The position numbers and the translations under genes are program-made. Positions 1 to 64,000 of a stretch of 64,000 bases of DNA are shown here, one piece after another (within the stretch, counting starts at the first letter, position 1; each line of letters starts with the position of its first letter). The notes beneath the pieces are model-generated. The model saw only the letters and a program-made list of their open reading frames with translations. It searched no databases and was not told where the DNA came from. Source of the stretch: Carboxylicivirga sediminis (GTDB lineage Bacteria; Bacteroidota; Bacteroidia; Bacteroidales; Marinilabiliaceae); the NCBI RefSeq assembly GCF_018156225.1, contig NZ_JAGTAR010000030.1:1-64000 (forward strand), in the 5' to 3' direction.

Positions 1-61
1 TACTAAACATCAAGCATCTAACCAAATAATCAAGGCAATAATCTATTGATTATGAATACAA

Positions 62-95
62 AAGAGGGCATCCGTTTTTTGGACACCCTCTTTAT
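62..95 (-). terminator. Rho-independent terminator of the cysteine synthase-like gene
   Basis: Hairpin with arms AGAGGG (64-69) and CCCTCT (87-92), extended inward by ATCC/GGA pairing across a small internal mismatch. Read on the minus strand it ends in a short T run just after the stop codon at 133. Confidence 0.65.
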
Positions 96-132
96 CCAAA
101 CCAAAACTTTACTCAAGCTATTATCATTGTAA

Positions 133-1254
133 TTAGTGTGCAGGTTCGCGTCGCGGACAAGCAGGTAGCTTTACTTCATTATCCTGTCCTTCGTAGCATG
201 ACTCCATGCAGTCGCTCGGATCGCAGCAGGTATGACAAACTCTTTTGAAAGCAGCGTAGCTTAGCAGTTCCACACCTGGAGCAAGGAAGTCATCTTTAAC
301 TGGCTCATCCTTCATTAAATCTGTACTCAGGTACTTCTTATTATCGTCGGCAAAAACCGTAACTACCACGGCATCCGGTCCAAGTTCTTCTTGTATCTTA
401 AGGGCTCCCAGGAAGTTGGCCCCGCTGGAGATGCCAACGCCTAAGCCTAACTGAGCACTCAGCTTTTGAGCCATTATTATAGCATCGCCATCATCAACGC
501 TAACTATCTCATCCAGTTCATCAAGTTTTACTATTGAAGGGATGAATTCATCTGAAATTCCCTGAATGCGGTGCTTGCCTACTTTATAGCCAGTTGACAT
601 CGTAGGGGAATTCGATGGTTCAAGTGGATGGATTTTTATACCAGCAACCTTTTCTCGCAAGTATTTACCCACGCCCATTACGGTACCTCCTGTGCCTACA
701 CCAGCTACAAATGCAGCAGGCTCCAATGAACGAAATTTTAACTGCCAATATAGTTCAGGACCAGTGGTGGTGTAGTGTGCTTCGCAATTGTCGTAGTTAG
801 AAAACTGACGTGGAAGAAATGTGTTGTCATTATCAGCAGCCAGTTGATTGGCCATTTCAATACTTCCCAGGAAACCGCCTTCTTCAGGTGTTACTAACCG
901 GATGCTGGCGCCAAAGCTTTTTATTAGATTTTTTCGTTCCTGACTCATCCAGTTAGGCATAAATATAGTTACTGGATGTCCCATGGCTCTTCCCACACCA
1001 GAAAACGCAATACCAGTATTACCACTTGTGGCTTCTATGATTCGGTCTCCCGAATTTAATTCGCCATTTTCATAGGCTTTGGTCAGAATATGATAGGCCA
1101 TACGATCTTTAATGCTACCGGTTAAGTTAAGAAACTCAGCTTTAGCATAAATCTTTCGTATTGTGCCTTTGTATTCAAACTCTATGGCCAGCAATGGCGT
1201 ATTGCCAACTAAAGTTGATATGCCTTGTATTCGTTTAAATTGCTTTTCATTCAT
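133..1254 (-). CDS. PLP-dependent cysteine synthase family protein with Cys-rich C-terminal tail
   Basis: Fold-type II PLP enzyme of the cysteine synthase/cystathionine beta-synthase family, 373 residues and cytoplasmic. The PLP lysine lies in [10 protein letters not shown] near residue 48, followed by the substrate loop [11 protein letters not shown] and the phosphate-binding [12 protein letters not shown]. Such enzymes replace the acyl group of O-acetylserine (or a related substrate) with a sulfur nucleophile. The core ends around residue 330. The last 35 residues form an unusual tail with six cysteines (a CHTCC cluster, then C...C...C), suggesting metal or persulfide binding; that is inference. 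It is monocistronic with its own terminator. Family membership is secure. Whether it is CysK, CysM or a beta-synthase-like variant is not, so no symbol is given. Confidence 0.9.
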
Positions 1255-1431
1255 GGTGTAAGAATTAAATATATCGATTGCTTATAGTTTGTTATATGCT
1301 CTAAAGACACTTATACTTAGCTTTAGGGTGACAATGATACATGAAAAATGTATACTATACTTATGATTTTTTGCACTCAGTATAATTGAATTTCTTAAAG
1401 ATGAATTACTAAGATAGCAGGTTAGCATAGC

Positions 1432-1469
1432 AAAGCGCCCAATTAATATGATGATCAATTGGGCGCTTT
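1432..1469 (-). terminator. Hairpin terminator downstream of the Spy-like gene
   Basis: Perfect 13-bp inverted repeat, AAAGCGCCCAATT (1432-1444) and AATTGGGCGCTTT (1457-1469), 18 nt after the stop of the ECF operon's last gene. The T run is short. Confidence 0.6.
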
Positions 1470-1487
1470 ATAAGCTGAGTAGTTATG

Positions 1488-2390
1488 CTAATTGAAATTG
1501 AGGTGACGGCCTCTGTTCATATGGTGCCTGTCAAACCATATTCTTTCTTCATCACTCATCTGGCTTCTAATGGCCTGCATTTTAGAGGAACGCAGTTTGG
1601 CAATATCAAGCCTTAATGCAGCTTGCTTGTCAATTAGTTGATCAACTTTCTTAAGATCAACCGATTTACCTGAGGTCATGGTTTTAAGTTGCGCATCGAG
1701 CTCGTTTAGCTGATTAGTAAGTGGTTGCTGTTGTTTTAATAAGTCAATATGAGCTTGTTTGATAGTCTGTTGCATTTCATCACTTAACATTGCTGGGGAA
1801 TTTGCTGAACCATAACCACGTCCATAGCCATTGCCGTTTCCTTTTCCTTGGCCATTGCCTCTTCCATAACCAGGCTGGTTGTTTTTACCTTGCCCTCGTC
1901 CGCCTCTTAAAGCCTGATTATCGCATTGTCCCTTATTAAAGTTCCGACCTTGGTTGGGTCCCATGCCATTTTTGGGACCTCGTTTACCATTAAAGCTATC
2001 AAATGTTACTATCTGGTCATCAGTTAAAAACGATTTGACAGTTTGCTGGTGTCTGATACGTTGTTTTTGGATGGAGGTCTTCACTTTATTCATCTCTGCC
2101 ATAATGTTGTCAAGGGCTTGCTGGTCAATCGGCTCAGTGGTTTCTATAGTGCGTCTTTTCGCCTGTAGCTCACCCAAACGGTTTCTGTCGGCCTGCACAT
2201 CTTTCTGAAACTTCACTCTTTCAGCATTCATTTTGTCTTGTTGCTCATCTGTCAAATCATCTATAATGCAATACTGATTTGGAGCGTTAACCGGACAGTT
2301 TGACTGCCTGAATCCTTTGTTACGTTGCGCTGTTGCATTGCCAATAGTTATGGCTATTAATGCTAAAGCTAAAAAATATCTGTTTTTCAT
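1488..2390 (-). CDS. Secreted duplicated Spy/CpxP-like protein with Gly/Asn-rich linker
   Basis: 300-residue exported protein with a clear signal peptide (residues 1-21, cleavage after NATAQ). Residues 37-135 form a charged helical segment opening with the LTxxQ-type motif LTDEQQDKM and closing with FLTDDQIVTFD. Residues 200-290 repeat the plan (LSDEMQQ ... MSDEERIWFD). The two halves are joined by a low-complexity linker of about 50 residues rich in Gly, Asn, Gln and Arg. LTxxQ proteins (Spy, CpxP, ZraP, CnrX) are periplasmic chaperones or metal sensors. It is the last gene of the ECF sigma operon running from 3956, about 95 bp after the preceding gene. Chaperone or metal-sensing function in envelope stress is inferred. 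Confidence 0.7.
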   Translation of the reverse strand: MKNRYFLALALIAITIGNATAQRNKGFRQSNCPVNAPNQYCIIDDLTDEQQDKMNAERVKFQKDVQADRNRLGELQAKRRTIETTEPIDQQALDNIMAEMNKVKTSIQKQRIRHQQTVKSFLTDDQIVTFDSFNGKRGPKNGMGPNQGRNFNKGQCDNQALRGGRGQGKNNQPGYGRGNGQGKGNGNGYGRGYGSANSPAMLSDEMQQTIKQAHIDLLKQQQPLTNQLNELDAQLKTMTSGKSVDLKKVDQLIDKQAALRLDIAKLRSSKMQAIRSQMSDEERIWFDRHHMNRGRHLNFN

Positions 2391-2484
2391 CGGTTTATTA
2401 TTAAAATGTTCAACAAAAGGGTATAGTTATCACATCTCAGCAAGCGCGCATTTGCTAAGTGTTAGATATTTAAAGTGTTATGAA

Positions 2485-2994
2485 TTAGTGGTTTTTTCTA
2501 CGACCTCTGAAGCGTTTTCGGTGACCGTCTTTCATTATTCTCGAACGCAATAGCTTATCCAGCATCTCACGTTGCTCATCTGTTTCGCATACATTTCTTA
2601 GTTTTCGGAAATGTTGGTAGTTAATCTCTTCAATTTGTTGCTGCCCGAAGGCTAGCTGGTTCATCAAATTACGGATTTTTATCGTGTCAGTATTATTACT
2701 GAATGTTTCATTCATCAATAACTGGCGCAGACTATCTAATTCTATGTGGCTTTTATACATCTGTTTTGAGTGGTCTTGCCAAAGCTGATACATTTCCTCA
2801 AATTGTTCTTCGTTTATGGAAGTGTTCTGCAGGAGCATGCCTCGCATTTGATCGCGGTATTCTTCTTTATTAAAGCGTCGCACATCCTCATTTTGCTCTG
2901 GCTCCTTTTCATACCACCATATACCCAGTAATACGAGGTTGCCCAGTAAAAAGAGGCTCAGTATAATCCAGCAAAGCTTACACGAATATCTCAT
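2485..2994 (-). CDS. Membrane-anchored periplasmic heavy-metal-sensor-like protein
   Basis: 169 residues with one N-terminal membrane segment (about 9-27) followed by an all-helical, Gln/Glu-rich periplasmic region. The arrangement resembles the CnrX/NreX 'periplasmic heavy metal sensor' and Spy-like families: EEQFEEMYQLWQDHSKQM in the middle and TDEQREMLDKLL near the end echo the two LTxxQ-type repeats. The C-terminus is very basic (RKRFRGRRKNH). Only one base separates it from the stop of the preceding anti-sigma-like gene, so the two are surely cotranscribed and probably translationally coupled. In cnrYXH-type systems such a sensor controls the anti-sigma/ECF pair; that role is likely but inferred here. 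Confidence 0.65.
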   Translation of the reverse strand: MRYSCKLCWIILSLFLLGNLVLLGIWWYEKEPEQNEDVRRFNKEEYRDQMRGMLLQNTSINEEQFEEMYQLWQDHSKQMYKSHIELDSLRQLLMNETFSNNTDTIKIRNLMNQLAFGQQQIEEINYQHFRKLRNVCETDEQREMLDKLLRSRIMKDGHRKRFRGRRKNH

Positions 2995-2995
2995 A

Positions 2996-3334
2996 TTACT
3001 TCAGTGTTTGATTGTTAGCAATAAAAGTGTTTTCACTATTATATTCATACCAGTTGGTTGTGGTTTCCAACTGATACACAGTTGCCCAGTCGCTCTCGTT
3101 TGATTCAATGTTTTTAGTGGCAGTTGTTAAAATAAAAAGATTGCTTGTAAATACAATAATTGCAGCCGCTGCAGCAACTTGTAATAGCATTTTAATATAC
3201 TTCGATGCCGGACGTTCCATCTGTACCTTAACCATCACTTTGTCGATAAAACCGTCAGATGGTTCGTAATTGGTAACCAGCATCTGATTCAGCAGCTGGT
3301 CAATTTCGTCTATATGTTTTTTATTCTCTTTCAT
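2996..3334 (-). CDS. Putative anti-sigma factor, single-pass membrane protein
   Basis: 112 residues from the ATG at 3334; a GTG four codons upstream (3346) would give 116. The N-terminal 50 residues are charged and helical (HIDEIDQLLNQML ... GFIDKVMVKVQ), followed by one membrane segment (about residues 52-74, rich in Ala/Ile/Val) and a short periplasmic tail. No zinc-finger HxxxCxxC is visible. Its position directly after the ECF sigma gene (46 bp), its size and its cytoplasm-membrane-periplasm layout fit an anti-sigma factor analogous to CnrY or PrtR. No specific family was recognised from sequence alone. Confidence 0.55.
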   Translation of the reverse strand: MKENKKHIDEIDQLLNQMLVTNYEPSDGFIDKVMVKVQMERPASKYIKMLLQVAAAAAIIVFTSNLFILTTATKNIESNESDWATVYQLETTTNWYEYNSENTFIANNQTLK

Positions 3335-3380
3335 AATAACACTCACTTTATATGACGATAAGCCTTTCAGTTTCCTGCGC

Positions 3381-3956
3381 TTATATGAATTCTTCTTTAT
3401 GGCGAATCAATGTTTCTTTTAATTTTCGTTTGGCTCTTACCAGTAACGACTCAACAGAGGCAATTGTTGTTTCCATTATTTCGGCCACCTCCTGCTGTTT
3501 CAGCTCTTTAATTTGGGAGAGGATGATGGCTTTCTTTTGTCGCTCTGGTAGCTGTTCTATGGCCATGTACAGTAATTTCTTTTTATCATCCTCCTCCATA
3601 CTGTCGCTAGGCATTTGCCAGTTGCTAATACTTAGCCGTTCCAGATCTGTTTTCTCCATCAGCCCAACTTTTCCACTTCCTCTTTTTTGGCGTTTCGATT
3701 GGCGGATGAAGTCAAGCGATTTGTTAACCGATAACCGGTAAAGCCAGGTTGAAACAGATGCATCCTTTCTAAAGTTCTTCAATGAACGAAACATCTCTAT
3801 AAATACCTCTTGTGCTATATCTTCGGCATCGTGCGGGTCGTTTACAAATGACAAACAGATATGAATAACCTTTCTGTGATGCAGCTCCAACAGTTGCCTG
3901 AATGCAGCTGTATCACCCTGGTTGATTTGTTCAATTAGTTGTATCTCGTTTATCAT
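3381..3956 (-). CDS. ECF-type RNA polymerase sigma factor (first of two)
   Basis: 191-residue sigma-70 family factor of the extracytoplasmic function class. Region 2 contains DPHDAEDIAQEVFIEMFRSL and the melting/-10 helix ASVSTWLYRLSVNKSLDFIR. Region 4 shows the helix-turn-helix QLPERQKKAIILSQIKELKQQEVAEIM...SVESLLVRAKRKLKE. It heads a four-gene minus-strand operon with a putative membrane anti-sigma, a CnrX-like sensor and a duplicated Spy-like protein, pointing to an envelope-stress or metal-responsive regulon. A CGTCTA motif 22-27 bp upstream of the start may be its own -10 element. Confidence 0.92.
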   Translation of the reverse strand: MINEIQLIEQINQGDTAAFRQLLELHHRKVIHICLSFVNDPHDAEDIAQEVFIEMFRSLKNFRKDASVSTWLYRLSVNKSLDFIRQSKRQKRGSGKVGLMEKTDLERLSISNWQMPSDSMEEDDKKKLLYMAIEQLPERQKKAIILSQIKELKQQEVAEIMETTIASVESLLVRAKRKLKETLIRHKEEFI

Positions 3957-3977
3957 TAATTTCTCTCTACAAATCTA

Positions 3978-4005
3978 TAGACGCTAAATGAAAAATAATC
4001 CTGTG
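3978..4005 (-). promoter_or_regulatory. Possible ECF-type promoter of the first sigma operon
   Basis: Minus-strand CGTCTA (3983-3978) matches the -10 proposed at 38557 in front of the EKCG-repeat gene, and GCACAGG lies 16 bp further upstream. The -35 match is poor, so this rests mainly on the -10 and its position 22 bp before the sigma gene. Confidence 0.3.
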
Positions 4006-4038
4006 CTTATCTCAAAAAAAATGAAAGCTCTCTAAAGT

Positions 4039-5043
4039 TTAGTGATTTGGAGGTGGTAGACGTTTAATGTTGAGTAAGACTGGTAGGTGGTCGCTAACGC
4101 CGCCATTGTACCGCGGACCAACATAGGTTCTGTATGGTTTTACCCCACTGAAGGTTAAGTCATCTTCAAGTAGAAATGGTAATGATACGATTCGGTGACT
4201 GATGTTATAATTTCGGTTTTCTAGCCAGTTTTTGGATAGAAATATGTGATCAATCAACGACCATTGCCCTTGATATTTATAGGAGCCGCCAATGCGATGA
4301 TTACTGATATCATTAGGTTTTAATTGAGACTCAATATCGTTTTTTGTAATAAAAGACTGCAGCACATCGGATGTATATTCTGCGTTAAAGTCTCCTATGA
4401 TCATTAGTTTGGGATTTGTCTCAATCTGTTTTATAGAATCAATGTGTGCTGTTATTCCTTGGGCTACTCTTGTTCTTTTGTGTGTTGACTGCAGGCTGCC
4501 TCCGCGCTTGGATGGCCAATGGTTTATAACAAGGTGTATGGTATCTGTTGCAATCACCCCTTTAACGTATAAGGCATCTCTTGTGAAAAACTCACTGCCA
4601 GGTTCTGATAGTTTGATTGGCGCTGAAAGAAGTGGAGTAAATACCTCGCGTTTGAATAATAATGCAACGTCAATGCCCCGATGATCATCACACTCAAAAT
4701 GAATGTAATTGTACTTCAGTGAGGAAAGTCCGGTATTGTAGATTAGTTGTTTGATTACCCATTCATTTTCAATCTCACAAAGACCTATAAGAGCTGGAGC
4801 ATTCCATCCATTGCTTGCTAATATGGTTTTACTTACATCTGTTAATTTTTTGTACATCCGATTGTGCGACCACCTTTTATCGCCATTATACAAAAACTCT
4901 TCATCATTTTTAAGCGAGTCATTTTTGCAATCGAAAAGGTTTTCGACATTGTAGAAAAGAACACTATAACTATTGTCATTATTGCTTTGGGAAAGCAAAG
5001 GGCAGGTGGAGAGTAACAGAATAAGGGTAATCGTCTGGCACAT
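4039..5043 (-). CDS. Secreted endonuclease/exonuclease/phosphatase family protein
   Basis: 334 residues with a signal peptide (about 1-19, cleavage near LSQS). Motifs of the EEP (DNase I-like) fold appear in order: YNVENLFD near the start, LIGLCEIENEWV (catalytic Glu), NHWPSKRGG, GDFNAEYTSDV (Asp/Asn pair) and the C-terminal SDHLPVLLNI (catalytic Asp-His). Family members cleave phosphodiester bonds in DNA or hydrolyse phospholipid or inositol headgroups; the substrate here cannot be told. Its start codon overlaps the stop of the upstream beta-helix lipoprotein by one base (TAATG), implying translational coupling. Confidence 0.88.
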   Translation of the reverse strand: MCQTITLILLLSTCPLLSQSNNDNSYSVLFYNVENLFDCKNDSLKNDEEFLYNGDKRWSHNRMYKKLTDVSKTILASNGWNAPALIGLCEIENEWVIKQLIYNTGLSSLKYNYIHFECDDHRGIDVALLFKREVFTPLLSAPIKLSEPGSEFFTRDALYVKGVIATDTIHLVINHWPSKRGGSLQSTHKRTRVAQGITAHIDSIKQIETNPKLMIIGDFNAEYTSDVLQSFITKNDIESQLKPNDISNHRIGGSYKYQGQWSLIDHIFLSKNWLENRNYNISHRIVSLPFLLEDDLTFSGVKPYRTYVGPRYNGGVSDHLPVLLNIKRLPPPNH

Positions 5044-6467
5044 TACTTTTTCTCATAGCGTTCATAAGCTCCTAAGTCAGGTCCATCATCCTGCAGTCTG
5101 TTAACGCCGTGTATGTCGATGGGGTAGGGCTCTGCAAGTCCGTATGAACCAATATCTTTGGCTGCTGATAGTGTATCGAGTTGGTAATTGTAATCAGGGA
5201 TGTTAATGAAAGATGGATCGACGTTCAATTGTACATTGATAAACTTCGAATTATCCGAAATATCAAAATCACCCTGTGCTTTAATGATGGCATGGTTGAA
5301 TTGATATGATGCGTCTATTTCTGGAAATTCAGCATTGTTGTATTTTAAATCAAAACCAATTTCAGATACGCTGTTACCGTATATAATGCAGTTGTTGAAT
5401 GTGGCTTCTTTTAATGGAATGATCTGTTCTTTATCATTTTGATCGATGTAGTAATTATTAAGGAATACAGCAGGATTACTACGGTAGGTCCAATCGAAAT
5501 AGTTGGCAAATGTACAATGTGTAAACTGGTAATTACCACCAACTGTCAGGGCAGCCGAGCTGTTACCACAATCTCCAAAAACACTATTTGACACATTGAG
5601 GTTTGAGGTTTGAGCCAGCAGACCAAATGTACTTATGTGTTCAATTTTAGTGTTGTTAATCGTAATAGGAGTGTCGTTAAGGCCTACAGAATCAGCTAAG
5701 ATACCCATCATGCCATTTTTGATGATGCAATTATTGATAGTTGACTGGCCGGAACCAGGTAGCAAGTGGATGTAGCCCCATTGGCCGGGCTTATCGGCAT
5801 ACCAATCTTCTTGTCTGTGCCCGGCAAACACTACCGGTTCTTCAATGCTGCCATTCACATGTAGTGTACCAAGTACCAGCATGCTGGCATCTTTGTAGAA
5901 GTATAGGCGGGCTCCCGGGTCAATATTAACCGTTTGCGCCGAATCTACTACAATGTAATCGTAAATCAGATATGGTTTTTCATTTGTTAGTGTCTGGCTA
6001 TTCAGCCACTCTTTTCGCATCAGTATTACATCTTGCCCATAGGCAACAAGTTGAACGGTTTGCACCTTGTTTTTAGTTCGAAAATAAATTGAGTCAGTAA
6101 CAACATAAGGGGTGTTGCTGCCAACGGGATCTATGGTGACTTCCACAAAAATGTATAGACTATCTCTGGATCTTATTCGAACATCTTCGGCGTAATTGTC
6201 TGAAGAACCATCAATATTAAGACGAAAATCAGAGTCATCACCACCAGCCAGTTCAATTGACTCAATAGCCATATCTTCACTGTAAGGATTATACACTCTG
6301 AAGTTTTTGGTAGTTGAGCCAATAGAAGTAAAAATGGTATCGAACATGAGTGTATCGGCCGAAAAGGTAAGTCCCTCTTCACCGCCTCTGAACACAAACT
6401 CCCGCTCGCAAGCTGCAAACGCTATTGTGCAGAACACTACTAATATGGTCCGTTCAATCCAATTCAT
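5043..6467 (-). CDS. Right-handed beta-helix lipoprotein
   Basis: 474 residues from the ATG at 6467; a longer reading from TTG at 6482 adds five residues. The N-terminus is a lipoprotein signal with lipobox FAAC (Cys near residue 20). A short beta-rich domain follows (TLMFDTIFTSIGSTTKNFRVYN, typical of Bacteroidota secreted proteins). From about residue 150 come repeated beta-helix rungs of the form xxINNCIIKNGxxG, ITINNTKIEHI, LNVSNSVFGDCG, YQFTHCTFANY. The end reads DIGAYE-like (PDLGAYERYEKK), a motif common at the end of such surface proteins. Function unknown; binding or cleavage of extracellular polysaccharide is possible. It is the first gene of a two-gene operon with the EEP nuclease-fold protein. 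Confidence 0.8.
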   Translation of the reverse strand: MNWIERTILVVFCTIAFAACEREFVFRGGEEGLTFSADTLMFDTIFTSIGSTTKNFRVYNPYSEDMAIESIELAGGDDSDFRLNIDGSSDNYAEDVRIRSRDSLYIFVEVTIDPVGSNTPYVVTDSIYFRTKNKVQTVQLVAYGQDVILMRKEWLNSQTLTNEKPYLIYDYIVVDSAQTVNIDPGARLYFYKDASMLVLGTLHVNGSIEEPVVFAGHRQEDWYADKPGQWGYIHLLPGSGQSTINNCIIKNGMMGILADSVGLNDTPITINNTKIEHISTFGLLAQTSNLNVSNSVFGDCGNSSAALTVGGNYQFTHCTFANYFDWTYRSNPAVFLNNYYIDQNDKEQIIPLKEATFNNCIIYGNSVSEIGFDLKYNNAEFPEIDASYQFNHAIIKAQGDFDISDNSKFINVQLNVDPSFINIPDYNYQLDTLSAAKDIGSYGLAEPYPIDIHGVNRLQDDGPDLGAYERYEKK

Positions 6468-6724
6468 CTCCCTCGTACTCAATCAAATTTTATAGCCCAA
6501 ATTGCTAAAGGTCCGGAAAGGTTTATTACTGTATGCAAAGTAATAAAACATTGCCCAAAAAACAATACATATTTTTACAATTTGACCAAAAATATTTACA
6601 AATTTTAACTAATTAATGATAAAAATGTTTATTCAATAAATATGAACGTACCTTAAGTGCAATTATTTTATTTTGTTTAGAAATTGTTCTCTATTTTGCT
6701 ACATTCGACACAAATTTATTGACT

Positions 6725-7840
6725 ATGGAAAATAATCAACCCCGCCCTTATACATTCGACCGTGTTGTCAGAATGCTACTTTCTGCATTGGCTTTAGGAG
6801 CAGCTTTATACGTTATTAACCTCTTGAAGAATGTACTGGGTCCTTTTATTATAGCTCTGTTTATTGCCTATTTACTGGATCCTTTAGTCAATTTTGTACA
6901 GAATAAAATGAGGGTCAGGCATCGGGGCGCATCTGTTTTGTTAACTGTGCTAAGTGTAGGGGTTGTGGTGGTTGTAATTCTTTTATACCTCGTTCCTGCT
7001 TTTATTGATGAAATGAATAAGATGGTATACTTGATAAAGGTTTACCTGCAGGCTGTAGATGTGCGAGAGGTGCTGCCATTTGAGATGGAGAAAAGTTTAA
7101 GGGAGTTGATCAAGGAAATGGAGTTGGTCAATTACCTCAGTTTTGAGAACCTGACAGAGTTCTTTAAAAAAGTACTGCCTGGTTTCTGGAATTTATTTTC
7201 TGGCTCTATGAGAGTTATTGCCGGTATTGTTGGATTACTGGTTGTTATATTATACACCATCTTTATTCTAATGGATTTTCAAAAAATTGGGCAATTTGGT
7301 TTAGGTTTGATACCTGCCCGATATCGGGAGGTAACTTCTGAAATATTTGATGATCTGGGGCATTCAATGCATTTGTATTTTCGCTCGCAGGGTTTAATTG
7401 CTTTAATTGTTGGTATACTATTGGCGGTAGGATTTAAAATAATAGGCTTGCCAATGGCCATTATTATTGGCTTATTTATCGGTGCCTTAAATATCGTTCC
7501 GTATTTGCAGCTGGTTGGCCTGATTCCGGCATTATTGCTAGCTTTACTAAAAGCTATGGAATCGCAGCAGAGCTTCTGGCATGTCGCCTTTTTAGTATTA
7601 TTGGTCTTAGGTATTGTTCAGCTGATACAAGAAACTGTTCTGGTGCCACGGATTATGGGTAAAACATATGGTATGAATCCTGCGATTGTGCTATTGGCAT
7701 TATCAATATGGGGCAGTTTAATGGGTTTAATGGGCTTATTATTGGCTTTACCACTAACCTCTGTAATTGTTTCTTATTATAAGCGTTTTGTTTTGCATGA
7801 GGAGGCTGGAGAGATTTCAAATATGCTTAATGATGAATAG
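6725..7840 (+). CDS. AI-2E family (UPF0118/PerM-type) membrane transporter
   Basis: Polytopic inner-membrane protein, 371 residues from the ATG at 6725; an upstream TTG at 6719 is less likely. It shows about eight membrane segments, a central soluble stretch (residues 95-150) and the family motif region GLFIGALNIVPYLQLVG near residue 255. The family includes TqsA (autoinducer-2 export) and PerM/YdiK-type putative permeases, with some members acting as sodium-dependent exporters. The substrate cannot be assigned. It is flanked by long AT-rich intergenic DNA and appears monocistronic. Confidence 0.88.
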   Translation: MENNQPRPYTFDRVVRMLLSALALGAALYVINLLKNVLGPFIIALFIAYLLDPLVNFVQNKMRVRHRGASVLLTVLSVGVVVVVILLYLVPAFIDEMNKMVYLIKVYLQAVDVREVLPFEMEKSLRELIKEMELVNYLSFENLTEFFKKVLPGFWNLFSGSMRVIAGIVGLLVVILYTIFILMDFQKIGQFGLGLIPARYREVTSEIFDDLGHSMHLYFRSQGLIALIVGILLAVGFKIIGLPMAIIIGLFIGALNIVPYLQLVGLIPALLLALLKAMESQQSFWHVAFLVLLVLGIVQLIQETVLVPRIMGKTYGMNPAIVLLALSIWGSLMGLMGLLLALPLTSVIVSYYKRFVLHEEAGEISNMLNDE

Positions 7841-7973
7841 CTTTAGTGAAGCATGGAGCTAATATCAACAGGCATATTCGAAAGGAAAGGAAAGTTAATC
7901 TAATTAAAAACAACAAAACGTAGGATTTTCAAAAGTAAAAGTTAAATTTGTTGCCATATTAATACTTGATGTT

Positions 7974-9071
7974 ATGGCAAATAATATAGAAGCAATAGTT
8001 AATCAATTTAAGATTGAAGGCACTTTTGAAGAGGCCAAGATATTTGGTGACGGATTAATCAATACGACTTATAAGGTCAAGACTAAAGAAGCTGATCAGC
8101 CAAACTATCTGTTGCAGATAGTGAATCACCATATTTTTAAAAATGTACCTGAGTTAACCAAAAATATAAAGCGGGTAACCGATCATCTTCGTTCGAAACT
8201 AGAGCAAATTCCGGGTAGTGATATAAAGCGACAGGTGCTAACGCCTATTGATACGTTTGATGACACTGGTTTTGTGACGGATGAAGACGGTAATTACTGG
8301 CGTGTATTTTTATTCATTGAAAATGCCCGCTCGTACAATCAACTTTCCAATGCTAATCAAGCATACGTAGGGGGTAAAGCATTTGGGCAATTTCAAAGCC
8401 GTTTGGCCGACTTGCCAGGTGATCCTCTTTATCCTGTTCTGCCAGATTTCCATAATACAGAAATGCGCATCCTCAATTTTATCGAGCGTGTAAAGCAGGA
8501 TCCGGTAGGACGATTAAAAGAAGTTCAGACTGAAGTGGACTTTTTGATGGAACGTTCAGAAGAGTATAAGAAAATTGTACAAATGGGGCGTGAAGGATTG
8601 TTGCCAGAAAGAATTGTTCACCAGGATACAAAGTTTAATAATGTATTGCTCGATGAGAAGGATGATATTTTGTGTGTTATTGATTTGGATACAGTGATGC
8701 CAGGTTATGTGTGTTATGATATTGGTGATGCTATCAGAAATGGCGCTAATACTGGCTTGGAAGATGATCCTAATCTGGATAATGTGAGCATGAATATCGA
8801 ATTATTCGAAGGGTTTATAAAAGGCTTTCTCGAAGAAACAAAAGCAGTTTTGACACCAGCTGAAATTGATACACTGGCTTTTGGTGCCAAACTATTGACT
8901 TATGAGCAAGCTGTTCGCTTTTTAGATGATTATATTGATGGAGATAATTACTACAAAGTTAATTCGCCTAATCACAATATCGTAAGAACCAGGGCTCAAA
9001 TTAAACTTCTACAAAGCATGGAAGATCAATTTGAGCAGATGGAAGCAATTGTGAAGAAGTATGCATCGTAA
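7974..9071 (+). CDS. Aminoglycoside phosphotransferase-fold kinase, N-acetylhexosamine 1-kinase-like
   Basis: 365-residue cytoplasmic small-molecule kinase of the APH/choline-kinase fold. The catalytic loop reads IVHQDTKFNNVLLDEKDDI and the metal-binding motif CVIDLDTVMPGYVCYDIGDAIRNGAN. The IDLDTVMPG...DxGDAIRxGAN signature is characteristic of N-acetylhexosamine 1-kinases (NahK), which make GlcNAc/GalNAc-1-phosphate in mucin or chitobiose salvage. An N-terminal nucleotide-binding lobe starts with GDGLINTTYKVKT. A TAAATTTG box (7943-7950) lies 24 bp upstream. The window also encodes a GH20 hexosaminidase and GH29 fucosidase (41.7-47 kb) that could supply the sugars; that link is inference. 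Confidence 0.78.
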   Translation: MANNIEAIVNQFKIEGTFEEAKIFGDGLINTTYKVKTKEADQPNYLLQIVNHHIFKNVPELTKNIKRVTDHLRSKLEQIPGSDIKRQVLTPIDTFDDTGFVTDEDGNYWRVFLFIENARSYNQLSNANQAYVGGKAFGQFQSRLADLPGDPLYPVLPDFHNTEMRILNFIERVKQDPVGRLKEVQTEVDFLMERSEEYKKIVQMGREGLLPERIVHQDTKFNNVLLDEKDDILCVIDLDTVMPGYVCYDIGDAIRNGANTGLEDDPNLDNVSMNIELFEGFIKGFLEETKAVLTPAEIDTLAFGAKLLTYEQAVRFLDDYIDGDNYYKVNSPNHNIVRTRAQIKLLQSMEDQFEQMEAIVKKYAS

Positions 9072-9113
9072 TTAAAAGACCTAACTTAAATTACAGGATA
9101 AGGTTTTGAAAAT

Positions 9114-9139
9114 AAAAAAGGGGCCATGAGCCCCTTTTC
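9114..9139. terminator. Bidirectional terminator between the kinase and guaB
   Basis: AAAAGGGGC (9116-9124) pairs with GCCCCTTTT (9130-9138) around a CATGA loop. A-rich and T-rich flanks on the two sides suit both converging genes. Confidence 0.85.
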
Positions 9140-9159
9140 TTATTGTATGTTTGTCTTTA

Positions 9160-10683
<1,524 letters not shown>

Positions 10684-10831
10684 TCACTAGCGTTAATTGT
10701 GAAATATTACAAAGTTAATTTCTGATAGTCAACAGTAATCTATTAATTGTCGGCTGCTTACAAGTTTAAATGCATATTTTTTCGGAGGACCTGATGCACC
10801 TCAAGAGTCATAATATTACCTTTGCTTTTGC

Positions 10832-12742
10832 ATGAACATCTTTCATCATATACTTAAACAATACTGGGGCTATGATTCCTTCCGCCCCTTGCAAGAAGAT
10901 ATTATTCAGTCGGTAGCCGATGGTAAAGACACCATTGGCCTGATGCCAACGGGTGGCGGAAAGTCGCTGACATTTCAGGTGCCCGCTCTAGCCACTGAGG
11001 GTATCTGCATTGTTATTACACCACTAATTGCTTTGATGAAAGATCAGGTGAACAACCTCAAAAGCAAAGGTATTAAAGCAGCCGCCATTCACTCCGGACT
11101 ATCCAGAGATGAAATAAACACCCTACTTGACAATTGTATTTTTGGAGGTGTTAAGTTTCTGTATATTTCTCCTGAGCGACTAGGAACAGAGATTTTCCAG
11201 GAGAAGATACAGCAAATGCCAGTTAATTTGCTGGCTGTGGATGAGGCACACTGCATCTCGCAATGGGGTTATGATTTCAGGCCATCTTACCTTAAGATTG
11301 CCATCATAAGAGAATTACTTCCCGATACACCTGTGCTAGCATTAACAGCCACAGCCACTCCTGAGGTGGTTGATGACATACAGGAACGGCTTTTGTTTAA
11401 GGAGAAGAACCTGTTTCAAAAAAGCTTTAAGCGCGACAACCTCGTATATGTAGTCAGACAGGCAGAAGATAAAGAGCAGCAATTACTCAACATCATTAAT
11501 AAGGTGCCCGGCAGTGCTGTTGTGTATGTTCGCAATCGCAAGAAAACACAGGAATACGCCGAGCTACTGATTAAAAATGGCATTTCTGCCAGCTCGTTTC
11601 ATGCCGGTATGCCTCAGGAAGCCAAGGACCTGAGGCAAAAACGCTGGACCGACGGCGAGATACGGGTTATTGTTTCCACTAATGCATTTGGAATGGGTAT
11701 TGACAAACCCGATGTACGACTGGTTGTGCACATGGATGCGCCCGACTCACTGGAAGCCTATTTTCAGGAAGCCGGACGTGCCGGACGTGACGGGAAGAAA
11801 GCCTTCGCAGTGCTGTTGTGGTCCAACAACGATAAGGTACGATTGAAGCGATCAATATCCGTAAGCTTCCCTGAAAAGGAGAAGATACTGGCTGTTTATG
11901 AAGCTCTGGGTAATTTTCTGCAGGTGGCTGTTGGTAGTGGGTTTGGTATGGTGTATGATTTTAACCTGACTCTTTTCTGCAAAAACTATCGTATGAACCT
12001 TATGACGGTTTTTAACAGTCTGAAGTTATTACAACGTGCTGGCTATATCGAGTTCACCGAAGAGCTGCAACTGTCAGCAAAAGTTCACTTTATCATACGG
12101 CGTGACGACCTGTATAAGTTTCAGGTGGCCAACGAAGATTTTGACAGCTTTATAAAGCTATTACTCCGTTCATATACCGGGCTATTTACTGAATATGTAG
12201 CCATTAATGAGGAATTGCTGGCTAAACGTATGGGCGTAGAGCGCAACACCATTTATCAATTTCTTGTTAAACTCAGTCAGTTGCGTGTTATCAAATACAT
12301 CCCCCAGAAAAAAACACCGCTTATCACCTATACCACGTCGCGGGAAGACAGCAAGTATATTGAGCTGCGCAAGGAAGTATATAAAGACCGGAAAGCAAAG
12401 TATGAGCAACGCATACAAAGTGTTATTGAGTATGGTACTATCAATCATATCTGCAGAAGCAAGCAGTTGCTCAGATATTTTGGTCAGCAAGGTGGCGAAA
12501 ACTGCGGCATGTGCGATGTATGTCAGAGCATGAAGAAAACAGACCTGTCGGTTCAAACATTTGATGCCTTGCAGGAGCAGATCATTAAAGAGCTTTCATC
12601 TCAACCTTTAGCTTTTGATCAATTACTGATTAAACTCAACGCCAAACAGGAAGACTTTTCAAAAGTGCTGAGATGGTTGGAAGAATATGAGGTGGTTAGT
12701 GAGAACCAAGCCGGCTTGTTGGAAATTATACGCATACCATAA
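10832..12742 (+). CDS. recQ: RecQ-family ATP-dependent DNA helicase
   Basis: 636-residue 3'-5' DNA helicase for recombination and repair. Helicase motifs: FRPLQEDII (Q/0 motif), MPTGGGKSLTFQVPAL (Walker A), AVDEAHCISQWGYDFRPSY (DEAH plus aromatic-rich loop), LALTATATPEV (III), STNAFGMGIDKPDVRLVVH and QEAGRAGRDGK (V-VI). The RecQ zinc-binding domain is seen at ICRSKQ...GENCGMCDVCQ near residues 545-572. Only about 65 residues follow, so a classical HRDC domain is absent, as in one of the RecQ forms of Bacteroidota. A TACCTTTG box at 10817-10824 leaves a very short leader. Confidence 0.93.
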   Translation: MNIFHHILKQYWGYDSFRPLQEDIIQSVADGKDTIGLMPTGGGKSLTFQVPALATEGICIVITPLIALMKDQVNNLKSKGIKAAAIHSGLSRDEINTLLDNCIFGGVKFLYISPERLGTEIFQEKIQQMPVNLLAVDEAHCISQWGYDFRPSYLKIAIIRELLPDTPVLALTATATPEVVDDIQERLLFKEKNLFQKSFKRDNLVYVVRQAEDKEQQLLNIINKVPGSAVVYVRNRKKTQEYAELLIKNGISASSFHAGMPQEAKDLRQKRWTDGEIRVIVSTNAFGMGIDKPDVRLVVHMDAPDSLEAYFQEAGRAGRDGKKAFAVLLWSNNDKVRLKRSISVSFPEKEKILAVYEALGNFLQVAVGSGFGMVYDFNLTLFCKNYRMNLMTVFNSLKLLQRAGYIEFTEELQLSAKVHFIIRRDDLYKFQVANEDFDSFIKLLLRSYTGLFTEYVAINEELLAKRMGVERNTIYQFLVKLSQLRVIKYIPQKKTPLITYTTSREDSKYIELRKEVYKDRKAKYEQRIQSVIEYGTINHICRSKQLLRYFGQQGGENCGMCDVCQSMKKTDLSVQTFDALQEQIIKELSSQPLAFDQLLIKLNAKQEDFSKVLRWLEEYEVVSENQAGLLEIIRIP

Positions 12743-12792
12743 GTCACCAGAAATCGAATTATTTGTCTTAGCTTTGAGCAAAATTACTTAAC

Positions 12793-13722
12793 ATGGTATA
12801 CTCTAATTCTCCATACAACCTCATCGTCGTGCTGGGGCCAACCGCCTCTGGCAAAACGACCTTTGCAGCTCATTTAGCTAAATATCTGGATGGAGAAATA
12901 ATCAGTGCCGACTCGCGACAATTATACCGCGGCATGGATTTGGGAACCGGCAAAGATATTGAGGATTACACCATTGATGGCTACACCATTCCGCATCACC
13001 TTATCGACATTGTAGATGCAGGCTATAAGTACAATGTATTCGAATATCAGGCCGACTTTTTTAAAGCCTTTGAGCAGGTGCAAGCCAATAAGCATTGGCC
13101 AATTATGTGTGGTGGTACTGGTATGTATATCGAATCTGTACTCAAGAAATACAAACTGATTAATGTGCCGGTTAATCAGGAGTTACGAGACAGCCTGCAA
13201 GGTAAAAATTTACAGGAACTGAGCGGCATACTATCCACATACAAATCATTACATAACCAAACGGATACAGATACTGTGAAGCGAGCCATTCGCGCCATTG
13301 AAATAGAAGAGTACTATAAGGAGAATCCGGAGATAGAGGTTGAGTTACCGGATGTTAATCCGCTTATAATAGGCGTTAACATTGACCGCGAAGCAAGACG
13401 CCGGAAAATAACCTCACGCTTAAAGAAACGCCTCGATGAAGGCATGATTGATGAAGTAAAGCAACTGCTGGACAGCGGTGTTGAACCCGAAGACCTTATT
13501 TATTATGGTTTAGAATATAAATACCTGACTATGCATGTAATGGGGCAGCTTAGCTACAAACAGATGTTTGATAAGCTGAATGTGGCCATTCATCAGTTTG
13601 CCAAACGTCAGATGACCTGGTTCAGAGGCATGGAACGAAAAGGCGCCAATATACACTGGATTGACGCCTTTGATTCAATGAATGATCGCATAGCCAACGT
13701 AACTGACCTGCTTAAAGGTTAA
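12793..13722 (+). CDS. miaA: tRNA dimethylallyltransferase
   Basis: 309-residue enzyme transferring the dimethylallyl group from DMAPP to N6 of A37 in tRNAs that read UNN codons. The P-loop VVLGPTASGKTTFAAHLAK is at the N-terminus, followed by ISADSRQLYRGMDLGTGKD (substrate/Mg binding) and GGTGMYIESVLK; the tRNA-binding end contains KRQMTWFRGM. It follows recQ after 50 bp, with its own TAGCTTTG -7-like box at 12769-12776. Its stop shares a TTAA palindrome with the stop of the converging propeller gene. Confidence 0.96.
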   Translation: MVYSNSPYNLIVVLGPTASGKTTFAAHLAKYLDGEIISADSRQLYRGMDLGTGKDIEDYTIDGYTIPHHLIDIVDAGYKYNVFEYQADFFKAFEQVQANKHWPIMCGGTGMYIESVLKKYKLINVPVNQELRDSLQGKNLQELSGILSTYKSLHNQTDTDTVKRAIRAIEIEEYYKENPEIEVELPDVNPLIIGVNIDREARRRKITSRLKKRLDEGMIDEVKQLLDSGVEPEDLIYYGLEYKYLTMHVMGQLSYKQMFDKLNVAIHQFAKRQMTWFRGMERKGANIHWIDAFDSMNDRIANVTDLLKG

Positions 13723-14543
13723 CGGGCTTTGTAGGATACTACCTGATTAGCAAAAAAGGTAGGAACCAGTATTTCATTGGTATGCGGATTAAAACCAATA
13801 TCTGCACACTGTACATTTTGCTCAGTAGTATTTAGTAGCTGAACCGGTTCTTTTCCGGGAACATAACGATACAATTCACCTTTCCAGAAGGAATAATAGT
13901 AGCCGCCTTGTCCGTCAGCTTCAATGCCATCCGCCTGACCGCCTGTTTCCAGAAATATTTCAGTCTGTTTTGTAGCAACATCAATCTTGACAATATTGTT
14001 ATTGGTGCCCAATAGCACATGCTTCTTTTCTGCATAAAGACCGTTGATTCGACCCCAATCAGTATTTTTCAACCATACCGTAAGTTCATCTCCATCCAAT
14101 TTATAGATAACAGATGTGCTGGAATCAGATATGAGAATATCACCAGAATGCGTAATGGTTACATCATTTAAAAATTTTGCCTGAGGCTGATGTATTTTTC
14201 TGACTATCGCTGCCTTTTTAATGTCAATAATCACCAAATAATCAATATCAGACACATAAAGCAGCCCTTCTTTTATAGCCATCCCCTTTGGAGCATTTAA
14301 TTCATCTACCCACTTTAATTCAATTACTTTTCCATCAGCCGATAGTTTGGAAATAAAGCCGTTTCCATCTATTTCGGAAGGCTTTCCGGAAACATTAGAA
14401 ACGAAAATGCAGTTTTCCTTGTCATAATATTTTACTGACTCTGGTACTTCAAGGTCTACACTGGTTTCCCACACCTTGCTAACTTGGCCGATTGCGAGAT
14501 TAGGAATGAGGATTAATGCGATTAAAAGTTTATTCATAATCAT
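13719..14543 (-). CDS. Secreted SMP-30/gluconolactonase-like beta-propeller protein
   Basis: 274 residues with a signal peptide (residues 1-19). The rest reads as repeated propeller blades: CIFVSNVSGKP, GLLYVSDIDYLVIIDI, GDILISDSSTSVIYKLDGD, HVLLGTNNNIVKIDV, GGYYYSFWKGELYRYV. Such proteins include SMP-30-type lactonases and NHL/YncE-like binding proteins; catalytic Ca2+ ligands cannot be assigned with confidence. A second ATG at 14537 is an equally plausible start. It converges on miaA with a 4-bp overlap of the ends. Confidence 0.7.
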   Translation of the reverse strand: MIMNKLLIALILIPNLAIGQVSKVWETSVDLEVPESVKYYDKENCIFVSNVSGKPSEIDGNGFISKLSADGKVIELKWVDELNAPKGMAIKEGLLYVSDIDYLVIIDIKKAAIVRKIHQPQAKFLNDVTITHSGDILISDSSTSVIYKLDGDELTVWLKNTDWGRINGLYAEKKHVLLGTNNNIVKIDVATKQTEIFLETGGQADGIEADGQGGYYYSFWKGELYRYVPGKEPVQLLNTTEQNVQCADIGFNPHTNEILVPTFFANQVVSYKAR

Positions 14544-14719
14544 TTTTTATTCGTTTATGGAATTTTTTAGTCTGATGATAAATATAAATAACATTTTTCG
14601 AGGTTTCAACGTACTGTGTATAGACGATTTACGAATGAGTGTGTTCAATAGCGTGCTGTAAAGGGTTTTTATCCCGATGGTAATGCATTATTTTAGTACG
14701 CGATCTAAATACCCAAACA

Positions 14720-16126
14720 ATGGAAAGCATTGAAGACTATATCTTGAGAATTACGAAGTTGGCCAATAGAAATAAGGAGTTGAACGATCAATTGCAAGGA
14801 CTCGTTGGGCGGTATGAAATCATTCAGAAGCAAAATGAAAAGTACCTCAATTTACTTTCGGAATATTCCTATGAGGAGATTGAAGAGCGTTTGAAGGTAC
14901 CTTCCAAAAAACGGGTAAAACGTTTCAGGATGGTTTCGGTGCTTCATGCCACCATTAAAGGATTTGATCGGATAAATGGTAATGCCCATTCACAAAAACT
15001 GATTGATGCATTGGATGAGCTATACCTGCAGTTTGATGATATTGCAAAGAAATACGGGGTATTAAAGGTTAAAACAATAGGCGACACATTTTTATTTGCA
15101 GGTGGCGTACTTGAAGAAAACAGAACCAACCCCATTGACGTGGTCAATACTGCATTGGAAATGCAAGCTGCAGCTGACGCATGCCTTATTAATGGTGACA
15201 CAGAGCCTTTCTGGAAAGTCAGCATTGGCATCCATACAGGGCCGGTACTTGGTGAACCAACCGGCAAAAAGAGCTCACCCTATACTTTAACCGGCGAGAG
15301 TGTAAATATTGCATCGCGCATGGGTATGGCCTGTAAAGAAGGTGAAATCAACATATCGGTAATGACCTATGAGCTTATCAAAGAATTCTTCAGCCTGACA
15401 GATAATGGCAAGATGCCTGCCAAGTACAAAGGTTTTCTTGATATGTTTAAAGTTAAAGGTATATTACCTGACCTTTCGAAAGAAAGCGAGGGGAGGGTTC
15501 CCAATCGCCGATTTAATACCAAATATAGTCTGATTCAGTTTATGGACATCCAGGAAGATTTATTAGACATCCTGGAGCAAAAACTGCCTGAAAATCTATA
15601 CTATCATAACATTAAGCACACCATTGATGTCATAACCGAGGTGGAGTTAATTGGCTGGGCCGAAGGGCTTAATGAGGAAGAAATATTATTGCTAAAACTG
15701 GCGGCTCTCTTCCACGATAGCGGACATACGATAGGTTACCAGGAGCACGAAATGCACGGTGCTAAAATTGCGCGTGATATTTTGAGCAATTACCATTATC
15801 CCGAGGATCAGATAGAAACTGTTTGTCGACTGATATTATCTACTAAATTTCCACCGGAACCCAAAGACATATTAGAACAGGTTATTTGTGATTCGGACCT
15901 TGACTACCTGGGAAGAAGTGATTTTATTCCCGTATCAAATACACTTTTCCAGGAGCTGAAAGAACGTAATATGATTGGCACCATTGATGAGTGGAACCAG
16001 ATGCAGCTTGATTTTATCCGGAAGCATCAATACCATACCGAAACAGCGCGTAACTTGCGAGAGGTGAATAAACAAAGTCAGATTGAACGCTTAGAGAGCC
16101 TTCTGCAGCTGAGCGAGAAAGCATAA
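14720..16126 (+). CDS. Degenerate class III nucleotide cyclase domain fused to an HD domain
   Basis: 468-residue soluble protein. Residues 1-60 are a probable coiled coil. Residues 70-250 are a class III adenylate/guanylate cyclase domain: second metal motif KTIGDTFLFAG with D122 and base-contacting K118, transition-state pair N196/R200 in TGESVNIASRM. The first metal site reads LHATIKGFD, so the usual Asp is Thr78. Residues 285-440 are an HD domain with H296/H300, H332-D333, H343/H346 and D391/D393, typical of metal-dependent phosphohydrolases. The fusion pairs a cyclase-like module with a potential phosphodiesterase. It may sense or degrade a nucleotide rather than make cAMP; this is inference. 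No effector gene is adjacent. Confidence 0.8.
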   Translation: MESIEDYILRITKLANRNKELNDQLQGLVGRYEIIQKQNEKYLNLLSEYSYEEIEERLKVPSKKRVKRFRMVSVLHATIKGFDRINGNAHSQKLIDALDELYLQFDDIAKKYGVLKVKTIGDTFLFAGGVLEENRTNPIDVVNTALEMQAAADACLINGDTEPFWKVSIGIHTGPVLGEPTGKKSSPYTLTGESVNIASRMGMACKEGEINISVMTYELIKEFFSLTDNGKMPAKYKGFLDMFKVKGILPDLSKESEGRVPNRRFNTKYSLIQFMDIQEDLLDILEQKLPENLYYHNIKHTIDVITEVELIGWAEGLNEEEILLLKLAALFHDSGHTIGYQEHEMHGAKIARDILSNYHYPEDQIETVCRLILSTKFPPEPKDILEQVICDSDLDYLGRSDFIPVSNTLFQELKERNMIGTIDEWNQMQLDFIRKHQYHTETARNLREVNKQSQIERLESLLQLSEKA

Positions 16127-16130
16127 AACA

Positions 16131-16167
16131 AAGGGCTGAGATCAACTCTCAGCCCTTATTTTTTTTA
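16131..16167 (+). terminator. Terminator of the cyclase-HD gene
   Basis: AAGGGCTGAGA (16131-16141) pairs with TCTCAGCCCTT (16147-16157), followed by a long T run. It overlaps the stop codon of the converging M3 peptidase gene. Confidence 0.9.
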
Positions 16168-18201
16168 CTTCTTTAATCCACAACGTTTTAATAATGGATC
16201 AATGGATGGCTCGTGGCCTCTGAAGTTCTTGTAAAGCAACATAGGATGAGCTGTGCCTCCTTTTTCAAGTATTTCCCTACGAAAAGCCTGTGCCGTATCT
16301 TTATCAAAAATGCCATTTTCTTTAAACGCTTCAAAAGCGTCGGCATCCAACACTTCGGCCCATTTATAGCCATAATAGCCGGCAGCATAACCACCATCAA
16401 AGATGTGCGCAAAACCGGTTGAAAAAGCCGTCCCCTCCACAGTTGGAAACAGCTCGGTAGGCGCCATTGCTTGCTTTTCAAACTCAATCACATCACCCTC
16501 AAAAGGCTCCTCTAGCGAATGCCAGGCCATATCATTCATTCCAAAACTCAATTGACGCACTGTTGCATAACCACTCTGATAGTTCTCGCTATCTATAATT
16601 TTTTGAATCAGTTCGTCCGGGATAACTTCGTCTGTTTGGTAATGCACGCCTACATCTTTCAGCCATTCTTTTTGCGTTGCCCAGTTTTCCATAATCTGTG
16701 AAGGCAACTCCACGAAATCGCGGTAAACATTTGTGCCAGCCAGACTCTCGTAGGTGACTTTACTAAACATCCCGTGCAAGGCGTGTCCAAATTCATGCAG
16801 AAATGTTTGTACCTCATTAAAGGTTAATAAGGAAGGCTTCTTATCGGTTGGTCGTGTGAAGTTACATACAATGGAAATATGCGGACGCACATCGCCTGAA
16901 CCATCGTGATGCTGATCCCTGAAGCTGGTCATCCAGGCACCTCCCTGTTTGGTTGTTCTTGGAAAATAATCGACATAGAAAACACTTAAAAAAGTACCGT
17001 CAGTATCAAATACTTCGTAGGTTTTCACTTCATTGTGATACACTGAAATAGCCTTACTTTCTTTAAATGTAATACCATACAACCTGGTTGCTAGGCCCAG
17101 AACGCCTTGCTCTACTTTTTCCAACTGGAAGTAAGGTCTTGTTGCTTCGTCATCCAAGCCATACTTTACGGCCTTTAACTTCTCACTGTAGAATGCATAA
17201 TCCCATCGTTGAAGCGTTCCTTCGAAACCATGCTGGAGTGCATAATTCTCTACATCTTTTACATCTTGTTTAGCCACATCCAAAGAGGCATCAAGCAATT
17301 CCTTTAGAAAGCTATTCACCTTATCGGGATGCAAGGCCATATGCTCTTCCAATACGAAATGTGCGTGACTCTTATAACCGAGTAACTGGGCCTTTTCTAC
17401 CCTCAGGTTGACTATCTGTCTGATTAAATCTTTATTGTCATGCTGATTTTCATTATTGCCTCGTTTGGAATACGCCATGTACATCTGCTTGCGCAAAGCC
17501 CTGTTTTCAGCATATTTCATAAACGGCATGTAGCTGGGAAACTGTAAGGTAAAAATCCAGCCGTCTTTACCTTGTGCTTTGGCAAGAGCTGAAGCGGCTT
17601 CCATAACACCATCCGGCAAACCAGCTAACTCATCAGCATTGGTAATATGCAACTGAAAAGCATTGGTCTCGGCCAGCAGGTTTTCGCCAAACTGCAAGGT
17701 TAATTTGGACAGTTGTGTAGTGATTTCACGGTAGCGTTCGCGAGCGGTCCTCTCGAGTAAAGCACCTTTTCTTACAAACCCCTTGTAAGTTTCATCCAGC
17801 AACTGATTTTGTTCATGGCTCAGCTCATCCCTGTTTTGGCTATCGTGCACCTGCTTCACTTTTCTGAATAAGCTGGCATTTAGCCATATATCATTGGAAT
17901 ACTCGGTTAATAATGGAGAAACTTCCCTGGCAATACCCTGAATACGTTCATTCGTCTCGGCATGATTGAGATTAAAGAAGATATGGCTGACAATGCCCAA
18001 TTGGCTACCTGATTTTTCAAGTGACACAATGGTATTGTAAAAATCAGGGATAGACGTGTCGTTAACAATCCGGTCAATTTCCTTTTTTGCTTCTTCAATT
18101 AATGCTTTGAAAGAAGGCAGGTAGCTTTCTTCACTAATTTGCTCAAAGGGAGGTGTTTGATGAAGTGTGTCAAATCGGTGTTGTAAAATATTTTGTGCCA
18201 T
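16165..18201 (-). CDS. M3 family oligopeptidase (oligopeptidase A/dipeptidyl carboxypeptidase-like)
   Basis: 678-residue zinc metallopeptidase of the thimet oligopeptidase family, the usual length for OpdA/Dcp. The zinc motif is FLHEFGHALHGMFS near residue 465, preceded by the large helical N-terminal domain and followed by the C-terminal GYYGYKWAEVLDADAF motif shared by M3 enzymes. No signal peptide is seen, so it is predicted to be cytoplasmic and to degrade short peptides. A TACTTTTG box lies at 18273-18280 on the minus strand, about 70 bp upstream. PrlC-like and Dcp-like members cannot be separated by eye. Confidence 0.92.
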   Translation of the reverse strand: MAQNILQHRFDTLHQTPPFEQISEESYLPSFKALIEEAKKEIDRIVNDTSIPDFYNTIVSLEKSGSQLGIVSHIFFNLNHAETNERIQGIAREVSPLLTEYSNDIWLNASLFRKVKQVHDSQNRDELSHEQNQLLDETYKGFVRKGALLERTARERYREITTQLSKLTLQFGENLLAETNAFQLHITNADELAGLPDGVMEAASALAKAQGKDGWIFTLQFPSYMPFMKYAENRALRKQMYMAYSKRGNNENQHDNKDLIRQIVNLRVEKAQLLGYKSHAHFVLEEHMALHPDKVNSFLKELLDASLDVAKQDVKDVENYALQHGFEGTLQRWDYAFYSEKLKAVKYGLDDEATRPYFQLEKVEQGVLGLATRLYGITFKESKAISVYHNEVKTYEVFDTDGTFLSVFYVDYFPRTTKQGGAWMTSFRDQHHDGSGDVRPHISIVCNFTRPTDKKPSLLTFNEVQTFLHEFGHALHGMFSKVTYESLAGTNVYRDFVELPSQIMENWATQKEWLKDVGVHYQTDEVIPDELIQKIIDSENYQSGYATVRQLSFGMNDMAWHSLEEPFEGDVIEFEKQAMAPTELFPTVEGTAFSTGFAHIFDGGYAAGYYGYKWAEVLDADAFEAFKENGIFDKDTAQAFRREILEKGGTAHPMLLYKNFRGHEPSIDPLLKRCGLKK

Positions 18202-18419
18202 TATGTCTTTTTAGTTTTTTAATTATCAATCAATGGGCTGTCTAAGGTCATTTCTTTAACACAGCCAGTCAGCAAAAGTAAACATCAATTGCATTAAATT
18301 TCATTAAGTAACAACAAACCTTTTTGAATAACGTTCGTTAAAAATCCTTAACAGGCAGATGTTAGTTTATTATCAACATCAAAAGCTTTATAAAATAAAT
18401 TCATTTACAATTAATTAAG

Positions 18420-19535
18420 ATGAACAAACCAGTTTTTATTGCCATTTGCACATTGGTATATATATTTTCCTCTTCGGTAAAGGCCGACAATAATGAACTG
18501 AAAAAGATACTTAGCAGTAAAGAAATCAAGCGCATCGAATCGGCAGAAAAGCTAATTGCCAAAGGCGATGCGTTGCTTAAGGAAACCCAGGAGATTGAAG
18601 ACGAAATTAATACGCTTAAAGATGCTGAGGGTCGCATTAAAACTGGCAAGATAAATAAGCGTAACAAGAAGGTGGCAGAGATAAAGGTCAAAGCTTCATT
18701 GTATTACCAGGATGGATACAAGCGCTATATTGATGTCTTAGACGATCACATCAGGGACTATGACAAATCGGGCAACTCACAAGCCAGCCAGGCACGCGAC
18801 GATGTTAGAGCATTAGAAAAGAAAGCCCGCAAACTTTACAATAAAGCTGAAAACAAGCCTTCGGCTGAAAAAATGATTGAGTTTATTGAGTTGGCGCAGG
18901 ACAACCAAAAAAAAGCCATTGATATTCATAGCAAATGCATCATTAATTTAAGTGAAGTAGCAGTTGATGCAGAAGAATTAGTGGTAGTTGAAGAGGTGGC
19001 TATGCAGGATACAGTTGCTACAGCAGAAATGCCAGTAGACGAGTTAGTAATAGCAACAATTGACACTCTTGAGACGCAAACCGTTGCTCAGTCTGTAATC
19101 AGTGATCTGCCTGAAGGTGAGGGGCCGCCAGCTCCGTTGACGGTTCCTGTGGTTATTTCAACAGCAGGGGTCTCCACAGATGCTCTTGCGGCCGATTCGG
19201 CCTTGGTTGCCGAAATGGTTGTGGCTGAGCAAATTGAAGCAGAAGTGCCAGAAGAAACACCAGCGTTGTACCCAGATGTATTTTTTACCATACAGATAAT
19301 GGCCGATAAAAAACCAGCCAGCAATGAGCAGTTAAAAGCTATTTACAGTGGTCAAAAGGAGGTGATTGAGATGAATATCAATGATTGGTACAAATATTCT
19401 GTGGGTCGATACCAAAACCTGGATAATGCGAAAGCTGACATGCAAGTCGAAAACATTAAAGGATTTATTGTGGCCTACAACAAAAACGAGCGTATTTCGG
19501 TTAAAGAAGCAGAAACATTACTCAACGGAAACTAA
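18420..19535 (+). CDS. Secreted coiled-coil protein with C-terminal SPOR-like domain
   Basis: 371 residues. A signal peptide (about 1-22) is followed by a Lys/Glu-rich helical region (25-180) likely to form coiled coils, an acidic Ala/Val-rich linker (185-290), and a C-terminal segment FFTIQIMADKKPASNEQLKAI...DWYKYSVGRYQNLDNAKAD, which has the pattern of a SPOR (peptidoglycan-binding) domain. Binding to cell-wall glycan and an envelope scaffold role are inferred. It sits 27 bp before the next secreted protein gene, so the two probably form an operon ending at the terminator at 20558. Confidence 0.6.
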   Translation: MNKPVFIAICTLVYIFSSSVKADNNELKKILSSKEIKRIESAEKLIAKGDALLKETQEIEDEINTLKDAEGRIKTGKINKRNKKVAEIKVKASLYYQDGYKRYIDVLDDHIRDYDKSGNSQASQARDDVRALEKKARKLYNKAENKPSAEKMIEFIELAQDNQKKAIDIHSKCIINLSEVAVDAEELVVVEEVAMQDTVATAEMPVDELVIATIDTLETQTVAQSVISDLPEGEGPPAPLTVPVVISTAGVSTDALAADSALVAEMVVAEQIEAEVPEETPALYPDVFFTIQIMADKKPASNEQLKAIYSGQKEVIEMNINDWYKYSVGRYQNLDNAKADMQVENIKGFIVAYNKNERISVKEAETLLNGN

Positions 19536-19562
19536 TAGAAAACAACCTATACAAATTGCATC

Positions 19563-20537
19563 ATGAAGAAGATTCGGTTTATTTTATTTATTGCGTTTAT
19601 TGCAAGCGCACATGCACTGTTTGGTCAGGGACAGATAATTGATTTTTTGAAGGCAGGACAAGCGGATGCCAATACACTATCGCAGGCCTACTTGCTGCCA
19701 TATGGCGAAATGCTGGGCGTTAACCTGAATAGTGGTTGGTACAATTCAGCTAAAGTGCATAAGGTTGGTGGATTTGATTTTACAATAACCGCCAGCTATA
19801 CCACGGCTCCAAACAGTAAAAAAAGTTTTGATCCGCAAAAGCTTCCATTAACAGTTCTGGAGCAAAATACACCAGGTATGGCACCAACTATGGCTGGTAG
19901 TGATAAGGAAAGCATGGGTTTTCATTTTAAGGATGACCCGTTTAAAGAGACTGTATTAAATGTTGAAGGTGCCAATGCAGACTTTTTTGTTAGTCCGATG
20001 ATACAGGCAGCAGTTGGTTTACCTTTTCATACCGAAATCATGGGGCGCTTTATGCCAAAAACTACTTATGGCGATTTTGGGAAAGCAGGTTTATGGGGGC
20101 TTGGTGTAAAGCATGAAATTAAAGAGTATATACCATTTGTCAAGCGCGTTCCATTCCTCGAAGCATCAGTATTGGCTGCCTATACAGACTTTACCGCTGA
20201 CCTGAGTGTTGATGAACCTGGTGTTGGTGCAGGTAAACTTGAGACTTCAGCCGGAGCATTTACATCGCGCCTATTGCTTGGTGTTAATGTACCTGTTGTA
20301 TCCTTTTATACAGGACTTGGTTACGGTACTACTACCAGTAACTTCGATTTGAAAGGAACTTTTAATGCAGGTGATGAAGGTGAATTAACAGACCCTGTTG
20401 CGTTGGAATACAAAACTGACGGTTTTGATTTTAATGCTGGTATGCGCATTCGATTGGGTATTTTCTCAATACATGGTGACTACAGCATTGGAGAGTATGC
20501 AGTGATTACCGGAGGTGTTGGTATTAATTTCAGATAA
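19563..20537 (+). CDS. Secreted/outer-membrane protein, DUF6588-like
   Basis: 324 residues with a signal peptide (about 1-20, FGQG). The mature part opens with IDFLKAGQADANTLSQAYL and GVNLNSGWYNSAKVHKVGGFDFT, a pattern I associate with Bacteroidota DUF6588 proteins; the assignment is from memory. The remainder is rich in alternating beta strands ending in an aromatic residue (final GGVGINFR), as in outer-membrane beta-barrels. Probably cotranscribed with the SPOR-like gene upstream. Function unknown. Confidence 0.65.
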   Translation: MKKIRFILFIAFIASAHALFGQGQIIDFLKAGQADANTLSQAYLLPYGEMLGVNLNSGWYNSAKVHKVGGFDFTITASYTTAPNSKKSFDPQKLPLTVLEQNTPGMAPTMAGSDKESMGFHFKDDPFKETVLNVEGANADFFVSPMIQAAVGLPFHTEIMGRFMPKTTYGDFGKAGLWGLGVKHEIKEYIPFVKRVPFLEASVLAAYTDFTADLSVDEPGVGAGKLETSAGAFTSRLLLGVNVPVVSFYTGLGYGTTTSNFDLKGTFNAGDEGELTDPVALEYKTDGFDFNAGMRIRLGIFSIHGDYSIGEYAVITGGVGINFR

Positions 20538-20557
20538 AAACAATAGCTCAAATACAG

Positions 20558-20589
20558 AGCCCTGATGAATAGTCATCAGGGCTTTTTTT
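20558..20589 (+). terminator. Strong terminator after the SPOR-like/DUF6588-like operon
   Basis: AGCCCTGATGA (20558-20568) and TCATCAGGGCT (20573-20583) form a perfect 11-bp stem with an ATAG loop, followed by six to seven Ts. Confidence 0.95.
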
Positions 20590-20595
20590 ACATCC

Positions 20596-21129
20596 TTATT
20601 TCATAAGAGGTTTACCATACACCTCGTCAAAAGCAACTTCCGAAAATGGTTTCCGTTTCTTTTGGGGAGCTTTACTTTCCTGTGGGTAACCTATGGGTAG
20701 TAGTGCAATTGGTTCAATATGTTCAGGCAATTGCATTACTTTTCGCACCTTCTCCGGGTCAAAATGGCAAATCCAACAGGTCCCTAAACCCAGCTCTGTG
20801 GCGCGTAAAGTCATATGGTCGATGGCTATTGAAGCATCCACATCCGTGTGATCTTTTTGATCGAAAGAGCGTTTCCAGGCCATTTCATGATTGCCACAAA
20901 TAACAATCACCTGTGGAGCAGCCTTAAACCATTCCCTGTCGTAGCATTCTTTAATTTTCTCCAGATTCGCATCGTCTGATACCAAAATAAAGCTCCAGGG
21001 TTGACGGTTGGCTGCTGAAGGAGCCATTCGGCCAGCTTCAAGTACTTCAATTAGCAGTGCTTTGGACACCTTGAGCGGTTTATATTCTCTCACCGAATAA
21101 CGCTCTCGAAGAAGTTGGTTAAAATGCAT
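20596..21129 (-). CDS. Nitroreductase family FMN-dependent oxidoreductase
   Basis: 177 residues, the typical size of a compact nitroreductase. The FMN-binding start RERYSVREYKPLKVSK is at the N-terminus, followed by MAPSAANRQPWSFILVSD and the C-terminal GTCWICHFDPEKVRKVMQLP and PIGYPQE motifs. The family reduces nitro groups, quinones or flavins with NAD(P)H; the natural substrate is unknown. It has a well-formed Bacteroidota promoter (21174-21204) and is divergent from the YdcF-like gene. Confidence 0.9.
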   Translation of the reverse strand: MHFNQLLRERYSVREYKPLKVSKALLIEVLEAGRMAPSAANRQPWSFILVSDDANLEKIKECYDREWFKAAPQVIVICGNHEMAWKRSFDQKDHTDVDASIAIDHMTLRATELGLGTCWICHFDPEKVRKVMQLPEHIEPIALLPIGYPQESKAPQKKRKPFSEVAFDEVYGKPLMK

Positions 21130-21173
21130 AAAACAGGATTTTGCTCAGTTGCTAACTTTGTATTTCTTTACAA

Positions 21174-21204
21174 CAAAATTAAAAGGACTGGTGTAACTTC
21201 CAAA
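21174..21204 (-). promoter_or_regulatory. Promoter of the nitroreductase gene
   Basis: Minus strand TTTG (21204-21201), 19 bp spacer, then TAATTTTG (21181-21174). This is an exact match in sequence and spacing to the Bacteroidota sigma-ABfr consensus TTTG-N19-TAnnTTTG. Confidence 0.75.
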
Positions 21205-21219
21205 TTTTAACAGAAACAA

Positions 21220-21984
21220 ATGTTTTTCTTACTATCTAAAATCTTAACTTTCCTATTAGTTCCATTTAATTGGTGCCTAATATTAGTTTTGGCAGGCATT
21301 ATTTTTAAGCGTAAAAAACGAAGAACCTACTTCTTTGCCGGTGCTTGTATTATCTTTCTCATATTCTCAAATACATTGCTATTTCAGGCAATTATATCAT
21401 CCTGGGAATATCCGGTAGAGAACGTTGAAGTTACTGTAACGAATAACCGACCGGTTGCTGTTTTAGGAGGTTTATCGAGTTACGACGACAAAACAGATCG
21501 CATCTATTTTAATGAGGCTACTGATCGCCTGATGCAAGTTTTACTTATACATAAAAAAGACACAAGCCAGAAAATTGTGATCAGCGGTGGTTCAGCCGAA
21601 ATATACTTTAAAGAAAAGCCAGAGGCCGAATACCTGAAGGACTATCTGCTGGCAATAGGTATTGAATCTGACAAGATGCTTTTTGAAACAAAATCGCGAA
21701 ATACGCATGAAAACGCCTTTTATACGGCAGCATTATTTGATAGCCTGCATATGGATAAAGACATCACCCTGATAACATCGGCTTTTCATGTCAAACGAGC
21801 AACCAGCTGTTTTAAGCAACAAGGTTTTAGGGTTTATCCGATAGCAACTAACGCGTACAGCAAGCATCAGCCATTAAAGCCTGCCGATTATTTTATGCCA
21901 TCCCTTGAAACATTGCAATCATGGCCAATACTGTTGAAAGAATGGATGGGTATAATGGTTTACAAACTCAAGGGCTATATTTAA
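21220..21984 (+). CDS. YdcF/ElyC family (DUF218) membrane protein
   Basis: 254 residues with two N-terminal membrane segments (about 5-22 and 33-52) and a soluble DUF218 domain beginning PVAVLGGLSSYDD. Family hallmarks include IVISGGSAE, SDKMLFETKSRNTHENA (the conserved S-R-NT-EN motif) and LITSAFHVKRATSCF. ElyC and SanA-type members act in envelope integrity and lipid-carrier metabolism in Enterobacteria; the role here is not known. A TAACTTTG -7-like box at 21153-21160 suggests divergent transcription with the nitroreductase. Confidence 0.88.
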   Translation: MFFLLSKILTFLLVPFNWCLILVLAGIIFKRKKRRTYFFAGACIIFLIFSNTLLFQAIISSWEYPVENVEVTVTNNRPVAVLGGLSSYDDKTDRIYFNEATDRLMQVLLIHKKDTSQKIVISGGSAEIYFKEKPEAEYLKDYLLAIGIESDKMLFETKSRNTHENAFYTAALFDSLHMDKDITLITSAFHVKRATSCFKQQGFRVYPIATNAYSKHQPLKPADYFMPSLETLQSWPILLKEWMGIMVYKLKGYI

Positions 21985-22024
21985 AGCTACTTTCTGGTGA
22001 CTAATCAGGTAACTTGTCTGGCCA

Positions 22025-22570
22025 TTAAATACCTACACCAAAGCCTATGCTGAAAATGGGCTCCCAGGCTTTATAAGGCGAGTACTTATGTTGTAATACA
22101 TCGAAAAGTACCTGAACAGAGACAAAACTGCGTTCTGAAATCATTTGACGATAGCCGCCACCAAAATAGATGAACGGCACAAAGTTTCGTTCTTTTTTAG
22201 ACAAGGTCGTGTATCGTTCCATACTATAGCCTGCCAACTCACCATGGGCAAACAGATTGGGTACAATATTATATTGGGCAAAAATGCGTCCACCAAACTG
22301 ATTATAGGTTAAAGCTGGATTATACCGCTTATCCTTCGTATACTGATACTCGATGCCCAGGCCTGCATATACTTTAGGATTTAAACGGGCACCAACAACC
22401 GGGCTAATCATCACATTGGTGTAATCGCCAAACGTTAAACCCACACTACCGCCCGTAAACAGTTTATCTTTCAAAGGAACTTTTTTTGATTCCGCAGAAT
22501 CCTGGGCCATTGCCAGCATGCTAATACTGATAAAAATAACCAGTGCAAAAACAGTTTTAATTCTATTCAT
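22025..22570 (-). CDS. Secreted outer-membrane beta-barrel-like hypothetical protein
   Basis: 181 residues from the ATG at 22570, which begins a clear signal peptide (MNRIKTVFALVIFISISML..AMAQ); the longer open frame to 22597 would overlap the small upstream gene. The mature protein alternates hydrophobic and polar residues in strand-like segments (SVGLTFGDYTNVMISPVVGARL, GLGIEYQYTKD, FGGRIFAQYNI) and ends near GIGFGVGI, as expected of a small outer-membrane beta-barrel. It lies 11 bp after the zinc-ribbon gene. Function unknown. Confidence 0.7.
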   Translation of the reverse strand: MNRIKTVFALVIFISISMLAMAQDSAESKKVPLKDKLFTGGSVGLTFGDYTNVMISPVVGARLNPKVYAGLGIEYQYTKDKRYNPALTYNQFGGRIFAQYNIVPNLFAHGELAGYSMERYTTLSKKERNFVPFIYFGGGYRQMISERSFVSVQVLFDVLQHKYSPYKAWEPIFSIGFGVGI

Positions 22571-22581
22571 AGGATCAGGTA

Positions 22582-22779
22582 TTAAATGCAGCCACACACA
22601 AATCCATCGGCCAAACCCTCCAGTAACTCTTTCTCTTTATCAACCTCAGCTGCAGAGCCAGAACAGGTATTACATACAGGTAGGTTTACTCTGTTATTGT
22701 ACTCTATATCAATAACCTGAAGTGATTTTTCACAAACAAAGCACTTTAGTGGTTTGGTATTGTAATTCTTGTGTGGCAT
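22582..22779 (-). CDS. Small zinc-ribbon-like protein
   Basis: 65 residues from the ATG at 22779; a start at 22794 would add five. It carries two CxxC pairs, KCFVCEKSL near residue 14 and LPVCNTCSG near residue 35, spaced as a treble-clef/zinc-ribbon, then an acidic helix and a C-terminal DGFVCGCI with two more Cys. TATTTTTG (minus strand 22814-22807) is a plausible -7 box. It is probably cotranscribed with the beta-barrel gene. The coding call rests on the paired cysteines, gene spacing and promoter; function unknown. Confidence 0.6.
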   Translation of the reverse strand: MPHKNYNTKPLKCFVCEKSLQVIDIEYNNRVNLPVCNTCSGSAAEVDKEKELLEGLADGFVCGCI

Positions 22780-22920
22780 ACTATTTGTTTGCAAATAAAC
22801 TAATTACAAAAATATAACAATTAGCGTTATTGTACGAAATTTATTAATATTATAATGAAGCAGAAAATTAATTGCTTCAAACAGGTTTGTAATTTTGAAC
22901 AACAATTAATCCTAGGAATT

Positions 22921-23442
22921 ATGAAAGCAATAGTTAGTATTTTCCTTCTATCATCTATGCTGCTGGTGACAACAACAGAAGCTTCGTCACAAAAAAAGAC
23001 AAAAAAAGAGCGCAGGGCAGAGCAGTTCGTAGAGACTCAAAAGTTAGTCGATAGCAAACAATTTATTTTTGTACCCGATAGAGCTTTCCCGCAAGGTGGC
23101 CGTTCCATTGATTTGACCACCAACTATGGGTTTATTAAAATAATGGGGGAAGAAACGGAAGGTGATATGCCCTTTTTTGGCAGAGGTTTCACTGTGCCTT
23201 ATGGCGGAGGCGGTGGAATTAAATTTGATAAAACCACCATTGAAAATGAGCAAGTGCAAATAAATGAAAAAAAGCTACGAATAACTTATAGCTTTGAAGC
23301 TAAAGGTAAAGATGACCATTACAGGGTAAGTATGGATATTGGATACAGTGGCAATGCGTCGGTGAACGTTACATGCAACAATCGAAGCCCGATAAGCTAC
23401 AATGGCGAAATATCAGAAATTGAAGAAGACAAGAAAAACTAA
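22921..23442 (+). CDS. DUF4251 domain secreted protein
   Basis: 173 residues from the ATG at 22921, chosen because it opens a signal peptide (MKAIVSIFLLSSMLLVTTTEASSQ) and because a TAATTTTG -7-like box (22890-22897) lies between it and the longer upstream start at 22855. Residues 40-165 fit the DUF4251 pattern: QKLVDSKQFIFVPDRAFPQGG, LTTNYGFIKIMGEE, GRGFTVPYGGGGGIKF, and an antiparallel beta end. Function is unknown across this Bacteroidota family. It is followed by a strong terminator. Confidence 0.85.
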   Translation: MKAIVSIFLLSSMLLVTTTEASSQKKTKKERRAEQFVETQKLVDSKQFIFVPDRAFPQGGRSIDLTTNYGFIKIMGEETEGDMPFFGRGFTVPYGGGGGIKFDKTTIENEQVQINEKKLRITYSFEAKGKDDHYRVSMDIGYSGNASVNVTCNNRSPISYNGEISEIEEDKKN

Positions 23443-23457
23443 TTGTAGATAAATTAA

Positions 23458-23495
23458 AAATGGACTTACTAGAGAAACAGTAAGTCCATTTTTAA
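23458..23495 (+). terminator. Terminator between the DUF4251 and amylase genes
   Basis: Perfect 13-bp stem, AAATGGACTTACT (23458-23470) with AGTAAGTCCATTT (23479-23491), plus T-rich tail. Its A-rich opposite flank could also serve the converging amylase gene. Confidence 0.92.
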
Positions 23496-23508
23496 TTATA
23501 GTTGGTAA

Positions 23509-25179
23509 CTAGTAACCTAGCAGCACAATATCAAATGGGGTATCAATTTCCACGCTATTGTTTTTTACAATTGCCGCGTTGCCTGAATAATAGTCCATTA
23601 GTTGATCGCCATTACTAAAAACTCCGCTTACATCCACTTTTTTATGTCCTGCAGCTAAATCAAGTCCAACCACCACTTTATCCGTGTAGCTTTCATTGGC
23701 AAATTCCCTTTTAAAATAATATGGTTCGGCGCTAAGCTGTTGATGTAAACCGGCTCCAACAGCAGGGTGTGCCGCACGAAACTGCCCCAGCTTCTGCCAA
23801 TGTAGCAGAATATCTTTAGTGGCAACACCATTGATGGATTGATTACTTTCGAGTTCATCCCAATTCATAAATGAACGCAGGGTAGCATCACCTACGGCGC
23901 CTTCAATTTGAAGATTACGTCCTGTTTCATCGCCATAATAAACCTGCGAAGAGCCCGGGCATAACAGCAATTTGGTACCTGTTTCAATCACCCTTTTTCG
24001 CTCCTTGTCAAACGGTCCGCCATCGTCATGAGAGGTTGCATAATTCATTACACTTAATCCTTTTAGTGGCCCATTTAATGCTTGGCTATACTTCGAAAAG
24101 AGCTCTTCGTAGCTATTATTGGCATCGTATTTAAACTCAAAGTTGATAAGGCTCTGCATCCCATTGGCAAAATAGTCGACCTTGCGATCGCCAAAATCAA
24201 ACCAGCGACCACCCGACACACCATAGTTATATACTTCACCCACCATAAAAAAGTCATTATCATCCATCACTAAATCAGGGTTGGCAGCTTTCCATTCGGC
24301 AAATGCTTTAGTGGCTTCCTGCCATAAATCGGCCCAAACATCCTCTTCAGTATGCTTTACGGTATCCAAGCGAAACGCATCAATGCCATATTTTCGAATA
24401 TAATCAGTTAGCCATTTGATGATGTAATAGCGTGGTGTACGCGGATAGCCTGTGGTGCTAAAGAAATCATTCAACTCATTCATCTCTTTTTCCAGACGTC
24501 CTTCATCGGCCCATTTATCCATCAAAGCTTTGGGCAACTCCACTTCCTGTGTGCTTTCAGTCCTGATATCGGGTAGGTTTTCCACCAAGGTACATGTCAC
24601 TGTTGATTCGTAATCCTGGTAGCGACATTGCGGTGAAGTACGCACCCACTCATCTCCCCATAGCGGGTCCTTTGCGGTCACCGGCCCCGTGTGATTAATC
24701 ACCACATCAAGCACAATGCGAATGCCATGCTTGTGGGCTGTTTGTACCAACTCAGCTAATTCCGCTTCAGTCCCAAAATTAGGTTCTAAAGCTGTCCAGT
24801 CCTTCGCCCAATACCCATGAAACCCATAAGTTTCACCGGTTCCTTCATCCACCGAACCATGAATTTGTTCAACCACAGGGCTGAACCAAATAGCATTGAT
24901 ACCCAATTTGGTGAAATATCCGTCATTAATTTTTTTGGTGATGCCTTTTATATCGCCGCCCATAAAACCTCGTAGCACACCGGTTTCTTTAGTCCGGTTA
25001 AAGTTGACATCATTATTGGTATCGCCATTGTTGAAACGATCGGTCAATAGGAAATACACGTTGGCGTTCTCCCACATAAACGGGACATCGGCTTTGGTTT
25101 CTTTGGTGCTTGTTTCTTTTGTAACACACGACACCATACCCAAAGTCAGTAGTAATGCAAAGAAGAAAATGCTTTTCAT
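23509..25179 (-). CDS. GH13 alpha-amylase family lipoprotein
   Basis: 556 residues. The lipoprotein signal ends at lipobox MVSC (Cys near residue 18), so it is anchored to an outer membrane leaflet. The four GH13 signature regions are present: DVVINHTGPV (I), GIDAFRLDTVKH with the nucleophile Asp (II), FMVGEVYNYG with the acid/base Glu (III), and MNYATSHDDGG with the third Asp (IV). A short C-terminal beta domain follows. It likely cleaves alpha-1,4-glucans at the surface or in the periplasm. No SusC/SusD genes are adjacent; GH97 at 55.3 kb is the only other starch-type enzyme in the window. Confidence 0.93.
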   Translation of the reverse strand: MKSIFFFALLLTLGMVSCVTKETSTKETKADVPFMWENANVYFLLTDRFNNGDTNNDVNFNRTKETGVLRGFMGGDIKGITKKINDGYFTKLGINAIWFSPVVEQIHGSVDEGTGETYGFHGYWAKDWTALEPNFGTEAELAELVQTAHKHGIRIVLDVVINHTGPVTAKDPLWGDEWVRTSPQCRYQDYESTVTCTLVENLPDIRTESTQEVELPKALMDKWADEGRLEKEMNELNDFFSTTGYPRTPRYYIIKWLTDYIRKYGIDAFRLDTVKHTEEDVWADLWQEATKAFAEWKAANPDLVMDDNDFFMVGEVYNYGVSGGRWFDFGDRKVDYFANGMQSLINFEFKYDANNSYEELFSKYSQALNGPLKGLSVMNYATSHDDGGPFDKERKRVIETGTKLLLCPGSSQVYYGDETGRNLQIEGAVGDATLRSFMNWDELESNQSINGVATKDILLHWQKLGQFRAAHPAVGAGLHQQLSAEPYYFKREFANESYTDKVVVGLDLAAGHKKVDVSGVFSNGDQLMDYYSGNAAIVKNNSVEIDTPFDIVLLGY

Positions 25180-25424
25180 ATGCTTTGAATTTAGTTTGTA
25201 TGTAAAATTAAGAAAGCCTCCTGATACATGCTTGATTATGGCTTAAGCTTTATTGGATAGATGGTTCTATTTTGCACAAGGCGTGAGTGTTACGGTTGTT
25301 TTGCTTCTTTGTTTTTTCTCCACAGAGATTTCCGAAAAGGTTTGCAAAAGCAGAATGTCCTATGTCAACAGCCCCCATTTTTAGTTAAATTACTTACTTT
25401 TGGCAAGCTCATAACCTTACAATA

Positions 25425-26162
25425 ATGAACGAAACGCTTCAACTTAGAACCAGGTACAGAGTAACATCTGCCGATACAGATATGCATGCCAGACTAAAGC
25501 TAAGTGCTTTGGTTAATTATTTGATACAGTCGGCGATTGATTCTGCAGAGTTGCTTGGATTTGGTTTCTCCGAACTAAAGAAAGAACATTTATTCTGGGT
25601 GCTTAATCGTTTAACGGTGGAGATTTATCGCCCGATAAAATGGAATGAAACGATAGAGGTAGAAACGTGGCCAAAAGACATCGAACGTATTTTCTATATA
25701 CGCGATTTTATTGTGCGTGACGCTCAAAAGCAGGTCATTGCCAAAGCCAGTTCGGCCTGGTTGGCCATCGATCTTGTCTCTAAACGTCCGGGCAACTTCA
25801 ATAAAGAGAAAATGGAGCTTTTTACACGATTAAAGGATGTACATAGTCTGGAATACTCACCTGAAAAGCTTGGTTCGACCATCAATAAGGGCTATGAAAG
25901 AGAAGTTGTGCCCAGCTATTTTGATATTGACCTCAATAAGCATGTTACCTCAACGCGCTATGTCGACTGGATGATGGACTGCTTTTTCAGTTCTTTTCAT
26001 ACGGTCAATTATCCGTCATTTCTTTCAATTAACTATATGAAAGAAACCATGCAAGGTGAACAATTAGGGGTGATGCACGATGCCCAGGACCCCACTCATC
26101 ATTTTGAAGGGTTTAATATGGAACAGGACAAAGTTGCCTTCAGAGGGAAAATCATATTCTGA
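25425..26162 (+). CDS. Acyl-ACP thioesterase
   Basis: 245-residue double hotdog thioesterase of the FatA/FatB-like bacterial family. The N-terminal half contains TSADTDMHARLKLSALVNYLIQSA and FWVLNRLTVEIYRPI. The C-terminal half has the catalytic segment FDIDLNKHVTSTRYVDWMMD, with the conserved Asn-x-His pair. It releases fatty acids from acyl carrier protein. A TACTTTTG box at 25395-25402 is its probable -7 element. It ends 3 bp from the stop of the converging radical SAM gene. Confidence 0.9.
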   Translation: MNETLQLRTRYRVTSADTDMHARLKLSALVNYLIQSAIDSAELLGFGFSELKKEHLFWVLNRLTVEIYRPIKWNETIEVETWPKDIERIFYIRDFIVRDAQKQVIAKASSAWLAIDLVSKRPGNFNKEKMELFTRLKDVHSLEYSPEKLGSTINKGYEREVVPSYFDIDLNKHVTSTRYVDWMMDCFFSSFHTVNYPSFLSINYMKETMQGEQLGVMHDAQDPTHHFEGFNMEQDKVAFRGKIIF

Positions 26163-26165
26163 GAT

Positions 26166-28346
26166 TTATAGTATTATTAAGCCTGCCTCACGAAGCTGCA
26201 AAAAGGTATAGCTATTGATAAACTTGTTGAAATCACCCAATGAGGCTGTCTCGTATTTATTCTGGAAATCGCTAAAAGTAATACGCTTTTCGGCTGTTAC
26301 TGCCATTTCGCTCAGGCATTGACATAGCCATTGCCCAAGCTTAGCCTTAACATTGATCGTAATATGCGTTTTAGCGCTTAGCAATGTTAATTCTGACATT
26401 TCAACCGTTTTCTTACCTTTTGTTTTCACAATGTTTTTGCTAATTGGTTCATGAGCTATCCAGAGCAATTGACTGTTTGGCTTCAGTACTACATCATCAT
26501 TTATCATTGTGGCAACATAGTTAGGTGGTAATTGTGTTTTTGGTACCTTAAAGTTGAACCATTCGCCCAGTTGAAAATCAAAACCAAGGCCATGCATATA
26601 ATTAAACAACGCCTTTTTAAGTCCATCACCAAATGTTTCGTGAATAGCACCTTGCTTATCAATAAATTCAAGATCATTATTGGCAAATGAGCCTTGTAAA
26701 CCGCCCGTTATTTCAATATCATAAGCTGCCGGCTGAAGTCCTACCGGGCTATGTGCGGTTAGGGCAAACTGATGCCAGAAACCAGATTCAATAATGCCCA
26801 TTTCAAACAGTTGGCGCACCACCTCCAGAGCATCAATTGTTTCCTGTGCTGTTTGACTGGGGAAACCATACATCAGGTAGGCATGCACCATTATGCCTGC
26901 ATGGGTTAAATTGGCAGCCACATTACTGACCTGCTCAAGGGTGACTCCTTTGTTTATCAATTTGAGTACCCTGGGTGAGGCAACCTCGAGCCCGCCTGCC
27001 ACTGCAATACAACCACTTTGTTTTAGCAATAAACATAAATCGGCGGTAAAACTCTTTTCAAACCGGATGTTCGTCCACCAAACAACCTTTAACTGACGCT
27101 TTAGTATTTCTAATGCCAGCTCTTTAAGCAATACTGGCGGTGCTGCCTCATCAACAAAATGAAAGCCCCGGATACCTGTTTGTGCCATTAAGGCTTCCAT
27201 CCGATCTACCACCATACCAACAGGACTGGGCTCATAGCGTTTTATATAATCGAGCGAACCATCACAGAATGTGCACTTACCCCAGTAGCAACCGTGTGCA
27301 AGTGTGAGTTTTAGCCAGTGCCCATCCGACCACAGACGAAACATAGGATTGGCTACTTCAACAACCGGAAAATATTTATCCCATTCAACATCTGAATAAT
27401 CGGGTATGCCAAGGTGTTTCTGTAAAACATCACCTTCAGCAGCACCATTTAAGTAGCGTACGGCATTATCCTGACAGATATAAGTGCGTTTTAATTGATC
27501 GAGTTTTCGCACCCCTTGCAGGTATTCGAGGATGCATTGCACGGGCTTCTCCCCATCATCAAGGGTTATAAAGTCGCAAAATTCAAACAGCCTAATGTCC
27601 TTTAGTGCACGCAATTCGGTATTCACATAGCCACCTCCCAAAGAAATATTAATATCGGGATGGTACTGTTTGAACCATTGACCAATTCTTAATGCTCCGA
27701 ATAAATTGCCTGGGAAGGGAACTGTTATCAACACCAGCTGTGGCTGGTACTGTTCCATGACAACAGCCAACTCTTCGGTTAAAATGTTTTCGATAAAGGA
27801 GCGTGGCTGCTGCAGCTGATCGTATAATTCATTAAACGATGATGCTGATCGTCCCAGGCGCTCAGCATAACGGCTAAAACCAAACCTGCTATCAACGGCT
27901 TCAACTATAAAATCTGATAAATCTTCAAGAAACAAGGTGCAATAATGCTTGGCCTTATCAACAAGTCCCATTGTGCCAAAAGCGGTATGTTCATCTTCTA
28001 ACTGGTTAAATCTTGATGCTTCGGGTAATAAGGTGCCCTGACAAATGTTTTGCGCCTCAATGAATGTAGGGTGTTTAAGAAATGCCATTACCCTGGTAAT
28101 AGCATACACATATTCATGTCGTAACTGAAATATTCTGACGGCATTTTCTGTTTGCATATGATTGTCGTCAACGCAGGCAAACAGCTCGCTCAGTCCTTTT
28201 TCAGAGAAAATTCGATTAATCACCCTAATTCCCAGATCAACTTGAGCAGAAGGAACATCTAGAGTATTTAGGTATCCTTTTAGATAGGCAGTAGCAGGAT
28301 ATGGTGTATTTAACTGAGTAAAAGGAGGTGTAATTAATAGAACCAT
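26166..28346 (-). CDS. B12-binding-domain radical SAM protein with CX4CX2C motif
   Basis: 726 residues. The N-terminus (PPFTQLNTPYPATAYLKGYL) and residues 215-290 (QLVLITVPFPGNLFGAL, INISLGGGYVNTEL) form a B12-binding-type Rossmann region. The radical SAM domain starts near residue 345 with LAHGCYWGKCTFCDGSLDY. Here the cluster cysteines are spaced CX4CX2C instead of the usual CX3CX2C. Later motifs include GFHFVDEAAPP, VAGGLEVASPRVL and AYLMYGFPSQT. The last 170 residues are a separate domain of unknown role. Substrate unknown; methyl transfer or ring modification is typical of the class. Confidence 0.85.
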   Translation of the reverse strand: MVLLITPPFTQLNTPYPATAYLKGYLNTLDVPSAQVDLGIRVINRIFSEKGLSELFACVDDNHMQTENAVRIFQLRHEYVYAITRVMAFLKHPTFIEAQNICQGTLLPEASRFNQLEDEHTAFGTMGLVDKAKHYCTLFLEDLSDFIVEAVDSRFGFSRYAERLGRSASSFNELYDQLQQPRSFIENILTEELAVVMEQYQPQLVLITVPFPGNLFGALRIGQWFKQYHPDINISLGGGYVNTELRALKDIRLFEFCDFITLDDGEKPVQCILEYLQGVRKLDQLKRTYICQDNAVRYLNGAAEGDVLQKHLGIPDYSDVEWDKYFPVVEVANPMFRLWSDGHWLKLTLAHGCYWGKCTFCDGSLDYIKRYEPSPVGMVVDRMEALMAQTGIRGFHFVDEAAPPVLLKELALEILKRQLKVVWWTNIRFEKSFTADLCLLLKQSGCIAVAGGLEVASPRVLKLINKGVTLEQVSNVAANLTHAGIMVHAYLMYGFPSQTAQETIDALEVVRQLFEMGIIESGFWHQFALTAHSPVGLQPAAYDIEITGGLQGSFANNDLEFIDKQGAIHETFGDGLKKALFNYMHGLGFDFQLGEWFNFKVPKTQLPPNYVATMINDDVVLKPNSQLLWIAHEPISKNIVKTKGKKTVEMSELTLLSAKTHITINVKAKLGQWLCQCLSEMAVTAEKRITFSDFQNKYETASLGDFNKFINSYTFLQLREAGLIIL

Positions 28347-28544
28347 TGTTTGCTGAATTATCTTATTGCTTTAGCTGATGAGAGTTGAAGTATGTTGTGG
28401 ATTTTCAGTTTGTTAATCCCTCTTACAAACAGCAATTTTCTTCTTGTAATCGACTCAAAATAGCCCGCTATTCTTTCGTCAATATACACTTGAAACTCGC
28501 TATTTGTAAGCGTTCTGAGTTCAAAATTTTACGTCGAACTCAGG

Positions 28545-31106
28545 TTAATAGTATTTTTCTTTGATTGTATAAGCTCGTTGTGTCATATCTATGTTTTGTA
28601 ATATTTTAAGTTTTAAGTGTTCAGGATAGTTAGGGTGGTTGTTTAAAAAACGATGAGCAACATTGTAGGCTTCTTCAGATGAGTGCTTACCGAAACTACT
28701 GCCTAGCCAGCCGATGGGGAAGAAGATATCACCGGTTTGTTGTATCTCTTCCAGCAGTTGCAAAGTGGTTGGCAGGTAATGAACCGAATGGTTGGTGCGC
28801 AACGGATGATGCAGGTTGGCCAATGCACTTTGCACCCAGGCCTCTTTACTTCTGTTTTCAATTTTCGAAAGAGAAAGAAAAAATGCATCCCGATCGGCAG
28901 CATTAGGCGATAGTGAAGGCAACATAAAACTCAGTTTTTCTTTGTTGTGTTGGCTATTCAACAGTTCCACCGTTTCAGCTTGAAGTTCTTTGGAATCCTG
29001 GTATTCCTTGATGCTTAGTTGCGAGATAATGCGAATTTTATCATTATCACTCAATGTAATACCTTCTATATTGTATTTGCCAGTAAGTATCTGTGCCAAT
29101 TGTTCGTTTGCGTCTTCACTCATTGAAATGTTACTCCACAGCCTGAAAAGCGTTTTTTTGTTAGCAATGGTCTGTTGAGTTTCCACCAAGACCCATAATT
29201 CATTCTCAATTTTTGCTGATAAAGTATCCCACGATGTTTCTGGGATAAATTGCCAGAATACAGTTTGCAGCTGATTGGCATATTGACTTAGCATCAGCGG
29301 ATTTATTTCCTTTTTGATGGACTCCAATAGGTAATTTAGGAATTTATCAGGGTGAATGCTGCCATCCAGAAAGTTCTCATAGAGGTTGATGACTATTCGA
29401 CCTCTCAGTAATTCATCTTCTACCATATGCGAGTTATTGAGCCAATAGTTGATTTGAGGCGCTGTTAAGCGAACGAGTCCATAGCCTTTCTCGTCTGCCA
29501 GAAACAAGGTGTTGAGCTCTTCCGGATCTGTGTCGAGATTTATGCTGGCATCAAACATTTCGTACTCAAGCCTGATGGAGTCCTTCTGGATAATATTAAT
29601 GGCTTGTGGCCAATATGTTTTTGGGGATGCCAACTCAGGATGTTCGGCTACCTGGTTTAGTTGCCAGATGGTTTTTTCCTCTGCAGATGGTTCAAAATGA
29701 ATAATGGGTCTTCCGGCTTCGAATACCCAGGCATTGCTCCATACTTTTAGGTCGGTTTCAGTGTATTTGTCTATGCAGGCTATTAAATTATTCCACGATG
29801 CATTGCTAAAGGCATTGGTTTTAACATATTCGCGAATGCCTTGCTGCAGTTGAGCTTCACCAGCCATTTTTTCCAGCTGTTTCATGACGATGGGCGATTT
29901 ATGGTAGATGATGCCACCATAAAGTGTTCCTGCGTTTTGCAGGTTTTTCAGCTGTTGACCGATGGGGTTGGTACCTGCTGTTCTGTCAACCGCATAGGCA
30001 GCAGGGAAATGAGCCAGTAAAAAGCGAAGCTGATGATTCATCTCCGGAAACCATGGTTCTGTGATTTTATCAGCCATGTAATTGGCAAATACCTCTTTAA
30101 GCCAAACTTCATCGAACCAGGGCATGGTTACCAAGTCACCAAACCACATGTGGGCTGTTTCGTGGGCAATGAGGTTGGCACGGGCAAGTTCTTCGTTGCG
30201 TGTAGGATTTTCGTCCAGAAACAGTTTTTCTGAACGGTAGTAGGTGGCTCCCGGGTGTTCCATGCCGCCAAACTGAAAGGATGGAATGGCCACCAGGTTA
30301 TATGTGTCAAACGGGTAGTTGAAGTCGGTATAGTCTTCCAGCCAGTCAAGTGAAGCCAGGGTTTGCCTGAATACCTCTTCAATGTTTCTGTTGTACTTTG
30401 TGCTGTCATCCACCATGTGAAACAGGCCAATAGTCTTGTCCTTCCAATTAACCGAATCGAACTGGTATTGGCCGGCAGTGAATGCCCAAAGGTATGTGCT
30501 TATAGGTTGTGAAGTGGCAAACTCAAGCTGAATACGTCCCTCAGTAGCTTGTTTGGTGGTTGCTTGTCCGTTGGCAACACCAGTCCAGCCTTCGGGCAGG
30601 TCCATTTTAACTTCAAATGTGCCTTTAATGTCAGGCTGGTCAAAGCATGGTATAGCTGTGCGCGCACGGTCAGGTACAAAAAGTGCATAAAAATAGTCGG
30701 TGTTGCGATTCAGTGCTCCATCACCCAGTATGTATTTCACTTGTACTGTGTTGGCACCTTTTATTAACGATGACTTATGGAGTTGGATATGCTCGTTCTC
30801 AATTACTGGCGAAGGAATGGTATCCTCATTTATAATTAATTGCAAGAGTTGTTGGTCGTCTGCTTTAAAATCCAGATAGGTAGTCGTTCTTGAATTGAGG
30901 TTGAAACGGATGATTGAATGTCCGTCAATTGGCTCATCCTTATCTTCGGGTACAATTATTGAGAGTGTATAATTCAAATCGGATATATGCGCTTTGCGCT
31001 GTTTGGCTAAGCGCTGACTAACACCAGCTTCGGGTGCAGGTTTTTGGTAGATGTTACAATTGGTTAATACTAAACTCAAACTTAATAGTAGGATGGCGTG
31101 TTTCAT
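28545..31106 (-). CDS. M1 family aminopeptidase lipoprotein
   Basis: 853 residues with lipobox TNC (Cys near residue 17), so a membrane-anchored periplasmic or surface enzyme. The M1 catalytic core includes the exopeptidase motif FGGMEHPGATYYR (GxMEN-type but with His for Asn) and the zinc motif LIAHETAHMWFGDLVTMPWFDEVWLKE. The N-terminal beta domain (residues 40-230) and the C-terminal helical ERAP1-like domain (530-850) match the family order and length. It removes N-terminal residues from peptides. Monocistronic on the minus strand. Confidence 0.93.
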   Translation of the reverse strand: MKHAILLLSLSLVLTNCNIYQKPAPEAGVSQRLAKQRKAHISDLNYTLSIIVPEDKDEPIDGHSIIRFNLNSRTTTYLDFKADDQQLLQLIINEDTIPSPVIENEHIQLHKSSLIKGANTVQVKYILGDGALNRNTDYFYALFVPDRARTAIPCFDQPDIKGTFEVKMDLPEGWTGVANGQATTKQATEGRIQLEFATSQPISTYLWAFTAGQYQFDSVNWKDKTIGLFHMVDDSTKYNRNIEEVFRQTLASLDWLEDYTDFNYPFDTYNLVAIPSFQFGGMEHPGATYYRSEKLFLDENPTRNEELARANLIAHETAHMWFGDLVTMPWFDEVWLKEVFANYMADKITEPWFPEMNHQLRFLLAHFPAAYAVDRTAGTNPIGQQLKNLQNAGTLYGGIIYHKSPIVMKQLEKMAGEAQLQQGIREYVKTNAFSNASWNNLIACIDKYTETDLKVWSNAWVFEAGRPIIHFEPSAEEKTIWQLNQVAEHPELASPKTYWPQAINIIQKDSIRLEYEMFDASINLDTDPEELNTLFLADEKGYGLVRLTAPQINYWLNNSHMVEDELLRGRIVINLYENFLDGSIHPDKFLNYLLESIKKEINPLMLSQYANQLQTVFWQFIPETSWDTLSAKIENELWVLVETQQTIANKKTLFRLWSNISMSEDANEQLAQILTGKYNIEGITLSDNDKIRIISQLSIKEYQDSKELQAETVELLNSQHNKEKLSFMLPSLSPNAADRDAFFLSLSKIENRSKEAWVQSALANLHHPLRTNHSVHYLPTTLQLLEEIQQTGDIFFPIGWLGSSFGKHSSEEAYNVAHRFLNNHPNYPEHLKLKILQNIDMTQRAYTIKEKYY

Positions 31107-31291
31107 GTTGTAACGAATTATTGCATCTAAAAATAAACAATCGCTACGGAATTAACTGAGGGTTTGACAAAACTCAGTTAAAAAAGCCAAAATAATGGCC
31201 CGGAGTTTGAAGAAAATATACCTAAGACAACTGAATAATTTATTATAATTACATTTGGATAAGTATGATTGAAATTAATAAAACTAAGCCT

Positions 31292-31873
31292 ATGAAATAT
31301 TGGTTAAGCATTGCTCTTGTGGCCTTGTTGGTTAGTGGATGTTCCGGTATAAAAACCACACACGATTACGATACATCTGTTGATTTTAAGCAGTTTTCAA
31401 GCTATTCTTTTTATGGATGGGATAAAAATACCACAGAGGATTTAAACTCGCTGGATCGGAAGCGTATCGAAGCGGCCTTTGCCGATGAATTCGCCAAGCG
31501 CGGACTGCAGGAGATTGAAAAAGGACAGGGAGCCGATTTAATTGTTAGTTTGTATCTGGTCAACGAAGAGCGAAAGCAACGCACAACAACCAACACAGTT
31601 AATCCTAATGTGAGTGTGTATGTAGGGTTTGGAGGCTATTATGGCTACGGCCCAGGATGGGGCTATGGTCCGGGTTGGGGAGGCTACTCTACCACCTATG
31701 TCACTGAAACTGATTATCAGGTAGGCACCCTAATTTGCTCGATCTACGATGCAGAGAAGAAACAATTGATATGGGAGAGTGCTGCTAGCAAAACGATTGA
31801 TGAAAATCCGCAGTTACGCAAAAAAAGTATTCCATACGTAGTAAGGGCAATTATGCGTAAGTATCCCAAGTAA
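31292..31873 (+). CDS. DUF4136 domain lipoprotein
   Basis: 193 residues from the ATG at 31292, which opens a lipoprotein signal with lipobox VSGC; the frame extends nine residues upstream without signal character. The mature region begins TTHDYDTSVDFKQFSSYSF, the DUF4136 signature, and contains a Gly/Tyr-rich stretch (GYYGYGPGWGYGPGWGG) before a C-terminal part VGTLICSIYDAEKKQLIWE. A TACATTTG -7-like box is at 31250-31257. The family is widespread in envelopes, with unknown function. A terminator follows. Confidence 0.88.
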   Translation: MKYWLSIALVALLVSGCSGIKTTHDYDTSVDFKQFSSYSFYGWDKNTTEDLNSLDRKRIEAAFADEFAKRGLQEIEKGQGADLIVSLYLVNEERKQRTTTNTVNPNVSVYVGFGGYYGYGPGWGYGPGWGGYSTTYVTETDYQVGTLICSIYDAEKKQLIWESAASKTIDENPQLRKKSIPYVVRAIMRKYPK

Positions 31874-31903
31874 GTATTGTTTTTAAGTGATATAATTAAT
31901 AAG

Positions 31904-31933
31904 AAGGAGCATTTTTTTAATGCTCCTTTTTTA
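31904..31933 (+). terminator. Terminator after the DUF4136 gene
   Basis: AAGGAGCATT (31904-31913) pairs with AATGCTCCTT (31919-31928) and is followed by T-rich DNA. Confidence 0.9.
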
Positions 31934-31973
31934 TTGTGTTATATTCTTGTATATGAGTAATATGGTGGTTTTA

Positions 31974-32038
31974 AACTTATTTTTAAATAATAAAACGTAA
32001 AAATAAGTTGATAAACTTAAATATAAGTTGTAGGTTTG
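31974..32038 (+). promoter_or_regulatory. BlaI-type operator/promoter of the blaI-M56 pair
   Basis: Four AACTT/AAGTT half-sites lie within 56 bp (31974, 32005, 32014, 32025). AACTTATTTTTA (31974-31985) and TAAAAATAAGTT (31998-32009) are a perfect 12-bp inverted repeat. TAAGTT-gata-AACTTA (32004-32019) is a second one. The latter covers a GTTG -33-like element (32007-32010), 20 bp before the -7 box TAGGTTTG (32031-32038). A dimeric repressor bound here would block the promoter, fitting autoregulation by the BlaI-like protein. Confidence 0.6.
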
Positions 32039-32067
32039 AAATGCTGATTAACTAACTTGGTATATCG

Positions 32068-32439
32068 ATGATTACTTTAACAAAAGCAGAAGAGAAAATA
32101 ATGAAGCTTCTTTGGGAGCTGGAGAAAGGTTTTATTAAAGATATTATTGCCCAAATGCCTGAACCTAAACCGCCTTATAATAGTGTTTCGACCATTGTAA
32201 GGGTTTTGGTAAAAAAAGAAGTGGTTGGATTCAACAAGTACGGTGGCACATACGAGTATTATCCTTTAATTTCGAAAGAAGAATATCGTAAAAGCCAGTT
32301 GGGGAGTCTGGTGAAAGGCTACTTTAATAACTCATTGTCGCAGGTGGTGAATTTCTTTTCTGAAAATAAAAATCTGAAAATCGAAGAAGTTAATGAAGCA
32401 ATAAAAATGCTTGAAGAGCTTAAAAAGAAGCAACAATGA
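32068..32439 (+). CDS. BlaI/MecI/CopY family transcriptional repressor
   Basis: 123-residue winged-helix repressor. The DNA-binding part shows LTKAEEKIMKLLWELEKGFIKDII and PPYNSVSTIVRVLVKKEVVGF, typical of BlaI/MecI, followed by the dimerisation helices. Such repressors dissociate when cleaved in response to a partner M56 membrane protease. Its stop overlaps the start of that partner gene in ATGA. Palindromic sites cover its promoter. No beta-lactamase gene is adjacent, so the signal need not be a beta-lactam. Confidence 0.92.
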   Translation: MITLTKAEEKIMKLLWELEKGFIKDIIAQMPEPKPPYNSVSTIVRVLVKKEVVGFNKYGGTYEYYPLISKEEYRKSQLGSLVKGYFNNSLSQVVNFFSENKNLKIEEVNEAIKMLEELKKKQQ

Positions 32440-34145
32440 CACGTTTTCTGATATATCTGTTCGAGAGTGGTTTGTGCCTTACTTTGTTTTATTCAGGCTA
32501 CATTCTTTTCTTCCGAAAGGAAACCTACTTTACCTTCAACCGCATTTATTTAATGCTGTCAATGATTTTAGCCTTATTGCTGCCATTAACGCCGGTGCAG
32601 TTTTCGGTTGATAATTCGGATTTCTTTGGGATAACACTTAATAGAATAAGTGAATTCAGAAACTATTATGAAGAACTTATTTTAATGACAGAACCTGCCT
32701 TTAGAGTTGCAGAACCTGAAGTTTTAAATAATACCATTGCCCCAGCTACTCCGATGCCAGTTGGAACTGCCGGAGTTGTTGAGTCTTCTTTTAGTTGGTC
32801 AAGCCTGATATTTTACACTTACATTATCGGTTTGCTCTTCTTTGCGATACGTCTTTTGATGTTACTAATTAACCTTTACCTGATTATACGCAGAAACAAA
32901 GTGGTTCAATACGAAGGTTTTTCCATTGTGTTGATTAATGAAGAAAGCCCATCCTTTTCGTTTCTCAGATGGATTTTTGTGAATAAAGAGGTACTGAAGG
33001 AAGAAGAATTTGAGCAAGTTATAGCACATGAAAAAGTTCATGTGAAGCATAAACATACCGTGGACTTACTATTGGCGCATATCATCACGATATTTCAATG
33101 GTTTAATCCACTCACATGGCGCATACAGAAATCGATTAAGACATGTCACGAGTACATTGCCGACCGGCAAGTAATTGACCAGGGGCATGAGTTATTCGAT
33201 TATCAGTCTCTATTACTGAGTCAGTTAATCAGCATTCGCTCAGTAGAGCTGGTCAATAACTTTAATTTATTATCAATTAAAAAACGAATTGCCATGATGA
33301 ATAAAATAAAATCCGGACTAAGGGCACAATTAAAAGCACTGTTAGTATTTCCATTGCTTATTGTTGCATTTTTCTTTTTTGCCAATATGACGCACAGGCA
33401 GGAGAAAATACCTGTTATTACTGAATCATCTGATTCAGAGTTTGCACTTGAGCGTCAGGGAATTGATATTCCGGTTGCCAAATCAGTAAAAGTTTATGAC
33501 TATTCATTTGTTCGTTTTAATATACAATTGTCTGATAAGGGGTGTTTTGTAAAAGGTCAAAAAACGAATATTGATAAACTCGGAACGAAACTAGCTCATA
33601 TGCAGGCTCCGGCATCCAAAGATGTAAACAAGATGTCTATTCTGCTAGAGATTGATAAGTCAGCAAAGATGAAAGAAGTGGACAAGCTTAAAACCGCTCT
33701 TCGTGAAAATGATTTATTAAAGATTGGCTATTTGGCTAAAGCCGATGAGTCAACCGGAATAGAAGGCAGTGAAACAGCCTTGTTTAACTTGTTGCCGCCT
33801 AAAGAGGCAAAGATGTTTGAGTCGGAAGATTTGGATAGGCAAGGAATTAAGCTGTTTAAGATAAAATATTCGTCGAGTGCCAGTTTGAAAGAAACGGCCA
33901 AGCAGTTGCATAAGCATGTAATGACAAATAAGAAGTACGTAATGCTATACGAATACAGTAATGCAACCACCTACAATGAATACATTCAGACGCTGGACAT
34001 GGTTTATTCCACCATTTGGAATATACGCAAAGAGCACGCTTTTTTTGAAGGCCTGAATTATGATTCGTTAACCAAGGAGCAAGAAATAATGCTGCGCAAG
34101 AAATTCCCTTTAACTTTGACCATGAAGAACGTGGATGAAGAATAA
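32436..34145 (+). CDS. M56 family membrane metallopeptidase (BlaR1-like) with non-PBP C-terminus
   Basis: 569 residues. Membrane segments lie near residues 2-20, 34-55 and 125-150. The zinc motif VIAHEKVHVKHKH (HExxH) is near residue 195 and a further membrane segment (LLVFPLLIVAFFFFA) near residue 300. The final 245 residues are predicted extracytoplasmic and do not show the SxxK, SxN or KTG motifs of the BlaR1 penicillin sensor; they are of unknown type. Overlaps the BlaI-like gene by 4 bp. It should act as the protease that relieves repression upon an envelope signal of unknown nature. Confidence 0.88.
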   Translation: MTRFLIYLFESGLCLTLFYSGYILFFRKETYFTFNRIYLMLSMILALLLPLTPVQFSVDNSDFFGITLNRISEFRNYYEELILMTEPAFRVAEPEVLNNTIAPATPMPVGTAGVVESSFSWSSLIFYTYIIGLLFFAIRLLMLLINLYLIIRRNKVVQYEGFSIVLINEESPSFSFLRWIFVNKEVLKEEEFEQVIAHEKVHVKHKHTVDLLLAHIITIFQWFNPLTWRIQKSIKTCHEYIADRQVIDQGHELFDYQSLLLSQLISIRSVELVNNFNLLSIKKRIAMMNKIKSGLRAQLKALLVFPLLIVAFFFFANMTHRQEKIPVITESSDSEFALERQGIDIPVAKSVKVYDYSFVRFNIQLSDKGCFVKGQKTNIDKLGTKLAHMQAPASKDVNKMSILLEIDKSAKMKEVDKLKTALRENDLLKIGYLAKADESTGIEGSETALFNLLPPKEAKMFESEDLDRQGIKLFKIKYSSSASLKETAKQLHKHVMTNKKYVMLYEYSNATTYNEYIQTLDMVYSTIWNIRKEHAFFEGLNYDSLTKEQEIMLRKKFPLTLTMKNVDEE

Positions 34146-34168
34146 TCATAATGATTTGTAAGAAATGT

Positions 34169-34196
34169 TGGCCCGGTGTAATGCCGGGCTTTTTAT
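34169..34196 (+). terminator. Terminator after the M56 gene
   Basis: GCCCGG (34171-34176) and CCGGGC (34184-34189) stem followed by a T run. Confidence 0.85.
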
Positions 34197-34308
34197 TTAT
34201 TAGAATTAGAGCTTATTTCTTCCTTAGGCAGTGCGATTTTATTACATTTGAGATGACTTGACTAAAAAAACTATTCGGAGCGAATAATTAATTAATACAT
34301 CATAATTT

Positions 34309-35304
34309 ATGGCATCTAACCAATTTGATCTCAACTCCTCCAGTGGACTGCTTGAGAAACTACTAAAAAACATCCGGTCGGTGGGGCTTATCCTTCTTGT
34401 AGCCTTTGTCGCCTGGACAGCTTTCTTCACGGTCGACCCGGAGGAAGTCGGCGTAATTGTGCGTTTTGGTAAATATGTAAGAACTGTTGAGCCGGGCCTG
34501 AATTACAAAATTCCTTTGGCAGAGTCGGTTTATAAAGTGGCTGTGGAGCGTCAGCAGAAGATGGAGTTTGGATTCCGCACAGCCAGGGCAGGAGTTAAAA
34601 CATCTTACTCCAGTAAAGGCAGTATTGAAGAATCATTAATGCTAACTGGAGACCTGAATCTGGCAGATGTGGAATGGGTGGTACAATATCGGATTGATAA
34701 TCCGTACAATTACCTGTTTAAGGTAAGAAATCCCGAGGTGACTCTAAGAGATATTTCAGAATCAGCTATGAGGCAGATTGTTGGTGACCGAACTGTAAAT
34801 GAGGTTTTAACTGTTGGTCGTGCCGAAATTAGCGCCAGGTTGCAGGAATTAATGCAGCGCATCTGTCGCGAGTATTCAATTGGCGTAAAAATAGAGCAGG
34901 TGGTGTTGCAGGATGTTAATCCGCCAGAGCCCGTTAAAGCAGCATTTAATGCGGTGAATGAAGCGCAACAGGAAAAGGAAACCTTAATCAATCAGGCAAA
35001 GGCTGAATATAATAAGGTGATTCCAAAGGCTGCGGGTCAGGCAAAGGAAACGATACAGATGGCTGAAGGCTACGCTACTGAGCGTGTGAATAATGCAAAA
35101 GGTGATGTGGCGCGTTTCAATGCTTTGTACGAAGAATATGTAAAAGCGCCGGAAGTAACACGTCGTCGCATATATTTGGAGACAATGGAAGACGTTATTC
35201 CGCGTTTAGGTCAAAAAATTATTACTGATCAGAATGGTAGCAATGTATTACCACTTTTGCAAATGCAGCTTTCACAACAAAAATCAGCTAACAATGGACA
35301 ATAA
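34309..35304 (+). CDS. hflK: HflK-like SPFH membrane protein
   Basis: 331 residues. One N-terminal membrane segment (about 25-42, GLILLVAFVAWTAFF) is followed by the band-7/SPFH domain starting VDPEEVGVIVRFGKYVRTVEPGLNYKIPL. A charged helical region (QAKAEYNKVIPKAAGQAKETIQMAEGYATERV) typical of HflK comes next. With HflC it forms the membrane cage that surrounds and modulates the FtsH protease. Its 3' end overlaps hflC by 11 bp. TACATTTG at 34243-34250 is the likely -7 box. Confidence 0.92.
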   Translation: MASNQFDLNSSSGLLEKLLKNIRSVGLILLVAFVAWTAFFTVDPEEVGVIVRFGKYVRTVEPGLNYKIPLAESVYKVAVERQQKMEFGFRTARAGVKTSYSSKGSIEESLMLTGDLNLADVEWVVQYRIDNPYNYLFKVRNPEVTLRDISESAMRQIVGDRTVNEVLTVGRAEISARLQELMQRICREYSIGVKIEQVVLQDVNPPEPVKAAFNAVNEAQQEKETLINQAKAEYNKVIPKAAGQAKETIQMAEGYATERVNNAKGDVARFNALYEEYVKAPEVTRRRIYLETMEDVIPRLGQKIITDQNGSNVLPLLQMQLSQQKSANNGQ

Positions 35305-36238
35305 GAAAACCATCATATTTATAATTCTCGGTGCTATAGCTTTGTTTTTCTTTTCACAAGGAGCATACATAGTTAATGAAACCGAGCAGGTTGTAGTCAC
35401 TCAGTTTGGTAAACCGGTGGGTGATGCCATTACCACGCCCGGCATGAAATTTAAAATACCGTTTATCCAAACAACACATTTCTTTGATAAGCGTTACCTG
35501 GAGTGGGATGGCGACCCTAATCAGGTGCCTACCAAGGACAAGAAGTTTATATTTGTGGATACATATGCACGCTGGCAGATAACTGATCCATTGCAGTTTT
35601 ATAAGCGTATGACTAATGAGCGCAGTGCCTACTCTCGCCTTGATGATATATTGGATGGCGAAACACGTAATTTCATAGCCAAGCATAATATTGAAGAGGC
35701 AGTTCGCTCAAGTAATCGTACGCCTGTTTCATCAGGTGTTGTTGGCGAAATGATTGGTGATAGCTTAATGACTATTTCTATTGGTCGTGATAAGATCCAG
35801 GAAATGATTCAAAAGGCCTCTAACGAACAAGCCAAGGAGTTGGGTATTGCTATACTGGATTTCCGCATTAAACGTATCAACTATGTGGAAGAGGTACAAA
35901 CACAGGTGTATGAGCGCATGAAAAGTGAGCGCTACCGAATTGCCGATAAATTTAAGTCAGAAGGGCAGGGAGAAGCATCCCGCATCAACGGAGAAAAAGA
36001 CAGGGAGCTGAAAACCATTGTTTCCGAGGCTTATAAAACAGCAGAGGAAATTAAAGGTAAGGCCGATGCTCAGGCTGCTGCCATCTATTCAGCCGCCTAC
36101 GATAAGTCCGCTCAATCGCGCCAGTTGTATAGCTTCATTAAGTCAATGGAAGCCTACGAAAAGACCTTTGATAATCAAACGCACATTATACTTTCAACAG
36201 ATAGTGAATTTTATAAATATCTGCGAGAAATGAAATAG
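35294..36238 (+). CDS. hflC: HflC-like SPFH membrane protein
   Basis: 314 residues from the ATG at 35294, inside the end of hflK (11-bp overlap), with an immediate membrane segment (KTIIFIILGAIALFFFS). The SPFH domain begins NETEQVVVTQFGKPVGD and contains LEWDGDPNQVPTKDKKFIFVDTYARWQI, characteristic of HflC. The C-terminal helix carries GEASRINGEKDRELKTI. The longer open frame to 35234 lies wholly in hflK and is rejected. Partner of HflK in control of FtsH proteolysis. Confidence 0.95.
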   Translation: MDNKKTIIFIILGAIALFFFSQGAYIVNETEQVVVTQFGKPVGDAITTPGMKFKIPFIQTTHFFDKRYLEWDGDPNQVPTKDKKFIFVDTYARWQITDPLQFYKRMTNERSAYSRLDDILDGETRNFIAKHNIEEAVRSSNRTPVSSGVVGEMIGDSLMTISIGRDKIQEMIQKASNEQAKELGIAILDFRIKRINYVEEVQTQVYERMKSERYRIADKFKSEGQGEASRINGEKDRELKTIVSEAYKTAEEIKGKADAQAAAIYSAAYDKSAQSRQLYSFIKSMEAYEKTFDNQTHIILSTDSEFYKYLREMK

Positions 36239-36262
36239 CGTTAAGTATTTAATAACTGATAG

Positions 36263-36297
36263 AAGCCTGCTTTGATTAATCTCTGGCAGGCTTTTTT
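36263..36297. terminator. Terminator between hflC and the NhaC-like gene
   Basis: AAGCCTGC (36263-36270) pairs with GCAGGCTT (36286-36293), with a T run on the plus strand. The stop codon of the converging antiporter gene lies in the loop. Confidence 0.8.
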
Positions 36298-37559
36298 ATT
36301 AAGATAGATATAAGTACCGTTGCGCCCATCAGGTAGGGGTAGAACAAATAGCCCATAATATCGAAAGGACTTAGTGCGCCTGCTGCAAGGCCGACAGCTG
36401 CTAATATTTGGGCGCCATAGGGTAAACTTCCCTGCACAAAGCATGAGGCAGTATCCATCAAGCTCGCTGAGCGTTTGCCTTTAATATTGAATTTGTCAGC
36501 AATTTTTTTGACCAATGGACCAGCCATTAAAATGGCGATGGTATTGTTGGCTGTAAAAATATTCACCACCCCAGTAAGCAGTGTGATGCTAAATTCGGCG
36601 CCTTTTGTACTTTTCGTGCGTTTGCCAATGTGACTGATAATATAGTCGATGCCTCCATTGGTTCGCACAACTTCAACAATACCCCCTACCAGCAAAGACA
36701 CTAATACAATTTCGGCCATACCCAGCATGCCATCACTGGCCGAAGAAAAGAAAGACCATGCGTTGTAATCACCAATAGCCATGCCAATACCTCCTGCCAG
36801 CAAAATACCAATGGACAGTACTAAAAACACATTCATTCCCATAATAGCAGCTATAAGAACAGCTAAGTAAGGAGTCACTTTTAAATAATCTATCCATGTG
36901 ATAGTGGCGGTGTGTTGAGCGTCTGAAGAAGGTATTAAAATATAAGCCGTTATGGATATTAAGGCTGCCGGCAATACCAGTTTGATATTGGCCTTAAACT
37001 TGTCTTTCATACTACAGTTCTGTGTTCGCGCAGCTGCTATGGTGGTGTCTGATATCATTGACAGGTTATCACCAAACATAGCACCGCCTATGGCTGCTCC
37101 AACGGCTATGGCAGCGTTTACTTCAATAGCTTCGGCTAAACCTATAGCTACAGGAGTGAGTGCAACTACAGTGCCAACAGAAGTACCAACAGCTAATGAA
37201 ATAAAACAGCCGATTATGAACAGGCCGGCCAGCAGAATTTCTTGCGGTAAGAAATGTAATCCGATGTCCACCGTTGCATCCACTGCGCCAATTTCTTTAG
37301 CCACATTGGCAAAAGCACCGGCCAGGATAAAGATACCGCACATCAGCATTATGCCTGACTGCCCCATGCCTTTGGTAAATACATCAATTTTTTGAACTGT
37401 TTTTTGTCCGGGAGCCATTACAATAGCGATGACGGAAGCTATAATAAATGGAATTAGTATAGGTAGCTTATAAAAATCCCCACTAATCCAACCTGGTATT
37501 AGGTAAACAAATAAAAAGACGATAATGGGCAATAGTGCCAGTGATTGCTTGGTTTTCAT
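36276..37559 (-). CDS. NhaC-type Na+/H+ antiporter family protein
   Basis: 427 residues from the ATG at 37559; an upstream start at 37604 is unlikely because a TAGTTTTG promoter box (37591-37584) lies inside that extension. Eleven to twelve membrane segments are expected. Family-like stretches include GTSVGTVVALTPVAIGLAEA, GGAMFGDNLSMISDTTIAAARTQ (the conserved GD-NLS...SDTT signature of NhaC/ion transporter superfamily proteins) and SCFVQGSLPYGAQIL. Probably exchanges Na+ or a small organic anion against protons; substrate not proven. Confidence 0.88.
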   Translation of the reverse strand: MKTKQSLALLPIIVFLFVYLIPGWISGDFYKLPILIPFIIASVIAIVMAPGQKTVQKIDVFTKGMGQSGIMLMCGIFILAGAFANVAKEIGAVDATVDIGLHFLPQEILLAGLFIIGCFISLAVGTSVGTVVALTPVAIGLAEAIEVNAAIAVGAAIGGAMFGDNLSMISDTTIAAARTQNCSMKDKFKANIKLVLPAALISITAYILIPSSDAQHTATITWIDYLKVTPYLAVLIAAIMGMNVFLVLSIGILLAGGIGMAIGDYNAWSFFSSASDGMLGMAEIVLVSLLVGGIVEVVRTNGGIDYIISHIGKRTKSTKGAEFSITLLTGVVNIFTANNTIAILMAGPLVKKIADKFNIKGKRSASLMDTASCFVQGSLPYGAQILAAVGLAAGALSPFDIMGYLFYPYLMGATVLISILIKKPARD

Positions 37560-37640
37560 GTATATGGTTTTTGTTTTGCGGTGCAAAACTATAAAAATGC
37601 CCAATAACCATTGTTGTTAATTATAAAACTTATTGGTCTG

Positions 37641-37670
37641 TTAACATGTTTTAAGTGGCATATAGCTAAC
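37641..37670 (+). promoter_or_regulatory. Possible ECF-type promoter of the second sigma gene
   Basis: TTAACA (37641-37646), 16 bp, TAGCTAAC (37663-37670), 15 bp before the sigma gene. The CTAAC end and 16-bp spacing match the promoter in front of the EKCG-repeat gene, but the other bases differ. It would imply autoregulation. Confidence 0.3.
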
Positions 37671-37684
37671 AACATATAAAAAAT

Positions 37685-38239
37685 ATGCCAGAAATAAACG
37701 CTGATAATTGGGTGGAAGACCATGGCGACTATCTGTATAACTATGCTTTGGTGCGCGTTAGTAGACCGGAAGTGGCAGAAGATTTGGTGCAGGAAACGTT
37801 TTTAGCCGGTATAAGGTCTCTTGCCTCTTTTGAGCATAAGAGCAGTGTACAAACATGGCTGGTAGCCATCTTAAAAAGAAAGATAATTGACTACTATCGC
37901 AAACGTTCGGTAATCAGTGAGGAGTTTTACGTTGAAGAACGATTTGGGCCGAATGGAAACATGCAGGATCATTGGCTTGAAAAGCATGCGCCTGATCGAT
38001 GGCAGGTTAACAGTGATGAATTACTTGAGAATGATGAGTTGAAAAAAATCCTGCAGGCATGCATCAGACATTTGCCCGAAAAATGGGCATCCTGCTTTAT
38101 ACTGCGTGTTATGGAAGAAATGAAAGGTGAGGTGGTTTGTAAAGAATTAAATATTTCGCCGTCTAATATGTGGGTGATGTTGCACCGCGCAAGACTTCAA
38201 TTGCGTGATTGCCTCGAAAAAGGTTGGTTTAATCAGTAA
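37685..38239 (+). CDS. ECF-type sigma factor of the EKCG-peptide locus
   Basis: 184-residue sigma-70 family factor. Region 2: YNYALVRVSRPEVAEDLVQETFLAGIRSL and SVQTWLVAILKRKIIDYYRK. Region 4: IRHLPEKWASCFILRVMEEMKGEVVCKELNISPSNMWVMLHRARLQLRDCL, with a helix-turn-helix. It is followed after 9 bp by a zinc-finger anti-sigma gene, then by the DUF692/DUF2063/DoxX peptide-modification cluster. In Caulobacter an ECF factor (SigF) controls homologous bufferin genes, so a metal- or redox-responsive role here is a reasonable inference. Confidence 0.93.
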   Translation: MPEINADNWVEDHGDYLYNYALVRVSRPEVAEDLVQETFLAGIRSLASFEHKSSVQTWLVAILKRKIIDYYRKRSVISEEFYVEERFGPNGNMQDHWLEKHAPDRWQVNSDELLENDELKKILQACIRHLPEKWASCFILRVMEEMKGEVVCKELNISPSNMWVMLHRARLQLRDCLEKGWFNQ

Positions 38240-38248
38240 GACTATGGT

Positions 38249-38527
38249 ATGGAAACACAAGGAAAAATGATGATTACCTGTAAGGAAGCCACCTTTCTGA
38301 TTTCGAAAGAGCAACAAGATAAGTTAAGGTTGAGTGAACGATTTCAATTGAAGCTGCATTTGCTGATGTGTAAATATTGTCGGCGATTCTCAGCCCAAGT
38401 TAGTTTTATGACCAAGGCCATTGGACGAATGAAAAAACGTATAGAACAGCAAGGGGTAGAAGTTAAGCTAACCGATGAACAAAAACAGCGAATGAATAAG
38501 CGTTTAAACGATCTGAAAAATAATTGA
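38249..38527 (+). CDS. Small soluble zinc-finger anti-sigma factor
   Basis: 92 residues from the ATG at 38249; ATGs at 38267 and 38270 are alternatives. It contains C11 and the HxxxCxxC motif H37-LLM-C41-KY-C44 of zinc-dependent anti-sigma (ZAS) domains. No membrane segment is visible and the C-terminal half is very basic and helical. Being soluble, it could sense cytoplasmic metal or oxidant through the Zn-Cys site and release the sigma factor encoded 9 bp upstream. The assignment rests on motif and position. Confidence 0.75.
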   Translation: METQGKMMITCKEATFLISKEQQDKLRLSERFQLKLHLLMCKYCRRFSAQVSFMTKAIGRMKKRIEQQGVEVKLTDEQKQRMNKRLNDLKNN

Positions 38528-38534
38528 GGCTATT

Positions 38535-38563
38535 TGTAAGGATATAATTGGTAGTGCGTCTAA
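38535..38563 (+). promoter_or_regulatory. ECF-type promoter in front of the EKCG-repeat precursor gene
   Basis: TGTAAG (38535-38540), 16-bp spacer, CGTCTAA (38557-38563), 52 bp before the start codon. This resembles the ECF promoter form -35 TGTAAC/-10 CGTCTA seen in Bacteroidota. It starts 7 bp after the anti-sigma stop, so the peptide operon can be transcribed separately from its regulators. Confidence 0.55.
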
Positions 38564-38614
38564 CTTGACAAATAATAAAAGAAATGTATATCATTTACTA
38601 TTAATTATATCATT

Positions 38615-39058
38615 ATGAAAACGAAGAAAAACAATTCGAATGGTTTGCTCAAAACCGTAATTATTGGTGGAATGATTGCTGGCGCATCAAGCTTAAGTGC
38701 TAATGCCGAAAACTTGTTGAATTACGGTGATTTAGGCTCAGGAGCCGAGCTGAGAACGAACTTACTGGAGCAATACGGTTCACCGGTGCACACAGCTAAT
38801 TTGCCAGATACCTATAAATCGGGTGAAGCTAAATGCGGCGAAGGAAAATGTGGCGAAGGCAAGTGCGGTGAAGAAAAGAAAGCTGAAGGTACCAAAGAAG
38901 CCAAAAAAGCTGAGACCAAAACTACAGAGGCAAAGTGTGGAGAAGGTAAGTGTGGCGAAAAGAAAGGTGAAAAAGCCAAAACAACCACTAAAGAGGCTAA
39001 AAAGTCAGAAACAAAAACAACAGAAGGAAAGTGTGGTGAGGGGAAATGTGGAAGTTAA
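38615..39058 (+). CDS. HvfA/bufferin-like RiPP precursor with seven E[A/G]KCG motifs
   Basis: 147 residues. An N-terminal Sec-type signal (about 12-31, ending SANAEN) is followed by a 40-residue spacer, then a low-complexity region. All seven cysteines (74, 79, 84, 108, 113, 140, 145) lie in E[A/G]KCG pentapeptides arranged 3+2+2 and separated by Lys/Thr/Glu linkers. A 22-residue unit (93-114) recurs at 125-146. EGKCG repeats next to DUF692 and DUF2063 genes define the bufferin/Hvf precursors, whose cysteines are oxidised to copper-binding heterocycles. Export and metal binding here are inferred. Its own ECF promoter precedes it and a hairpin follows. Confidence 0.88.
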   Translation: MKTKKNNSNGLLKTVIIGGMIAGASSLSANAENLLNYGDLGSGAELRTNLLEQYGSPVHTANLPDTYKSGEAKCGEGKCGEGKCGEEKKAEGTKEAKKAETKTTEAKCGEGKCGEKKGEKAKTTTKEAKKSETKTTEGKCGEGKCGS

Positions 39059-39070
39059 TGCGAAAATGAT

Positions 39071-39104
39071 GCTGAGTAGTCTTTAAACAGGAAGCTTACT
39101 CAGC
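39071..39104 (+). promoter_or_regulatory. Intercistronic hairpin between precursor and oxygenase genes
   Basis: GCTGAGTA (39071-39078) and TACTCAGC (39097-39104) form a perfect 8-bp stem with an 18-nt loop, then only a weak T-rich stretch. It could partially terminate transcription or stabilise the upstream mRNA, giving more precursor than enzyme; inference. Confidence 0.45.
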
Positions 39105-39130
39105 TTGGTTATTAATTAGAAAGATTAGCA

Positions 39131-39970
39131 ATGAGATATCAGGTTGGAATGGGTTTTAGACGCGATTTTGCCGATGAATTCATCGATAATGAAGCTTTTA
39201 AGCCAGATTTTATAGAGTTGGCTCCCGAGAACTGGATAGGCATGGGTGGCTACTGGAAGAAAAAACTGGATGCTGTGGCCGGTCGCTATCCTGTAACTTG
39301 TCATGGTTTGTCATTGTCTATTGGTAGTCCGGATGACCTTGATTGGACATTCCTGAAGCAGCTTAAGGAGTTCCTTAAGCGATACAATGTTTCTATCTAC
39401 TCGGAGCACCTTTCATTTGCCAAAGCCGATAATGCCCATTTGTATGATTTATTGCCGATTCCTTTCAGAGACGATGCTATCAAGCACATTGTAAAGCGTA
39501 TTAAGATGGTGCAAGATTACCTGGAGCGTCCGCTCGTGTTGGAGAATGTATCATACTATACTTCTGTGGCTGCACAAATGACCGAACAAGAATTTGTAAG
39601 TAGAGTAGTTGAAGAATCAGGATGTCAGCTGCTGCTGGATGTAAATAATGTGTATGTCAATGCCTTCAATCATGGCTACAACGCAGAGGAGTTCATCTCA
39701 CAATTACCCCTCGATAAGGTGGCTTACATCCATATGGCTGGTCATGACAAGGTGAGTGATGATTTGATTATTGACACACATGGTCAGGCAATTATAGATC
39801 CTGTATATACACTTTTTGAGTATACAGTGAAGCTACTAAATAAGCCTGTGCCGGTATTGTTAGAGCGTGATTTTAACATTCCTGAAACTCAGGAACTAAT
39901 AGGAGAGATGGAGCGGCTAAAGGGTATCGTTAAAAAAATATGGGAGGTTGAGCATGTTATTGAAAGCTGA
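39131..39970 (+). CDS. DUF692 multinuclear non-heme iron oxidative enzyme (MNIO), HvfB/BufB-like
   Basis: 279-residue TIM-barrel enzyme of the MNIO family (MbnB, TglH, BufB, HvfB). Candidate metal ligands appear in the expected order: HGLSLSIGSPDDLD, YSEHLSF, VLENVSYY, LLLDVNNVYVNAFNHG, YIHMAGH, DTHGQAI and LLERDFN. The start MRYQVGMGFRRDF and PDFIELAPENWIGMGGYW match DUF692. Members use two to three irons and O2 to oxidise cysteines in a precursor peptide, for example to 5-thiooxazole in bufferins. It follows the EKCG precursor and overlaps the DUF2063 partner by 17 bp, so its substrate is almost certainly that peptide. Confidence 0.93.
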   Translation: MRYQVGMGFRRDFADEFIDNEAFKPDFIELAPENWIGMGGYWKKKLDAVAGRYPVTCHGLSLSIGSPDDLDWTFLKQLKEFLKRYNVSIYSEHLSFAKADNAHLYDLLPIPFRDDAIKHIVKRIKMVQDYLERPLVLENVSYYTSVAAQMTEQEFVSRVVEESGCQLLLDVNNVYVNAFNHGYNAEEFISQLPLDKVAYIHMAGHDKVSDDLIIDTHGQAIIDPVYTLFEYTVKLLNKPVPVLLERDFNIPETQELIGEMERLKGIVKKIWEVEHVIES

Positions 39971-40700
39971 TACACGGAAAATACAGGAGCAATTTGGTGC
40001 TGTGTGTCGTAAGCAGAATATTGTAAAACTCCAACTCAGTCGCCCGGAGGCTTTAGTGCACTATCAGCGCTTAATTCGGAATATCTTTAATAATACGCTT
40101 ATAACAGCCTTCCCGATTACCAATGAATGGTTAACTGTTGATGATTGGCAGTACCTGGTGAGCGAGTTTATGGCGAAACATGCTGCGCAAACACCTGCGG
40201 TATGGCAGATGCCCCGTGAGTTTGTTGAATTTGTGACTGAAAATATCTATGCTGCAACACTCAATAAACCCGCCCTTAATGATTTATTATGGCTTGAGTG
40301 GTACGAGATTGAGGTACATACTATGCGCGATGTGGAGGAACCTCCTATCATGAAAACTATTTATCAGCTCAATGATTCTCTAATAATGAATCCTTACCAT
40401 CGGATAATCAACCTGACATATCCGGTGCATAAAATGCATGCTGATGAAGCTGCTGCTGAGCCTGGGGATTATTATGTTCTGACTTATAGGGTGATGGATT
40501 CGGGAGATGTGCGATTTATAGAAATATCTCCTGTTCATGTATTTATCTTGCAAAATATCATTGAAGGTCCGCAAAGCCTTCCTGAAATAGTGCCGGGTGT
40601 TCTTTCGCAATTTAATTTTGATAATGAAGAAGCCATTCAAAAATATCTTGCATTTTTTTGCTCGGATTTAGTTGACAAAAAAATATTAATTATAACTTAG
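39954..40700 (+). CDS. DUF2063/HvfC-BufC-type peptide-modification partner
   Basis: 248 residues from the ATG at 39954, with GGGAGG 6 bp upstream inside the end of the oxygenase gene; TTG at 39948 is a weaker start. The N-terminal half fits the DUF2063 helical domain (HYQRLIRNIFNNTLITAFPITNEWL, EFMAKHAAQTP, LLWLEWYEIEV). The C-terminal half fits the HvfC C-terminal domain (LIMNPYHRIINLTYPVHKM, YYVLTYRV...VRFIEISPVHVFIL). These proteins bind the precursor and form an obligate complex with the DUF692 enzyme. The 17-bp overlap suggests coupled synthesis in equal amounts. Confidence 0.88.
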   Translation: MLLKADTRKIQEQFGAVCRKQNIVKLQLSRPEALVHYQRLIRNIFNNTLITAFPITNEWLTVDDWQYLVSEFMAKHAAQTPAVWQMPREFVEFVTENIYAATLNKPALNDLLWLEWYEIEVHTMRDVEEPPIMKTIYQLNDSLIMNPYHRIINLTYPVHKMHADEAAAEPGDYYVLTYRVMDSGDVRFIEISPVHVFILQNIIEGPQSLPEIVPGVLSQFNFDNEEAIQKYLAFFCSDLVDKKILIIT

Positions 40701-40760
40701 GCAGTGAATTAATCGCCAAACTCGCCCCTCCTTTATCGTTTATTAACTAAATCCAATTAA

Positions 40761-41198
40761 ATGAAAGATGTAATTAAATTTATTAACAATGCAGCTGAAC
40801 GAACGGGTGACTGGGCCTTACTGGCTATGCGCCTGACACTTGCTTTTGGTTTGTTTGAGCCGGCTGTTAAAAAGTTTGAAAACATACGAGGTACAGCTGA
40901 GTGGTTTGCTTCGCTGCATTTTCCGCTGCCTACAGTTAGTGTATTGCTGGCAGCAACTGTTGAGTTTGCTGGTTTTTTTCTGTTAATGTTAGGATTATTA
41001 ACGAGATACATTACAATACCTTTAATGTTTGTGATGCTCATGGCTATTCTGATGGTGCATTTGGGTAACGGTTTCTCTTCGGCTGATAATGGCATTGAAA
41101 TTCCGTTTTATTACCTGGTAATGTTATTCCTGATATTTAGTAAAGGGCCTGGGCGCTTTAGTATTGATGAAGCAGTTGTAAACAAAATCTCAAAATAA
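40761..41198 (+). CDS. DoxX family membrane protein, HvfD/BufD-like
   Basis: 145 residues with four membrane helices. It begins ERTGDWALLAMRLTLAFGLFEPAVKKFENI and contains VLLAATVEFAGFFLLMLGLLTRY, the DoxX signature. DoxX proteins regularly close bufferin/Hvf operons (HvfD/BufD), where a role in transport or quinone-linked re-oxidation has been suggested but not settled. Located 60 bp after the DUF2063 gene with no terminator between, it is taken as the last gene of the peptide operon, which ends at the terminator at 41201. Confidence 0.88.
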   Translation: MKDVIKFINNAAERTGDWALLAMRLTLAFGLFEPAVKKFENIRGTAEWFASLHFPLPTVSVLLAATVEFAGFFLLMLGLLTRYITIPLMFVMLMAILMVHLGNGFSSADNGIEIPFYYLVMLFLIFSKGPGRFSIDEAVVNKISK

Positions 41199-41200
41199 AA

Positions 41201-41239
41201 AAAAGAGGGTAGTCATTAATGATTACCCTCTTTTTTTTT
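41201..41239. terminator. Bidirectional terminator of the peptide operon and the tRNA operon
   Basis: AAAGAGGGTA (41202-41211) pairs with TACCCTCTTT (41224-41233) and the stem continues inward through TCAT/ATGA. Long A and T runs flank both sides, serving the DoxX gene on the plus strand and the tRNAs on the minus strand. Confidence 0.92.
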
Positions 41240-41240
41240 G

Positions 41241-41312
41241 AGCCAATGACGAGAATTGAACTCGTGACCTCTTCCTTACCAAGGAAGCGCTCTACCCCTG
41301 AGCTACATCGGC
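41241..41312 (-). tRNA. tRNA-Thr (GGT)
   Basis: 72-nt cloverleaf without encoded CCA. The acceptor stem GCCGATG/CATTGGC has one G-T pair, the D-arm reads TAGCTCAGGGGTAGAGC, and the anticodon loop TTGGTAA gives GGT (plus-strand 41278-41280). The T-arm contains GAGTTCAATTCTC. Located 58 nt after tRNA-Gly in the same transcript. Confidence 0.95.
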
Positions 41313-41370
41313 AAACTAAAATTGAATCGACCGCAGAATCACATCCAATTTTAATTACTATTAAACCCTG

Positions 41371-41443
<73 letters not shown>

Positions 41444-41488
41444 GTTGCCTGTTCGTTTAACAGGTGGCTGTTTTTCTCAACAGCGCTG

Positions 41489-41519
41489 CAAAAGTAAAAC
41501 TTTTTCTAAAGTTCACAAA
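41489..41519 (-). promoter_or_regulatory. Promoter of the tRNA-Gly/tRNA-Thr operon
   Basis: Minus strand TTTG (41519-41516), 19-bp spacer, TACTTTTG (41496-41489): a full match to the Bacteroidota consensus TTTG-N19-TAnnTTTG, 46 bp upstream of tRNA-Gly. Confidence 0.82.
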
Positions 41520-41731
41520 TCTCAAAAGGCATTTTTTTACACTTGACTGCACTTTTCTTTAGTTGCGATATTGCCCACCCATCAAGGGGTGTGTCGATTT
41601 GTGATGTTATTTGCCGAAATATCAGCTAAAAGAGTAAATGAAGGAACATTTAGTTACCCTTTCAGAACAAATGAACGAAGCACCTAAGAAAGCGCCATTG
41701 TAATTTTGTAGCATAACTTATTTAGATAATA

Positions 41732-43987
41732 ATGAGCAAAACGTTATTTACACTCTCACTAATTCTTTTATTAATTGGCTGTCAAAATAGCACCATAGTT
41801 GATAAGTATGCGATTATTCCACAGCCTAACTCAATAAGCTATAACGATGATTTTTTATCAATCAATCATGGTATTGCCATTGAAAGCAATTATCCGGATG
41901 GAATGGAATTGATAGAATTGCTGAAAAAACAATCCAATAAACCAGGATTGACCTTCGATAGCCAGGGAGCCACTCCTTTTTTGTTAGTATATAATCCCGA
42001 TTTGGATGAAGAAGCGTATCAATTGCAAATCAAAACAGATAGAATAGTAATATATAGTTCATCAAAAGCCGGGTGGATAAATGGCTATCAATCTTTTTTG
42101 CAAATGTGGCCTGTTGGTGAATACGATAATATTCAGATTAGATGCGGCGAAATTAATGATATGCCAAGATTTGCCTATCGTGGATTGCACCTTGATGTAT
42201 CGCGCCACTTTTTTACCCTGGATGAAGTAAAGGCATTAGTTGATCAGATGGTATACTACAAACTCAATAAGCTACACCTGCACTTAACAGATGATCAGGG
42301 CTGGCGTATTGAAATAGAAAAATACCCTTTACTGACAGAAAATGGAGCCTGGCGCGAGCATAATAATCAGGATAGTCTTTGTCTGGAGCGCTCAATTGAC
42401 GATGCAACCTTTGCTATACCCGATCATTACTATGCCATCAAAGAGGGGAAAAAACTATATGGCGGTTTTTATACAAAGGCCGATTTGAAACACTTGATTG
42501 ATTATTGCGCTCAACGAAATATTGAAATAATTCCTGAGATTGATGTGCCTGGGCATTTTAAGGCGGCTATTGAAAATTACCCTCACCTGTCATGTACAGG
42601 CAAAGCCGGATGGGGTGCGCATTTTTCTTACCCTGCTTGTCTGGGCAAAGCATCAACTTACACCTTTATTGAGGATGTTTTAACTGAGGTGGCCGAATTA
42701 TTTCCATCAGAATACATCCACATTGGAGGTGATGAGGTGAATAAGGATGAGTGGAAAAAGTGTCCAAGTTGTCAGGCTGCTATCAAAAAATTAAAATTAA
42801 AGGATGAACACGAATTGCAATCGCATTTTAATCATGAGATAGAAGACTTTTTAGCTTCGAAAGGTAAAAAACTATTAGGCTGGGACGAAATTGTGGAAGG
42901 TGGTTTGAGCGATAACGCAACCGTTATGTGGTGGCGCAACTGGGCACCTAACACCATTCGTGATGCCGCTAAAGGTGGTAATGATATCATTGTAACCCCT
43001 GATTTTGAGTACTATTTCGATTTTCCATACTCAGCAACGCCTACCAGCAAGGTTTATAATTTTGAGCCGGTGCCCGATGATTTTACGGTTGATATGGCAA
43101 ACAGGATTATTGGTGTGCAGGGTAACGTGTGGACGGAGCGTATTCCAAATACCAAGCGATTGGCCTACCAGGTGCTGCCACGTATGTTGGCGATGGCCGA
43201 GTCCGGGTGGACCAATCAGGAGTTGAAAAATTTTGAGGCGTTTGAGGAGAGGTTAAAAAGCCATTATACTTATTTCGAATCGCAAGGGCTGTTTTATCAC
43301 TTGCCTGAAATTACCGGTTTTGAGGATAAGACTGTGTTTACCAATGTTTCATCATTTCAGCTAACTATACCTGATAGCGAAATAGAGGTGTATTATACAT
43401 TAGATGGAACAGCACCCGACCGCCAAAGTATTAAGTATACAGGTGCTATTGAAATTGACAAGTCGTGCACCATCAGGTTTAGAGCCTATAAAGGGAAGGT
43501 GTTTAGTAAAATTTACAGTGCTGATTACATTAAGCAAAGCCCGGCACAACCGGTTGTTGTTGATGCGAAATCAGGTCTTAAAAGAAGGTTTTATAAGGGG
43601 CGTTATTGGAAAAGTAAAGATGTGCCAGTTGGCAAGAGTGCTGATGCCGAAGTTGTGGTTGCTGATTTTGGTTTAGGTCAGTACGATGGGCAGGAGAACT
43701 ATGCCTTGGTATTTGACGGCTATTTTAAGGCTTCCTTCGATGGGGTTTATACTTTTTATACCAAGTCCGACGACGGCGATCAGCTTTTTATACATGAGCA
43801 ATTGGTTGTTGATAATGATCCCAGTCATGGGCCGCGCGGACGAAAAGGAGCTATTGCTTTAAAAGCAGGATTGCATCCTTTACGTCTGATATATTGTCAG
43901 ATTGGAGGAGGAGCTTTGCAAGAGGTGTATGTTCAGGTGCCTGGTCAGAAGAAAAGGAAAGTAACCTCAGATGAGCTTTTTAATTAA
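41732..43987 (+). CDS. GH20 beta-N-acetylhexosaminidase lipoprotein with PA14-like domain
   Basis: 751 residues with lipobox LIGC (Cys near 17). Residues 25-145 form the GH20 N-terminal domain (YAIIPQPNSISYNDD). The catalytic barrel starts FAYRGLHLDVSRHFF and holds the Asp334-Glu335 pair in EYIHIGGDEVNKDEW. After the barrel comes a chitobiase-type C-terminal beta domain (IEVYYTLDGTAPDRQSIKY). A PA14-like module follows (residues 615-745; FKASFDGVYTFYTKSDDGDQLFIHEQLVVDN). It releases terminal GlcNAc/GalNAc from glycans at the cell surface or periplasm. First gene of a cluster with a CBM9-like lipoprotein and a fucosidase. TAATTTTG at 41701-41708 is a likely -7 box. Confidence 0.94.
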   Translation: MSKTLFTLSLILLLIGCQNSTIVDKYAIIPQPNSISYNDDFLSINHGIAIESNYPDGMELIELLKKQSNKPGLTFDSQGATPFLLVYNPDLDEEAYQLQIKTDRIVIYSSSKAGWINGYQSFLQMWPVGEYDNIQIRCGEINDMPRFAYRGLHLDVSRHFFTLDEVKALVDQMVYYKLNKLHLHLTDDQGWRIEIEKYPLLTENGAWREHNNQDSLCLERSIDDATFAIPDHYYAIKEGKKLYGGFYTKADLKHLIDYCAQRNIEIIPEIDVPGHFKAAIENYPHLSCTGKAGWGAHFSYPACLGKASTYTFIEDVLTEVAELFPSEYIHIGGDEVNKDEWKKCPSCQAAIKKLKLKDEHELQSHFNHEIEDFLASKGKKLLGWDEIVEGGLSDNATVMWWRNWAPNTIRDAAKGGNDIIVTPDFEYYFDFPYSATPTSKVYNFEPVPDDFTVDMANRIIGVQGNVWTERIPNTKRLAYQVLPRMLAMAESGWTNQELKNFEAFEERLKSHYTYFESQGLFYHLPEITGFEDKTVFTNVSSFQLTIPDSEIEVYYTLDGTAPDRQSIKYTGAIEIDKSCTIRFRAYKGKVFSKIYSADYIKQSPAQPVVVDAKSGLKRRFYKGRYWKSKDVPVGKSADAEVVVADFGLGQYDGQENYALVFDGYFKASFDGVYTFYTKSDDGDQLFIHEQLVVDNDPSHGPRGRKGAIALKAGLHPLRLIYCQIGGGALQEVYVQVPGQKKRKVTSDELFN

Positions 43988-44061
43988 CACGAAAGAACAA
44001 ATAGGATAAATATAAATTTCTCTTGACTGTTATCGGGTGAACAAGAGAAAAAAATAAGAGG

Positions 44062-45159
44062 ATGAAGAGATTAATACCAATATTGTTGATTGTGATTGTG
44101 GCGGCCTGCCAATCAGCGCCACCTAAGGATGTTGGACAGCTGAATTTGCCGGCCTTTGCACCCAGACATTATATTTGCTATCGTGCATCAGAGCCACTGA
44201 ATATAGATGGTGAGTTGAATGAAGCGGCCTGGCAAAATGCGCCCTGGACAGATTTATTTGTAGATATAGAAGGGGATAAAAAGTCGGCACCCGCCTTGTC
44301 GACAAGGGCCAAAATGCTCTGGGATGATGAGTATCTTTACATTGGCGCTTACCTTGAAGAACCACATTTATGTGCCAGCTTAACAGAACGTGATGCTGTG
44401 ATTTTTTATGATAATGATTTTGAGGTGTTTATCGATCCTAATGGAGATACGCATGGTTACTATGAGTTTGAAATGAATGCATTTAACACTGTTTGGGATC
44501 TGCTTTTAGTGAAACCATATCGCGATGGTGGACCGCCAATCAATAACTGGGACATTAACGGCCTTAAGTCTGCTGTTAGCTTGAAAGGTACCATTAATCA
44601 GCCCGATGATATCGATGAAGGCTGGTTTGTTGAATTGGCATTCCCACTGGATGTATTACGTGAGTATTGTGGAGGTGTGGATGCTAAAGCAGGTAATCAG
44701 TGGCGTATTAATTTCAGCCGAGTACAATGGCAATATGATGTGATTGAAGGTCAGTATAAAAAGAAAATAAATCCTGAAACAGGAAAACACTACCATGAAG
44801 ATAACTGGGTGTGGTCGCCGCAAGGAGTTATTGATATGCATCGTCCTGAAACATGGGGATTCTTACAATTTTCTGATGTTGTTGCCGGTGAAGGTGAAGA
44901 AGCTTTTGTATTCAACCAGGATGAGTTGGTTAAGTGGGAACTTTATACCATCTATCACGCTCAACGCTTGTTTAAAAACCATACAGGGGCATACGCCAAA
45001 TCAGTCCATGAGTTATCGGCCGTGCACTTGCCAGAGCTCCAATATGTCAATAAAATAGCTACAACAGGTTCTTTGTTTGAGGCGGAAGCATCTCGCGCAG
45101 AAAGTGAATTTAACTGGCACATTAATAATGAGGGGCGTACCTGGAAAATGAAAAAGTAG
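44062..45159 (+). CDS. CBM9-like carbohydrate-binding lipoprotein
   Basis: 365 residues with lipobox AAC (Cys near 16). From residue 42 it reads ASEPLNIDGELNEAAWQNAPWTDLFVDIEG, then TRAKMLWDDEYLYIGAYLEEPHL, DNDFEVFIDPNGDTHGYYEFEMNAFNTVWDLLL and GWFVELAFPLDVL, the signature of family 9 carbohydrate-binding domains found in many Bacteroidota lipoproteins. About 90 further residues have no recognised motif. It lies 74 bp after the GH20 gene and 94 bp before the fucosidase, so a glycan-capture role is inferred. Confidence 0.85.
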   Translation: MKRLIPILLIVIVAACQSAPPKDVGQLNLPAFAPRHYICYRASEPLNIDGELNEAAWQNAPWTDLFVDIEGDKKSAPALSTRAKMLWDDEYLYIGAYLEEPHLCASLTERDAVIFYDNDFEVFIDPNGDTHGYYEFEMNAFNTVWDLLLVKPYRDGGPPINNWDINGLKSAVSLKGTINQPDDIDEGWFVELAFPLDVLREYCGGVDAKAGNQWRINFSRVQWQYDVIEGQYKKKINPETGKHYHEDNWVWSPQGVIDMHRPETWGFLQFSDVVAGEGEEAFVFNQDELVKWELYTIYHAQRLFKNHTGAYAKSVHELSAVHLPELQYVNKIATTGSLFEAEASRAESEFNWHINNEGRTWKMKK

Positions 45160-45253
45160 AACAAGATTATTGCACCTTGCCTGTTAGGTCATATAAATGG
45201 TTTACGGGTATTGTGGCAATCGACTAATAAGCTGAAAGTATAAATTTAAGTAT

Positions 45254-46957
45254 ATGAAAAAACACGTAGTATTTATTCTGACCTGCCTGATGGCTACATC
45301 GCTTATGGCGCAGCCAGATGTTACCGAAACAGAAAAAGGAAAGGAAAAGCGCATGCAGTGGTTTAAAGATGCCAAGCTGGGCATTTTTATCCATTATGGT
45401 ATTTATGCGGTGAACGGTATTGATGAATCCTGGTCGTTTTTTAATGGGTACATTAATTATGACGATTACATGAAACAGCTTGATGGCTTTACTGCCGCCA
45501 AATATGATGCAGGCGAATGGGCCAAAATCATAAAGGCCAGTGGTGCTAAATATGCCGTGTTAACCACTAAACATCACGATGGCGTGGCACTTTGGGACAC
45601 CAAAACAGAGCACTTTAATACGGTTGATAATACGCCTGCTAAGCGCGATATAGTTGAGCCATTTGTGAAAGCACTTCGTAAAGAAAAACTTAAGGTAGGC
45701 TTGTATTACTCCTTAATCGATTGGTCATACCCAGATTATCCGGCGCACTTACGTAACGAGAATCGCTACCAGAATGATGATGAGCGCTGGAATAAGTTCA
45801 CTGACTTTTACTTCGCTCAAATGAATGAGCTATCGGGGCGTTTCAATCCCGATTTATATTGGTTTGACGGTGATTGGGAGCACTCGGCCGAAGAGTGGAA
45901 ATCGAAGGAACTGCGTGAACTGATGCTTAAATACAATAAGAACATCATATTGAACAGCCGCCTGCAAGGGTATGGCGATTATGATACGCCGGAGCAGGGA
46001 GTACCCATCAAGAAACCCAATAATCCTTACTGGGAGTTGTGCATGACCATGAATGACTCATGGGGTTATCAGCATAACGATCATAACTACAAAACTCCCT
46101 ATCAGTTGATTCGTATTTTTGTGGATTGTATCAGTATGGGAGGCAACCTGTTATTGGATATTGGCCCACATGCCGACGGAAGTATTCCACAAGAACAATT
46201 GGATATTCTTAAAGAGTTTGGCCGTTGGACTTCAAAGCATGAGGAAGCCATTTACGGAACTCTGGCTGGTATAGATAAGAAACACTTTAACGGACCAACG
46301 GCATTATCTAAGGATGGTAACACGCTTTATTTGTATGTAGATAATCAACCAAATCACCCCATATTAGTAAATGGTTTAGATGCAGATGTTGAGAAAGTAC
46401 GTGTTGTTGGTCAGGGAAAGGAATTGTCGTTCGATTATGGCGATAAGGTATTGTCTATTAATATGGATAATGCAATGGCTGATCCAATCATGACTGTATT
46501 GGCTGTTGAGTTGAAGAGAAGCATTAAACTGGTGACGCCTGCTGTTCGATTGGAAGAACTTGCCTTGGGCAAGGTTAAAGAGGATGAGGCCTGGGGCAAG
46601 AAGCACCAGATTGCATTGGATGATATGACCGAACCAATTCCCGGTGGTCATTACAATGGGGCAACAGCACTGTCGAAAGATAAAAACATACTTTACCTGA
46701 TGGTAGATGGTAAAAACAACGGACCTTTGATTGTACGCGGTCTGAAGAATAAAATTAACCGCATTTGGGTAGTTGGTAATGGTACAAAACTAAGTCATAA
46801 GGTAATAGGTAAGCAATATTGGAGCGATGTGCCAGGCATTACCTATATTGATTTGCCAGAAAAAGTGCTGGATAAGGAGATGACAGTTATAGCCGTATTA
46901 TTGGATGGCGAATTAGATCTCTACAGAGGAAAGGGGCATGTTATAGAAAGTAATTAG
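45254..46957 (+). CDS. GH29 alpha-L-fucosidase with tandem C-terminal domains
   Basis: 567 residues with a signal peptide (about 1-19, LMAQ) and no lipobox. The GH29 barrel opens RMQWFKDAKLGIFIHYGIYAV and contains YAVLTTKHHDGVALWDT; the likely nucleophile is Asp205 in DLYWFDGDWEH. The C-terminal part contains two related segments starting near residues 342 (HFNGPTALSKDGNTLYLYVD) and 464 (HYNGATALSKDKNILYLMVD), each ending in a VVGxGxxLS strand, i.e. a duplicated beta domain. It removes alpha-fucose from glycans and completes the GH20/CBM9/GH29 cluster, which ends at the terminator at 46985. Confidence 0.94.
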   Translation: MKKHVVFILTCLMATSLMAQPDVTETEKGKEKRMQWFKDAKLGIFIHYGIYAVNGIDESWSFFNGYINYDDYMKQLDGFTAAKYDAGEWAKIIKASGAKYAVLTTKHHDGVALWDTKTEHFNTVDNTPAKRDIVEPFVKALRKEKLKVGLYYSLIDWSYPDYPAHLRNENRYQNDDERWNKFTDFYFAQMNELSGRFNPDLYWFDGDWEHSAEEWKSKELRELMLKYNKNIILNSRLQGYGDYDTPEQGVPIKKPNNPYWELCMTMNDSWGYQHNDHNYKTPYQLIRIFVDCISMGGNLLLDIGPHADGSIPQEQLDILKEFGRWTSKHEEAIYGTLAGIDKKHFNGPTALSKDGNTLYLYVDNQPNHPILVNGLDADVEKVRVVGQGKELSFDYGDKVLSINMDNAMADPIMTVLAVELKRSIKLVTPAVRLEELALGKVKEDEAWGKKHQIALDDMTEPIPGGHYNGATALSKDKNILYLMVDGKNNGPLIVRGLKNKINRIWVVGNGTKLSHKVIGKQYWSDVPGITYIDLPEKVLDKEMTVIAVLLDGELDLYRGKGHVIESN

Positions 46958-46984
46958 TTTGATTTTGCATTTATATTGTAATGG

Positions 46985-47020
46985 GAGCCGCCTTTGTCCG
47001 TTGGATAAAGGCGGCTCTTT
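46985..47020 (+). terminator. Terminator of the glycan-degradation cluster
   Basis: GAGCCGCCTTTGTCC (46985-46999) pairs with GGATAAAGGCGGCTC (47003-47017) with one G-T pair and is followed by Ts. Confidence 0.92.
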
Positions 47021-47170
47021 AATTTCCGCCAATTGAGAACCATTATTCAGAGGGATACGATCATCAAAAGTTGTTAAAGAAGGCTTCTTTGGTGGAAAAG
47101 TAACACATATTTGAAGTCGTTTCCTTATAGATTGTTATTTTTGCAAATCTTTTAACTGCAAATTAATATC

Positions 47171-48394
47171 ATGAATAAGAGCAAAGAAATTATATTGCTG
47201 AATATATCCGGTGAGGATAAGCCAGGGTTAACCGCCATATTAACAGGTATCTTGTCGCATTACGGCGTTAATATTCTGGATATTGGTCAGGCAGTTATAC
47301 ACGAGGACTTAGGATTGGGTATTTTATTTGAAGTACCTGAAGCAGCGGAGTCAGCACCAGTGCTAAAAGAACTGTTGTTTAAATCATATGAATTAGGGCT
47401 TAACCTTAAATTTACACCTGTAACAGAGGAGAAGTACAAAGAGTGGGTGGGGCAGCAAGGTAAGGAGCGTTTTATTGTCACACTATTGTCACGCAAGTTA
47501 AGTGCTGAGCAGCTGTCGCAGGTGACCAGTATTATTTCAAATCAGGGCTTAAACATTGACTATATATCCCGTCTTAGCGGCCGTGTTTTATTGGATGATC
47601 ATGAAGGGAATGATAAGTCGGTTGTTGAATTTTCGGTGCGTGGTACACCCAAAAGTGCCGAAGGAATGAAACAGGAGTTTATCGATATTGCCAAAAAAGC
47701 GGAGGTAGATATTGCCTTCCAGGCCGATAATATTTTCCGCAGAAACCGCCGTTTAGTATGTTTCGACATGGACTCGACCCTTATTCAAACCGAGGTAATT
47801 GACGAATTAGCCATTAAAGCTGGTATTGGCGAAGAGGTGAAGGCCATTACAGAGGCTGCCATGCGCGGCGAAATTGATTTTAACGAGAGTTTTATACAGC
47901 GTGTGGCATTGTTAAAAGGATTGGATGAAAGCGTTATGAAGGATATCGCAGAAAACCTCCCAATTACCGAAGGGGCAGAGCGTCTGTTTAAAACACTGAA
48001 AAAATATGGCTACAAAACTGCTATCTTGTCAGGAGGATTTACCTATTTTGGTAATTACCTGAAGAGTAAGCTTGATATCGATTATGTGTTTGCCAATGAA
48101 TTGGAGATTGAAGACGGAAAACTGACGGGTAAGCACAAAGGTGAGATTGTGAATGGAGAGAAGAAAGCAGAACTGCTTAAATTACTTGCCTTTAAAGAAG
48201 ATATTCATCTTGAGCAGGTCATTGCTGTAGGTGATGGTTCCAATGATTTACCCATGTTAAAGCTGGCAGGTTTAGGTATCGCTTTTCATGCCAAGCCTAA
48301 GGTAAAAGCATCGGCCAAGCATCACATTTCTACCATTGGTCTGGATGCCATACTCTATTTATTGGGTTTCAGGGATAGAGAGATAAACCTATAA
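47171..48394 (+). CDS. serB: Phosphoserine phosphatase with N-terminal ACT domains
   Basis: 407 residues. Two ACT-like domains fill residues 1-180 (LLNISGEDKPGLTAILTGILSHYGVNILDI; RFIVTLLSRKLSAEQLSQVTSI). The HAD domain begins at D199 in CFDMDSTLIQTEVIDELA, with SGGFTYFGNYLKSKL (motif II) and AVGDGSNDLPMLKLAGLGIAF (motif III/IV). It carries out the last step of serine synthesis. A TATTTTTG box at 47136-47143 lies 27 bp upstream; a TTTG sits 22 bp before that, slightly long spacing. Confidence 0.95.
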   Translation: MNKSKEIILLNISGEDKPGLTAILTGILSHYGVNILDIGQAVIHEDLGLGILFEVPEAAESAPVLKELLFKSYELGLNLKFTPVTEEKYKEWVGQQGKERFIVTLLSRKLSAEQLSQVTSIISNQGLNIDYISRLSGRVLLDDHEGNDKSVVEFSVRGTPKSAEGMKQEFIDIAKKAEVDIAFQADNIFRRNRRLVCFDMDSTLIQTEVIDELAIKAGIGEEVKAITEAAMRGEIDFNESFIQRVALLKGLDESVMKDIAENLPITEGAERLFKTLKKYGYKTAILSGGFTYFGNYLKSKLDIDYVFANELEIEDGKLTGKHKGEIVNGEKKAELLKLLAFKEDIHLEQVIAVGDGSNDLPMLKLAGLGIAFHAKPKVKASAKHHISTIGLDAILYLLGFRDREINL

Positions 48395-48498
48395 GCTTCT
48401 GATTTGTAGTGGAGTAATTTATGTTTTTTTAGCGTTTATTTCGCACTTCTGAAAAGTAGAAATTTATTATTTTTGCCGCCCAATGATTTGAGTTAAGT

Positions 48499-49305
48499 AT
48501 GGGGAAAGGAATTTTTCATCGCTCGGAGCTGTTAATGGGCAAGGAAGTGATGCAGGCATTGGCCGGGAAAAATGCGATATTATTTGGTATTGGAGGTGTA
48601 GGCAGTTGGTGTGCCGAGAGTCTGATTCGCACAGGTATCACGAAATTGACCATTGTGGATAGCGACCGCGTGTGTGTCACTAATGTCAATCGCCAATTGA
48701 TGGCTACCTCAAAAACGGTGGGACAGGTCAAAACAGAGGCGCTTAAGGAACGTTTGCTGGAGATTAATCCAAAGGCTGAAATTACAGCATTGCAGAAAAT
48801 CTATAGTAAAGAAACATCAGATGACTTTAAGCTCGATGATTATGATGTGATTATTGATGCTATAGACAGTCTGGGCAGTAAAGTACACCTGATTCGCCGT
48901 GCTACCGAAACAAATGCCTTATTTGTTTCATCAATGGGAGCAGCTCTTAAGGTTGATCCAACGCGGGTAAGAGTTGATTCATTCTGGAATGTTAAAGGAT
49001 GCCCCCTGGCTCGAAAAATTCGTAAAATGGTGCGAAAGGTGGGTGAACCTTCGCGTGATTTTCTTTGCGTATATAGTGATGAGTTACTTGAAAATGCAGG
49101 TGCTGATGCTACTTGCGGCACTGAAAAATGCTTATGCCCAAAGGCAGAGAACGGACCGGGCGATCCTGATTTGGTTAACCATGAGTGGTGCAGCTTAAAA
49201 GCGGCTATTAATGGAAGCTTAGCACATATAACTGGTATATTCGGGATGACACTGGCCGGACTGGTGATACAACAAATACGAGATGAAGTAATAAATGAAG
49301 CATAA
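48499..49305 (+). CDS. tcdA: tRNA threonylcarbamoyladenosine dehydratase
   Basis: 268-residue E1/ThiF-like ATP-dependent enzyme that converts t6A37 of tRNA to its cyclic form. The nucleotide-binding loop FGIGGVGSWCAESLIRTGI is near residue 30, followed by LTIVDSDRVCVTNVNRQ and the adenylation-site Asp in YDVIIDAIDS. The Cys-containing segment ATCGTEKCLCPK and the C-terminal HITGIFGMTLAGLVIQQI fit TcdA (CsdL/YgdL). TATTTTTG at 48468-48475 is a likely -7 box and a perfect palindromic terminator follows. Confidence 0.93.
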   Translation: MGKGIFHRSELLMGKEVMQALAGKNAILFGIGGVGSWCAESLIRTGITKLTIVDSDRVCVTNVNRQLMATSKTVGQVKTEALKERLLEINPKAEITALQKIYSKETSDDFKLDDYDVIIDAIDSLGSKVHLIRRATETNALFVSSMGAALKVDPTRVRVDSFWNVKGCPLARKIRKMVRKVGEPSRDFLCVYSDELLENAGADATCGTEKCLCPKAENGPGDPDLVNHEWCSLKAAINGSLAHITGIFGMTLAGLVIQQIRDEVINEA

Positions 49306-49306
49306 A

Positions 49307-49338
49307 AAATCCCGGCCTGCAGGCCGGGATTTCTTTTA
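49307..49338. terminator. Terminator after tcdA, shared with the converging M16 gene
   Basis: AAATCCCGGCCTG (49307-49319) and CAGGCCGGGATTT (49320-49332) form a near-continuous palindrome, followed by CTTTT on the plus strand and an A run on the other side. Confidence 0.88.
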
Positions 49339-49349
49339 TCCTTTGGTTT

Positions 49350-52277
49350 TTAATAACCAAAAATATCTTCTAAAGCCAATTCGTTCACCTTACCAAGTTG
49401 CGATAAAGCTTTCTTGTCTAAATCAGATTTGCGGCCTAGCACCATGTAAGTATAGTTTTTGCCTTTAATGTGCTCGTTAAAAAAGGACTCGAAGTCATCT
49501 AAAGAAATAACTTTTGCCTTTTCATAAACATCCTTGCGCACATCATAGTCAATGCCACGATCGTTATTGCTCAGGTACTCCCAAAACATATCTTTATTGG
49601 TAATGCGTTCGGTGTTAATCTGCTTAACAATACCTTCGCAGGCCTGTTTAAATTGCATTTCAGCTCTTGGCATCTCATTCATCAACTCTGTTAAGGTGGA
49701 TGTGGCAATACTTAACTTATCAGCTTGTGTACCAAGGCGGCCGTATATAAAGTTATCTTTATCCGCTTTTCGGGCAGTAACATAACCTGCACCTGCCGAA
49801 TAGGCTAAAGCCTTGGATTCTCTGATTTCCTGGAATACGACTGATGATAAACCAGAACCAAAGTAGTTATTAAATACCTCAGCATAAGGTATTATTTCTG
49901 CATCGAAAGGTGTGTCTTTAACCAACAGTAAAATGTTGGCCTGGTTAATGTCATAATCAACCACATACACCTGTGAGCTTTCGTTTTCGCGCATTTTGTA
50001 ATCTATGGCCTCTGGTATAGCTGCCAGCTGCTCAGGTGTTTTATGATGCTGATTCAGCAATGCAGTAACTGTTTCAGCTGATGAAGGCCCATAATAGTAT
50101 ACCTTGTGTTCATAATAGGTCATTTCATTCAGCTGGCGGGTTAAGTCTTCCGGATTTATGGCTGTCAGTTCATCGGTGCTAAGTAGGTATTTTCCAGGTG
50201 ATTTTTTGCCATAAATACCGTAATCAACCATGGCACCAAAGATACGCCCCTGACTTTTCTTGGCATCACTGCGCTTTTTGACGATACCTTTAACAAATTC
50301 ATCGTACGACTCTTGCTCGGCTTTAGCATTATGGATAATGTGCTCAAGCAATTCAATACCTTTCTCCAGTTTTTCATCCAGTCCTGCAATGGTCACATAG
50401 CAACGATCGTTACCAGCATTAACCGATAGGCTCAATCCATAGCGGAAAAGCTCCTTGCGCAGGTCTTCAGGTGAGTACTGGTCAGTTCCTAAAAGAGGCA
50501 GGTAATCAACCGCCAGTGGAAACTGCAGGTTGTTATTTTTACCTAGATCAATCACGTAGTTAAGGCGGAATAAGCCATTGTTTTCGTTAGTTGAGTGGAA
50601 GAATTCCAAACCAGGTTTAAGCTCTTCTTTGTGAAGTTTACTGTTGAAATCAACAAATACCGGGTTGATATCACTGATTTCCTCGGCAAGAAATGACTGG
50701 GCAAAGTCCGATTGTAAATCCCTGTTCACAGGCACAGCTGTAATTTCTGGCTTATCCACTTTAACAAGTGCGCTGTTGTCGCCGGTTCGTTTATAAACAA
50801 TTACATAGTTGTCGCCATATTTCTCTTTGGCATATGCCATTACCTGTTCTTTGGTAATTTGCTTCATCTTATCCAGGCTCGCCAACACATCGGCGTGTGA
50901 CTGACCCGAAGTAAACTCATTCATCAGCGAATAGGCCGAATAGAACGGATACTCAAGGGCATTCATAAAGTCCAAACGTGCTTTGTTCACGATGGCCTCA
51001 ATGATCCAATCTTCAAATTCGCCGTTTTTCACTTTATCCAACTCGGCTAACAGCAGGTCTCTCACTTCCTCAAGCGTTTGTCCTTCTCTTGGTTTACCAT
51101 TAAAGATGTGAATACCATAGTCGCGCATGAACCATGAGCCAGATGAGGCGCTTAATACCTTTTGCTTTTGTACAAGATCCAAATCGATTAATCCGGCTTG
51201 ACCATTTGATAGGATAGAGCTGATAAGGTCCACCATAATTTCGTCATCGCTGCCAATACCATTAAAACGGAATGCCATTTGCATGCTTTCGGCATCAGGT
51301 CCAACAACTTCTTTTACCACAGGGGCAGTGATTGGTTCTTCTTTTGGTAATTGTGGTTCAGCAAATTCTTTTTTCTCCATCTTACCAAAATACTGGTCAA
51401 TCAATTGAATGGTAGGTTCGAAATCCAGGTCGCCAGCCAGTGCAATTGCCATGTTGTTGGGAATGTAGAACTTATCCTTGAACTTGTATATTTCTTCCAT
51501 TGAAGGATTCTTCAGATGCTCAGGGAAGCCAATTACATCGCGTCCATATGGGTGGTTGGTAAATAAACCTTCCATCATGGTTTGGAAAGCACGCTGACCG
51601 TCCATATCCTGATACATGTTAAATTCTTCATAAACGGTTTCAAGCTCGGTATGAAATAAGCGAAGCACCAATCCGGTAAAACGCTCGTGTTCGAGCTTGG
51701 CCCAGCGTTCCAATTCATTTTTTGGAACTTCACACATGTATACAGTCGATTCGTAGGAGGTACCGGCATTTACACGAGATGAACCCATTGCTGTATTAAG
51801 CTTGTCGAATTCATTGGTAGCAACATAAGTGGCAGCAATTTGCGACAGGCTATCGATTTGAGCATAGATGGCTTTTTTAGCTTCAACATCTTCGGTTGCG
51901 CGATGCTTTTCAAATAGGTCAGATATTTGCTCCAACAGGGCACTTTCCTTTTCCCAGTCAACTGTTCCTACTTTGCTGGTGCCTTTAAACATCATGTGTT
52001 CCATGTAGTGCGCCAGACCGGTAGCATTGGGATCTTCGAAGGTAGAACCGGCTTTAACACCAATGAGAGCAGCCACGCGCGGTTCGTCAAGGTTACGCGT
52101 TAAATAGACCTTTAAGCCATTGTCAAGGGTGTAAATACGGGCATTGTAGGGGTCGTTGGTAACTGATTCGTAACTGTAGCCATTACTATCAGTATGTTGT
52201 TGAGTTTGGTAGGTAGGTTGTTGACACGAAAAAAGTGCCAGAAAGCCTGTAAGCAGCAGGCATGATAGTTGTTTCAT
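49350..52277 (-). CDS. M16 family zinc protease lipoprotein, two-domain
   Basis: 975 residues with lipobox FSC (Cys near 18). The catalytic inverted zinc motif HYMEHMMFKG (HxxEH) is near residue 89, with the distal Glu in ELETVYEEF. A second M16-like half covers residues 520-970 (GLFRLNYVIDLGKNN...LPLLGT, RESKALAYSAGAGYV). The length and pair of halves match pitrilysin-type enzymes. As a lipoprotein it probably clips peptides in the periplasm or at the cell surface. It is monocistronic with 430 bp of noncoding DNA upstream. Confidence 0.93.
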   Translation of the reverse strand: MKQLSCLLLTGFLALFSCQQPTYQTQQHTDSNGYSYESVTNDPYNARIYTLDNGLKVYLTRNLDEPRVAALIGVKAGSTFEDPNATGLAHYMEHMMFKGTSKVGTVDWEKESALLEQISDLFEKHRATEDVEAKKAIYAQIDSLSQIAATYVATNEFDKLNTAMGSSRVNAGTSYESTVYMCEVPKNELERWAKLEHERFTGLVLRLFHTELETVYEEFNMYQDMDGQRAFQTMMEGLFTNHPYGRDVIGFPEHLKNPSMEEIYKFKDKFYIPNNMAIALAGDLDFEPTIQLIDQYFGKMEKKEFAEPQLPKEEPITAPVVKEVVGPDAESMQMAFRFNGIGSDDEIMVDLISSILSNGQAGLIDLDLVQKQKVLSASSGSWFMRDYGIHIFNGKPREGQTLEEVRDLLLAELDKVKNGEFEDWIIEAIVNKARLDFMNALEYPFYSAYSLMNEFTSGQSHADVLASLDKMKQITKEQVMAYAKEKYGDNYVIVYKRTGDNSALVKVDKPEITAVPVNRDLQSDFAQSFLAEEISDINPVFVDFNSKLHKEELKPGLEFFHSTNENNGLFRLNYVIDLGKNNNLQFPLAVDYLPLLGTDQYSPEDLRKELFRYGLSLSVNAGNDRCYVTIAGLDEKLEKGIELLEHIIHNAKAEQESYDEFVKGIVKKRSDAKKSQGRIFGAMVDYGIYGKKSPGKYLLSTDELTAINPEDLTRQLNEMTYYEHKVYYYGPSSAETVTALLNQHHKTPEQLAAIPEAIDYKMRENESSQVYVVDYDINQANILLLVKDTPFDAEIIPYAEVFNNYFGSGLSSVVFQEIRESKALAYSAGAGYVTARKADKDNFIYGRLGTQADKLSIATSTLTELMNEMPRAEMQFKQACEGIVKQINTERITNKDMFWEYLSNNDRGIDYDVRKDVYEKAKVISLDDFESFFNEHIKGKNYTYMVLGRKSDLDKKALSQLGKVNELALEDIFGY

Positions 52278-52652
52278 AAGTTTAGTTTTTGATGTTAAGA
52301 ATATTTGAAGATAGTTATTTATAATTAATATATAGACACTTGTTAAATAATTCTACTAAAGTTTTAGTTGGTAGGTTGAATTGTTAATTAGCAATGATTG
52401 AGGTGAAACAGAGGTGTATCAGGCATTTCAATAAAGTTTATACCGAATTAGCTGGCAGAATTTATGGTTAAATATGTTTTTGTGAGCAAGGAGCTGCATC
52501 TGTGCTATTCACCTCTATAGAATGATTGTTGTAACCTAATATAACAGGTGCCCAAAGGGAGCTTGATATGCGCGTTTTATGCAGTAAAGGCATAACATTT
52601 ATACGAATGTTGTGTTTCAGTTGCTGCTACCAATTTCAACTGTCTAAACGCC
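52278..52652. other. Intergenic stretch without recognised genes
   Basis: About 375 bp of AT-rich DNA between the start of the M16 gene and the terminator of the AIM24-like gene. A 44-codon frame from 52568 runs through that terminator and is not credible. I see no RNA gene or well-spaced promoter. Confidence 0.5.
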
Positions 52653-52687
52653 ATAAAAAAGCCGCACAGATATTGGCTGTGCGGCTT
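52653..52687 (-). terminator. Terminator of the AIM24/patatin operon
   Basis: AAGCCGCACAG (52659-52669) and CTGTGCGGCTT (52677-52687) form a perfect 11-bp stem. Read on the minus strand it is followed by a six-base T run. Confidence 0.93.
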
Positions 52688-52707
52688 CATCATATGCTTT
52701 GAGGTAT

Positions 52708-53472
52708 TTATTCAAACAGCTCATTTAACAGGCCGCTGCTTTCTTTACCGCTGTTTTTTCCCATGGGAGAAATAGCCCTTATCAGCTTATTGATTGGCAT
52801 TGATTGCAACCACACCTTACCTGTCCCGCGTAGAGTGGCCAGGAACAGCCCTTCGCCACCAAACACCATGGATTTAAGGCCTCCTGCTCGTTCAATGCTA
52901 AAGTCGATACCATCTGTGAAACCAACCACACAACCCGTATCAACGCGGAGCGTTTCGCCGTTCAACTCTTTTTCAACCAATGTACCACCGGCGTGAATAA
53001 AGGCCTTGCCATCACCTTGCAGTTTTTGAAGGATAAAACCTTCGCCACCAAAAAAGCCGGCGCCTATACGTTTGTTGAAATGCATGGATAATTTAGTGCC
53101 TAATGCAGCACATAAGAAGGCATCTTTCTGCACAATAACACGACCGCCTATTTGGCTCAGGTCAATTGGTACGATGGTTCCCGGGTATGGGGCCGAAAAA
53201 GCCACCCGTTTTTTGCCATAACCACGATGGGTAAAATGCGTAATAAAAAGTGACTCACCGGTAATTAGTCGTGATGCACCAGCTGCCAGCTTGCCCAGAA
53301 AGCCCTGCGAAGGATTAGAGCCATCACCCATTTTAGTTTCAAAGTCAATGCCTTCTTCCATGTATAGCATGGCACCTGCCTCTGCAATAACCGTTTCATG
53401 CGGATCCAGTTCAATCTCTACAAACTGAACATCATGGCCTTTAATTTCATAATCTATCTCGTGAGAGTTCAT
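52708..53472 (-). CDS. TIGR00266/AIM24 family protein
   Basis: 254 residues of repeated short beta strands and glycine loops, starting [36 protein letters not shown], the typical opening of TIGR00266 proteins. Other family-like stretches are [30 protein letters not shown] and [22 protein letters not shown]. No catalytic motif or signal peptide is apparent. The bacterial role is unknown; the family has a pseudo-symmetric triple beta fold. It is the last gene of a minus-strand operon, 22 bp after the patatin gene. Confidence 0.88.
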
Positions 53473-53494
53473 AGTTGTTAAGTTTAAGTGTTAT

Positions 53495-54274
53495 TTAATT
53501 AGTTATGTTGGGTAATATTTCGTTTTCTATCTTCTTTTTGGCTGAGTTATAGCCGTGTTCAATAATTTCATCAAACTTATTAAAATCCCACATTGAATAT
53601 TTGGTCAGTTTTTTAGTTTCGATAAAAAAATCACAATGCAGGCGGCTGATGCGTTCGTTCTGCAGTATGGATAAATTAAACACGCGTTCGGCTACATCCT
53701 TGGTGTTCTTAATCTTGTCCATCTTTTTATCGGCTACCACGCTGGAACCAATCACGGTATCGCAATCAAACATCAGTGGTTCGGCTGGCAGGTTCATAAA
53801 CAAACCGCCATCAACATAGGTATAACCATCAATAACGGTTGGTGTAAATGCTACCGGCACGCTGGCGCTGGCAATTACCCAGTCAAATAATTGCTGACCT
53901 TCACTCACCACTTTTACTTTACCTGTGTTAAGGTTACTGGCTGTTACGCAGAATGGCTTTTTCAATTGCGAGAAATCTTCGTGCCCCAGATGTTCCAGTA
54001 GTGCCTCTTTAACACCATTCAGATTGACCAAGCCACCTTTCAGAATATCAATGTTAAACCAATTCCATACCTTTTCTTCCTTCAGTTTACTGATAATTGT
54101 ATCAGCATTAAAGCCGGCGCTGTAGAGTACACCAATGATGGCTCCCATACTGGTTCCGGCAACACTGTGAATGGGGATGGAAAACTCTTCAAGGGCTTTT
54201 ATAACACCGATATGGGCAAAACCTTTGGCTCCGCCACCGCCAAGTGCCAGTCCTGTTTTTCCTAGCTGTTTCAT
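53495..54274 (-). CDS. Patatin-like phospholipase family protein
   Basis: 259 residues. The oxyanion loop LALGGGGAKGFAHIGVIKAL is at the N-terminus, the nucleophile Ser42 is in AGTSMGAIIG (GxSxG), and the catalytic Asp is in YVDGGLFMNLP near residue 155. It is of the RssA/YchK size class and predicted to be cytoplasmic. It probably hydrolyses acyl esters of lipids, but the physiological substrate is unknown. One base separates it from the preceding secreted-protein gene, and the AIM24-like gene follows. Confidence 0.9.
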   Translation of the reverse strand: MKQLGKTGLALGGGGAKGFAHIGVIKALEEFSIPIHSVAGTSMGAIIGVLYSAGFNADTIISKLKEEKVWNWFNIDILKGGLVNLNGVKEALLEHLGHEDFSQLKKPFCVTASNLNTGKVKVVSEGQQLFDWVIASASVPVAFTPTVIDGYTYVDGGLFMNLPAEPLMFDCDTVIGSSVVADKKMDKIKNTKDVAERVFNLSILQNERISRLHCDFFIETKKLTKYSMWDFNKFDEIIEHGYNSAKKKIENEILPNITN

Positions 54275-54275
54275 G

Positions 54276-54950
54276 TCAGATAACTTCGGTTAGGATGGTT
54301 TTAATGCCTTCTATATTGTCAATCGTATATTCTTCTTCTATTTTTTTCCAATCCACCTTCAGGCGCATGGTATTGTTAATTAATAGCTGAGCGATGTCTT
54401 CCTTGCTTAATAAGATGCTGGCTTTATAATAGGACACATTCCACTTATCGATAAACTTTTCTTCGATATTGTGCGTGAAGGTATTGGTAAGTTCTGCACC
54501 ATTGGAAAGGATTAAATGCACAGTGCGTTCCTCAGCAGTATAGCCAAAGTATCGGTTGGCATCACCTAAAGGCATCATAAATTCAAAGTTAATGAAAACC
54601 TCACCATTATTATTGGTGGCAGATGCTGAACAGCGTATTCTGCCTTTTTCTTCACCAAAGAAGCGAGCCAGTTTTTTGCTCACGGCATTCATTATCTCAA
54701 CCTTTTCTGAGGTGGTATTTTTAGTGTCGTCAACGGAAATAACCTTAGGAGTAGTTGCAACAGGTGCCACAGTAACAGGCGTATCCACCTGACTTTGCGA
54801 GGCTTTGTTTTCAAGATCTTTCTCGTATTTCCAGGTGCCATTCTCATACAAAACAACCGTTTCTCCGTATTGAGTAATGGCTTTTATTGTTTGGGCTGAG
54901 GCTGCACATGTGGCAGTCAACAGGATAAGTAGAATAAAGAGATGCTTCAT
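54276..54950 (-). CDS. Secreted hypothetical protein, first gene of the patatin operon
   Basis: 224 residues with a signal peptide (about 1-19, AASAQ). The mature N-terminus TIKAITQYGETVVLYENGTWKYEK is a short beta motif found at the start of several secreted Bacteroidota proteins, possibly DUF3157-like. A Thr/Val-rich linker (50-75) leads to a mixed alpha/beta region ending near SKEDIAQLLINNTMRLKVDWKKIEEEY. No enzyme motif is seen. The gap to the patatin gene is one base, so coexpression is certain. Confidence 0.65.
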   Translation of the reverse strand: MKHLFILLILLTATCAASAQTIKAITQYGETVVLYENGTWKYEKDLENKASQSQVDTPVTVAPVATTPKVISVDDTKNTTSEKVEIMNAVSKKLARFFGEEKGRIRCSASATNNNGEVFINFEFMMPLGDANRYFGYTAEERTVHLILSNGAELTNTFTHNIEEKFIDKWNVSYYKASILLSKEDIAQLLINNTMRLKVDWKKIEEEYTIDNIEGIKTILTEVI

Positions 54951-57412
<2,462 letters not shown>

Positions 57413-57437
57413 AAGGGGTTTAATTTTGGTTAAACGC

Positions 57438-57471
57438 GGCCACCTTTGCTTTTGCAGAGGTGGCTTTTTTT
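57438..57471 (+). terminator. Terminator of the GH97 gene
   Basis: GCCACCTTTGC (57439-57449) pairs with GCAGAGGTGGC (57454-57464) with one mismatch, followed by seven Ts. Confidence 0.9.
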
Positions 57472-57607
57472 GTTGCTGTTACACACCGTTAATGTAAATA
57501 ATATTGGTATTGGTAAAAATATTTGGGAATACACTTTGTGTAATGAAGGCTATAGATTATGTTTAAAGGGTAAATGAAAAAAATCTTTAAACTTAATTCG
57601 TAAAACA

Positions 57608-58936
57608 ATGATTGTATTTTTAGGAGTATTGGTTGTTTTTGCCGGTATTGTAGCGTTTATAATATCTAAACTGGAAAAGCAAAATAGTAAACTGCCTGCT
57701 ATTTTTAAGGGCATCACTAAGTTGCATGGTATAATTCTGGTAATTGCCGGATTAACCTTAATGTTACTTAATTCTATGTTCTTTTTTGCTGACAGAGGAT
57801 TTAATTATCTGTTGGTTTCTCCAACAGGTCATATGAGTGCTGTTATGGAGCAGGGTATTAAAATAATGGTACCAGGAACCAAATTAGATAAATGGCAGAA
57901 ATACATTGATGTGAAGGTGGTGAGTAAGCAAACCGAATCAGACCTGGATGAATTGGAAGGGGTGATGAACCCAATACCGGTGCGTTTTATCGACCAGGTA
58001 ACAGCACAGGGACATGTTTCTTTGCGCTTCCAATTGCCCGAAGATAGTCCTTCGTTTATTAAGCTGGCCGTTAAGTATCGTACCATGAGCAACCTGGTGA
58101 ATAACACCATTATTCCTACCGTGCGTGAACAACTCATCAACACTGGCTATATGTTTGCAGCGCAAAACTATATCTCTGGTGAAGCACAGTCTTTCCGTCA
58201 GACTTTTGAAGAGCAGTTAAAGGAGGGAACCTATGCGGTAAATAAGCTGGAGGTGAAAGATACGATTTACGATGCGATTGATATGACTACCAAGCAGCGT
58301 ACCATAAAGGAGATACAGACCAGCTATAAGGTTGAAAAAATCCTTGAGAATGGTATACCCAAGCGTATCCCGCATGAACTGTCGGAGAATAATATCATTG
58401 TTTCGCAGGTAATTGTAGATAAGATTGACCTGGAAGCCACCTTTAAACAGCGATTGGAAGCTCAGCGCGATGAATCGGCTAAGCGACAGTTAGAGCAGCA
58501 GATGATTGAAACAGCTAAGGCTGAGCAGCAGCGTATTGTTGCGCAGGGTGAACGTGATAAAGCCGAAGAGCGCGTTAACCAGGAGAAAGAACAGGTGAAG
58601 GCCCTGATTGCCATTGAAACAAAGCTGAAGCAGGAAGAAACCAATAAGAAGCTGGCGGCTATCGCTCTGGAAACTGAAAAGCTGAATGCCATGAAGAAAA
58701 AGGTAACAGCTGATGCCGAGGCCTACGAAATTGCCAAGAAGGTAAACGCAGGTATCACACCTGAGGTGAAACTGGCAATGGAACTGGATCGTGATGTGAA
58801 GGTGGCGGCTGAGATTGCCAAAATCAAATTCCCTGAAACCATGATTATGGGTGGCGATTCTAAAGGAGGTACCCCTCTGGAAAGCCTGATAGGAGCGGCC
58901 ATGGCCAAGCAACTACAAACCAGTAAAGGCAACTAA
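57608..58936 (+). CDS. SPFH/Band 7 domain membrane protein
   Basis: 442 residues. Two N-terminal membrane segments (about 2-20 and 37-60) precede a band-7 domain (FNYLLVSPTGHMSAVMEQGIKIMVPG ... VRFIDQVTAQGHVSLRFQLP). A long Glu/Lys/Gln/Ala coiled coil runs from residue 285 to 390 (KRQLEQQMIETAKAEQQRIVAQ), and a short tail follows. The plan resembles flotillin/prohibitin scaffold proteins, which form large rings in membranes. It differs from HflK/HflC at 34-36 kb in having two membrane segments. No NfeD partner is adjacent. Role in membrane organisation is inferred. Confidence 0.88.
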   Translation: MIVFLGVLVVFAGIVAFIISKLEKQNSKLPAIFKGITKLHGIILVIAGLTLMLLNSMFFFADRGFNYLLVSPTGHMSAVMEQGIKIMVPGTKLDKWQKYIDVKVVSKQTESDLDELEGVMNPIPVRFIDQVTAQGHVSLRFQLPEDSPSFIKLAVKYRTMSNLVNNTIIPTVREQLINTGYMFAAQNYISGEAQSFRQTFEEQLKEGTYAVNKLEVKDTIYDAIDMTTKQRTIKEIQTSYKVEKILENGIPKRIPHELSENNIIVSQVIVDKIDLEATFKQRLEAQRDESAKRQLEQQMIETAKAEQQRIVAQGERDKAEERVNQEKEQVKALIAIETKLKQEETNKKLAAIALETEKLNAMKKKVTADAEAYEIAKKVNAGITPEVKLAMELDRDVKVAAEIAKIKFPETMIMGGDSKGGTPLESLIGAAMAKQLQTSKGN

Positions 58937-58958
58937 AAACAGCATCCGTAAATATTAC

Positions 58959-58987
58959 AAGCCACTTCTAACGGGAGTGGCTTTTTT
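58959..58987 (+). terminator. Terminator of the band-7 gene
   Basis: AAGCCACT (58959-58966) pairs with AGTGGCTT (58976-58983), followed by a T run. It directly abuts the repeat element starting at 58991. Confidence 0.85.
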
Positions 58988-58990
58988 ATT

Positions 58991-59093
58991 TCCCCCACCG
59001 CCACTTCCCCAGGGGAAGATTGATTGGCAGCTTTATTTTACGTCATGTTAATCCGTGCTCCCCACGGGGAGCTGTCCGCAGGACTGTGGGGGA
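58991..59093. repeat. 103-bp palindrome-rich intergenic element
   Basis: It is bounded by TCCCCCAC (58991-58998) and its inverse complement GTGGGGGA (59086-59093). Inside are TTCCCCAGGGGAA (59005-59017) and GCTCCCCACGGGGAGC (59057-59072), both inverted repeats. The 31 bp at 59005-59035 recur exactly at 60685-60715. It is non-coding, GC-rich against AT-rich surroundings, and resembles a REP/MITE-like dispersed repeat. Confidence 0.65.
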
Positions 59094-59187
59094 TTTATAC
59101 AAGATACATTTGCAAAATTACTTCTGCTTTCTACCCAAAAACTAATAAACTATTCCTATCTTAAAAACAAACTTAAAACGATATGCT

Positions 59188-59415
59188 ATGACAGACGATA
59201 ACACAAAACTAGTGACTGTATTTAATGGTACACCCATGGAGGTGGAAATGCTTTGCCAGGTGCTGAAAGACAATGGCATTGAAGCCAGTATGAAGAATCA
59301 GATAATAGGCATGGTAGCGCCACACCACACGCTCGAAGGAGCCGATGTGCTGGTGATGGAAAAGGATAAAGAAGCCGCGCTCAAATGGGTGGAAGAATTT
59401 AAAAAGGCAGAATAA
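59188..59415 (+). CDS. DUF2007 small signal-transducing-like protein
   Basis: 75 residues. KLVTVFNGTPMEVEMLCQVLKDNGIEASMKNQ and the C-terminal GADVLVMEKDKEAALKWVEEF match the DUF2007 (putative signal transducing protein) pattern, a small ferredoxin-like alpha/beta fold. No membrane segment or cysteine cluster. Function unknown. It stands alone, between a repeat element upstream and a terminator downstream. Confidence 0.82.
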   Translation: MTDDNTKLVTVFNGTPMEVEMLCQVLKDNGIEASMKNQIIGMVAPHHTLEGADVLVMEKDKEAALKWVEEFKKAE

Positions 59416-59437
59416 GCATACTATGTTTAGAGGTAAT

Positions 59438-59473
59438 AAACCCCGCTTGTTCAATGTATCAGGCGGGGTTTTG
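59438..59473 (+). terminator. Terminator of the DUF2007 gene
   Basis: AAACCCCGC (59438-59446) pairs with GCGGGGTTT (59463-59471) across a 16-nt loop, followed by TTGT. Confidence 0.8.
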
Positions 59474-59539
59474 TGTGCGAACCTATTCGTGGTTAATGTT
59501 AGTTATATTATCCTCTTTATTACAAAGCTAGGTATTCTC

Positions 59540-59577
59540 AGCTACCGTGAATGTCCTCGCATGGGGTGTAATTGATA
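59540..59577. repeat. Diverged repeat copy A, upstream of the beta-lactamase-like gene
   Basis: AGCTACCG...TGTCCTC.CA...GGTGTAA..GATA at 59540-59577 matches copy B at 60556-60592 at about three quarters of positions. The two copies flank the class D-like gene in the same orientation. Confidence 0.5.
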
Positions 59578-59688
59578 AAGTAGAACCACGCGATAAGATT
59601 CAAGCGGGAGCATCCTGAGTTGTAACTACTAAAATATCATCGTTTAATGCTATCTTGTAGCTCATTGAAAAAAACAAACTCAACACCT

Positions 59689-60495
59689 ATGCTACGTTAC
59701 TTACTATTTTTCGGGCTGTTGCTATTTGCCACAAGCCTTGGCGCACAAACAACAACGCAGGAAGACCTTAACCTTGAATCGGTATTTGAAGGTACTACAG
59801 GTACTTTTGTGCTTTACAATGTAGGGGGCGATAACTATAAGGTTTATAATGCTGATAGGGCCAGCCAGGCTTTTTCGGTGCATTCAACTTCTAAAATAGT
59901 GTGGTCCATAATTGGTTTGGAAGAGGGGCTGATAGCCAATGATGCAGCGGTGATGAAGTGGGATAAGGATAAATATCTGCCTGAAAAGTTTTGGCCGGAA
60001 GGTTGGAGTCAGGACCAGACAGTTGTATCGGCCCTTAAGTATTCGGTTAACTGGTATTACTTTGAGCTGATGCCATTAATGACGCCCGAAATGGTGGAGC
60101 AATACCTCAATCGTCTGGATTATCAGCCGGGCTTTCAGGTGGAAAAGCTGCATTACTTTGGTTTGACCTACCAGATAGAAAAATCGGCTATGGAGCAGAT
60201 TGCGTTTCTTCGGCAGCTATATACTAATGCCTTCAATCTGTCACCATCAACCGTTAGCTCCATTAAAAAAGGGATGCTGCAGGAGCAGAATGATGACTAC
60301 ACCTTATACTATAAAACCGGTGCCGGCGAAATTAGGCATGGTAACTGCATAGGCTGGGTTATTGGCTTTGTTGAAAAAGGCGATGAGCTCTATTATTTTG
60401 CCATGAACATTGAAGACAAGGATTTCAAGAGTATTCTGGGAAAACGCATTGTTATAACCAAAGAAGTGCTTAAGGAGCTCGGTGTTAGTGAGTAG
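59689..60495 (+). CDS. Class D beta-lactamase-like serine hydrolase
   Basis: 268 residues from the ATG at 59689, which opens a signal peptide (LLFFGLLLFATSLGAQ); an earlier ATG at 59647 adds 14 polar residues. The catalytic SxxK motif is S66-TS-K69 in FSVHSTSKIVWSIIGLEEGL (class D enzymes usually have STFK). SVN in LKYSVNWYYFELM stands for SxV/SxN, and YYKTGAG is the KTG box, followed by GWVIGFVEKGDELYYFA as in OXA-type enzymes. It is periplasmic and may be a beta-lactamase or a related peptidoglycan-acting hydrolase. Flanked by imperfect repeats. Family fold likely, activity unproven. Confidence 0.75.
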   Translation: MLRYLLFFGLLLFATSLGAQTTTQEDLNLESVFEGTTGTFVLYNVGGDNYKVYNADRASQAFSVHSTSKIVWSIIGLEEGLIANDAAVMKWDKDKYLPEKFWPEGWSQDQTVVSALKYSVNWYYFELMPLMTPEMVEQYLNRLDYQPGFQVEKLHYFGLTYQIEKSAMEQIAFLRQLYTNAFNLSPSTVSSIKKGMLQEQNDDYTLYYKTGAGEIRHGNCIGWVIGFVEKGDELYYFAMNIEDKDFKSILGKRIVITKEVLKELGVSE

Positions 60496-60555
60496 TTTTG
60501 AGTAAGCTAAAATGTGAATAAATGGCGGAATTTTAATACCCTCAGTTATTACCCT

Positions 60556-60600
60556 AGCTACCGCGTTTGTCCTCACAGGTGGTGTAACGATATAACCTTA
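60556..60600. repeat. Diverged repeat copy B, downstream of the beta-lactamase-like gene
   Basis: Same family as 59540-59577 (AGCTACCG, TGTCCTC, GGTGTAA, GATA in order). It ends in GATATAACCTTA (60589-60600), which recurs exactly at 60759-60770, so a 158-bp block (60601-60758) is bracketed by a 12-bp direct repeat. Confidence 0.5.
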
Positions 60601-60684
60601 AAAGTTAAGACGGCCGTATTTCCCCATCGCCTTCGGCACTTGCCAATTTGTGTTAAACTTCAAAGGCATTAGCGAAACTTTGTT

Positions 60685-60715
60685 TTCCCCAGGGGAAGAT
60701 TGATTGGCAGCTTTA
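60685..60715. repeat. 31-bp exact copy of part of the 58991-59093 element
   Basis: Begins with the TTCCCC-A-GGGGAA palindrome and continues through GATTGATTGGCAGCTTTA. It is identical to 59005-59035 in the same orientation and lies within the 158-bp block bracketed by GATATAACCTTA. Confidence 0.85.
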
Positions 60716-60767
60716 ATAATGCAATTTCAATGTTATGGGCATCAATTCTCGCCATGGAGATATAACC

Positions 60768-61208
60768 TTATTTATTCAGTAGTTTAATCAGCTGGTCTAA
60801 ATCGCTCTTTAATCGTTTCAGGGTCTCAATGTTCATGTTGTCGCCAGCTATTTTTTTCACAAGCGACTCGGGTATCACAGCTGCTTGCTCTTGCAGTTCG
60901 TCACCTTTGGTGGTCAGCTTAATAATCACCTTGCGCGAATCTTCTGTCGACTTTGTGCGCGTGATAAACCCTTGCTTTTCCATCCGCTTCAGCAGCGGCG
61001 TAACCGTGTTAGTATTCAGGATGAGTTTTTGTGTAATTTCATTGACACTGCGTTCGTCCTGCTCCCATAGCAGCATAAACACCAGGTACTGCGGATAGGT
61101 GATACCCAGCCGATCCAGATGTGGTTGGTATTCACGGGTTATCAGCCTTGATGCAGCATACACAGGAAAACAAAGCTGGTTCTCAAGTTTTAATTGTTCG
61201 TAGGCCAT
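60768..61208 (-). CDS. MarR family regulator, OhrR-like
   Basis: 146-residue winged-helix regulator. The N-terminus LENQLCFPVYAASRLITREYQ has Cys13 at the position of the peroxide-sensing Cys of OhrR. The DNA-binding wing region is SVNEITQKLILNTNTVTPLLKRMEKQGFITRTKSTEDSRKVIIKLT. It follows the glutathione peroxidase gene by 56 bp on the same strand, as expected for a peroxide-responsive operon. Likely represses its own operon until oxidised; candidate operators are at 61790-61846. Confidence 0.9.
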   Translation of the reverse strand: MAYEQLKLENQLCFPVYAASRLITREYQPHLDRLGITYPQYLVFMLLWEQDERSVNEITQKLILNTNTVTPLLKRMEKQGFITRTKSTEDSRKVIIKLTTKGDELQEQAAVIPESLVKKIAGDNMNIETLKRLKSDLDQLIKLLNK

Positions 61209-61264
61209 TGTATGTTGTTTGGTTTATTGGGGAACCTTAACAGCTCCCCAATCTCAATGCAAAA

Positions 61265-61747
61265 CTACGCCAAAATTTTAGATAGGAAAGTGTCAATTTT
61301 AGCTGGCTTGGTAACGGGTGCAAACCGTTTTATGGGCTGCCCGTTGGCATCAATTATAAATTTGGTGAAGTTCCACTTGATTTTGCTGCCCAGCAGTCCG
61401 CCCAGTTCACTCTTGAGGTATTTAAACAGGGGATGAGCTTGTTCCCCATTCACATCTACCTTGGCAAACATCGGGAAACTCACGCCATAGTTGATCAGGC
61501 AGCCTTCCGATATGGATTTTTCATCACCTGGCTCCTGGTTGCCAAACTGGTTACACGGAAACCCTAGTATAACCAGACCTTTGTCTTTGTACTTTTGATA
61601 TAAGGCTTCGAGGCCTTCGTACTGGGGAGTTAAGCCGCACTTGCTGGCTGTGTTCACCACCAATACAGTTTTGCCCTTATAGTCGCTCATGTTAATAGTT
61701 TTGCCTTGCAGAGTTTTGGCTTCGAATTGGTAAAAATTGTTGGTCAT
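61265..61747 (-). CDS. Glutathione peroxidase family protein
   Basis: 160 residues, the normal length for bacterial BtuE/BsaA-type enzymes. The peroxidatic Cys37 is in VVNTASKCGLTPQYEGLE, followed by ILGFPCNQFGNQEPG (Gln and second Cys) and the conserved IKWNFTKFIID Trp. The Cys form usually uses thioredoxin rather than glutathione. No signal peptide, so cytoplasmic. First gene of an operon with an OhrR-like regulator, pointing to organic hydroperoxide defence. Confidence 0.94.
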   Translation of the reverse strand: MTNNFYQFEAKTLQGKTINMSDYKGKTVLVVNTASKCGLTPQYEGLEALYQKYKDKGLVILGFPCNQFGNQEPGDEKSISEGCLINYGVSFPMFAKVDVNGEQAHPLFKYLKSELGGLLGSKIKWNFTKFIIDANGQPIKRFAPVTKPAKIDTFLSKILA

Positions 61748-61789
61748 AGCTTTCGTTTATTATGTATTTATTGTCTTAATAGCGTATAA

Positions 61790-61846
61790 GTGTCGTGCGC
61801 GATACAAATATAGATAAAGCTGATGAATAAATATCGCCTGCGATAT
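61790..61846 (-). promoter_or_regulatory. Paired palindromic operators and -7 box of the peroxidase/OhrR-like operon
   Basis: GTGTCG-tgcg-CGATAC (61790-61805, one mismatch) and ATATCGC-ct-GCGATAT (61831-61846, perfect) share the CGATA half-site, with centres 41 bp apart. Between them on the minus strand lies TATATTTG (61812-61805), a TAnnTTTG -7 box. One site would cover the transcription start and the other the -33 region. Confidence 0.55.
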
Positions 61847-62087
61847 AAAATAGGAGGTGTTTATGCATGAAACGACAATAGGCAGGTGTGAAGCGCAAAA
61901 AGCAGGAGGTGAGCGACCTGTTATCTGGAGGGGCAGTCAATGACGGTAACAAGACTACAGCACGATACCATATGATTAAAACTGTGCCATTCCAATGAAT
62001 ACCGACAGGCAGGTAAGAAGACTTTATCTGACATCACTCAGGCACTAAGCATATTCGCCTGGTTTCCACAAAAAAGCACGGTTAAAC
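61847..62087. other. Intergenic stretch without recognised genes
   Basis: About 240 bp upstream of the peroxidase operon's operator region, ending at the converging-side hypothetical gene. No open frame, RNA gene or clear promoter is seen. Confidence 0.4.
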
Positions 62088-62315
62088 TCACGCCGAAATC
62101 ATATATGCTTTATTGGTTTGATGCTTAAATTGCAGGTTTTGCAGTAGTTGTTTGTACTGCTCAGGGTAGTTCGCTTCCAGCCATTCGCACAGTTTGTCCT
62201 GTTCACTGTCAGTTAACCATAAGCGCGATTTGTATATTTCTTTTTCAAACCGGCTTGGGTTATCAATTACATTTGTGATAATTGCTTTCTGGTGTTCGTA
62301 AAATGAGCCGTCCAT
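62088..62315 (-). CDS. Small hypothetical protein
   Basis: 75 residues from the ATG at 62315; the open frame continues to a TTG at 62345. The sequence is mostly charged helices (DGSFYEHQKAIITNVIDNPSRFEKEIY, RLWLTDSEQDKLCEWLEANYPEQYKQLLQNL) with no membrane segment or cysteine motif. Amino-acid composition looks protein-like and no better frame overlaps it, but I recognise no family and the neighbours are unrelated. Confidence 0.5.
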   Translation of the reverse strand: MDGSFYEHQKAIITNVIDNPSRFEKEIYKSRLWLTDSEQDKLCEWLEANYPEQYKQLLQNLQFKHQTNKAYMISA

Positions 62316-62564
62316 GTGTCTTGTAAGTTTTATTTGCGGCCGCAAGTAAGGAATAATGGGCCGTTGGTAAATTAAGCGTGGGTTAAGTGTAAATGAATAA
62401 TCCGATGTGTATGGGTGTAGCTTCGTGAAAGTGTTTGAGCCATAATGAAGATGGGTAGATGATTTGAATAAACAGCCTGCGAATCCAAGCAGAAAAAGGC
62501 GATTACACCATATTTACCTACCTTTGCACAGCAATAGAATAAATACCATCGCCATATATATCCA

Positions 62565-64000
62565 ATGAGAATACTATTAAACTGTTTGCCACCAGCCGAT
62601 ATTTACAGTCCATCCATTTCGCTTTCTATTCTTAAGACCTTTATGAATGAAAACGGTTTTGAAACAGCCATAAAGTATTGGAATTTTGACTTGTCGGTGA
62701 TGAGTGATTTTACCGATAGCGAAGATACCGAAGATCGCCTGTTGCCTTTTTTATCTATACTAAACGATCAACATGGCAATGCCAATGGTAATAGGCGGAT
62801 ACTATCTAAGCTACAGGCCTTAAACCCCGATTATATCAGTTCAGATATCAACCACTATGCTGAGTTTTTAAAAGATGCAAAAACTGAAATCAAAAGTCGA
62901 ATCAGAGAGGGATTAGCGGCAATTGATTGGACTGAGATTAGTTTGTTTGGTATCACGGCTAAGTTTAACCAATGGATACCTGGTATTATCCTGGCTGAAG
63001 AGTTGAAGAAAGTGGCGCCTCATGTGAAGGTGGTTATAGGAGGATTTGGCAGCGATGAGGTGGCGCGCGAAGCGATGAGGTTATGCCCGGCCTTTGACTA
63101 TGCAAGCTGGGGCGAAGGGGAATATCCGTTATTAGAGTTGGCCACTCAGATGAATGCTCAAGAAACAGATTTATCTGGTGTACCGCGTTTATTTTACCGT
63201 AATGGAAACACCCTTGTGCAATCGGAGCAGAACACAAGTGACTACCTCGATTTCGAGCATTACACCTATCCTGATTACAGTGATTACCTAAGTGCTTTCC
63301 CGAAGGATGAAGATCGTGAGCAAATAAGTATTCCCATCAATTCCATCCGCTCTTGTCACTGGCACCGTTGCAATTTCTGCGATTTTAACAAGGGGTATAA
63401 GTTACGGGCACGAAGCCCTGAATGTGTTGTCAATGAGATTGCCACCCTCAATCAGGAGTATGGTTCCACTACTTTTACGTTTGTTGATAGCGATACGTTT
63501 GGCAGTTTAAAGCATTTTGAAACATTGCTCGATTTGCTGATTGACCTGAAGTACCAAACAGAGGAGGACTTTTCTTTTTGGGCCGAGATAATACCAAACA
63601 GGCATTACTCAAAAGAATTAATGCAAAAGATGGCCATTGCCGGTTTCAAAAACCTGTTTATTGGCTACGATGGTTTATCCGACGGTTTGCTTAAGAAGAT
63701 GAATAAGAGCAATACATTTTCTGATAATGTGCAGTTTATCAAATATGCCCTGAAAAATGGCATATACCCCTATGTGAATGTGATTAAGCATGTGCCTGGG
63801 GAAACCGAGGGCGATGTGCAGGAGTGTATGAATAACCTGCATTTCCTGCGATTCTTTTATAATCATCCGATTGTAGAATTTTCACACAACTATGTTACGC
63901 TGGTGTTGTCATCCATGTCGAAGTATTACAAGTTGATGCCCGATAACGAAGTGGGAAATTATACTGTTGATGAGCTATCGTATTTGCTACCTGGCAGCTT
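62565..64000 (+). CDS. B12-binding-domain radical SAM protein, truncated by the window end
   Basis: 478 codons from the ATG at 62565 and still open at the end of the window. Residues 1-230 contain a B12-binding-type region (RILLNCLPPADIYSPSISLSIL; ISLFGITAKFNQWIPGIILAEEL; KVVIGGFGSDEVAREAMRL; ASWGEGEYPLLELA). The radical SAM domain follows with NSIRSCHWHRCNFCDFNKGYK near residue 265; the cluster cysteines are spaced CX4CX2C. Later come FTFVDSDTFGSLKHFE, NLFIGYDGLSDGLLKKM and VIKHVPGETEGDV. The plan matches the enzyme at 26-28 kb, though the sequences differ. TACCTTTG at 62519-62526 is a likely -7 box. Substrate unknown. Confidence 0.85.
   Translation, partial: MRILLNCLPPADIYSPSISLSILKTFMNENGFETAIKYWNFDLSVMSDFTDSEDTEDRLLPFLSILNDQHGNANGNRRILSKLQALNPDYISSDINHYAEFLKDAKTEIKSRIREGLAAIDWTEISLFGITAKFNQWIPGIILAEELKKVAPHVKVVIGGFGSDEVAREAMRLCPAFDYASWGEGEYPLLELATQMNAQETDLSGVPRLFYRNGNTLVQSEQNTSDYLDFEHYTYPDYSDYLSAFPKDEDREQISIPINSIRSCHWHRCNFCDFNKGYKLRARSPECVVNEIATLNQEYGSTTFTFVDSDTFGSLKHFETLLDLLIDLKYQTEEDFSFWAEIIPNRHYSKELMQKMAIAGFKNLFIGYDGLSDGLLKKMNKSNTFSDNVQFIKYALKNGIYPYVNVIKHVPGETEGDVQECMNNLHFLRFFYNHPIVEFSHNYVTLVLSSMSKYYKLMPDNEVGNYTVDELSYLLPGS

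Follow-up and report, generated by a model that had tools for sequence, protein, structure and literature searches.

Hvf products are described as bearing copper-binding 5-thiooxazole (PMC13097082, PMC13419390). In Neisseria and Haemophilus, genes of both the Hvf and the Msr kind are reported to be under sigma/ZAS pairs (PMC2893595, PMC7907618); 'group 13' is the label used in PMC7907618 for ECF sigma factors of the Neisseria sigma-E and Haemophilus RpoE2 type. Buf_EGKCG peptides (oxazolins) and captophorins are given with the same precursor motif, MNIO, PME1 partner and DoxX protein as found here (PMC12452194, PMC13097082). EGKCG clusters are published as mostly from Pseudomonadota, whereas the present locus belongs to Bacteroidota (PMC12452194). 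This survey may itself include Bacteroidota members. Sigma and NrsF genes are published for Buf1 but not for Buf2, and the same sources name none for EGKCG clusters (PMC12452194, PMC13097082), whereas a sigma/ZAS pair is present here.

Here we describe a locus of Carboxylicivirga sediminis within the 64,000-nucleotide stretch of DNA that was analysed (contig NZ_JAGTAR010000030.1, hereafter the window). Judged from its sequence, the six-gene set is of the EGKCG/oxazolin branch (HvfABCX, captophorin), a known kind of operon. It is likely that this captophorin operon belongs to a small envelope-oxidation regulon and works by the full model set out below, with oxidation of the anti-sigma factor, feedback through an internal promoter and a thiooxazole peptide.

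Gene content and conservation of the locus

The following features were located, all on the plus strand:

37685..38239, +, ECF sigma factor, 184 aa (open reading frame and profile matches; resembles Neisseria sigma-E and Haemophilus RpoE2)
38139..38166, +, promoter-like copy GTAAAG-N15-CGTCTAA within the sigma coding sequence, at the codons of the region-4 helix-turn-helix (differs from the GTAAGG form at one base)
38249..38527, +, soluble zinc anti-sigma factor, 92 aa, with Cys + HxxxCxxC (open reading frame and antisigmaE NF052368)
38536..38563, +, GTAAGG-N15-CGTCTAA ahead of the precursor gene, a predicted sigma-dependent promoter (Neisseria sigma-E-type layout)
38615..39058, +, HvfA-type precursor of 147 aa with seven E[A/G]KCG motifs (N-terminus of Sec type on visual inspection)
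39131..39970, +, HvfB-type MNIO (DUF692) maturase (PF05114, NF003818)
39954..40700, +, HvfC-type DUF2063/PME1 partner protein, 17-nt overlap with hvfB (PF09836, PF22106)
40761..41198, +, HvfX-type DoxX membrane protein (PF07681, NF050144)
41199..41242, +, intrinsic-terminator-like hairpin 3' of the operon (-21.8 kcal/mol, z -6.7, stem into a T run)

The hairpin at 41199..41242 is absent from the output of a simple scan.

In the profile search the sigma protein matched Sigma70_r2 with 58.9 bits and Sigma70_r4_2 with 42.6 bits; it scored 148.4 bits against TIGR02943 (below the 162.2 cut-off) and shares 34.7% identity with the sigma factor of N. gonorrhoeae that adjoins the Hvf genes of that species. 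It adjoins a small soluble ZAS protein, as do Neisseria sigma-E and Haemophilus RpoE2. This anti-sigma factor reached 64.6 bits against antisigmaE NF052368 (cut-off 50) and 15.1 bits against Pfam zf-HC2, under the 22.2 cut-off. The precursor contains exactly seven cysteines, each within an E[A/G]KCG motif, and scored 37.1 bits against NF050137 KCGExKCG (cut-off 19.5) and 38.3 bits against the HvfA equivalog NF050188, under its cut-off of 95. The MNIO matched PF05114 with 335.7 bits and NF003818 HvfB with 386.4 bits (cut-off 360); its DVNN and DTHG align to structure 3BWW, and Arg10-Arg11 and Asp247-Phe248 match, by eye, the Arg-Arg/Asp-Phe given for Lys-Cys MNIOs in PMC13097082. The partner protein is above cut-off for DUF2063 PF09836 (53.2 bits) and NGO1945_C PF22106 (45.6 bits) and under the cut-off of 142 for the HvfC equivalog NF050145 (116.9 bits); its match to structure 3DEE is weak (E 0.003). 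The DoxX protein scored 53.9 bits against PF07681 and 110 bits against NF050144 HvfX (cut-off 80).

An EGKCG precursor, an HvfB-kind MNIO, a DUF2063 partner and a DoxX protein, by which captophorins, Buf_EGKCG or oxazolins are recognized, are thus all present by profile. Profile searches gave no match to DUF2282 or NrsF, and the anti-sigma factor is of the antisigmaE/ZAS kind; the locus was therefore rejected as a Buf1/NrsF bufferin and is not a bufferin in the narrow sense. Caulobacter Buf1 with sigma-F/NrsF is, like the window's locus, an ECF-controlled MNIO peptide operon, but has a DUF2282 precursor and an NrsF anti-sigma factor, neither found here (PMC3511200, PMC12452194).

An earlier note on this DNA had named a 'bufferin/HvfABCD' set, of which the Hvf/EGKCG part holds and the narrow bufferin part (Buf1/Buf2) does not. 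Open reading frames and family profiles agree with the order of six plus-strand genes and the seven motifs that it gave, and the family scores confirm that an Hvf/EGKCG set, an ECF sigma factor and a soluble protein of the ZAS type occur together in a Bacteroidota. Conservation of the gene set, for which it had proposed a homology search across Bacteroidota, was also found: among 86 distinct loci (85 Bacteroidota relatives and the window), 57 carry sigma, anti-sigma and precursor genes all upstream of HvfB. The six-gene order is not due to chance, since it recurs across the phylum. All 57 anti-sigma copies (56 relatives and the window) have the upstream Cys + HxxxCxxC. Eleven more distant MNIO matches share 36-43% identity; five (L045-L049) were retrieved and are excluded from all locus counts. 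In an HvfB tree of 28 hand-picked rows the Bacteroidota Hvf rows group together except L044, with a support of only 86/74, so that a single origin of the Bacteroidota Hvf genes is not established. Congeners are named Carboxylicivirga and Saccharicrinis.

Predicted promoter, regulon and inducer

The spacing of GTAAGG-N15-CGTCTA before the precursor gene equals that of the Neisseria sigma-E consensus and of the gonococcal site as given in PMC2893595. The window's site fits the GTMAG..-CGTCTAA form, including the 12-13 nt that separate the published blocks, and departs from the published -35 block in its final base. Sites of the sigma-70 kind, at 38565 and other positions, were set aside, because they numbered fewer than expected by chance (7 found, 11.7 expected) and are not known to be the Bacteroidota promoter type. 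Neither the promoter at 38536 nor the copy in the sigma gene appears in the earlier note.

With fixed spacing, the word GTAAGG-N15-CGTCTA occurs at two sites in the window's own genome, both ahead of genes; the second precedes an exported peroxiredoxin gene, and no strict site was found ahead of an Msr gene in this genome. Among loci that lack the sigma gene, only 1 of 27 has the strict motif upstream of hvfA. In 46 operon-bearing genomes 33 off-operon sites were found, 26 of which precede MsrA, MsrB, peroxiredoxin/thioredoxin-fold or cyclopropane-fatty-acid synthase genes (msrA or msrB in 13 cases). The genes behind these sites are predicted to form an envelope-oxidation regulon. Among 60 relatives, the nine HvfB-bearing genomes contain 15 sites (control 1), and the 51 genomes without HvfB contain 8 (control 29). 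A scan of 34 genomes gave 51 matches against 25 for a reversed-pattern control, with no site in 10 of the 34, so that an isolated site in one of the larger genomes may have arisen by chance.

Since MsrA, MsrB, peroxiredoxin and CFA synthase genes make up the predicted regulon, envelope or thiol oxidation is a better candidate for the inducer than metal by itself. Metal-stress induction, as proposed earlier, is on this account less probable for metal alone, and copper may still contribute. Meningococcal sigma-E expression is reported as not altered by oxidative stimuli (PMC2893595), which counts against our explanation. A response to metal only (Cu, Au), with the ZAS protein sensing displacement of zinc by the metal and the regulon acting as a copper-homeostasis unit, would accord with the copper binding of 5TO peptides and with the frequent induction of such clusters by excess Cu, Au and oxidative stress (PMC13097082). 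It is unlikely, as oxidative-repair functions predominate among the genes that come first behind the 33 off-operon sites, with no copper exporter, copper oxidase or copper chaperone identified among them, and HOCl and H2O2 are reported to raise Haemophilus rpoE2 expression (PMC7907618). The peptide might serve copper uptake in the manner of methanobactin instead of protection, for the MNIO family is common to MbnB; this is exceedingly improbable given the Sec-type precursor with EGKCG repeats, the DUF2063 partner and a score of 57.1 bits against MbnB TIGR04159 (cut-off 325), on which filing under MbnB was rejected. For the window's modified peptide we infer thiooxazole chemistry and probable copper binding.

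Promoter word inside the sigma gene

The strict promoter word lies within the sigma factor's own coding region, over the helix-turn-helix codons, in 40 of the 59 sigma genes. A search of the 300 bp ahead of the longest ORF start found it upstream of the sigma gene itself in none of the 59; 14 of the 59 sigma-bearing loci have neither strict motif, internal or before hvfA. After synonymous recoding (n=300) the motif was present in a mean of 0.63 and a maximum of 3 genes, and of 695 tests of third-base bias the strongest three all fall within it. At the level of sequence there is constraint on the DNA inside the sigma gene, and the internal promoter-like word, which is directed toward the anti-sigma gene, apparently serves to make the sigma factor's inhibitor.

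The sigma gene is probably, if with some reservation, dual-coding: its helix-turn-helix DNA would be the promoter that the protein reads, kept across Bacteroidota (Marinilabiliaceae, Ignavibacteria-type, Chitinophaga) and driving the anti-sigma gene, which would give negative feedback without self-activation, and promoter and reader could not change independently. If the motif were no promoter and only reflected constraint on the helix-turn-helix as protein, its overlap with the well conserved C-K-E and S-N residues would be explained, and other sigma codon columns are biased too (seven third-base tests outside the motif also gave z >4). This view is nevertheless very unlikely and was rejected on the third-base and recoding tests. 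The third base of codon 159, which mostly encodes S, P, A or T, is nonetheless G in 54 of the 59 genes (12.3 expected), and AAG serves for Lys at codon 153 in 54 of 56. GTAARG-N15-CGTCTA is absent from all 30 own-genome ECF loci examined (of 56 matches), two of which have a looser match. The site could instead reduce sigma expression as a roadblock or a sigma sink, without productive initiation; its orientation is sense with respect to the sigma transcript that contains it, and many transcriptionally inert intragenic PhoB sites are reported from E. coli (PMC10294691). This is unlikely, as the motif ends 67-77 nt ahead of the sigma stop, just before the anti-sigma gene and in a normal place for a promoter, and is kept in four loci where no HvfB was found beside sigma and anti-sigma.

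A Pseudomonadota origin of the internal copy was set aside: the motif is absent from the sigma genes of five loci in plasmid-collection records (Acinetobacter, Moraxella, Neisseria, B. glumae and Ciceribacter), five being a small sample.

Proposed mechanism and comparison with known systems

We infer promoter activity and inducer as follows. A thiol oxidant (HOCl, peroxide or Cu-driven oxidation) would oxidize the Cys/zinc site of the cytoplasmic anti-sigma factor, and the freed sigma factor would start transcription at GTAAGG-N15-CGTCTA. In most sigma-bearing relatives the internal promoter would make the anti-sigma factor and the operon behind it with no extra sigma factor, a negative feedback loop; further promoters would act often before hvfA, and also before msrA, msrB, peroxiredoxin and cfa genes. 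HvfB and HvfC would turn the seven KCG cysteines into 5-thiooxazoles in the cytoplasm, and the modified peptide would leave by Sec and bind Cu in the periplasm, with the membrane protein HvfX as a putative helper. In the window the predicted promoter before hvfA is intact, while the internal copy may be weak because of its one mismatch.

The sigma/ZAS pairing with Hvf genes, presented earlier as little described, is present, but had been reported before in both Neisseria (PMC2893595) and Haemophilus (PMC7907618). New are the predicted precursor promoter in the window, the predicted envelope-oxidation regulon in relatives and the promoter word in the sigma gene. A literature search, with many journals not covered, returned no report of an ECF sigma gene that contains a promoter for its anti-sigma gene, or of this regulon in Bacteroidota. 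On the present model, modified copper-binding peptides, a large class, would be linked outside Pseudomonadota with an oxidative-damage regulon that is defined and predictable, and the promoter word can be used for searching other genomes. The copy inside the sigma gene would offer a clear-cut and testable example of regulatory DNA concealed within a protein-coding region, the encoded sigma factor acting on the very codons that specify its DNA-reading part.

Haemophilus, a Gammaproteobacterium, has in RpoE2/HrsE an ECF/ZAS system that controls a DoxX-Hvf cluster and msrAB, with MNIO and DUF2063 partner as in the window; the regulated cluster is given as four genes without sigma, and these accounts mention no internal promoter (PMC7907618, PMC13419390). 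The Neisseria sigma-E operon (NMB2140-2145 / NGO1948-1943) is described with the same six kinds of genes as the window, a soluble ZAS protein with an extra N-terminal Cys, a GTMAG..-CGTCTAA promoter of the same spacing, and a regulon that includes msrAB, Msr being likewise in the predicted regulon of the Bacteroidota relatives (PMC2893595). The Neisseria order is hvfX-A-B-C-sigma-asf with the promoter before hvfX, which places sigma within the activated transcript, whereas sigma-asf comes first in Bacteroidota. This suggests two wirings of one module, with sigma inside the activated transcript in Neisseria and ahead of it in Bacteroidota.

Composition and distribution of the operon

The earlier note had described six consecutive genes on the plus strand, and all of them are present:

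37685-41198, plus strand, operon of ECF sigma factor, anti-sigma factor (asf), hvfA precursor, hvfB, hvfC and hvfX

Pfam and NCBIfam assign them to an ECF sigma factor, an antisigmaE/ZAS (zinc anti-sigma) protein, a KCG-repeat precursor, an HvfB-type MNIO (DUF692) enzyme, a DUF2063/NGO1945-type partner and an HvfX-type DoxX protein. All seven precursor cysteines lie within EAKCG or EGKCG, hvfC and hvfB overlap by 17 nt, and the operon is followed by a stable hairpin (-21.8 kcal/mol, z -6.7) accompanied by a T run. Directly after this terminator-like hairpin, convergent genes for tRNA-Thr(GGT) and tRNA-Gly(GCC) occupy window positions 41240-41443 on the minus strand.

HvfB aligns with 3BWW (E 2e-69), including the DVNN and DTHG regions, which hold residues reported as essential in HvfB (PMC13419390). 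Arg10-Arg11 and Asp247-Phe248 match by eye the substrate-recognition and base residues given for Lys-Cys MNIOs in PMC13097082. From this alignment and correspondence, 5-thiooxazoles would be expected on the KCG cysteines.

The operon is scattered, since an MNIO match (E up to 1e-20) occurs in only 19 of 395 sampled genomes of the phylum (8 of the 19 with at least 52% identity) and in 9 of 60 relatives, the C. sediminis genome being included in all three counts. The best 80 of 586 loci confirmed by profile in named genomes were taken; their record titles place all 80 in Bacteroidota in the broad sense, with Ignavibacteria counted in. Adding 15 previously collected loci and removing 10 duplicates gives 85 loci, or 86 with the window; five more distant loci were excluded. 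The sigma gene is located upstream in 59 of the 86 loci. Joint conservation of the gene set, on which the earlier note had staked its reading, is borne out by 57 of the 86 loci, in which sigma factor, anti-sigma factor and precursor occur together. The complete six-gene order is found in the window and in 36 relatives (33, plus three with an extra sigma gene), and 20 further relatives show sigma-asf-hvfA-hvfB-hvfC without a scored hvfX; early-ending contigs are scored as misses. The anti-sigma factor carries a Cys upstream of HxxxCxxC in 57 of 57 cases (56 relatives and the window) and a strongly hydrophobic stretch in one, and 80 of 82 precursors contain at least three KC motifs (loose pattern).

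Predicted promoters before hvfA and within the sigma gene

The consensus published for Neisseria sigma-E is GTMAGBWTT, 12-13 nt, CGTCTAAH (PMC2893595). Two sites of this type are predicted in the operon:

38536-38564, GTAAGGATA-12 nt-CGTCTAAC, about 50 nt ahead of hvfA
38139-38166, internal site within the sigma coding region, GTAAAG form

The spacing of the former is identical to that of the gonococcal site upstream of hvfX. With fixed spacing the C. sediminis genome yields two matches against none in the reversed-pattern control, and with variable spacing two against eight; the second site lies about 35 nt ahead of a secreted AhpC/TSA peroxiredoxin gene. The strict motif precedes hvfA in 19 of the 59 sigma-bearing loci (window counted), and among the 27 loci that lack sigma it does so in 1.

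The internal copy ends 67-77 nt ahead of the sigma stop and overlaps the region 4 codons for C-K-E...S-N. Of the 59 sigma genes, 40 contain it in the strict form GTAAGG-N15-CGTC[T/A]A, namely 9 of the 12 that prompted the idea and 31 of the 47 looked at later. When the codons of these genes are exchanged at random for synonymous ones, the mean is 0.63 and the maximum 3. With one gene per 60%-identity cluster the motif is present in 10 of 23 (0.18 on recoding), and per 50%-identity cluster in 6 of 15 (0.16). Motif positions gave the three highest-ranking results of 695 third-base tests across the aligned sigma genes: codon 159 (G in 54 of 59, 12.3 expected, despite the residue being S in 28, P in 16, A in 8 and T in 4), codon 153 (G in 56 of 59, 17.7 expected; Lys as AAG in 54 of 56) and codon 152 (T in 55 of 59, 30.2 expected). 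Eleven tests exceeded z 4, four in the motif (codon 160 being the fourth) and seven outside it (z 4.1 to 6.2). GTAARG-N15-CGTCTA was found in none of 30 Sigma70_r4_2 loci of the C. sediminis genome (30 of 56 places examined; a looser match in two), and four related sigma/ZAS pairs located elsewhere also lack the internal motif. We infer from these sequence patterns that the internal site is a sigma-dependent promoter, retained to make the anti-sigma factor. GTAAAG, as present in the window and in its closest relative (L030), is one base off, so that in the window most of the work probably falls to the predicted site ahead of hvfA.

Predicted regulon and occurrence of the regulator pair

A fixed-pattern scan of 12 operon-bearing genomes (from a set of 16 with an identity of 52% or above) delivered 23 sites versus 2 in the control. 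For 34 more genomes (of the 47 from which the named loci with an upstream sigma come) the values were 51 and 25, with 16 of the 25 control matches in seven large Chitinophaga genomes and 10 of the 34 genomes without any site. Position and sequence assign 41 of the 74 sites to the Hvf operon itself, and 33 are located elsewhere. Off-operon proteins were checked by Pfam (21) or assigned by evident likeness to a checked one (11). The distance from promoter word to start codon is 4 to 130 nt.

Genes at the 33 predicted sites outside the Hvf operon
MsrA, 6 sites (one a short ORF, L198)
MsrB, 7 sites
AhpC/TSA or thioredoxin-fold protein, 7 sites
CMAS-type cyclopropane-fatty-acid (CFA) synthase, 6 sites in six genomes (L188, L191, L193, L195, L213, L222; two Pfam-checked)
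Second, different ECF sigma factor, 2 sites in two genomes (L192, L220)
DUF4395 membrane protein, 2 sites in two genomes (L200, L225)
Histidine kinase, 1 site
LpxR, 1 site
Within a gene, 1 site

The promoter word before CMAS-type genes is reminiscent of the sigma-E/ChrR regulon of Rhodobacter. A sigma cascade is possible in the L192 and L220 genomes.

In the scan of 60 relatives, the nine with HvfB gave 15 sites versus 1 in the control, whereas the 51 without HvfB gave 8 versus 29; the site excess is thus limited to operon-bearing genomes, the reversed pattern being by chance commoner than the pattern itself. Of these eight sites, two are internal to sigma genes, and another stands ahead of MsrA in a genome that has both sigma and anti-sigma. 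A further site is followed by the gene for a heme-binding-like lipoprotein, three are intragenic, and the last lacks a clear neighbour. In genome G399 (L264/L233), with sigma/anti-sigma and no HvfB match, the promoter word is followed by a small CxxCH lipoprotein and two more secreted proteins (L264, 293-2237).

An anti-sigma match in 20 of the 60 relatives (13 above the cut-off), including congeners without HvfB match, indicates that the anti-sigma family extends beyond the operon. Of the HvfB-less relatives, L255, L256, L257 and L260 carry the internal motif and L254 does not. At L260 (G418, 1915-2458) the sigma gene is split across two reading frames, by decay or assembly error, and the anti-sigma is below the cut-off; elsewhere in this genome the promoter word stands ahead of msrA (L231). 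An NhaC-type antiporter adjoins sigma (by eye) in L255 and L256 as in the window. The congener locus L256 (G400, 1459-3046) retains sigma and anti-sigma with hvfX still behind them, and hvfABC was not found there; loss of the peptide with regulator and DoxX kept is possible. Related but distinct ECF/ZAS pairs, in which the motif is absent, precede other redox-like genes, named by eye as thioredoxin-like, LysE-like and peroxiredoxin-like ORFs (L258) or as rhodanese-like and further ORFs (L262).

Comparison with Pseudomonadota

Three Hvf records were compared. Acinetobacter and Moraxella show hvfA-B-C-sigma-asf with a divergent hvfX, an insertion sequence being located between hvfB and hvfC in the Moraxella record, and Neisseria shows hvfX-A-B-C-sigma-asf. 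While sigma is part of the activated transcript in Neisseria (PMC2893595), in Bacteroidota it lies ahead of both promoter positions, and the strict motif was found within 300 bp upstream of sigma in none of 59 loci. The predicted regulon resembles those of Neisseria sigma-E and Haemophilus RpoE2, which comprise msrAB plus Hvf genes (PMC2893595, PMC7907618); relative to these, CFA synthase and peroxiredoxins are additions of the predicted Bacteroidota regulon.
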